Source of the DNA: Desulfobacterales bacterium
Lineage (GTDB): Bacteria; Desulfobacterota; Desulfobacteria; Desulfobacterales; JAHEIW01
Direction of reading: 5' to 3'
DNA length: 34,453 bases
NCBI GenBank assembly: GCA_020348305.1
Contig: CP070746.1
Coordinates: forward strand, 2,897,995 to 2,932,447
Of this stretch, positions 1 through 34,453 are shown piece after piece. The notes beneath the pieces are model-generated. The model did no database searches. It was not told the DNA's origin and saw only the letters and a program-made list of their open reading frames with translations. Position 1 is the stretch's first letter; each line of letters starts with the position of its first letter. The translations under genes were made by a program, and so were the position numbers.

Positions 1-327
1 CCTGAAAATTAATTAGTTATTCGGTAACACTTTGAAATTTATATGAAAATTTTTTAATTCGGATAGTTGATATCTAATACATCAGATTTCAGAATAATGT
101 CAAGAAAAGATTAAATAATTTTGGTAAATTTTTGTAAATCAAACCCTATAAGTTTTGCCTTTTATCTGCAAAACCATCCCACGTGTCATTCCGGGCTTGA
201 CCCGGAATCCATCATGATTACAAGATCATAGTCGCCTGGATGCCGGATCAAGTCCGGCATGACGTGAGAGCGATTAAGATAGATACAAACTGATGCTCAG
301 GTTATACAGCGTAGTTGAATCCTATCA
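1..327. other. AT-rich intergenic stretch with one repeat
   Basis: I see no coding potential here. The first 180 bases are AT-rich and lie beyond the 3' end of the minus-strand symporter gene. The one clear structure is the inverted-repeat element at 181-265, annotated separately. No tRNA-like fold or recognisable operator was seen. Confidence 0.6.
181..265. repeat. Dispersed palindromic repeat pair (REP/MITE-like)
   Basis: The left arm (181-211) and right arm (237-265) are imperfect reverse complements of each other. Each arm is itself a small palindrome of the type ccggg-cttga-cccgg. Related sequence recurs at 3487-3518. It lies just past the stop codon of the minus-strand symporter gene, so in RNA it could form a 3' stem-loop. 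The arrangement resembles the small non-coding palindromic repeats common in bacterial intergenic DNA; the family assignment is inference. Confidence 0.6.
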
Positions 328-1689
328 TCACCAGCTGCGCTTACCCCATAGCCGGAAGACTTTCAGCAAAATCAAAATCAATATAAACAATCCCAGGAAA
401 ATACCCATCTGGTGATAAATACCCAACCCCCACTTGTGTGCATACATGATCACCAGCATGGCACTTAAAATAAACGGTGCGGCAAATATGGAATAAAGCC
501 CGGTTTGAAATGCAACGCTGGTTTTAAATTCCGGGTCGACAACCCGTAAAAGCAATAGCCCGGTGGATACGGTCCCCGTATTACAGCCATACTGGACACA
601 CATGCGCTCAAAACCGAGTTCGCCGGATCTTCTGCCGAAGTAAAACATATAGACGGTTGTCCAGATGCCGCCGACCAGGGAAATAATGACAAGGGGCACA
701 ATGTACTCCCAAACCACCGACAGCTTTACCGAAATGAGTGTTGCCGCAACCAAAATGTCAACCCCACAGCTGGTGATCCGATTCTGGGTCTGGGGGTTCA
801 ACAGATACCCGGCACCGGCTTTCTGCATGAGAATTCTGACAAGTATCCCCATCAGCATGCCGTAAAAAAAGAAAAATCCCCAGGTCGCCGGACTCAGGGT
901 GCCGATAAGCTGTTCGATGCCATAATACGCTAAGTAGGTCAGAAGGTAGCAGATTCCCACGGCTCCGCCCTGGAAGGCCAGAACATCCACATTACCGGAG
1001 TGAGTTGTCATCATCCCGGTGGGTTCGTGAACTTGGTCTTGCGCATAAATCTCTCGCCAAAAATAGTCCGGAAGTTCACCCCGTCCCATTTTGGTCAATC
1101 CCTTTCGAATCCCCCAATTCACTATGGGTATGCCGACAAACAGAGCAAAAAAGAAACCGATAGCTGCAAAAGCCAGCCCGATGCTGATGGCATTGGCGAA
1201 GCCTCCGAGTTCCCAGGCTTTACCCACGGCAAGAGCTTGCCCGGGTCCCTGGGTGAAGCCCAACGGCAGAAAAAGTCCGAATTGAAGCGGCGTATTCATG
1301 CCGATCAGTCCGAAAAAAAGGATGAGCAGGCAACCGATAATCGCTTGGGATGCCATAGAGGCACCGTTGATTAATCCCATCCAGAGCGCACCTTTGGCTA
1401 CTTCTTTTCCCCTACCCTTTTCACCGGGTTTTTTCTGTGCCCCGGTCAAACCAATGGATATAAACGAAATGATGAAAAAATGATAGGCAAGTGTCTGAAA
1501 ATATTCCGTTCTTAAAGGAATAAGATTTAGATTGATAAGAATCATCCCGATAACACCACCGATCATACAGGCCGGCAGCAGAAAATTTTGCAACAGCTTT
1601 ATTTTAACTCTCAAAAATACGCCGATATATATGCAAATTCCGATAAAACCAAACGCCAAAAAATAACTCATATCAAACGGAGTTTTCAT
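328..1689 (-). CDS. GltS-type sodium/glutamate (carboxylate) symporter, copy 1
   Basis: This 453-residue polytopic inner-membrane protein resembles the ESS (GltS) family, which imports glutamate or related carboxylates with Na+. About ten to twelve hydrophobic segments run end to end. Family-like signatures are a glycine-rich QGPGQALAVGKAW stretch near residue 165, HSGNVD near 230, and TGTVSTGLLLLRVVDPEFK near 375. A strong ribosome site (GAGGAG) lies 6 nt before the ATG. It is clearly paralogous to the symporter at 29355-30728, sharing the same N-terminal start (M-x-TPF), length and motifs. The substrate cannot be read from sequence, so I give no gene symbol; many ESS members outside enterobacteria are uncharacterised. 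An imperfect palindrome at 1745-1756 lies upstream and could be an operator. Confidence 0.85.
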   Translation of the reverse strand: MKTPFDMSYFLAFGFIGICIYIGVFLRVKIKLLQNFLLPACMIGGVIGMILINLNLIPLRTEYFQTLAYHFFIISFISIGLTGAQKKPGEKGRGKEVAKGALWMGLINGASMASQAIIGCLLILFFGLIGMNTPLQFGLFLPLGFTQGPGQALAVGKAWELGGFANAISIGLAFAAIGFFFALFVGIPIVNWGIRKGLTKMGRGELPDYFWREIYAQDQVHEPTGMMTTHSGNVDVLAFQGGAVGICYLLTYLAYYGIEQLIGTLSPATWGFFFFYGMLMGILVRILMQKAGAGYLLNPQTQNRITSCGVDILVAATLISVKLSVVWEYIVPLVIISLVGGIWTTVYMFYFGRRSGELGFERMCVQYGCNTGTVSTGLLLLRVVDPEFKTSVAFQTGLYSIFAAPFILSAMLVIMYAHKWGLGIYHQMGIFLGLFILILILLKVFRLWGKRSW

Positions 1690-2106
1690 CTTTTTCTCCT
1701 CATCAACTCAATTTTCCATTTATAAGCTCAAATAAAATCAGTAACACGCTAGTGTGCTTATTAACACGATTGTGGTTAAGGTTTCAGGTGTCGGGTGTCA
1801 GGTGTCAGTCCCTGAAAGCGGTTTAAGGTTCAAGGTTCGTAGTTCAGGGTTCTGGGTTCAAGGTAAACGGCCTTGAGCATTGCGCAAAGCGCATAGCGTC
1901 GAAGTATCATGACCGAATTTGCCTTGCAGATTTTCAACCCCATATGCCATGCCCCATGCCTTTCGCTATTCGTTTCCTGACACCAGGCTGTCCAATAACC
2001 CTTGCAATTCCACTAATAGCCCTCCCCCTAATCCCCACCCATCGAGGGAGGGGAAACGAGTTGTTGGACAGCCTGACGCCTGACACCCGACACCTGGTAA
2101 ACCAGA
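1690..2106. repeat. Repeat-rich intergenic region
   Basis: No gene is supported. An 18-base sequence at 1785-1802 (caggtgtcgggtgtcagg) is repeated exactly in inverted orientation at 2079-2096. A second 12-base inverted pair lies at 1984-1995 and 2064-2075 (caggctgtccaa/ttggacagcctg) around a pyrimidine-rich hairpin (about 2020-2050). Bases 1811-1862 carry iterated gttcaaggttc-like units. A short plus-strand open frame across 1944-2153 is made of this repeat sequence and is not credible as a gene. Confidence 0.6.
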
Positions 2107-2419
2107 TTAAAGCTTATAAGCGCCCACATTTGCCAGGCGCATGGGATGAATAGGAACTGCATCGCTTTCCCACTGTTCTTTGGCCGTGTCTTTACTCTTT
2201 TTATCCTCGCTGTGAAGTTCCTTTATCCAGCCGGAAAACTGCTCTTTTAGCTTAAGTGAACAAATTCAGTCGCGTGCCGAGCAAAATCACTAAATCAGAA
2301 GATAAACTCGCAAACAACCCTGCGCCCGGGCGTATACCTGAGATGCCGCCGAAACAGTACGGATGATAATCCGGCACCGCCCCACGTGCATTGGTCTGGC
2401 CAAAAATAGGTATTCCGAT
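2107..2419 (-). pseudogene. Remnant of a thiamine-diphosphate-dependent (acetolactate synthase-like) enzyme
   Basis: Two fragments in different frames read like parts of the acetolactate synthase/benzoylformate decarboxylase superfamily. Fragment 1 (2419 down to 2252) encodes GQTNARGAVPDYHPYCFGG and SSDLVILLGTRLNL, matching the end of the central domain, then stops. Fragment 2 (about 2259 to 2107) encodes EQFSGWIKEL and ESDAVPIHPMRLAN, matching the linker before the C-terminal ThDP domain (compare the family's PIHP-R motif), then stops. The N-terminal domain and the ThDP-binding C-terminal domain are missing, and sequence is also lost between the fragments. Fragment 1 starts directly after, and in frame with, the stop of the alcohol dehydrogenase, so a deletion probably joined them. 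The original enzyme's substrate is unknown. Confidence 0.7.
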
Positions 2420-3442
2420 TTAAAATTTGTCTCCGATTTGAAGCATCACTTTTATGGCCTTGCCGGTGTGTATACGTTCCATATAAACCTGGGGAAGCTT
2501 TTCCAACGTAATTAGATCGGTAATCAATGCCCTGCCATCCACCTTACCTTCGGCCATCCATTGCAGGCATTGAATATTTTCCTTATGGGTATTCGAATAG
2601 GATCCGGTCAGCCATATTTCTTTGAAGTTTAATGTGGTTGGAGCGATGTTTATCTGTCCGAAATTCATACTGACGACACATACCGTGCCCGACCGGGTAG
2701 CGGCATCCATGGCAGTCTGAATCGAATCGGCGACACCGGAACATTCAAAAACCGTCTCAAAGCCAATCCCCCCGGTAGTGTTAAACACACATGCACCCAG
2801 ATCTTCTGAAAACGGATCGATGACGCCATCCACCCCAAAAGATTCAGCGATGACTCGCTTTTGCTCCAACGGCTCGGATAGCACCACAGGTCCGAATCCG
2901 ATAATTTTTAAAAGCCGGACAAGAGCAAGGCCGATGGGCCCTCCGCCAATGACCAGGGCCGATCCTTTTTCCTTGCGGCTGCATTTGATCCCATGCAGGG
3001 CAGCGGCAAAAGCTTCGGCTAAAGCTGCATTTTGTGAATCAACCCCGTCAGGTATGGGGATGAGCATCTGGGGATACACGGTTATATATTCGGCAAAAGC
3101 ACCGGGTAAATCCCCAATACCAATGGAGCGTCTGTTATTGCCGCAGAAATACGGCTTGCCCATTCGGCAATCCCGACAGGTGCCGCAAAAGGTCGGCCGA
3201 ATCACCACTCGCATACCCGGTACATGACCCTTCACGTTTTTCCCGACTTTTGAAATGATGCCGCTGGTTTCGTGCCCGAGAATATATCCTTCCGACAGGA
3301 TCCCGGTCTCGATCATGGAATGATCTGATCCGCAAAAGCCGGTATTAGCCACTTTTACTAAAACTTCGCCATCATCAAGCTGCGGCATTGGCACATCTTC
3401 AATGACGAGTCCTTTTGATGTTCTGAAAACTGCTGCTTTCAT
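2420..3442 (-). CDS. Zinc-dependent alcohol dehydrogenase (MDR family)
   Basis: This 340-residue medium-chain dehydrogenase/reductase is expected to oxidise an alcohol or polyol with NAD(P)+ in the cytoplasm. Visible are the catalytic zinc ligands Cys37 (CGSDH), His57-Glu58 (GHE) and probably Glu143. The structural zinc cysteines are 86, 89, 92 and 100, and the nucleotide motif GGGPIG is at 166-171. The start is set at 3442 because AGGAAG lies about 9 nt upstream and the protein then begins MKAAVF, typical of the family; the open frame continues 38 codons further up, into repeat DNA, and that extension is rejected. It may form a catabolic unit with the short-chain dehydrogenase at 3623-4459 and, formerly, the broken ThDP enzyme downstream. 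It resembles threonine/sorbitol dehydrogenases, but the substrate is not predictable. Confidence 0.85.
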   Translation of the reverse strand: MKAAVFRTSKGLVIEDVPMPQLDDGEVLVKVANTGFCGSDHSMIETGILSEGYILGHETSGIISKVGKNVKGHVPGMRVVIRPTFCGTCRDCRMGKPYFCGNNRRSIGIGDLPGAFAEYITVYPQMLIPIPDGVDSQNAALAEAFAAALHGIKCSRKEKGSALVIGGGPIGLALVRLLKIIGFGPVVLSEPLEQKRVIAESFGVDGVIDPFSEDLGACVFNTTGGIGFETVFECSGVADSIQTAMDAATRSGTVCVVSMNFGQINIAPTTLNFKEIWLTGSYSNTHKENIQCLQWMAEGKVDGRALITDLITLEKLPQVYMERIHTGKAIKVMLQIGDKF

Positions 3443-3486
3443 TTCCTGCTTCCTCGATCTCATATTGAGCAAAAAATTTGCGAACC

Positions 3487-3518
3487 CCCGGATCACGTCC
3501 GGGGTTTGCCGGAATGAC
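3487..3518. repeat. Partial copy of the palindromic repeat seen at 181-265
   Basis: The sequence cccggatcacgtccgggg followed by tttgccggaatgac matches the style and core of the 181-265 arms. It sits between the short-chain dehydrogenase and alcohol dehydrogenase genes, just upstream of the latter's ribosome site. Confidence 0.5.
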
Positions 3519-3622
3519 AACCCCTCAACCCATAAGTTAGCGCTTATGCCCGTCAAGGAGGAGGAGTATTTTTTCCTCCCGGGCGGGAGGGATGAAAGGG
3601 AGGGGATGGAAGTTTCGAAAAA

Positions 3623-4459
3623 CTATACTTCCATCAATGCCCCGCCGCCGATATTCATTGCCTGGCCGGTGATATACGAGGATTGCTCCGATGCAAGATA
3701 AACGGCCAGATCAGCGACTTCGGATGGATGCCCCAGCCGTTCCATGGGGACTGTTTTAGCCAAACGCTCCTTGGCCTCATCGTATGACATACCAAAAACC
3801 TCGGCTTCCTTTTGAATACGAAACTGCTGCAAATCCGTCATGATCAACCCCGGGCAGATGGCATTCACCCGAATATCTTGTATCGCCAGATCCTTAGCCA
3901 TCACTTTGGTCAGCATAATTACGCCGGCTTTTGCCACAGCATAGGCCGGATTCCATAAGGGCGGCGATTTGCCGGCTCTGGACGCCACGTTCACAATGGC
4001 CCCCGGTTTGCCCAGCATCAATGGTATCACCGCCTTGGACACTCTGAAAACCCCATGCAGATTTATATCCACAGTTTTGATCCAGGCTCCTTCGTCATAG
4101 TCATGCACGGTATTGGGCGCACCGAAGACCGCTCCGGCATTATTGAACAACAAATCCACCCGTTCAAATTGCGATTTGATGGTCTGAATCATCCGAGCGA
4201 TAGATTTTGTGCGCATTACATCCAGATCCACGGCCAGCGTTTTGATACCGTAATTGTCCTTTAGGCTTTCGGTAATGCTTTCCATTTCGTTCCGGGTTGC
4301 TGATTTCACGCCGGAAGTTTCCTCTGAGTTAACGGCCAGGTCGGCAATAATGACATTGGACCCGCAGGCAGCTAGCTTTTCCGCCATGGCGTATCCGATG
4401 CCGCTGCGTTTTCCCGAGCCGGTAATGATGGCGGTTTTTTCTTTGAGATCGCTATACAA
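3623..4459 (-). CDS. Short-chain dehydrogenase/reductase (SDR)
   Basis: This classical SDR of 278 residues reduces or oxidises a carbonyl/hydroxyl substrate with NAD(P)(H). It has a glycine-rich cofactor motif at 13-22 (TGSGKRSGIG), an acidic residue (Asp40) after beta-2 that favours NAD, NNAG at 106-109, catalytic Ser160, and YAVAK with Tyr173/Lys177. I choose a TTG start at 4459 because a perfect AAGGAGG lies 6 nt upstream and the cofactor motif then sits at the normal distance from the N-terminus. An ATG 35 codons further upstream would add a tail with no SDR similarity. The glycine motif carries extra residues compared with TGxxxGxG. The substrate is unknown; it may act with the neighbouring alcohol dehydrogenase. 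Confidence 0.85.
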   Translation of the reverse strand: MYSDLKEKTAIITGSGKRSGIGYAMAEKLAACGSNVIIADLAVNSEETSGVKSATRNEMESITESLKDNYGIKTLAVDLDVMRTKSIARMIQTIKSQFERVDLLFNNAGAVFGAPNTVHDYDEGAWIKTVDINLHGVFRVSKAVIPLMLGKPGAIVNVASRAGKSPPLWNPAYAVAKAGVIMLTKVMAKDLAIQDIRVNAICPGLIMTDLQQFRIQKEAEVFGMSYDEAKERLAKTVPMERLGHPSEVADLAVYLASEQSSYITGQAMNIGGGALMEV

Positions 4460-4609
4460 ATTAGACCTCCTTGTTTTGTTTGGTGTGGTTTTTGACGATG
4501 GTTTTAAACGCTTCCATTTTAAGTGTAAAATCGAATTTTCATTAAGCGCCAATGAGTCGACCATGTGTTTTTCTCTCTGGCTAGAATCGGCCTCTGTGCG
4601 GACTGCAAT

Positions 4610-4631
4610 CAGGCGGGCTCAGAGGCCCACC
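4610..4631. repeat. Imperfect hairpin
   Basis: The sequence aggcgggctcagaggcccacct folds into an 8-bp stem with one mismatch and a 6-nt loop. It lies between the SDR gene and the strong hairpin at 4663-4690 and may be a small dispersed repeat. No function is supported. Confidence 0.35.
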
Positions 4632-4662
4632 TTACTTTGACGGGTTACTCGTAAATCATATT

Positions 4663-4690
4663 CGGTGGCGTCCGGAGGCGGACGCCACCG
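4663..4690 (-). terminator. Strong GC hairpin after the amidase gene
   Basis: A perfect 12-bp stem (cggtggcgtccg / cggacgccaccg) with a GAGG loop lies 7 nt beyond the stop of the amidase gene, reading on the minus strand. There is no clear U-run after the stem, so it may be a transcript-stabilising stem or a palindromic repeat rather than an intrinsic terminator. Confidence 0.45.
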
Positions 4691-4697
4691 CAACAAT

Positions 4698-6743
4698 TTA
4701 TCCACCCGTGCGGGACGTGGGGCGGGATTCCAAAAACGCAGTCGGTGTGGTTTCTCTGATGTATTTCTTGATTCCCATAATAATGGATTCACACAAGCGA
4801 TCCTGATATTTTGGGTTTATCAACCTTTTGCATTCTCTCGGATTACTGATAAACGCCGTTTCAATTAAAATGGAAGGCATTTCAGCGCCAAGAAGAACAT
4901 AAAATGGTGCTTGTTTTACGCCTTTGTCCTTGATGCGGGCCCATCTTTTCTTTTTCAGATGATCTATGATTGACATTTGAACATAGCCCGCCAAGCGCGT
5001 GGATTCCTCAATTTTAGCATGTTGCATCAAATCATACAGTATGGTCTGAAGATCGCTGATGTTCTTGGTCGAAGTGGCATTTTCCATCGCAGCCACCCGA
5101 ATCGCCTCATCATCGGTCGCCAAATTCAAAAAATAGGTTTCAATGCCGTAGGCGCGGCGATCCCTGGACGAATTGGTGTGAATAGAGATAAAAAGGTCGG
5201 CATTTTGGGTGTTGGCAAATGCCGTGCGTTCTTCGAGGGTTAAAAATTTATCGCCATTGCGGGTAAGGATCACTTCCGTATTCAGTTCAGCACGGATTTT
5301 TTTAGCAAGTCTCTTCGCAATTTTAAGCACGACATCTTTTTCATGCACCCCTTTTAAGTAGCCGGGCGCGCCATAATCTTTGCCGCCGTGTCCCGGGTCG
5401 ATGACAATGCGACTGACACCTAAAGCCAACTGCTTTGCCAGGGCGCTGGGCGGCAGCTCGGTACCTTTACCGGGTATTTGGATCGGCGCTTGCCTCGGCG
5501 CGGCTTTGCGGGAATTAGATCCCCAAACATCGATGACAATACGAAACGGATCTTTCAGCGAAAAGATTTTATAGGTTTTAAATGACTTTATATCCACCAC
5601 CACTCGGACGGAGTCTGTGGTGTGTTGTCCGGCGCGGGCATTTATCAGAAGATTATCGTGAATGGGGATTATCTTTTCAATATTTTTTGCCAAGCGGCTA
5701 TTGCCGAGATCAACATATAAACGCCGTGGTTTATTGATGGACGGGTCTTTTTTCAGAAGATGATGGTAGAAGGATGTTTCCTGGTCGGCATCGATCACCA
5801 CGCGGGTATAATTGGGGTTGGACCAGTATCGCAGGCTTTCAACCGTTGCCCAGCCTTTAGTCGGAGAGCTTACAATTGTCCCGGTGATTTCAGTTTCTTG
5901 GGTCGGATCTTCATTTTCGGTAATCAGCTCGGTTTCTTTTTTATCAGGCAAAGACGCTAAAATCCCGGAAGCCTTCAATTTGTATCGGCTATCCGGAAAT
6001 TCCGCCACGATTTGATCAAATATGTCGCGTGCCGCTTCCAGATCAGATTGATTTTTCGACCACTTATAAAGTTCATGGTAAAGTTTTCCGGTCATATACA
6101 GACCGGCAGCTGCCCAGGGACCGGAGGGATCGTGCCTGTAAACGTCATGGAATTTTTCAATACACCGCAACCAGTGGTGGCGATATTTCATTCTTTGGGA
6201 ATTGTTGCGCAGCTCATTATAACAGGCCTCAGCACTATAATAATTGTCGCGTGCCGCATCGGTAGCGGAAGTGGATGACGCTTTTTCTTGGTGTTCAACG
6301 CCGGCAGAAGCCTTGATGGCGGTATCATTCGAGGCAATGGCATAAATGGCTCGCTCAGCCTTTTTACGGTAGCGGCTATTCGGAAACCGCTTAGCAATTC
6401 GCTTGTAAATATCCAGCGCCTCATTGAGATCGGATTTCTTCCCTGAATACTTCGCGAGTTCACGAAACAACTCGCCGGACATATAAAGCCCCGCAGCCGC
6501 CCACGGACCGGAAGGATCTAATTGATGCACGGATTGGAACTTTTCGATACACCGCATCCAATTATCGCGATATTTCTTCGCTTGTGCGTTATTTCGAAGA
6601 TTCCGATAACACGCTTCGGCCTTATAATATTGGTCTCGCGGTGTAACTGCCACGGAAATGCTAGACCAAAAAATTTCAGCTCCGCAGAAAAGGAGAGTAA
6701 AAAGTAGGATTATCGCCTTGTTTTTAATTCCTAAATTCCTCAA
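4698..6743 (-). CDS. N-acetylmuramoyl-L-alanine amidase with AMIN and duplicated TPR-like modules
   Basis: This exported 681-residue zinc hydrolase (AmiA/B/C type) cleaves the lactyl-amide bond of peptidoglycan in the periplasm. In order: a hydrophobic signal/anchor (about 8-31), two copies of a roughly 100-residue helical module (36-136 and 165-264), each with CIEKF and DPSGPWAAAGLYM, an AMIN domain (about 300-408) for septal or envelope targeting, and Amidase_3 (445 to the end). Metal and catalytic residues are His452 (DPGHGG), Glu468, His522 (SIHTNS) and Glu628 (ILIETAFISNP). No ATG fits; a TTG at 6743 gives a normal signal peptide, and the start lies inside a low-complexity attcctcaat-type repeat. 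The helical duplication resembles TPR/YbgF-like repeats and may bind envelope partners. It is followed by a strong hairpin. Confidence 0.88.
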   Translation of the reverse strand: MRNLGIKNKAIILLFTLLFCGAEIFWSSISVAVTPRDQYYKAEACYRNLRNNAQAKKYRDNWMRCIEKFQSVHQLDPSGPWAAAGLYMSGELFRELAKYSGKKSDLNEALDIYKRIAKRFPNSRYRKKAERAIYAIASNDTAIKASAGVEHQEKASSTSATDAARDNYYSAEACYNELRNNSQRMKYRHHWLRCIEKFHDVYRHDPSGPWAAAGLYMTGKLYHELYKWSKNQSDLEAARDIFDQIVAEFPDSRYKLKASGILASLPDKKETELITENEDPTQETEITGTIVSSPTKGWATVESLRYWSNPNYTRVVIDADQETSFYHHLLKKDPSINKPRRLYVDLGNSRLAKNIEKIIPIHDNLLINARAGQHTTDSVRVVVDIKSFKTYKIFSLKDPFRIVIDVWGSNSRKAAPRQAPIQIPGKGTELPPSALAKQLALGVSRIVIDPGHGGKDYGAPGYLKGVHEKDVVLKIAKRLAKKIRAELNTEVILTRNGDKFLTLEERTAFANTQNADLFISIHTNSSRDRRAYGIETYFLNLATDDEAIRVAAMENATSTKNISDLQTILYDLMQHAKIEESTRLAGYVQMSIIDHLKKKRWARIKDKGVKQAPFYVLLGAEMPSILIETAFISNPRECKRLINPKYQDRLCESIIMGIKKYIRETTPTAFLESRPTSRTGG

Positions 6744-6784
6744 TACCTAAATTCCCTATTCCTTTTATCCTTCAATCCCTCAAT
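6727..6784. repeat. Low-complexity attcc(c)t(c/a)aat repeat
   Basis: Between mutS and the amidase gene the sequence is built of near-identical units such as attcctaa, attcctcaat, acctaaattccct and aatccctcaattc. The same type of sequence occurs at 21880-21912. On the minus strand it forms the amidase leader and supplies the TTG start and the first few codons. It looks like a dispersed simple repeat rather than a binding site. Confidence 0.55.
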
Positions 6785-9412
6785 TCATGTTTTTTCAGAT
6801 TTCGCTATCTCTTGTAAATCATTTAGAACGTTTAGTGCCTCCAACGGCGTCATTTTGGCGATATCCGCTTTATTCAAGCGTTCGATGACAAGGTTCGCGG
6901 GTTTGCGGAAAAGATTCAACTGAGCAGGAATTTGTTTTGAACCTCCGCTAGTATCATCCTGAACCGGTAGGCCGTTTAATCCATGTTCACCGTTTTCAAT
7001 ATTATACAGGATTTTTTTTGCTCGGTCTATAACCTGAACCGGTATTCCTGCAAGACGCGCCACCTGGATCCCATAGCTTCGGTTGGTGCCTCCTTCCACG
7101 AGTTTTCTGAGAAAAATAATTTCATCATTCCATTCTTTGACAGCAATATTGTAATTTTTAACCCGTGGCCTTTTATGGGCAAGTTCGGTCAATTCATGAT
7201 AATGGGTGGCAAATAGGGTTTTAACTCCGGTATTATGCAAATCATGTAAATATTCGGCAACTGCCCAGGCAATACTCAGGCCGTCATAGGTGCTGGTACC
7301 TCTACCGATTTCATCCATGATGACCAGGCTATTTTTTGTCGCATTATTCAAAATATTGGCCGTCTCCTCCATTTCCACCATAAATGTACTTTGTCCCTGA
7401 GATAAATTGTCCAAAGCCCCCACACGGGTAAAAATTCTATCTGTAATACTTATTGAGGCTTTGCGGGCAGGAATAAAGGAGCCCATTTGGGCCATAATTA
7501 CCAGAAGCGCCACCTGTCGTAAGGCGGTGGATTTTCCGGCCATATTCGGGCCGGTAATGATCAAAATTTGATTATCCTCATCATCCAATCGGATGGTATT
7601 GGGCACGAATCGTTCACCGGTTATCATCTTTTCCACTACCGGATGGCGGCCATCTTCGATGAAAATGCTTCCGTCGAGTCTCATTTCCGGGCGGTAATAG
7701 TCATTTTGATCGGCAACTTCCGCCAAACTCAACAGGCAGTCCAAGCGGGCGAGGAATCGGGCAACGTTTTGAATACCTTGATTATGTTGAACGACGTGGT
7801 CGCGTAATTCATTAAAAATTTCATACTCAAGCGCGGCGCGTTGATCTTCAGCGCCTAAAACCTTCAATTCAAAGGATTTTAGCTCGTCAGTGATATAGCG
7901 TTCGGCATTGACCAAGGTCTGCTTACGGACATAGTGCGCGGGGACGTCAGCTGAACGGCTTTTGGAAATCTCGATGTAATATCCAAATACCTTATTATAT
8001 CTAACCTTCAGCGTCGTAATGCCGGTTTTTTCCTTTTCGCGGATCTCCAGTTCGGCCAGCCAGCTTTTCCCATCTCGGCTAATTTTTACCAACTCGTCCA
8101 GCTCGGCATTGTAGTCCGATTTAATGATGCCCCCTTCATTGATTGTGGGTGGCGCATCCTCCCGAATGGCCTTATCAATTCGTTCAGCCAGCTCATTGAG
8201 ATGAACCAGATTTTCTTCGGTTCGGAAAAGATCGGCTTTAAGTTCTGAAAGCAACGACCAGATTTCCGGAAGCCTCCAAAGCGATTGCTTCAGAGCAATG
8301 AGATCCCGGGCATTGGCGCGTCCCATGGCAATTTTGGTCCCTACCCTCTCAATATCATAAACCGATTTTAAACCCTCTCGAATACTACGGCGAATTTGAT
8401 TATTTTCCTTTGCCTCTTGCACGGCATCGTGTCGCAACCGAATGGCTTCCGTATCGATGAGCGGGTATCGCAGCCAGAACTTTATCAAACGTGCCCCCAT
8501 GGCCGTCGTTGTGCGGTCCATAATGCCAAGAAGGGTTCCGCGTCTGGTTCCGGTTCGAATGTTTCTTTCGAGTTCAAGATTTCGACAACTTAGATCATCA
8601 ATGAGAAGGTGATTTTCTACCGAATAGCTTTCTATACGAGATAAATGCTTAATCTTCTGCTTTTGGGTTTCTCGAACGTAAAAAATAACCGCACCAGCCG
8701 CCCGAATACCGGACCTCATGTTTTCGATACCAAAGCCTTCCAGGGAAATGGTTTTAAATTGATCTGTTAATATTTCATAACTTCGTCTGAATTCAAATGC
8801 CCGGTCATCTATGTAGGTTATTATTCGTTCGGTCAAAGAACTGATAATCGGTGAAAACAGGGTGTCCGTTTTGGCTGAGTTGGGCAAAAGAATTTCACTC
8901 GGCGAGACCCTCAGGGCTTCATCAATTACAGCGTCTGGATCTTTGGATTCGGTTACCCGAAAGGATCCGGTGGATATGTCTAAATACGAAATAGCAGTGA
9001 GCTCATCATAGCGGGCAAAGGCAAGGATAAAATTGTTGGATCTTGCATCTAAGAATTCATCGTCGATGATCATACCGGGTGTAATCACCCGAACGACTTT
9101 TCTTTTGACAAGCCCTTTAGCGGTCGCGGGATCTTCGACCTGATCACAAATGGCAACCTTGTAACCGTGATTAATCAAGCGAGCAATGTAGCTCTGAACG
9201 GCCCGATAGGGTACACCGCACATGGGAACCGAAGATTCATCTTTTTTATTGCGGGAGGTCAGGGTGATTTCTAAAATTCGGGATGCTATCTCAGCATCCT
9301 CAAAAAACATCTCATAAAAATCTCCCATTCGATAAAACAGGATGGCATCGGGATACTCATCCTTAATCGATAAATACTGCTTTATCATGGGAGTAAGTTT
9401 TGGAGGACTCAT
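6785..9412 (-). CDS. mutS: DNA mismatch repair protein MutS
   Basis: This full-length MutS of 875 residues recognises mismatches and small loops and starts methyl-independent or MutL-dependent repair. The mismatch-wedge motif is at 32-34 (Phe-Tyr-Glu in GDFYEMF), followed by the connector, lever and clamp regions. The ABC-type ATPase has its P-loop at 621-629 (GPNMAGKST), a Walker B (LVIMDEIGRGTSTYDG) and a TLFATHYHEL switch region. The C-terminal tail (LTPLEALNVLNDLQEI) matches the usual MutS end. The N-terminus SPPKLTPMIKQYLSIK is typical, which supports this ATG even though no good Shine-Dalgarno is visible. It is probably transcribed with the downstream amidase gene, about 40 nt away. Confidence 0.97.
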   Translation of the reverse strand: MSPPKLTPMIKQYLSIKDEYPDAILFYRMGDFYEMFFEDAEIASRILEITLTSRNKKDESSVPMCGVPYRAVQSYIARLINHGYKVAICDQVEDPATAKGLVKRKVVRVITPGMIIDDEFLDARSNNFILAFARYDELTAISYLDISTGSFRVTESKDPDAVIDEALRVSPSEILLPNSAKTDTLFSPIISSLTERIITYIDDRAFEFRRSYEILTDQFKTISLEGFGIENMRSGIRAAGAVIFYVRETQKQKIKHLSRIESYSVENHLLIDDLSCRNLELERNIRTGTRRGTLLGIMDRTTTAMGARLIKFWLRYPLIDTEAIRLRHDAVQEAKENNQIRRSIREGLKSVYDIERVGTKIAMGRANARDLIALKQSLWRLPEIWSLLSELKADLFRTEENLVHLNELAERIDKAIREDAPPTINEGGIIKSDYNAELDELVKISRDGKSWLAELEIREKEKTGITTLKVRYNKVFGYYIEISKSRSADVPAHYVRKQTLVNAERYITDELKSFELKVLGAEDQRAALEYEIFNELRDHVVQHNQGIQNVARFLARLDCLLSLAEVADQNDYYRPEMRLDGSIFIEDGRHPVVEKMITGERFVPNTIRLDDEDNQILIITGPNMAGKSTALRQVALLVIMAQMGSFIPARKASISITDRIFTRVGALDNLSQGQSTFMVEMEETANILNNATKNSLVIMDEIGRGTSTYDGLSIAWAVAEYLHDLHNTGVKTLFATHYHELTELAHKRPRVKNYNIAVKEWNDEIIFLRKLVEGGTNRSYGIQVARLAGIPVQVIDRAKKILYNIENGEHGLNGLPVQDDTSGGSKQIPAQLNLFRKPANLVIERLNKADIAKMTPLEALNVLNDLQEIAKSEKT

Positions 9413-9535
9413 CGATAAAATCGAACTATCGGCTAACTTAAAGTATGGAATTTCTCTCCCACCGCGGCGGGAAAAATATAGAATTATTAGGAGGCATCAG
9501 CATTTTTCTCGGGGTTGTCTTTGGGGTCGGTAGGT
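9413..9535. other. Short gap between HIT and mutS genes
   Basis: No gene of its own is supported. A near-palindromic tcccaccgcggcggga lies at about 9459-9474. On the minus strand, 9482-9535 reads as an acidic 17-codon tail (IEPTDPKDNPEKNADAS, then stop) one frame off the HIT stop codon. This is discussed as a possible frameshifted C-terminus. Confidence 0.4.
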
Positions 9536-10027
9536 TCAATTTAAAATTCGTAAATCTAATTTATCAAAATGCGGTTTTAAATTATTAAACGTTGACTTAA
9601 TATGTTCCGGAATGACCCGCACCTCCCCTAACACGGTAAGTGAATTCACATCCCCAAACCAACGCGGCACAACGTGAAAATGCAAATGCTCCTCTACTCC
9701 GGCTCCGGCCACTTTTCCCAGATTCAGACCGATATTGAAACCATCCGGATTCATCACTTTTTTCAAAATTGCCACTGATTTTTCTACGGTTGCGATCAAT
9801 TCTCCCATTTCTTCCTTTTGGAGTTCATCCAGCGCAGACAAATGTCGTACTGGAGCCACTAGGAGATGACCGTTAATATAAGGGAATTTATTCATCATCA
9901 CGGTGGTTATTTTGCCTTTATACAAGGTGAGGTCATCATTTTTCGAGAGTGCATCACAAAAAATGCACATATCTTTTTTATCAGACAAAATGTATTCAAT
10001 CCGCCATGGCGCCCAGATTGTCTTCAT
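9536..10027 (-). CDS. HIT-family nucleotide hydrolase/phosphorylase (Ap4A-type)
   Basis: This 163-residue histidine-triad protein is expected to hydrolyse or phosphorylyse dinucleoside polyphosphates or AMP conjugates. It opens with the bacterial/actinobacterial-type signature MKTIWAPWRIEYI and a zinc-binding-like CIFC (21-24), and contains the triad HLHFHVV with His114, His116 and His118. The start at 10027 is chosen because GAGGG lies about 7 nt upstream and the protein then begins at the family signature; 17 extra upstream codons are rejected. It stands alone, about 120 nt upstream of mutS, and its leader contains an inverted repeat (10139-10220). Confidence 0.88.
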   Translation of the reverse strand: MKTIWAPWRIEYILSDKKDMCIFCDALSKNDDLTLYKGKITTVMMNKFPYINGHLLVAPVRHLSALDELQKEEMGELIATVEKSVAILKKVMNPDGFNIGLNLGKVAGAGVEEHLHFHVVPRWFGDVNSLTVLGEVRVIPEHIKSTFNNLKPHFDKLDLRILN

Positions 10028-10138
10028 ATCAATTCCCTCTAACAATAGCATTAACCCCCACTCGTTGTGCTCACCCACAAAATCAGAAATACATTTTTGT
10101 CTCTTTCATATCTGAATTCGATGGTGATGCGTTACATC

Positions 10139-10220
10139 GTGCCCCAATATTTAAGATTTTTTACCCATTTGATTCCGATCGATTCTCAAAAAATCGTACA
10201 AATCTCAAATATTGGGGCAC
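10139..10220. repeat. 20-bp inverted repeat upstream of the HIT gene
   Basis: The arm gtgccccaatatttaagatt (10139-10158) is matched on the opposite strand at 10201-10220 with 19 of 20 positions identical. About 42 AT-rich bases lie between the arms. There is no open frame inside. It could be a terminal-inverted-repeat (MITE-like) element or a large stem-loop between the UPF0280 and HIT genes. Confidence 0.6.
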
Positions 10221-10311
10221 AAGGAAATAAAGGTGAGTGTATCTTGATTTTGACTTATTTTATTACGAGATATATTTTATTTTTTTAGCTTAATTTGTTT
10301 AGTTCTAAAAC

Positions 10312-11049
10312 TCAACCTTTTTTTCGTTTCAACGGAATGACCTCAAGCTCCCCCCACATGCCGATATCATCATCCATAATGACGATAAGTCCTTTGATAT
10401 TTTTTATCTTTTTACCCGTATCGATCGCGTATTTAATATCTTTTTTTGATTGGACAAGATTGCCGATTGCCGTAGCAGTTGCATCGGCCAGCGCACAGGA
10501 ATCGGATACAACACATACCGCATCAGCTTTGCCCATACTCAACGAGTGCCCAACCGTTCCAGATGATGTACACACTGCAATCGGCGCTATTGAGGTATTT
10601 ACCCGTAGGCCGATCTTCAAGTTTAAGGATGACTTGCCTGCATAAATACCAATGGTAACCGGTTTGTCTGTCTTGAGAAAAATATCTCCACCATTTTCAA
10701 CAATGACTTCGTCGGTATAAATCCGTAAATCACGACCAACATATTCAGCAATAGCGCCTGCCACAGCAGCCATGGGTCCAACCCCTGCTTGATCACCGGC
10801 CCAAGCCATGGTGGTCACAATTTTAGGTGCTGGACTATTTGAACGCCACGGTTGAAGCGTTTCCGCAAATTCAGGATTTTTTTGGATATACGCCTCTATG
10901 TATCCCCTGTACTGAAGAACCAATTCTTTTGTAATATCTTCCAAATTCTTTTTTGCATGCACGAAGAGATCCGTTTCTTTTACCACCAACTTGAACGCTT
11001 GCAAACGATTACAGTGAATAAGGTTTCGATAGGTTCGATATTGATACAT
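10312..11049 (-). CDS. UPF0280 family protein (ApbE-like fold)
   Basis: This 245-residue protein matches the UPF0280 family, distantly related to ApbE flavin transferases; its activity is not established. Diagnostic stretches are GDQAGVGPMAAVAGAIAEYVG, ENGGDI, SSGTVGHSLSMGKADAVCVV and a DDDIGMWGELEV end. The start at 11049 is preferred over one seven codons earlier: an AGGA sits 8-9 nt ahead, and it leaves about 10 nt after the stop of the preceding dNTPase gene. It is the last gene of a compact minus-strand cluster (Mut7-C, ATP-grasp, HD dNTPase, UPF0280). The glycine-rich GDQAGVGP and ENGGD segments align with flavin-binding parts of ApbE, but whether it binds flavin is unknown. Confidence 0.8.
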   Translation of the reverse strand: MYQYRTYRNLIHCNRLQAFKLVVKETDLFVHAKKNLEDITKELVLQYRGYIEAYIQKNPEFAETLQPWRSNSPAPKIVTTMAWAGDQAGVGPMAAVAGAIAEYVGRDLRIYTDEVIVENGGDIFLKTDKPVTIGIYAGKSSLNLKIGLRVNTSIAPIAVCTSSGTVGHSLSMGKADAVCVVSDSCALADATATAIGNLVQSKKDIKYAIDTGKKIKNIKGLIVIMDDDIGMWGELEVIPLKRKKG

Positions 11050-11059
11050 ATATTGGATC

Positions 11060-12232
11060 CTATAAATCATACAGTGGTGTTGGTCGTATTGACTCCGGAC
11101 ATTGACTCAAGAAATATTGATCGGTCATCCCGGAAATAAAATCCCTGACAATTTCCGGGGCGCTGTGGCCTGTAATGTATTCTTCGGACATTCCATCAAG
11201 AAACTGATTATAAATCACAGAATGTTGATTTTCCTTGTCAATTTCCTCAAGGTATTTTTCAAAAAGATGAGTAAAAAGTCTTTGAATTATTTTTGTATGT
11301 TTTTTTATCTTCGGATTCAAGTAGATACGTTCAAGATTAAACTGTTTTAATTTTTTTAAGGCCTTGGATAGCTCCGGGCTGAATGCCACACAAGGCTTCT
11401 GGAAACTGTTTTGGATAACATCGGTCACCAGATTAAAAACAATGGTACCGTTGGTGTTTCCAAGACGCCTCACACTGAGTGTCGGCAGATCTGATCGTGC
11501 AATTAAGTTCATGCGGATGGCATCTTCAATGTCGCGGCCAATGTAGCTAATCGTATCGGCCAACCGTACCACACAGCCTTCCAACGTCATGGGAACGAGA
11601 TTTATTGTAGGATTCTCCTTTTTTTCGTCAAGTTGTTTTTCTAATTTTTTAAAAGACTTATTCTTTTTTGGGTGAAGTATTTTTTCATGAATTTCCCCAT
11701 CATGACACAGTATACCATCCAAGGTTTGCAGACATAAGTTCCAGCCGCTGCCTTTTCGTTCTACTTTTTCAAGGAATTGAAAGCTTTGCACATTATGTTG
11801 GAAAGAACCAATACCATGCTGTCTGCAGATTTTTGAAAGAAATCGTTCTCCATCATGGCCAAATGGTGCATGGCCGATGTCGTGCCCTAAGGCAATGGCT
11901 TCAATTAAGTCCTCATTTAAACCTAAAAAACGACCGATGGTTCGTGCAATTTTTGAGACCAACTGCACATGCAGTACACGATGGGTGATATGGTCATTTT
12001 GAATGAGGTAAAACACCTGGGTTTTATCTATATAGCGCGTGTATGCATGCGAGTGTAAAATTCGATCCACGTCTACCGAAAAGGCTTGGCGATAGTCGGT
12101 TTGCAATTTCTCTTCATCACGACGACGCACTGATTGGGAGTTTAGGCATGCCTGCGGCGACAACCGCTCGGCTTCTCGTTCATTTAGGACATCCCTTAGA
12201 CGACTCAATAATGGTTTATTAAATTTTTTCAT
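11060..12232 (-). CDS. HD-domain deoxynucleoside triphosphate triphosphohydrolase (dGTPase-like)
   Basis: This 390-residue cytoplasmic protein of the dGTPase/dNTPase branch of the HD superfamily hydrolyses dNTPs to nucleosides and triphosphate. The metal site is visible as His84 (THRVLHV), His117-Asp118 (ALGHDIGHAPFGHDGE) and a later Asp in VRLADTISYIGRDIEDA. The DKTQVF motif near 70 is typical of this branch. The start overlaps the end of the preceding ATP-grasp gene by 14 nt, which indicates translational coupling. Length and motif order are normal. The specificity among dNTPs cannot be told from sequence. Confidence 0.88.
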   Translation of the reverse strand: MKKFNKPLLSRLRDVLNEREAERLSPQACLNSQSVRRRDEEKLQTDYRQAFSVDVDRILHSHAYTRYIDKTQVFYLIQNDHITHRVLHVQLVSKIARTIGRFLGLNEDLIEAIALGHDIGHAPFGHDGERFLSKICRQHGIGSFQHNVQSFQFLEKVERKGSGWNLCLQTLDGILCHDGEIHEKILHPKKNKSFKKLEKQLDEKKENPTINLVPMTLEGCVVRLADTISYIGRDIEDAIRMNLIARSDLPTLSVRRLGNTNGTIVFNLVTDVIQNSFQKPCVAFSPELSKALKKLKQFNLERIYLNPKIKKHTKIIQRLFTHLFEKYLEEIDKENQHSVIYNQFLDGMSEEYITGHSAPEIVRDFISGMTDQYFLSQCPESIRPTPLYDL

Positions 12233-13004
12233 TTTCTATCAACGTTTCCATTAACTTGGTATAATCGATGCCCGCCTTTCTAAAGCCTTCTTTACCGTAT
12301 TTCATATTGGCTTCAAGCACATAATAACGGCCTTCATATTCACAAATATCAATACCGACATCATCCCATCTGCAGAATTGTGCCGTGTGCAAGGCCAAAT
12401 CAAGGGCTTTTTGGGGTACCGAATCCAAACTGATAGTTCCGCCGACGGCCACATTGCTTCGAAACTCATCTGGGGGTGTAATTCGCCAGTAGGCATGCAT
12501 GATTTCATCGCCAATTATCACAATACGCATATCCCGGTCCACCGGGAGATACTGTTGAATATAGGCCACATCGGTTTGTTCTAAATACAACTTGAGTTCA
12601 CCAGCATTGCGGACAAAGAAAATACCTCTTCCCATGGCGGAACCTCTTGGAATTTTAGCAATAAAAGGAAAGCTAAAATAATCGGTAATGACATTTTTTT
12701 GGCGATTTCCATAAAAAAATCGAGTCCTGGGATGAGGTATCTGAAGCAATTCGAATAAGGCAGTCTGCTTGATCTTGTCCTGAACACATTTATAGGTGTG
12801 ATAGCTGGGAAAGGTAGGTTTACCGATTGCATCAAAAAGATCAGCATAAAAGGTGGTCGGATAATAGATTTTCTGGGCGTTTCGTATGAGTCCAGTCTCC
12901 TCGGGACTGTAATCCGAGAAATTGGTCCGCACTCCCAGCGTTTTGACATTTCTACAGTCTCTCAGACGGGCCTCCAATGCGATAGCTTTAAATTTGTCTT
13001 GCAT
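12219..13004 (-). CDS. RimK-like ATP-grasp ligase
   Basis: This 261-residue ATP-grasp protein should form an amide or peptide bond from a carboxylate using ATP. The sequence shows the pre-ATP-grasp part (FYADLFDAIGKPTFPSYHTYKCVQDK), the ATP-binding lysines/glycine loop (PFIAKIPRGSAMGRGIF), the acidic pair region (YIQQYLPVDRDMRIVIIGD) and the metal-binding end (VGIDICEYEGRYYVLEANMKYG). The resemblance to RimK-type enzymes is by motif, and its substrate is unknown. It starts 3 nt after the Mut7-C gene stop and overlaps the dNTPase gene at its end, so the three are almost certainly co-translated. Confidence 0.8.
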   Translation of the reverse strand: MQDKFKAIALEARLRDCRNVKTLGVRTNFSDYSPEETGLIRNAQKIYYPTTFYADLFDAIGKPTFPSYHTYKCVQDKIKQTALFELLQIPHPRTRFFYGNRQKNVITDYFSFPFIAKIPRGSAMGRGIFFVRNAGELKLYLEQTDVAYIQQYLPVDRDMRIVIIGDEIMHAYWRITPPDEFRSNVAVGGTISLDSVPQKALDLALHTAQFCRWDDVGIDICEYEGRYYVLEANMKYGKEGFRKAGIDYTKLMETLIENEKI

Positions 13005-13007
13005 TCC

Positions 13008-13466
13008 TTATTTAAACAGCTCCTCAATCTGTTGCATGCTTCGCTTCGTATGGCTACCGGGCCAATAATTCCGCTTGCAGGTTGGGCAAGTTTGAAAAAC
13101 ATCGTTTGTTTCCCAAATATAATCCGGTACCTTCCCATAAACTGCATTTTTTGGGACTTCAGTGATTTCAACGTTACAACTTAAGCATCGCGAAAACGGC
13201 CGGGTTTCATTTTGGCAGATTCCAAGTTCTCGAATAACTTGCTTCAATTGGTCCCGAGGATTATTTGATTCAATGAAAATGTGCCGGTGAGAGGAATAGT
13301 TCTCCCGAACCCATTTTGTCCTCGTGAGGAGAATTCGCTCCGGTTGAAGGTGTTCAAAGAATTTATCGCTGGAAATTTCCGATTCGAAACTCGTATCAAA
13401 TCCGAGTAAACGCAACCATTTGGCTAACTTACCAAGCGTTTTTTCTGCAGCGAAGTAAAAGCTCAT
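13008..13466 (-). CDS. Mut7-C RNAse-like domain protein with zinc ribbon
   Basis: This 152-residue protein has the Mut7-C (PIN-related) domain signature LGKLAKWLRLLGFDT at 11-25 and RILLTRT at 44-50. A zinc ribbon follows, with Cys94/Cys97 and Cys127/Cys130. Family members usually carry an Asp just before the LGKLARWLR motif and end the second motif as LLTRD. Here these are Glu8 and Thr50, so the acidic metal site looks changed. It leads the four-gene cluster, with GGAG about 9 nt upstream of its ATG. The likely role is RNA binding or processing, but catalysis is doubtful. No specific target can be named. Confidence 0.75.
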   Translation of the reverse strand: MSFYFAAEKTLGKLAKWLRLLGFDTSFESEISSDKFFEHLQPERILLTRTKWVRENYSSHRHIFIESNNPRDQLKQVIRELGICQNETRPFSRCLSCNVEITEVPKNAVYGKVPDYIWETNDVFQTCPTCKRNYWPGSHTKRSMQQIEELFK

Positions 13467-13568
13467 AGATAAAGCTCCAAATTACTCCAGCACTCCAAAC
13501 ATCGTATGTCCAGCCTCTTTTTTTAGTCTTGAGTATAACCACCTTGTCAAGATCTCATTATGTTGGGA

Positions 13569-14030
13569 CTATTTCGGCTTCAGCTCCTGGTAGGCGCGTT
13601 GGATTTCTTTGAAACGCCTTTCGGCGAGTTCTCGAAACTCATGTCCCAAATGTGACACTTTATCCGGATGGTATTTATTGGCAAGTTGTCGATAGGCCTT
13701 TCTTATTTCTTCGGCAGATGCGTTTCTGTGGATTCCCAGTATCTTATGAGGGTCCCATTCAGCATTATTTTTCATGAATTGGTCATCTTGGCCGAATTCG
13801 CTTTTTTGAGAGTAGTCTTTGCCAAATTGATTTTTATAAAACTGCCGGTTTTGCTGAAAATAACTCTTAAAAAAGCCCTGTTTGCGCTTTTGAGAATATA
13901 AATACCTCCACAAGAGCCCTAGAATTACGATATCATCTAGCCAACCCCAACCGGCAAAAAGATCGGGAACAATATCGTAGGGACTTAAGGCATATAAAAT
14001 AGCTAGAACAATTAAAACTATTTTGATCAT
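13569..14030 (-). CDS. Membrane-anchored DnaJ-domain protein with DUF1232-like N-terminus
   Basis: This 153-residue protein starts with a hydrophobic region (1-45) containing [21 protein letters not shown], which resembles the DUF1232 (YkvA-like) signature. A charged linker follows, then a C-terminal J domain (about 92-153) with the HPD tripeptide at 121-123. J domains stimulate the ATPase of DnaK-type Hsp70s, so this protein probably recruits DnaK to the inner membrane. The DUF1232-like part has no known activity. It is divergent from the kinase gene at 14448 and lies about 100 nt upstream of the Mut7-C cluster on the same strand. Confidence 0.8.
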
Positions 14031-14223
14031 TTTTTTATAGAAAAAAACCTTATGGGATTACCGTCGAATTATAAATGAAAGTGAATTTTTGGTCAATGCT
14101 ACTCAAATTGGTAATTGTTTGAAAAATATGTTTAAGTATTGTCTCAGTCTCCCGATAAAAAGTATGGACACCCATTAATCCAAATAAATGATTTGATTTA
14201 GAGGCGGGTGTAAATTCTAACAT

Positions 14224-14252
14224 TTTACTTTAAACTAGTTTAATAATATACT
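14224..14252 (+). promoter_or_regulatory. Candidate sigma70 promoter with a 14-bp palindrome in the spacer
   Basis: TTTACT (14224-14229) and TATACT (14247-14252) are separated by 17 bases. The spacer is occupied by the perfect palindrome ttaaactagtttaa (14230-14243), a good position for a repressor site. It is oriented toward the kinase gene at 14448. Confidence 0.45.
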
Positions 14253-14319
14253 GATATAATAATATAAATTATTACTGTCGCGCCGTGGCGTGACGGGGTA
14301 TCAAGCAAAGTTGCGCAGA

Positions 14320-14400
14320 AGCCAATCCGTCTATGCTTTGGCCACGATGAGATAAATTCGTCTTCGCCCAGCTACGATGAGACAGACCCTTCTTCGCTCT
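14320..14400. repeat. Degenerate tandem repeats of about 30 bp in the kinase leader
   Basis: Bases 14341-14370 and 14371-14400 align without gaps as two 30-base units (both contain acgatgaga and tcttcgc), agreeing at about 22 positions. A third, weaker copy precedes them (ccgtctatgc around 14327-14336 against tcgtcttcgc). There are too few copies and no conserved spacers, so this is not a CRISPR array. Confidence 0.45.
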
Positions 14401-14447
14401 TTACCCATTATGTAAATAATGTAAGGTGTTAAGAGAAAAGCTCAACT

Positions 14448-16898
14448 ATGAAAAAAATTTTTTTCATTTTATTTTTATTACTCTTATCTTCTGTGGCCAT
14501 TGTCGGTTCCGTTGTGCTTAAAGATGGAATGAATAAAAAGATCCTAATTCTGGAAAACGGCACAATGCAGGAGGTCGATAACACGTGGGAAACAGGAGAT
14601 ATATTCTTCTTTGAGATTGACGGTGAAGTCTATCTAATCAACAAAGACGAAGTAACAGGTATCGGCAAAGCCGATTATAGATATTATTTCAACCAACTTA
14701 AAACCAAAGCAGCTGTAATTACCGGCAGAGCGTTTTATAAAATCAAAGCGTTTTCCAATTCAACCACAAGCTTAATTCATACCTATTTTTCATTAGCGGT
14801 CATCATACTCGGCGCGATGCTGGTTTCTATTTTTATCCTGATAATAATACGTGCATTTATCGGACCCCCAAAACCACATCGCTTTTCCGAACCTGAACCC
14901 ATTCTGGATAGAGATGAGGATCATGAAATCACCCGATTAGATATCGTTAAATATTTTCTCAACATCTTTAAGCTACAAATCGAAGCATCGCAGGATGCTT
15001 CCGCGAAGATCGTACCATTGTCATCGAAATCGTCGAGTCCGAATTATATTTATGAGTTGCGTATTGGTGACCGCGGCGAATGGGTAAAACGTCGCATGAC
15101 CATCGGCCCGTTGGGTGAAGAAACCGGAAGCAAGAGTAAGTGTTTTTATGTTATCTATGACGTCCATTTAGTTGTAAAAATTCCCACAAAACCAATCAAT
15201 GATTTTGACCAATACATTGAGAGTATTAATAAAGAGGGCCATATCGTCGAAAAACTGGCACCCAAAGAATGTGTCATCCCCAAGATATCTGTTATTCTGA
15301 ACCTTATCCATAAATTCCCGGACATTGACCCCTTTGCGACTGAAACGCTTGAAAAACGATACATAACCTGGCTTCGTGAAAATACGAATTATCAGAACTA
15401 TTTAAAAATAAGAAATTCGTTTATCTTCTTTATGGATTTCTCTAAATTTTACTTTTTAGGGCATATCATCGACAACTTGCATGATTTGAAAGATTCGATT
15501 CCGTCAGAAATTATTGAGAATGCTGAGACGATTTGGGAAGTTTCAAAGTTTAAAGGAAGATACGGCAAAATAAAGGAGCCCGTATTTTTCGAAATTCAAG
15601 AAGTTTACGACAAATGTGAAGCAGAAACTCGAAAATTTCTTACCGATTGCGGGGAAGCCTCTTCGATCTCGCTTTTCCGAATACAGAGTTGGTTCTTAAC
15701 CCATTTAGGCGGAAAAGAAGTTATACCCAAGGATAGCGGTATACGCGAAACATCGGTTCCGGGGTTAAATCGACTGATTCGCAAAATACTAGAATCCAAT
15801 CAGGCGGCGGTTGAATCCTACAGAAATGCGATTAAGGAATATGTATATAAAATCAGGTTTGAACAAAATAAGCCGCTTATGGCCGGCATCGTAACAAATC
15901 TTCTCGATCTTTTAGCCTGGCTGAGAGCAAAACAGGTATCGATGAGAGATCTAAAGCCAGATAATTTGCTCGTTGCAGGTGATCCATCAAAATATCCGCT
16001 GTTTTTAAGGTCGCCGAAAGAATATACCCTGGGAATTATAGACGTTGAAACCGCCGTTGATTTCGAAAAATCAAAATATAAAAAAACCGAGCAGCCCCTA
16101 TTAGGAGGCACGCCCTTTTATGCTACGCCTTCTCATTTCTTTACCAATGAAACGTTGAGCTACTGTTTTCAGAATTTTCGGAAAATTTTGCATTATCAAG
16201 ATTGGCATGCAATGGTTGTCATGGTCTTTAAAACTGTTACGGGAGATCTTTTGTTCGAACAAACAGCCAGAATGTTCGGATATGTAAAAGATAAGATTAG
16301 ACAGTCTCATTCTGAGGTGGAAGAACAAGCTAAAATTGTAAAAGATGTCAGCCGTGAGTTCTGGAGAAGTGCATCCACTGAGTTTCAGACAAAATTGGGT
16401 GAAAAAGAAGAAGCGTTGAAGTCTATCCACACAATTGTCCCGGATAGTGCGAAGCAGATGTTTTTGACGTCAGTGGCGCAAGATCAAAAAACCACAATTG
16501 AAAAGATACGCAACTGTATAACCTCACAAGCGGCATTTCAGAGTGATAAAAGTCGCGATCTTCTACTTAAATCTTCTCCGGCAAAAATCATCCAATTCAG
16601 AAACCATCTTAAAGATAAATTCAAAGCTTCAGCCAATCCCTCAATCGATGCATCCAAGGTGTTGGAGTTTCTAGATGACCTGACTCGGTTAAAGCATTAT
16701 TCCGACCAACAAAAACATATTATTATTCTGCTAAATCAGCCGGAATCGAAAATGTCAGCTTATGATATCCTGACGTTTATGTTTTACACGGTTTACCACA
16801 CGATGATTAAAGAAGAATGGCAGAAGGCGCGTGATGAGGATATCTGTGTCTCTGAACCTTTGGATGATGAAGCGACGACTTTAGAAGCCTATCCATAA
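14448..16898 (+). CDS. Divergent transmembrane Ser/Thr-type protein kinase
   Basis: This 816-residue protein has two hydrophobic segments (about 4-23 and 112-137) flanking an extracytoplasmic stretch of about 90 residues. A large cytoplasmic part follows with the key elements of an ePK: candidate ATP lysine Lys244 (HLVVKI), catalytic loop MRDLKPDN (499-506), metal motif DVE (532-534) in place of DFG, GGTPFYATPS (553-561) as the activation/P+1 loop, and DWHAMV (585-590) for the usual D-x-W. Lys, catalytic Asp501, Lys503, Asn506 and Asp532 are all present, so activity is plausible despite the altered HRD and DFG. An insert of more than 200 residues lies between the N-lobe lysine and the catalytic loop. 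The C-terminal region (about 600-816) is helical and unrecognised. Substrates are unknown. It is transcribed alone, divergent from the DnaJ gene. Confidence 0.75.
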   Translation: MKKIFFILFLLLLSSVAIVGSVVLKDGMNKKILILENGTMQEVDNTWETGDIFFFEIDGEVYLINKDEVTGIGKADYRYYFNQLKTKAAVITGRAFYKIKAFSNSTTSLIHTYFSLAVIILGAMLVSIFILIIIRAFIGPPKPHRFSEPEPILDRDEDHEITRLDIVKYFLNIFKLQIEASQDASAKIVPLSSKSSSPNYIYELRIGDRGEWVKRRMTIGPLGEETGSKSKCFYVIYDVHLVVKIPTKPINDFDQYIESINKEGHIVEKLAPKECVIPKISVILNLIHKFPDIDPFATETLEKRYITWLRENTNYQNYLKIRNSFIFFMDFSKFYFLGHIIDNLHDLKDSIPSEIIENAETIWEVSKFKGRYGKIKEPVFFEIQEVYDKCEAETRKFLTDCGEASSISLFRIQSWFLTHLGGKEVIPKDSGIRETSVPGLNRLIRKILESNQAAVESYRNAIKEYVYKIRFEQNKPLMAGIVTNLLDLLAWLRAKQVSMRDLKPDNLLVAGDPSKYPLFLRSPKEYTLGIIDVETAVDFEKSKYKKTEQPLLGGTPFYATPSHFFTNETLSYCFQNFRKILHYQDWHAMVVMVFKTVTGDLLFEQTARMFGYVKDKIRQSHSEVEEQAKIVKDVSREFWRSASTEFQTKLGEKEEALKSIHTIVPDSAKQMFLTSVAQDQKTTIEKIRNCITSQAAFQSDKSRDLLLKSSPAKIIQFRNHLKDKFKASANPSIDASKVLEFLDDLTRLKHYSDQQKHIIILLNQPESKMSAYDILTFMFYTVYHTMIKEEWQKARDEDICVSEPLDDEATTLEAYP

Positions 16899-16982
16899 TT
16901 AATGAAATTTGTATCGCGAAGAATTTCCATCTGAACTTTGCTTAAATTGGACGTTTAGCTCCCCTTTGGTATGGAATTTTGT

Positions 16983-17011
16983 TTGACAGCCTTCGGCGTC
17001 CATTGTATTTT
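16983..17011 (+). promoter_or_regulatory. Sigma70-type promoter of the AmmeMemoRadiSam operon
   Basis: A consensus TTGACA (16983-16988) is followed after exactly 17 bases by TATTTT (17006-17011). This would start transcription near 17018, about 30 nt ahead of the Memo-AMMECR1 start codon. It separates this operon from the kinase gene upstream. Confidence 0.6.
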
Positions 17012-17047
17012 AGATAGAGGATTCATTAGGTCATAAGGTATCGAACA

Positions 17048-18544
17048 ATGAAACCTTCTTTCTTACGTTCTTTAGCAGTCGGTCTTACCTTCTGTCTGGT
17101 TTGCTCATTTCCGGTTGAATTGGTTTGCGCTGATAAAGTTCGCAAACCAGCCAAAGCGGGCTCTTGGTATCCGGCCGATTCAGCCAAATTAAAAAAAGAA
17201 ATAGATCATTTTACCCGATTAGCCCAAAAAGCACAGATTCAAATTCCCTCCACAATACATCTCAAAGCACTGATACTCCCACATGCCGGAATTGCTTGTT
17301 CCGGACGGACAGCCGCACATGCTTCATTTGTATTAATTGGCAAGCGATTCCCCAAAGTTATTTTAATGGGACCTGATCATTATGTCAGATTCAGAGACGG
17401 TGCCATCAGTGACGTGAACGCCTATGAAACTCCCCTTGGTTCTGTAAAACTTCATCCGGATGCACATAAATTACGCTCCCAATCTGATTTATTTCAAGCG
17501 GTACCGGCATCAGATCGCAATGAACACTCCTTAGAAATGGTTTTGCTTTTTCTGCAATCCTATATGGAGAATTTTCAGCTCATCCCAATTGTGGTCCGCC
17601 AAACGAACATTCAACGAATTGCACAAGCACTGGACAAGATAATCGATTCCGATTCATTACTGGTTGTTAGTTCGGATCTGTCTCACTATTTGCCTTACGC
17701 TGAAGCTATTGAAAAAGATCGAGAAACCATTCAATGGATTCTGAATCTTGAAGCGTCCAAACTATTAAAAACTCGAGATCGAGCCTGTGGTGCTATCCCT
17801 ATATCCATTCTGATTCAAGTGGCCCAACAGAATAACTGGCAGCCGGTCCTTCTGCATTATTCAAACAGCGGTGATACCTGCGGGAATCGAGCAGGTGTCG
17901 TTGGTTATGCCGCGATTGCTTTTTTTGGAGATCAGCCTATGCAAAAGAAAAACGAATCCAGCCAACAGTTAAGTGAAAAACAAGGACAGGTTCTGGTCAA
18001 ACTGGCCCGACAGACAATCATGGAAAAACTCGGCTGCGAGGTGCCCGAGACCGAAGCTGAATCTGTTGAATCGGCCTTAACGGATGAATGTTACCAATCA
18101 CACTGCGGCACATTCGTTACGCTTAAAATCGATGGCCAGTTACGGGGCTGTATCGGCAACTTGACCGCTACAGAGCCCCTTTCGGAAGGTGTTAGACAAA
18201 ATGCCATAAATGCTGCATTTCATGACCCGCGCTTTTCTCCACTGACGGAAAAGGAACTGGATCAAATCGACATAGAAGTGAGCATACTTACCGAACCTCA
18301 ATCTCTTGGATACAGCGACAGCACGGATTTACTCAGCAAACTACGCGTCAATGTTGACGGTCTTATTGTCCGAAAAGGATATTCCAGTGCAACCTTCCTC
18401 CCCCAGGTGTGGGAGCAATTACCTAATCCGGAAGATTTTCTTGCGCACCTTTGTATGAAAGCCGGTTTGCCATCTGATGCTTGGCGCAACACCAAACTTG
18501 AAGTTTTGACCTATCAGGTCCAATACTTTGAAGAGCACAAATGA
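17048..18544 (+). CDS. AmmeMemoRadiSam system fusion: Memo (B) + AMMECR1 (A), exported
   Basis: This 498-residue protein joins two parts of the AmmeMemoRadiSam system, whose biochemical role is not established. Residues 1-28 form a signal peptide (positively charged start, hydrophobic core, VCA-type cleavage end). The Memo domain (about 31-295) has LPHAG (His79), GPDHY (His111), SSDLSH (His213) and Cys278 (GDTCGN), which match the metal-binding His/His/Cys positions of human MEMO1. The AMMECR1 domain (about 310-498) has the hallmark LRGCIG at 365-370. AAGG lies about 9 nt ahead of the ATG, behind a good promoter. It overlaps the next gene by 17 nt. Export of this normally cytoplasmic pair is notable and fits the Tat signal on the radical SAM partner two genes downstream. 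Confidence 0.9.
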   Translation: MKPSFLRSLAVGLTFCLVCSFPVELVCADKVRKPAKAGSWYPADSAKLKKEIDHFTRLAQKAQIQIPSTIHLKALILPHAGIACSGRTAAHASFVLIGKRFPKVILMGPDHYVRFRDGAISDVNAYETPLGSVKLHPDAHKLRSQSDLFQAVPASDRNEHSLEMVLLFLQSYMENFQLIPIVVRQTNIQRIAQALDKIIDSDSLLVVSSDLSHYLPYAEAIEKDRETIQWILNLEASKLLKTRDRACGAIPISILIQVAQQNNWQPVLLHYSNSGDTCGNRAGVVGYAAIAFFGDQPMQKKNESSQQLSEKQGQVLVKLARQTIMEKLGCEVPETEAESVESALTDECYQSHCGTFVTLKIDGQLRGCIGNLTATEPLSEGVRQNAINAAFHDPRFSPLTEKELDQIDIEVSILTEPQSLGYSDSTDLLSKLRVNVDGLIVRKGYSSATFLPQVWEQLPNPEDFLAHLCMKAGLPSDAWRNTKLEVLTYQVQYFEEHK

Positions 18545-20642
18545 AAGAGTTATAATCCAGGTGGTTATCGCCACGGGTATCTCCTCCGTGGTCACCCAAT
18601 TGCTGACCATCCGTGAATTTCTAACCCAATTCCAGGGCAACGAAATCGTCATTGCTCTGATTCTTTTCAACTGGCTGATTCTGGGCGGAATCGGCACCCT
18701 CTTGGCCCGGATAATTACCCATCGCTTATGGAAGGCAACCATCACCAGGCTGGGCTGGCTTTCCTTATTTTTGAGCGCATTTTCGGCTCTACAAATTCTT
18801 GCCGTTCGAGGGCTACGCGATGTGGTTTTCCTTCACGGCAGCTCGGTAGGATTCTATCCCACATGGCTGTATACCTTTTTTATTATTACGCCGTATTGCC
18901 TTTTGCTCGGATTTGTGCTGCCGTACAGTCTCTTTGTACTCAGAAATGAAACCCTTGATTATCCGGGTGCCCGCATTTATATCACCGACAATATCGGCGA
19001 TATTTCCGGCGGCGCCCTTTTTTCTTTTGCACTGGTTTATCTGGTGACCCCCCTGCAGGCAATATTTTTAGCGCATTTACCTCTACTGGTTGCCACCTAT
19101 CTTCTCTTTCTGGGTAAGAGAAGGCATCGACCAATTGTTTTCGTGGGTTTAGGACTTGTGATCGCAGTCCTTGTGGCGGGTATCTTTTTTGAAAAGGCTT
19201 CCCTTAAGCCTTCTGAAGGCAAGCTCGTTTATTACCGTGAAACCCGATATGGCCGTATTGCGGTTCATCAGGATCGGGAGCAATTTACCTTATTTGAAGA
19301 CGGAATCCCAGTGTTTAGCAATCAGAACATCAGCATCGCAGAAGAAACGATTCATTATCCTTTAGCTCAACTAGATGATGTCGAACATATATTATTGGTT
19401 TCGGCAGAAGGCGGTGTGATGGAAGAGCTACAAAAGTACGCACTGCGGTCAGTGGATTATGTAGAGCTTGACCCGGAGGTGACATCCGTTCAATTTCGGT
19501 TCGGCATGATTAAAGAAATACCGGGATTACAAGTCATTCATCAGGACGGGCGGGCGTTTTTGGCCAATTCGAAAAAGATCTATGATGCAATTATTGTCAA
19601 TTTACCCGAGCCCGAAACCTTTCAGATCAACCGTTTTTACACCGATCGGTTTTTTGAATTGGCCAAAGATCATCTTTCTAAAAATGGTGTGTTGAGTTTT
19701 TCCATGCAGGGATTCCAAAATTACCTTGCCGAACCACAGCGCCAAAAATTCTCTTCCCTTTACAATACAGTTTCTGCCTATTTCAAATATGTCATCTTGC
19801 TGCCGGGTCAAAAAGTTTTTTTTCTGTGCAGCAATCGACCTATGAATACCGACATTCCGGCCGCACTGGCCAGCAAAGGCATATCCACCGGCTACATCAG
19901 CGGATTTTATTACGGCAACCTGACTCCCGAAAGAATCAAGCGTCTGAATCAGCGCATCGATCCGTCCACTCCGACAAATCTCGACAATTCTCCCTATCTA
20001 ATACGTGTGATGTTTTCGCAATGGTTTTCCAAGTATCAAACCTCCCCTCTTGGCTTTATTATTGCTATTGTCGCACTCATATTCATCTATTTGTTTCGTA
20101 TTTCTCGAGAAGAATTTGTTCTATTTTCAACAGGCTGCATGACCATGGGAAGCGAAATTCTCGTAATCTTTGCATTTCAAATCTTTTTCGGCTATATTTA
20201 CCTGCAAATCGGAATCATTATCACTGTCTTTCTTGCCGGACTGTTACCCGGCGCATGGTTTGGCAACAAACTGTGCCGGCAGGGAAAACAGGTTCTAGCG
20301 TTGACAGACGGTCTGCTGGTTGTATTGCTGGGCATTTTTATCTTCGCCCTGGATAAAGGTGGAGATCGCCTACCTGTGCTATTTTTTCTCATATTTGGCT
20401 TAGTGGTGTCTTTGGCCTGCGGGTTTCAATTTCCAGTCGCACTTCATTTGAGGGGCAGCGATAATGTCGCAGCCACCCGCACGTTTTCCGCTGATCTGAT
20501 CGGAGCAGCCTGCGGCACCCTTTTTACCAGTGTTGTATTAATCCCTTATTTTGGTATAATCTGGGCGGCTATCGGTTTGATAGCATTAAAATTAATAAGT
20601 CTCATGTTGATTGGTACTCATAAAAACCCCATACTTACATGA
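18528..20642 (+). CDS. Polytopic membrane protein with spermidine-synthase-like domain
   Basis: This 704-residue protein has about seven N-terminal membrane segments (to about residue 221), a SpeE-like Rossmann methyltransferase-fold domain (about 232-470) and about six to seven further membrane segments. SpeE-like features are YYRETRYGRIAV, LLVSAEGG (289-296, for GGGDG), VELDPE (312-317) and YDAIIVNLPEP (352-362). Enzymes of the family have acids where this protein has Asn358 and Glu361 (usual VDSxDP), so aminopropyl transfer is doubtful. Basic loops (61-74; 197-201) and the RISREE after the next segment put the domain outside the cytoplasm. The start is TTG at 18528, overlapping the upstream gene; the ATG at 18541 is out of frame. 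Co-transcription with Memo-AMMECR1 and radical SAM points to a joint role. Confidence 0.8.
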   Translation: MKSTNERVIIQVVIATGISSVVTQLLTIREFLTQFQGNEIVIALILFNWLILGGIGTLLARIITHRLWKATITRLGWLSLFLSAFSALQILAVRGLRDVVFLHGSSVGFYPTWLYTFFIITPYCLLLGFVLPYSLFVLRNETLDYPGARIYITDNIGDISGGALFSFALVYLVTPLQAIFLAHLPLLVATYLLFLGKRRHRPIVFVGLGLVIAVLVAGIFFEKASLKPSEGKLVYYRETRYGRIAVHQDREQFTLFEDGIPVFSNQNISIAEETIHYPLAQLDDVEHILLVSAEGGVMEELQKYALRSVDYVELDPEVTSVQFRFGMIKEIPGLQVIHQDGRAFLANSKKIYDAIIVNLPEPETFQINRFYTDRFFELAKDHLSKNGVLSFSMQGFQNYLAEPQRQKFSSLYNTVSAYFKYVILLPGQKVFFLCSNRPMNTDIPAALASKGISTGYISGFYYGNLTPERIKRLNQRIDPSTPTNLDNSPYLIRVMFSQWFSKYQTSPLGFIIAIVALIFIYLFRISREEFVLFSTGCMTMGSEILVIFAFQIFFGYIYLQIGIIITVFLAGLLPGAWFGNKLCRQGKQVLALTDGLLVVLLGIFIFALDKGGDRLPVLFFLIFGLVVSLACGFQFPVALHLRGSDNVAATRTFSADLIGAACGTLFTSVVLIPYFGIIWAAIGLIALKLISLMLIGTHKNPILT

Positions 20643-20673
20643 GTTATCAACATAAAAAATTAAGGGATTAAGC

Positions 20674-21861
20674 ATGAAAAAAATATCCAGACGTCAATTC
20701 CTTTATGGTAGCGCAGCCGTTTTATCCACGACTATTCCCTCTCAAACTTTCTGGCCTTCTGCGCCAAAACCATGCCAATCAGCTCTTGCGGAGGATATCC
20801 GCGGCAAAGTCTTTAAAGGGGATGGACCCAAAGAATTGTGGAAATGGTCCCATGAAGGTTTTCTTTATAAAAGGCTAAGCAACCAAAAGGTGGTTTGCGG
20901 GATTTGCCCCAATCGCTGTGTCCTGGCCCCTGGTGACCGAAGCGTTTGCCGATCTAAGGTCAATATTAACGGTGCCTTATACAGCTTGACCTATGGAAAT
21001 CCCTGTTCGGTGAACACCGATCCGATTGAAAAAAAGCCGCTGTTTCATTTCAAACCCCGCACCAAAGCGTTTTCGTTAGCCACCACCGGCTGCAATTTTC
21101 GGTGTCTCAATTGTCAAAACTATGAAATTTCCCAAGCCAAACCCCATGAAGTATGGAATTATGAGCTATTCCCGCCCGACGCCGTAAAAGAGGCTCAGCG
21201 AGCCGGAGCAGATTCCATCGCCTATACCTATTCCGAACCGATCACCTTTTTTGAATACATGATCGACACCTGCCGTCTGGCCAAAGAAAAGGGTATCTAT
21301 AATGTTTTAGTCTCCAACGCGTATATCAATCGAAAACCGCTGCTGGAGCTTTGCAAGGTATTGGATGGGGCCAGCCTTAACCTCAAATCATACAGTGATG
21401 CCATTTACCGCAAACTCAACGGCGGTCGGCTGAAACCGGTTCTCAACACCTTTAAGACGTTGCATGAAAAAGGCATCCATTTTGAAATCATCAATCTGGT
21501 AGTTCCTGACTACGTCGACGATGATGAAATGGTCAAACAAATGTGCGGCTGGATGCTGGAAAACCTTGGTCCTGATTATCCGCTGCACTTTTTGCGGTTT
21601 TTCCCACGGTATAAACTCGACCGACTACCCCCTACCCCGATATCGACACTGACGCGTTTCCGGAAACTGGCTATGCAGGAAGGAATTCACTATGTCTACA
21701 TTGGCAACGTACCAAATCATGAGGGAATGAACACCTACTGCCACAATTGTAAAAAGCTGTTGATTGCCCGTATGGGGTATTTCATTCCGCAATATAATTT
21801 AAATGCAAATCGGTGCAAATTCTGCGACACGGCTATTCCGGGGGTATGGAACGAAGCTTAA
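20674..21861 (+). CDS. AmmeMemoRadiSam system radical SAM enzyme with Tat signal
   Basis: This 395-residue radical SAM protein resembles the AmmeMemoRadiSam/PflA-activase-like branch. It carries a twin-arginine motif SRRQFL (5-10) with a hydrophobic stretch and an ALA-type cleavage end near 39. Next come a four-Cys cluster (75, 78, 82, 92), the canonical CxxxCxxC (Cys140, 144, 147 in TTGCNFRCLNC), YTYSEP and the radical SAM core. A C-terminal four-Cys zinc-ribbon-like part (CHNC ... CKFC) follows. The Tat pathway carries folded, cofactor-loaded proteins, so an Fe-S enzyme could be exported intact. The ATG has AGGGA 6-7 nt upstream, 31 nt after the membrane protein gene. Its substrate and the source of SAM and electrons outside the cytoplasm are unknown. 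Confidence 0.9.
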   Translation: MKKISRRQFLYGSAAVLSTTIPSQTFWPSAPKPCQSALAEDIRGKVFKGDGPKELWKWSHEGFLYKRLSNQKVVCGICPNRCVLAPGDRSVCRSKVNINGALYSLTYGNPCSVNTDPIEKKPLFHFKPRTKAFSLATTGCNFRCLNCQNYEISQAKPHEVWNYELFPPDAVKEAQRAGADSIAYTYSEPITFFEYMIDTCRLAKEKGIYNVLVSNAYINRKPLLELCKVLDGASLNLKSYSDAIYRKLNGGRLKPVLNTFKTLHEKGIHFEIINLVVPDYVDDDEMVKQMCGWMLENLGPDYPLHFLRFFPRYKLDRLPPTPISTLTRFRKLAMQEGIHYVYIGNVPNHEGMNTYCHNCKKLLIARMGYFIPQYNLNANRCKFCDTAIPGVWNEA

Positions 21862-21879
21862 GTGATACGTGTAATTCGA

Positions 21880-21912
21880 AATTCCTAAATCCCTCAATGC
21901 CTCAATTCCAAT
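21880..21912. repeat. Second copy of the attcctaaat-type low-complexity repeat
   Basis: Between the convergent radical SAM and peptidase genes the sequence attcctaaatccctcaatgcctcaattcc closely resembles the repeat at 6727-6784. It contains no gene and has no strong hairpin. Confidence 0.5.
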
Positions 21913-21916
21913 ATCC

Positions 21917-22819
21917 CTAAACTTCCTCCTCTTCATCGAAGTCTTTGTATGTCCGCTTTTTAATCAATAATCGGACAAATCCGACGATCACGACAACTGC
22001 GCCAAGAAAAAAGAGGATTTCATAGACATGTATTGTAAAATAGGTAAACCATGTCGTCTTCTTTCTCATGTGGCTTAGCCATCTTTTTTCAAGATCTGCA
22101 AAGGAGATCGAAAAATTTTCCTCGATGGCAGTATCAAGCGTTAAGCCGTGTCTCAGGCTGTTTAAAAGATTTAATATAATATCTTTTCCAAATTCTCGAC
22201 CCATGTAATCCACAAAGCTTTTGCTCTGGGCATAGGCCAATTGAAGCGATCTTTTCTCGCGTGGAAAACTGTCGTTTAACGTGCGCATGCGATAATATCG
22301 TCCGCTTAGGATGGCTTGGGGGAGTATAGGCCGGTTGTAGTCCATAATAACTTCCGCTATGCCATCGCTTGCCCACTGGGAAACCCCTTCATCGAGCCAT
22401 TTGGGCAGTTTGACCTTATTGATGTGATGGTGAAGCAGCAAATGACATAGCTCATGCTTCAGCGTGGTTTCTAAGGTGAAGGGAGTGGTGTGCATTTTTG
22501 AATAATCAATAACCATCGCATTTTTTTGGGGAACAGCGAAGGCGACGATTACATCCGTTCCGGCCATCCTTTGAAAATGTTGTCTTTCTTGAATCAGCAC
22601 CACTGTTGGCTGAAAATCGACTGACCAATGGAAGATTTTCTCCAGATCTCGCTTTATCGTTGGATAGATATTGGCCACTTGCCCTGCTGCAGCTCTTAAG
22701 GGCTCATCGAAAACAATAGTGATTTTATTTGCATAAAGGACAGAAGCCTTTGCTGCATAGAGATGCGAACAAAACAAAATGAAAAAAAAGATCGAAGAAA
22801 ATTTGATAATGTTTAACAT
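21917..22819 (-). CDS. Exported, membrane-anchored gluzincin peptidase (peptidase MA-like)
   Basis: This 300-residue protein has an N-terminal signal peptide (about 4-23) and one C-terminal membrane segment (about 262-285) with an acidic tail. The metalloprotease site is HELCH (122-126) followed by WLDEG (141-145), which gives the third zinc ligand Glu144, as in the peptidase MA-like/M1-related gluzincins. The catalytic part should lie in the periplasm, held to the inner membrane. Its substrate is unknown. It converges on the AmmeMemoRadiSam operon and is divergent from the MaoC gene. A hairpin with a U-run lies just upstream (22849-22876), possibly in its leader. Confidence 0.8.
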   Translation of the reverse strand: MLNIIKFSSIFFFILFCSHLYAAKASVLYANKITIVFDEPLRAAAGQVANIYPTIKRDLEKIFHWSVDFQPTVVLIQERQHFQRMAGTDVIVAFAVPQKNAMVIDYSKMHTTPFTLETTLKHELCHLLLHHHINKVKLPKWLDEGVSQWASDGIAEVIMDYNRPILPQAILSGRYYRMRTLNDSFPREKRSLQLAYAQSKSFVDYMGREFGKDIILNLLNSLRHGLTLDTAIEENFSISFADLEKRWLSHMRKKTTWFTYFTIHVYEILFFLGAVVVIVGFVRLLIKKRTYKDFDEEEEV

Positions 22820-22848
22820 TTAAACTGAGTTGTGCTTTTTCTTAAATG

Positions 22849-22876
22849 AAAAAAGCCGGCTATTTTTATACCGGCT
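22849..22876 (-). terminator. Hairpin with U-run just upstream of the peptidase gene
   Basis: On the minus strand a short stem (agccgg/ccggct, 22854-22876) is followed by six U residues, the form of a weak intrinsic terminator. It lies only about 30 nt before the peptidase start codon and no minus-strand gene lies to its right. It may therefore act in the leader (attenuation) or insulate the two divergent genes. Confidence 0.35.
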
Positions 22877-22957
22877 GCATAAGTCTATTACAATCTTGAC
22901 TTGTATTGCAAATCATATTTAGCTACCATTCTCTTCCTATTAATAAAAGGAGCAGGT

Positions 22958-23431
22958 ATGTCAGAAATCAGAAAGGAAACCATACGGGGACTCAAAGTCG
23001 GCGATACGTTCACGATTTCGCGAAAATTCAGCGAACAGGACATGCTAAATTTTGCAAATATCACCAGGGATTATAACCCCATTCACTTTGACAATCGGTT
23101 TGCACAGCTAAAGAATTTAAATGGACGCATTTGCCATGGGCTGTTAGTGGGTAGCATGCTCACCGAAATTGGCGGACAAATCGGATGGCTGGCTTCGGGA
23201 ATGAACTTTCGATTCAAAAAGCCAGTTTATTTTGGAGATACAATTATATGTACATTTACCATAACGGATATTGACAATAATAACCGCGCGAGAGCTCGAG
23301 TCGTGTATCAAAACAACGAGGGAATTACCGTTTTAGAAGCCGATCTAACTGGTATTTTACCCGGAACTCTTGAGCGACGGGTTTTAAGCGCGATGGTTGA
23401 GGAAGGAGATCCAACGAACAAAATTCGTTAA
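22958..23431 (+). CDS. MaoC-like (R)-specific enoyl-CoA hydratase
   Basis: This 157-residue single hot-dog domain protein resembles PhaJ/MaoC dehydratases, which hydrate trans-2-enoyl-CoA to (R)-3-hydroxyacyl-CoA. The family motif is DYNPIHFDNRFAQ (about 37-49) with the expected catalytic Asp and His, followed by GRICHGLLVGSM. The start at 22958 is chosen for AGGAG about 6 nt upstream and the family-length N-terminus; 19 upstream codons in frame are rejected. It is a single gene, convergent with the bactofilins. It could feed hydroxyacyl-CoA to polyester or fatty acid metabolism, but no partner gene is adjacent. Confidence 0.85.
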   Translation: MSEIRKETIRGLKVGDTFTISRKFSEQDMLNFANITRDYNPIHFDNRFAQLKNLNGRICHGLLVGSMLTEIGGQIGWLASGMNFRFKKPVYFGDTIICTFTITDIDNNNRARARVVYQNNEGITVLEADLTGILPGTLERRVLSAMVEEGDPTNKIR

Positions 23432-23514
23432 TGAAGCATCTTTGCGCTGTACCGCTATTCAGCGTCTCATAGTAGGAGTCTCCCGTGAGCAAGTGTGCGA
23501 GGCGCTGATTGCCA

Positions 23515-23928
23515 CTATTTTTGGTTTTCTTTTGCCGCCGCCAATTTGGTTGGTGCAAAAGGAGATGCCTCCGGTTTGCTGGGTACCTTGGAGGATTTCA
23601 GCATATGGAAACGACCTTCAAATACCGCGCCTTCATTGATTTCCACTGATTGGGCCTTACAGTCCCCGATTAATTGACCAGATGGTTGGATTTCCAGCTG
23701 CTGACGAGCCAAGACGTTGCCGGTGACCTTTCCCTGAATAACAACATTGGCGGCTTCAATATCGGCTTCTACGACCCCGGAATCGCCGACTAAAATATTG
23801 CCGTCTAATTTGATGGACCCTTTGATTTGGCCGTCGATATGAAGATTTTCCTCTCCACGTACTTCTCCCTCAATTTTCACATTTCGACTAAGCAGCGATG
23901 TTGAAGCAGATGAATTATCCTTTTGCAT
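23515..23928 (-). CDS. Bactofilin (second of tandem pair)
   Basis: This 137-residue bactofilin is a small protein whose central right-handed beta-helix polymerises into filaments that help shape the cell or position envelope machinery. The middle (about 15-110) shows the repeated hydrophobic pattern GEVRGEENLHIDGQIKG, NILVGDSGVVEADI and VVIQGKVTGNV. Proline- and charge-rich tails flank it. The start at 23928 has AAGGAG about 7 nt upstream; eight further upstream codons are rejected. It follows its paralogue closely on the same strand, so the two are probably co-transcribed and may co-polymerise. Confidence 0.88.
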   Translation of the reverse strand: MQKDNSSASTSLLSRNVKIEGEVRGEENLHIDGQIKGSIKLDGNILVGDSGVVEADIEAANVVIQGKVTGNVLARQQLEIQPSGQLIGDCKAQSVEINEGAVFEGRFHMLKSSKVPSKPEASPFAPTKLAAAKENQK

Positions 23929-23957
23929 GAAGTCAACTCCTTTTGAAATCAAGTAGG

Positions 23958-24416
23958 TTATTTTTTCTCAGAAGTCTCGTCGCTTTTCGACTGTGGCGAT
24001 TTATCGGAAACCGATGAATAGGATGTCTGAGCAGACTGGCCGCTCATTTTGATCTCACCGTCAATCAAAGCGCCTTCCATGACCGATATTCTCTGGCAGT
24101 TGAGGTGACCTTTAACCTTCGCCATTGGATCCAGATGGATTTTCTCAACAGCGCTTAGTGTTCCGTGGATGTTTCCTTTTACGGTGATATGATCCGCTTT
24201 AACATTTCCGGTGATGTTGGCCTGTTCAGCAACCTGGAGTTTGCCGTTTATGTCAAATTCTCCTTCAAGTTCACCCAAAATAATTAAGTCTCCACCACCC
24301 GAAACATTTCCTTTTATTTTCAATTTTTTCCCGAAATACGTGGCCTCTTTTTGTCCACCGGAGGCTTTAGGGGTTACTGCCTCTACCTCATCTTTCGATT
24401 TTCCAAATAGACTCAT
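23958..24416 (-). CDS. Bactofilin (first of tandem pair)
   Basis: This 152-residue bactofilin begins MSLFGKSKDE, an N-terminus often seen in the family as a short membrane-associating stretch. The beta-helix core (about 30-122) includes LKIKGNVSGGGDLIILGELEG, NITGNVKADHITVKGNIHG and KVKGHLNCQRISV. A Ser/Lys/Glu-rich tail follows. AAGGAG lies about 8 nt before the ATG. It precedes the second bactofilin gene by 29 nt. The pair suggests a hetero-polymer; partners such as M23 peptidases, often encoded next to bactofilins, are absent here. Confidence 0.88.
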   Translation of the reverse strand: MSLFGKSKDEVEAVTPKASGGQKEATYFGKKLKIKGNVSGGGDLIILGELEGEFDINGKLQVAEQANITGNVKADHITVKGNIHGTLSAVEKIHLDPMAKVKGHLNCQRISVMEGALIDGEIKMSGQSAQTSYSSVSDKSPQSKSDETSEKK

Positions 24417-24549
24417 CTATTTGCTCCTTTATTTAGAATTAATAAACAGTGTGCCTACAAACTTGTTCCCCTCTTCAACGTCTAAATAAAAAATCATTCG
24501 TTAGTGCATAACAATATAACAATTTTTATTGAAATTAGCAAAATATTAC

Positions 24550-24564
24550 TTGGGTGTGACCCAA
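24550..24564. promoter_or_regulatory. 15-nt palindrome between bactofilin and pcm genes
   Basis: The sequence ttgggtgtgacccaa has perfect 6-base arms around GTG, in the divergent region shared by the bactofilin pair and the pcm operon. It could be an operator for either direction or a small hairpin. There is no T-run suited to termination of a known gene. Confidence 0.35.
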
Positions 24565-24614
24565 AAAAAATAATGAAAAGCTACAAAACGTGCCGGAGCA
24601 ATTTTAACTTTCTC

Positions 24615-24643
24615 CTGACAACATTATAATTCTATGATATATC
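24615..24643 (+). promoter_or_regulatory. Candidate promoter of the exported pcm operon
   Basis: CTGACA (24615-24620) and TATATC (24638-24643) are separated by 17 bases. A start site near 24650 would leave a leader of about 20 nt including the AAGGAG ribosome site. The match is moderate. Confidence 0.4.
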
Positions 24644-24671
24644 GCTTAGAGTATTGTCAAGGAGAATTTAA

Positions 24672-25412
24672 ATGAAAAAGATCTTCCTCATCGTCATTTT
24701 GATCTGCCTTAATCCGACCTTGTTATTTTCAGGTACGCTAAAGGATTTGTCAAAATTCAAAAAAGCCAGAGAAGAACTTGTTAAAAACGATATCGAAAAC
24801 AAAGGTATTAAAGATCCCAAGGTTTTAGCGGCGATGAGGGAGGTGCAGCGGCATTCCTTTGTTCCCGACGAGTTGGAATCCGCTGCATATGCGGACCGTC
24901 CGCTCCCTATCGGAGAGGGTCAAACGATCTCCCAACCCTATGTTGTTGCCCTTATGACCGAAATTCTCAACCTCACCAATGGACAGCGCGTGCTGGAGAT
25001 CGGAACCGGATCCGGTTACCAGGCCGCCATCCTGGCAAACATTACCAGAGAAGTATATTCGATCGAAATTAAACAAAAACTATATAAAAGAGCCAGTAAG
25101 GTTCTAAAATCACTTGGTTATAAGAATGTATGGACACGCCATGGTGATGGATATTTTGGTTGGAAAGAAGCAGCGCCTTTTGATGCAATTATGATCACTG
25201 CGGCTGTGGACCATATACCACCCCCATTGATCAAACAGCTCAAAGATGGTGGAAGACTTACCCTTCCCCTTGGCAATCCATTCAGTTACCAGAATCTGGT
25301 TCTTGTCACCAAACACGGTGACGATTATTCGGTTAAACAAATAACCGGCGTGCTTTTTGTCCCCATGACAGGCGTCGCCCTCGAACGCAGAGGGGAAATA
25401 CCCTCTCAATAA
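24672..25412 (+). CDS. Protein-L-isoaspartate O-methyltransferase with signal peptide
   Basis: This 246-residue Pcm uses SAM to methylate isoaspartyl residues in damaged proteins and so start their repair. It contains FVP and [20 protein letters not shown] (74-93), the SAM loop [13 protein letters not shown] (107-119), VYSIEI and a [13 protein letters not shown] region, all typical of Pcm. Most Pcm proteins are about 205-220 residues and cytoplasmic. The extra N-terminus here ([21 protein letters not shown]) is a clear signal peptide, so this one is probably periplasmic or lipid-anchored outside. AAGGAG lies about 8 nt ahead of the ATG. Its stop is 6 nt before the next gene, a membrane protein with a SpeE-like domain, so the two are surely co-expressed. 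The source of SAM in the periplasm is the open question. Confidence 0.9.
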
Positions 25413-25418
25413 TTCCCG

Positions 25419-27812
25419 ATGATGCTTAGCGCAGTATTCCTTGTATCTGTTTCCACGCTGGCATTTGAAGTCCTGCTTACACGGTTTTTTGCAATCAGGC
25501 AGTGGAATCATCTTTCCTTTATGGTGATCAGCATCGCCCTTTTTGGATTTGCTGCCAGCGGAACATTTTTAAGTATCCTGGATACTCGCAAAAAGGGTTG
25601 GCAAGATCTTTTTTCAACCCGACTTTCGGTGGCCTATATCGTTCTCCTGTATACCACTACCGCGGTTTTATCTTTCATCACCCTAAACAATATCCCTTTG
25701 GATTATTTTCGACTCCCCCTTGAACCCATCCAGTCAATTTACCTATTGGTCGCCTATATCCTTTTAGCCCTTCCGTTCTTTTTTTCGGGATTAATAATCT
25801 CATTAGCGTATGCGCTTGTTCCGGAAAAAACCGGCTTTGTCTATTTTGCATCCATGGCTGGTTCTGCTTGCGGGGCCGCACTTCCGGCATCGGTCATTCC
25901 TGTCTTTGGTGAAGAAAAACTCATCATTTTTGCAACTCTTTTACCTTTGATGCTGATCCCCGCTTCCAGCATAATTCGATTCACAAGACACAAATCAGCA
26001 ATTAAAGACCAGCGCTTGATGACCCCTTTTATCGTTTTGTATAGCCTGATAATCATCGGCTTTGCGTCATTTCTGATGACAAAAAACGGTTTTTTCATCA
26101 TCAAAGTTGACCCCTCTCCTTACAAGGCGTTGTCCCAAGTCCTTCAATTCCCCAAAACTCAAATTGAAAAAACCGCTATCAGTATTCGGGGAAGAACGCA
26201 AAAAGTAAAAACCGCTTACATCCGTTTTGCTCCCGGCTTAAGTCTCAAATACACGGATAATCTGCCCCGACAATCTGCTACCTTCAGAGACGGCGACAAC
26301 CAGTTTGTTTTATATGACATTCGTTTGGCAAATGAAGCGCGATTTGCAAAATTTACACTTTCATACTGCGGATATCTACTGGTACCAAATACCAAAAAGG
26401 TTCTTTTGATCGAAAACGACGGCGGATTGGCCCTTCCATGCGCCATTGCCGCAGATGCGCATCAAGTTCAGATTGTTGTACAAAACCCGCAACTCGCTCG
26501 CATCATTCACAATCACTACAGGTTCCCTGTAGTTGGATATAACCCCAGATCGTTTCTTGCGCGCACCAATGACAGGTTTAACATCATCCATGTGGAGAAT
26601 TGGGGCACTTCACTTCCGGGATCAGATGCGCTGAATCAATATGATCTTTTGACCAATAATGCCTTTGCCGAATATCTAAACCATCTGACACCCGGGGGCG
26701 TTATCATTTTGTCGCGCAAATTACTGCTTCCACCGGCAGATTCAATCCGCATGTGGGCGCAGGCCTATGAAGGATTAAAAATGTCCGGAATTAAGAATCC
26801 TCCGGCCCACATGGCCATGCTGCGCAATTGGGATACCTATACCCTCATTGTATCGGCAAAACCGCTGCAAGATACAACGAAGATAAAGCAATTTGCTACT
26901 GATCTGAATTTTGATCTGGTTTTTCTTCCAAATATTCAGCCGGAAATGGTCAATAAATATAATATCTTCGATGAGCCTTACCACTTTCTTGAAATCAGTA
27001 GCTTGTCAGAAGCCTATGCAGAGGAAAAAGAAGAAGATTATTTCAAGGCCTATTTAATCGACGTTCGTCCACAATCGGACATACGCCCGTTTCCGGGCCG
27101 ATTTTTAAAGTGGCCCAAATTGAAGGCGCTTTACAAAAGCATGGGAAGCAGATTTTATGCATTATTTATGTCCGGTGAAGTGGTGGTTTCGGTCGTTTTT
27201 CTTGAAGCACTCGTGGTAGCGGTGTTCCTTTTGTTTGTCCCTATCTTTGTATTTTTGAGAGAAAGCCGAAAACCTTCAATATCCCAAGTCATCTATTTTG
27301 TGGGAGTGGGTGCAGGCTTTATGTTCGTCGAACTTTTTTTCATCAAACGATATGTACTTATTTTTGGCGATCCGGTTATCAGCCTCACGGTTGTGCTTTC
27401 TGCAATTCTGATCTTTTCAAGTATAGGTGGTCTCTGGGTCCAGCACAAAAAAAACGCCGGGATCCGAAACTCACTGATCGTATTAATCGTCTTACTCCTG
27501 GCAACCATCTTTTGTATTGAGTGGATCGTTGATCATATATTAGGATTTTCTGTCATTTGGCAGTATACAAGCGCATTTTTATTGGTATTGCCGGTAGGCT
27601 TTTTTATGGGTCTGCCCTTCCCTCTCGGGATGCGATATCTTTTGAAGAACCCTGCCCAGCGGGCATATGCTTGGTCTGTAAACGGGTGTGCATCGGTTTT
27701 AACTTCAATTGGGGCCGCCCAAATTGCTTTGAGCTTTGGAATTCCGTATATCATGGGAGCTGCCATAATAGGTTATGCTCTGGCTTTGGCAAGTCTGGGT
27801 AGGCGCCGATAA
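25419..27812 (+). CDS. Polytopic membrane protein with degenerate spermidine-synthase-like domain
   Basis: This 797-residue protein has the same plan as the protein at 18528-20642: about seven N-terminal membrane segments, a soluble domain (about 235-570) and about six C-terminal segments ending in an MFS-like GLPFPLGMRYL stretch. The soluble domain keeps a Rossmann-like VLLIENDGG-LALP region but lacks the glycine-rich SAM loop and the catalytic acids of real spermidine synthases (VENWGTS where VDSxDP is usual). Basic loops (DTRKKGWQDLFSTR; RFTRHKSAIKDQR) suggest the domain faces the periplasm. Two ATG codons lie side by side at 25419, 6 nt after the exported pcm gene. The function is unknown; pairing with a SAM-dependent exported enzyme is the best clue. 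Confidence 0.75.
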   Translation: MMLSAVFLVSVSTLAFEVLLTRFFAIRQWNHLSFMVISIALFGFAASGTFLSILDTRKKGWQDLFSTRLSVAYIVLLYTTTAVLSFITLNNIPLDYFRLPLEPIQSIYLLVAYILLALPFFFSGLIISLAYALVPEKTGFVYFASMAGSACGAALPASVIPVFGEEKLIIFATLLPLMLIPASSIIRFTRHKSAIKDQRLMTPFIVLYSLIIIGFASFLMTKNGFFIIKVDPSPYKALSQVLQFPKTQIEKTAISIRGRTQKVKTAYIRFAPGLSLKYTDNLPRQSATFRDGDNQFVLYDIRLANEARFAKFTLSYCGYLLVPNTKKVLLIENDGGLALPCAIAADAHQVQIVVQNPQLARIIHNHYRFPVVGYNPRSFLARTNDRFNIIHVENWGTSLPGSDALNQYDLLTNNAFAEYLNHLTPGGVIILSRKLLLPPADSIRMWAQAYEGLKMSGIKNPPAHMAMLRNWDTYTLIVSAKPLQDTTKIKQFATDLNFDLVFLPNIQPEMVNKYNIFDEPYHFLEISSLSEAYAEEKEEDYFKAYLIDVRPQSDIRPFPGRFLKWPKLKALYKSMGSRFYALFMSGEVVVSVVFLEALVVAVFLLFVPIFVFLRESRKPSISQVIYFVGVGAGFMFVELFFIKRYVLIFGDPVISLTVVLSAILIFSSIGGLWVQHKKNAGIRNSLIVLIVLLLATIFCIEWIVDHILGFSVIWQYTSAFLLVLPVGFFMGLPFPLGMRYLLKNPAQRAYAWSVNGCASVLTSIGAAQIALSFGIPYIMGAAIIGYALALASLGRRR

Positions 27813-27969
27813 CAATTCTTAGACTTGACAAGTTTGCATTAAGTGATAACAGACTGGATCTGTTGCAGTTATAATGATTTCAGATCTCGGGTTGTGGCTT
27901 GCGGATTTAATATGCTTGACCGGTTCAATTTGCCAAATTTGTAAACAAATTGAATAATGAGAAAATGTT
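27813..27969 (+). promoter_or_regulatory. Intergenic region with TATAAT and an upstream palindrome
   Basis: A TATAAT at 27870-27875 is preceded by the perfect inverted repeat aacaga-ctgga-tctgtt (27848-27864), which covers the -35 position. No good -35 hexamer is present at 17 bp spacing, so the promoter may need an activator. It would serve the small gene at 27970 and the rubrerythrin-like gene at 28263. Confidence 0.4.
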
Positions 27970-28230
27970 ATGCAGATTAATGTAGAATGTTACTCCGGAT
28001 ACCGCGGTGAGGAAACCCCGCGATTTATTTTATGGGAGAGTGGAAAAATTGAAGTTAAGAAAATTATTGATCGATGGCTTGCTCCGGATCATCGGTACTT
28101 CAAAATCCTTGGAGATGATCATGCCGTTTATATTATTCGGCATGATCTGCAAACCTGGAAGTGGGAACTAACTTTTTATCAAGCGGCGGGAGGACCGGTC
28201 AAAGAAGGAGCGAAGGATAATAGGAAATAA
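27970..28230 (+). CDS. Small conserved protein of unknown function
   Basis: This 86-residue soluble protein begins MQINVECYSGYRGEE and contains DRWLAPDHRYFKILGDDHAVYIIRHD, a layout of short beta strands that looks like a compact SH3- or barrel-like fold. I recognise it only as a small conserved bacterial type with no assigned role. It has no signal peptide, membrane segment or metal motif. The ribosome site is weak (GAGAAAATGTT before the ATG). It sits 32 nt upstream of the rubrerythrin-like gene on the same strand and is probably co-transcribed with it. Confidence 0.7.
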   Translation: MQINVECYSGYRGEETPRFILWESGKIEVKKIIDRWLAPDHRYFKILGDDHAVYIIRHDLQTWKWELTFYQAAGGPVKEGAKDNRK

Positions 28231-28262
28231 ATCAGAATGTAAAATGCTAAGGGAGGAGCACC

Positions 28263-28766
28263 ATGAGCGAAGATAAAGCTGTTGAAATTTTAAAAAATGC
28301 GATTCTGTTGGAAAAAAGAGGCAAGGCATTTTATAGCCAGGTGGCTCAGCATACATCCGGCAAAGCGGTTAAACAGTTCTTTGAAATGATGGCTGATGAA
28401 GAAGTCAAGCATATCAATATTCTCTCGGATCAGTTTAAGGCGTATCAGGATAAGAAAAGATTTGATCCGGGTGATTTTAACGATGATCACAGCATCGGCA
28501 TCGCGTCAAACGTGTTAACTGAGGACCTAAAGGCTGAGATTGCAGCGGCAGATTATGAAGCGGCGGCGATTTCAGCAGCGATGTCCATGGAGGAAAGAGC
28601 GATCAAGATTTATTCTGCGCGTGCCGAAGAAGCCGAAGATTCCAATGAAAAAGCATTGTATGAGTGGCTGGCCAGGTGGGAGACGCAACATCTTAAATTT
28701 CTTTCCGACATTGACCGGGAACTGAAGGAACAGATATGGAATGATAATAGCTTTTGGCCCTTCTAG
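28263..28766 (+). CDS. Rubrerythrin/ferritin-like diiron protein
   Basis: This 167-residue four-helix protein of the ferritin-like superfamily carries the metal ligands in the expected order: ILLEKRGKAFY (Glu), MMADEEVKHINIL (ExxH), SMEERAIKIY (Glu) and WETQHLKFL (ExxH). It lacks the C-terminal rubredoxin domain of classical rubrerythrins. It probably reduces peroxide or senses oxygen in an anaerobe, with electrons from a separate donor. GGGAGGAG sits just upstream of the ATG. It forms a likely two-gene unit with the small protein upstream. A palindrome over the shared promoter could bind a redox regulator, which is inference. Confidence 0.85.
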   Translation: MSEDKAVEILKNAILLEKRGKAFYSQVAQHTSGKAVKQFFEMMADEEVKHINILSDQFKAYQDKKRFDPGDFNDDHSIGIASNVLTEDLKAEIAAADYEAAAISAAMSMEERAIKIYSARAEEAEDSNEKALYEWLARWETQHLKFLSDIDRELKEQIWNDNSFWPF

Positions 28767-28940
28767 AACTGGTCTCAAAAATCTCATGTTTTGCCCGATG
28801 ACTGTGTTGCCCCCGCCAAAGGTGGAGAAAATGCACACCTATTACCTGTAAGCTGCGCCTTTTCTCCTCCTCGCGCCTTGCCATCAGGCAAAATCTGGAA
28901 CCGTTTAGATTCTTCCCTGAATTTGGCAAAGCAGCAATTA
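28767..28940. other. Intergenic stretch with no credible gene
   Basis: A minus-strand open frame runs through here from the stress-protein remnant, but its sequence has no family resemblance beyond 28950 and it overlaps the end of the diiron protein gene. Several short inverted motifs are present (agattttgcctgatggcaaggcg on the minus strand), in the style of a dispersed repeat. No clear terminator with a U-run was found for the gene to the left. Confidence 0.4.
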
Positions 28941-29116
28941 ATTCACTTAATGGAATCAACATGATGGGACACGGCGCTTTTTCGAGAATGGTGATACCGA
29001 TATAATCGACTCTGCTGAGAGACAATTTTTCCGGAATTCGCAAGTTCGACACCTTTTATCAGCGCAAACTCACTTGCAGGAGCAAACTTTAAAGCCATCA
29101 AAATTCGTTTAAACAT
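28941..29116 (-). pseudogene. Universal stress protein (UspA) gene, internally deleted
   Basis: A good start (AAGGAG about 7 nt before the ATG at 29116) opens a typical UspA N-terminus, MFKRILMALKFAPASEFALIKG, which runs for about 26 residues. Near 29040 the similarity jumps to another frame, which reads DYIGITILEKAPCPIMLIPLS, the normal C-terminus of such proteins. The 70-80 residues expected between, with the ATP-binding GxxG region, are missing. Total length would be about 55 residues against the usual 140-160. This is a deletion plus frameshift, so the gene is dead unless this is an assembly error. It is divergent from the second symporter gene; UspA genes often accompany transporters. 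Confidence 0.75.
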
Positions 29117-29160
29117 TGTTGCTCCTTCCTTTTGTATATGTTTCATCGCTAAAAAATATT

Positions 29161-29202
29161 AAAGCCTCTAAAGAGGTCAAATGCGCCTCTGAGGCTTTTA
29201 AC
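29161..29202. terminator. Bidirectional hairpin with flanking T-runs
   Basis: The arms aaagcctctaaagagg (29161-29176) and cctctgaggcttt (29186-29198) pair with one bulge. TTTT follows on the plus strand and a run of Ts follows on the minus strand (aatatttttt). It lies between the divergent stress-protein remnant and the second symporter gene, so it acts in the leader of the former or as an insulator. Confidence 0.5.
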
Positions 29203-29354
29203 CAACACCGTTGGGTAACATAAAGTCATAACTCATCCCAAAAAGTTGAGTTGTCTTGTTACGCCATCTCATGTATGGTGCGAATAGATATCTGAATACT
29301 TACCGTATTCGTGTACATCGAGTCAACGATATTTGGATTTCCGGAGGAAGAAAC

Positions 29355-30728
29355 ATGCAAACCCCTTTTCCGTTTGAATCCATGCTCCTTTTCGGTAGTT
29401 TAGCAGCCATGCTTTTAATCGGTGTTTTGCTGAGAGCCAAGATCCCGTTCTTTCAGAAATTTCTTATACCCAGTTGCCTGATCGGAGGAATTTTAGGTTT
29501 AATCTTGATAAATATTGGCGTCTTTCAAGTTTTTCAATTATCAACATCGCATTTAGAAACATTTGCGTATCATTTTTTTAATATTTCCTTCATATCGGTC
29601 GGATTAACTCTCAACGGCAATCAGCGAAATACAATAAAGAAAGAAAAGGGGGTTCTGAAAGGACCCTTGTGGATGGCTCTCACTCAAACCGCAATGTTTC
29701 CTCTGCAGGCTGTAGTCGGAGGGGTACTTGTAATAATATTTGGATTATTGGGCATCAAGCTATTTCCGACCTTTGGCTTTTTTGCACCACTGGGTTTTGA
29801 GGAGGGTCCCGGTCAAGCATTATCCTTCGGCAAAGTCTGGGAGGGGTTCGGTTTTGAATATGCCACAACCATAGGCCTTACATTTGCTGCCATAGGATTT
29901 TTCTTTTCGTTTTTTGTAGGAGTGCCGCTGGTTAATTGGGGTATTCGAAAAGGCTTGTCCACCCACGGTTCCAAGGTATTGCCACAAGATTTTCTTGTCG
30001 GGATTATTCCAAAAAACCAGATAACTGAGCCAGCCGGAAAGCTTACCTTTCACTCCGGCAATGTCGATTCACTCGCTTTTCAAGCAGCGTTGGTCGGGTT
30101 TGTTTACACCGTAACGTATGCCTGCGTAAAATACATTGGAATGATTGTGCCTCCTGATGTAGCATCCATTTTGTGGGGATTCTTCTTCATCTTCGGTTTG
30201 GGAATTGCGCTAATCGTCAGCTGGGTGATGAGTAAATTCAACATCGAACATTTGGCTGATTCCGGTATTCAACGAAGAATCACCGGCTGGTCCGTGGATT
30301 TTTTAATTGTTTCGACAGTAATGGCCATAAAACTGGCTGTCGTATGGAAGTATATCGTACCAATTTCAGTGATTTCAATATGCATTGGCGTATTAACAAC
30401 ATTTGCCGTTGTCTATTTAGGAAAAAGAATTTGGGCGTATAATCTTGAAAGGACAGCAGCGGTATATGGTGCCGTGACGGGAACCGTATCCTGCGGCCTG
30501 TTACTGCTTCGAATCGTCGATCCGGAGTTTAAAACACCTGTGGCCATTGACATTGCGTTGATGAATGTTTTTTCAATCCCAGGAATTGGACTTTGTCTTG
30601 TGCTGGTAAATGGTCCGGTATGGTGGAACTGGGGTACAGGATGGACTGTCCTGGTATTTCTGGCCGTTATGGTTGTGGCTCTGGTAATGCTGCGGATATT
30701 TAAATTGTGGGGAAGCCCTAAATTTTAA
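29355..30728 (+). CDS. GltS-type sodium/glutamate (carboxylate) symporter, copy 2
   Basis: This 457-residue polytopic symporter is of the same ESS family and subgroup as the one at 328-1689. Shared stretches include the start M-x-TPF, AYHFFxISFISxGLT, EGPGQALSFGKVWE, HSGNVD, VNWGIRKGL and TGTVSCGLLLLRIVDPEFKT. About ten to twelve membrane segments are expected. The start at 29355 follows GGAGGAAG by about 5 nt; a longer frame from 29256 adds 33 residues without family likeness and is rejected. The presumed role is Na+-driven uptake of glutamate or another carboxylate. It precedes the GAF-phosphatase gene by about 65 nt. Two diverged paralogues in 30 kb suggest different substrates. Confidence 0.85.
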   Translation: MQTPFPFESMLLFGSLAAMLLIGVLLRAKIPFFQKFLIPSCLIGGILGLILINIGVFQVFQLSTSHLETFAYHFFNISFISVGLTLNGNQRNTIKKEKGVLKGPLWMALTQTAMFPLQAVVGGVLVIIFGLLGIKLFPTFGFFAPLGFEEGPGQALSFGKVWEGFGFEYATTIGLTFAAIGFFFSFFVGVPLVNWGIRKGLSTHGSKVLPQDFLVGIIPKNQITEPAGKLTFHSGNVDSLAFQAALVGFVYTVTYACVKYIGMIVPPDVASILWGFFFIFGLGIALIVSWVMSKFNIEHLADSGIQRRITGWSVDFLIVSTVMAIKLAVVWKYIVPISVISICIGVLTTFAVVYLGKRIWAYNLERTAAVYGAVTGTVSCGLLLLRIVDPEFKTPVAIDIALMNVFSIPGIGLCLVLVNGPVWWNWGTGWTVLVFLAVMVVALVMLRIFKLWGSPKF

Positions 30729-30743
30729 CTTGATCGTTCCCTC

Positions 30744-30757
30744 TTCGCTGCAGCGAA
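30744..30757. promoter_or_regulatory. 14-bp perfect palindrome before the phosphatase gene
   Basis: The sequence ttcgctgcagcgaa is fully self-complementary and lies between the symporter stop and the phosphatase start, just ahead of a gctatataaaaac stretch that could hold a -10 element. It may be an operator or a minimal stem. Confidence 0.35.
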
Positions 30758-30793
30758 CTGCAATGCTATATAAAAACTATTTGGTGGAAACTA

Positions 30794-34266
<3,473 letters not shown>

Positions 34267-34453
34267 ACACCACCCGGCTTGCAAAAAGAGTTCCTTTATC
34301 TTGAACCGCAGAATCCACCGGAGGCCGCCAGAATATCGAAGTGAAAAATATGACCTTACTCCTTAGAAAACTTCTGATTCGAATTATATTTTGCCGGACC
34401 TGCCGTCATCACAGGCGTCATCAAAATCATCATATCGTGTATGTTCTGCGGTG
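34267..34453. other. Right-edge region, possible partial gene on the minus strand
   Basis: No complete gene is seen. On the minus strand, an open frame from the window edge to a stop at 34356-34358 reads DMMILMTPVMTAGPAKYNSNQ, then a short basic tail. It could be the C-terminus of a gene that starts outside the window, but I do not recognise it. A short plus-strand GTG frame is also open, with a basic, His-rich, unlikely sequence. Confidence 0.25.

Follow-up and report, generated by a model that had tools for sequence, protein, structure and literature searches.

An AmmeMemoRadiSam gene set with export signals and a transporter-like membrane partner in Desulfobacterota

Can a radical SAM enzyme, together with its companion proteins, be placed outside the cytoplasm? 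As far as we know, radical SAM chemistry and SAM are both regarded as cytoplasmic, and we know of no reaction for the human relatives MEMO1 and AMMECR1. The question is raised by three adjacent genes in a window (the whole stretch of DNA analysed here, 34,453 nt) at positions 2897995-2932447 of the single contig of a 6.97 Mb Desulfobacterales genome; the closest relatives found, of which CP070694.1 is an example, are uncultured Desulfobacterales bacteria. Positions 17048-21861 of the window, on the + strand, hold genes for a Memo-AMMECR1 fusion, a polytopic protein and an AmmeMemoRadiSam radical SAM enzyme, the start of the second overlapping the end of the first by 17 bases. A preliminary description had located the three genes correctly and proposed that they place a complete AmmeMemoRadiSam set outside the cytoplasm.

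Gene content and export signals in the window

The Memo part of the fusion scores 214 bits with TIGR04336 (cut-off 26) and the AMMECR1 part 206 bits with TIGR04335 (cut-off 99), and the radical SAM protein reaches 332 bits with TIGR04337 (cut-off 220). The fusion and the radical SAM protein carry the signals that had been proposed for them, and the protein encoded between them is indeed polytopic. The fusion starts with a hydrophobic N-terminal signal (MKPSFLRSLAVGLTFCLVCSFPVELVCA, followed by DK), and the radical SAM protein, with an N-terminus that reads MKKISRRQFLYGSAAVLSTTIP...SALA followed by ED, has a twin-arginine motif of the SRRxFL type, that is, an S/TRRxF-type motif ahead of a hydrophobic stretch. 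A gene for TatC was found in the same genome. The radical SAM enzyme was modeled with a pLDDT of 89, and its N- and C-terminal cysteine motifs are nearly invariant in exported and cytoplasmic copies alike.

Table 1. Features of the locus and of the second exported pair, in window coordinates
Feature	Position	Strand	Evidence
Memo-AMMECR1 fusion (AmmeMemoRadiSam proteins B+A), 498 aa, signal-bearing	17048..18544	+	TIGR04336, TIGR04335; Pfam Memo, AMMECR1
Sec signal peptide, residues 1-28 (cleavage by eye)	17048..17131	+	hydropathy
His79, putative metal ligand (human MEMO1 His49)	17282..17284	+	108/108 homologues
His111, putative metal ligand (human MEMO1 His81)	17378..17380	+	108/108 homologues
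Cys247, putative metal ligand (human MEMO1 Cys244)	17786..17788	+	profile alignment to 3bcz/7kq8; 108/108
AMMECR1 domain, residues 315-494, LRGCIG motif kept	17990..18529	+	TIGR04335; motif comparison
704-aa membrane protein of 14 helices, MFS fold with a spermidine-synthase-like insertion	18528..20642	+	AlphaFold2, fold comparison
Inserted spermidine-synthase-like domain (between helices 7 and 8), residues about 230-475; periplasmic by prediction; E313 and D340 kept, catalytic Asp lost (N358, E361)	19215..19952	+	model, charge bias, alignment
AmmeMemoRadiSam radical SAM enzyme, 395 aa	20674..21861	+	TIGR04337; pyruvate formate-lyase activating enzyme fold
Tat signal peptide, SRRQFL motif, residues 1-39 (cleavage inferred)	20674..20790	+	motif in linked homologues
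CxxxCxxC [4Fe-4S]/SAM motif, C140, C144, C147	21091..21114	+	117/117 exported, 39/39 cytoplasmic copies
Protein-L-isoaspartate methyltransferase (PCMT) with Sec signal, second exported SAM enzyme	24672..25412	+	PF01135, E 1e-65
797-aa membrane protein, divergent but alike in architecture, PCMT partner	25419..27812	+	hhalign; adjacency in relatives

The three residues that bind iron or copper in human MEMO1 are His49, His81 and Cys244 (PMC11081632). His79 and His111 had been rightly named as kept ligands in the window protein. The third had been taken to be Cys278, a residue present in only 6 of the 108 homologues and not aligned with human Cys244; we discarded it as a metal ligand, and the equivalent position is Cys247. 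In the AMMECR1 part, the LRGCIG motif is invariant or nearly so among 118 sequences.

The genome has four TIGR04337 proteins above the cut-off. Besides the window copy there are L015, which is cytoplasmic and has no signal, the orphan L016, which has a Tat signal, and a divergent Tat copy (L017, positions 127000-141000 of the contig), which adjoins its own 594-aa spermidine-synthase-like membrane protein and has no Memo gene beside it. Of its three Memo proteins, the window fusion has a signal, and L018 and L019 do not. Cytoplasmic and exported versions thus coexist in one genome. The radical SAM gene of L017 also adjoins a gene whose 319-aa product has a signal peptide. Runs of N in the contig (L015, L016, L019, L020) resemble scaffold joins and could affect these paralogue counts.

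Signals and membrane partner across Desulfobacterota

The survey covered loci in 58 genomes of the order, 80 named loci identified via the membrane protein and 40 phylum-wide loci, all within Desulfobacterota; signals were scored by the twin-arginine motif and hydropathy, with cleavage sites inferred by eye. The AmmeMemoRadiSam genes share one neighbourhood in the window and in about 90 further loci, and their linkage is kept in at least four arrangements (Memo, membrane protein, radical SAM; membrane protein, radical SAM, Memo; radical SAM, Memo, membrane protein; and convergent radical SAM and Memo genes with the membrane gene). The 157 different radical SAM loci include 98 that adjoin the membrane protein, and the Tat motif is present in all 95 of their readable N-termini. 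A hydrophobic Sec-type signal was scored in 85 of 87 Memo proteins adjoining a Tat radical SAM protein, the two misses being a contig end and a threshold case, and in neither of the two Memo proteins adjoining a cytoplasmic one. Radical SAM loci without either partner comprise 37 without and 16 with the motif, some of the latter being explained by contig ends. The expected co-occurrence of signals with the membrane protein is therefore observed; a locus with the same gene order and no signals, which would have spoken against export, was looked for among the 157 radical SAM loci and none was found.

A tree of 112 radical SAM domains separates a 73-row clade in which all members have the Tat motif (SH-aLRT 95) from 39 rows that all lack it. 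This split holds after label correction; the first labels, based on hydropathy, gave four label changes, and rows were relabelled because the upstream window was too short (L042, L043, L046, L047 and L167), because of a false call (L073) or because of a threshold miss (L148). The apparent Tat-less exception L149 was dismissed, as its N-terminus is a run of N.

The twin-arginine signals might also be uncleaved anchors, tethering the radical SAM enzyme to the cytoplasmic face with Memo alone outside. Some of these signals are only modestly hydrophobic (H 1.29 in the window), as an anchor reading would allow; however, the retention of the motif in every readable linked homologue argues against it, as does a natural control, genome G054, where there is no membrane partner and both signals are absent together, from the Memo-AMMECR1 fusion and from the radical SAM protein. 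We consider mere anchoring very improbable.

These results confirm that a signal-bearing AmmeMemoRadiSam set with a membrane partner recurs across the phylum, and many sulfate-reducing-type bacteria seem, from their sequences, to export the full set along with a transporter-like membrane protein. The whole set thus carries export signals in step with the membrane protein, as had been proposed, but at least five loci (L026, L121, L131, L140 and L164) have AMMECR1 as a separate gene without its own signal, which counts against the claim that every product is exported. Unfused AMMECR1 genes usually lack a signal, and their products may be cytoplasmic there or be co-exported with the Tat substrate. 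Four of these loci (L121, L131, L140 and L026) have distinct genes for Memo and AMMECR1, which in some cases overlap at an ATGA.

A clue to the substrate was sought among the neighbouring genes of the loci, but none outside the module proved widespread. Thirteen related loci have an aldehyde:ferredoxin-oxidoreductase-like gene close to the module, and nine have a gene for a small lipoprotein-like, 3D-domain-like product, possibly a link to the envelope; in one of the nine (L135) it directly follows the radical SAM gene. Within the window, positions 14448-16898 encode a protein of 816 aa that has membrane helices at its N-terminus and a C-terminal part weakly resembling protein kinases, with homologues near the module in three further loci, and two similar polytopic genes resembling sodium/glutamate symporters lie near its two ends (328-1689 and 29256-30728).

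A transporter fold with a degenerate spermidine-synthase-like domain

The membrane protein had been described as polytopic, which is correct though incomplete as an identity: a Spermine_synth domain was detected in it, and AlphaFold2 (pLDDT 87, pTM 0.87) modeled a spermidine synthase domain flanked on each side by seven helices. The helices match MFS folds (VMAT2, Z 28.7; NarK, Z 26.6), with choline-bound FLVCR1 also among the top matches, and the inserted domain matches SpeE (Z 26.3). The topology calculation sets the N-terminus inside, as in MFS proteins; mean Lys+Arg is then 17.8 in the predicted inside loops and 2.2 in the outside ones, with the same direction in 110 of 110 homologues. Helix fold and charge bias are accordingly those of an MFS transporter with its N-terminus predicted inside, and this bias places the spermidine-synthase-like domain, by prediction, in the periplasm.

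In a profile alignment the family matches human spermidine synthase (E 1e-21), and E313 and D340, which we take to correspond to the ribose and adenine contacts of the nucleoside pocket from their roles in the spermidine synthase family, are kept in 108/110 and 110/110 homologues, respectively. The position of the catalytic Asp is occupied by Asn (N358) in 86 of 110 homologues and by Asp in three, and the GGGDGG loop is degenerate, reading SAEGG. The window protein hence has neither the catalytic Asp of the DxxDP motif nor the nucleotide loop, and we rejected it as a working spermidine synthase; these losses make any aminopropyltransferase activity unlikely. Ten membrane spermidine synthases from this order that are not linked to the module retain both GGGDG and DLPDP.

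The window contains a second pair of this kind, an exported PCMT and a 797-aa protein that is a full-length homologue of the 704-aa family in hhalign (probability 98.9%, E 2.3e-17, 655 columns). The charge bias of its family agrees with that of the 704-aa family in 22/22 cases, with helix limits taken from hydropathy by eye. PCMT adjoins this homologue in about 18 of the 23 genomes possessing it, and all 16 linked PCMTs with a cleanly readable N-terminus have a signal; of the others, one begins with a stretch of N, and two that are more distant seem to have a signal, though less clearly. No signal is present in 20 unlinked PCMTs of the order, but five further PCMTs have one and lack a membrane protein of this kind beside them. 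SAM dependence is the common property of PCMT and the radical SAM enzyme, and the occurrence of one membrane family beside both suggests that SAM is the shared need of the partners. The acidic pair corresponding to E313 and D340 is replaced in the 797-aa homologue, so SAM binding by the spermidine-synthase-like domain would not be general.

The membrane protein could also move a substrate or product of the pathway, such as a polyamine-like or adenosyl-derived compound, rather than SAM, its spermidine-synthase-like domain being a substrate-binding relic. MFS transporters carry many small molecules, as the VMAT2 and choline-bound FLVCR1 matches illustrate, and the degenerate nucleotide loop and catalytic residues are consistent with such a role; against this, SAM is the only substrate that we know to be common to the enzymes paired with the two homologous membrane proteins, and we judge this explanation unlikely.

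Proposed periplasmic activity and relation to known systems

Gene content, signals, fold, topology, conserved sites and co-occurrence are established by computation. The reading that we prefer, with a probability of roughly 0.4, is that the exported AmmeMemoRadiSam set works in the periplasm with an MFS-fold partner that handles SAM or its by-products. The periplasmic half of this model draws on the signals and their conservation, and the SAM-handling half on the fold, the topology, the residual pocket and the association with PCMT. We infer periplasmic catalysis, SAM handling and the following order of steps. The radical SAM enzyme, already folded and carrying its clusters, would leave via Tat and the Memo-AMMECR1 fusion via Sec; both would act in the periplasm, at the membrane, alongside the MFS-fold protein, which would most likely supply SAM to the radical SAM enzyme or clear adenosyl by-products from it; and the radical SAM product would then be processed by the His/His/Cys metal site of Memo and by AMMECR1. 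Metal or an envelope polymer had been suggested as the substrate, and nothing was found that points to either. We put forward, more tentatively, that the MFS-fold family with its periplasmic, catalytically dead spermidine-synthase-like domain might be a dedicated SAM-handling device enabling exported SAM enzymes, namely the radical SAM system and a methyltransferase of protein repair, to function in the periplasm.

We know of no occurrence of SAM in the periplasm, which counts against this model and favors the possibility that the radical SAM enzyme does its work in the cytoplasm, before or during export. The Tat pathway exports folded proteins with their cofactors bound, and could here delay exit until clusters and SAM are in place, for a single turnover or a carried product, the membrane protein being an anchor or scaffold with no SAM movement; the fully kept catalytic motif agrees with this. 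Nevertheless, a Memo-AMMECR1 fusion with a Sec signal must fold outside and could not then cooperate with a radical SAM enzyme that works inside, and the recurrence of the membrane family beside an exported methyltransferase points to SAM as the shared need, so that we regard internal action as rather unlikely.

If the preferred model is right, SAM would be an added cofactor in known periplasmic chemistry, and the exported set would give the AmmeMemoRadiSam proteins a setting for gene-by-gene tests of substrate and cofactor supply, with the PCMT pairing offering an assay opportunity with a known reaction. The protein families themselves were already known. In the literature searched, which was mostly open-access, we found no description of their joint export, of the monophyletic exported clade or of the recurring transporter-like partner, and no paper on a radical SAM enzyme in the periplasm or on export of an AmmeMemoRadiSam set.

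The window set resembles the AmmeMemoRadiSam system (TIGR04335, TIGR04336, TIGR04337) in that all three proteins score far above the cut-offs and keep the metal ligands and cluster cysteines; it adds Sec and Tat signals, the B+A fusion and the MFS/spermidine-synthase-like component, and its exported clade is monophyletic and accompanied within genomes by a distinct cytoplasmic paralogue. The 704-aa protein shares membrane helices and the spermidine synthase fold with membrane- or MFS-fused spermidine synthases (PRK03612 type, NF037959 MFS_SpdSyn), but scores below both cut-offs (104.6 bits against 472 and 36.6 against 40), and differs from the unlinked enzymes of its order in the predicted periplasmic location of the domain and in the lost catalytic Asp and GGGDGG loop. 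Among solved folds, the radical SAM model is nearest to that of pyruvate formate-lyase activating enzyme (Z 23.1; 225 residues superposed at rmsd 2.1), followed by NifB (Z 17.0); the window protein scores far below the cut-off of the former family (51.5 bits with TIGR02493, cut-off 231.75), from which it differs by its extra N- and C-terminal cysteine motifs, its Tat signal and an operon that has no glycyl radical enzyme. Finally, human MEMO1 (PDB 7kq8, 7l5c) is of the same family as the Memo part and has the same three ligands, whereas the window protein has in addition a signal peptide and a fusion to AMMECR1 that the human protein lacks.
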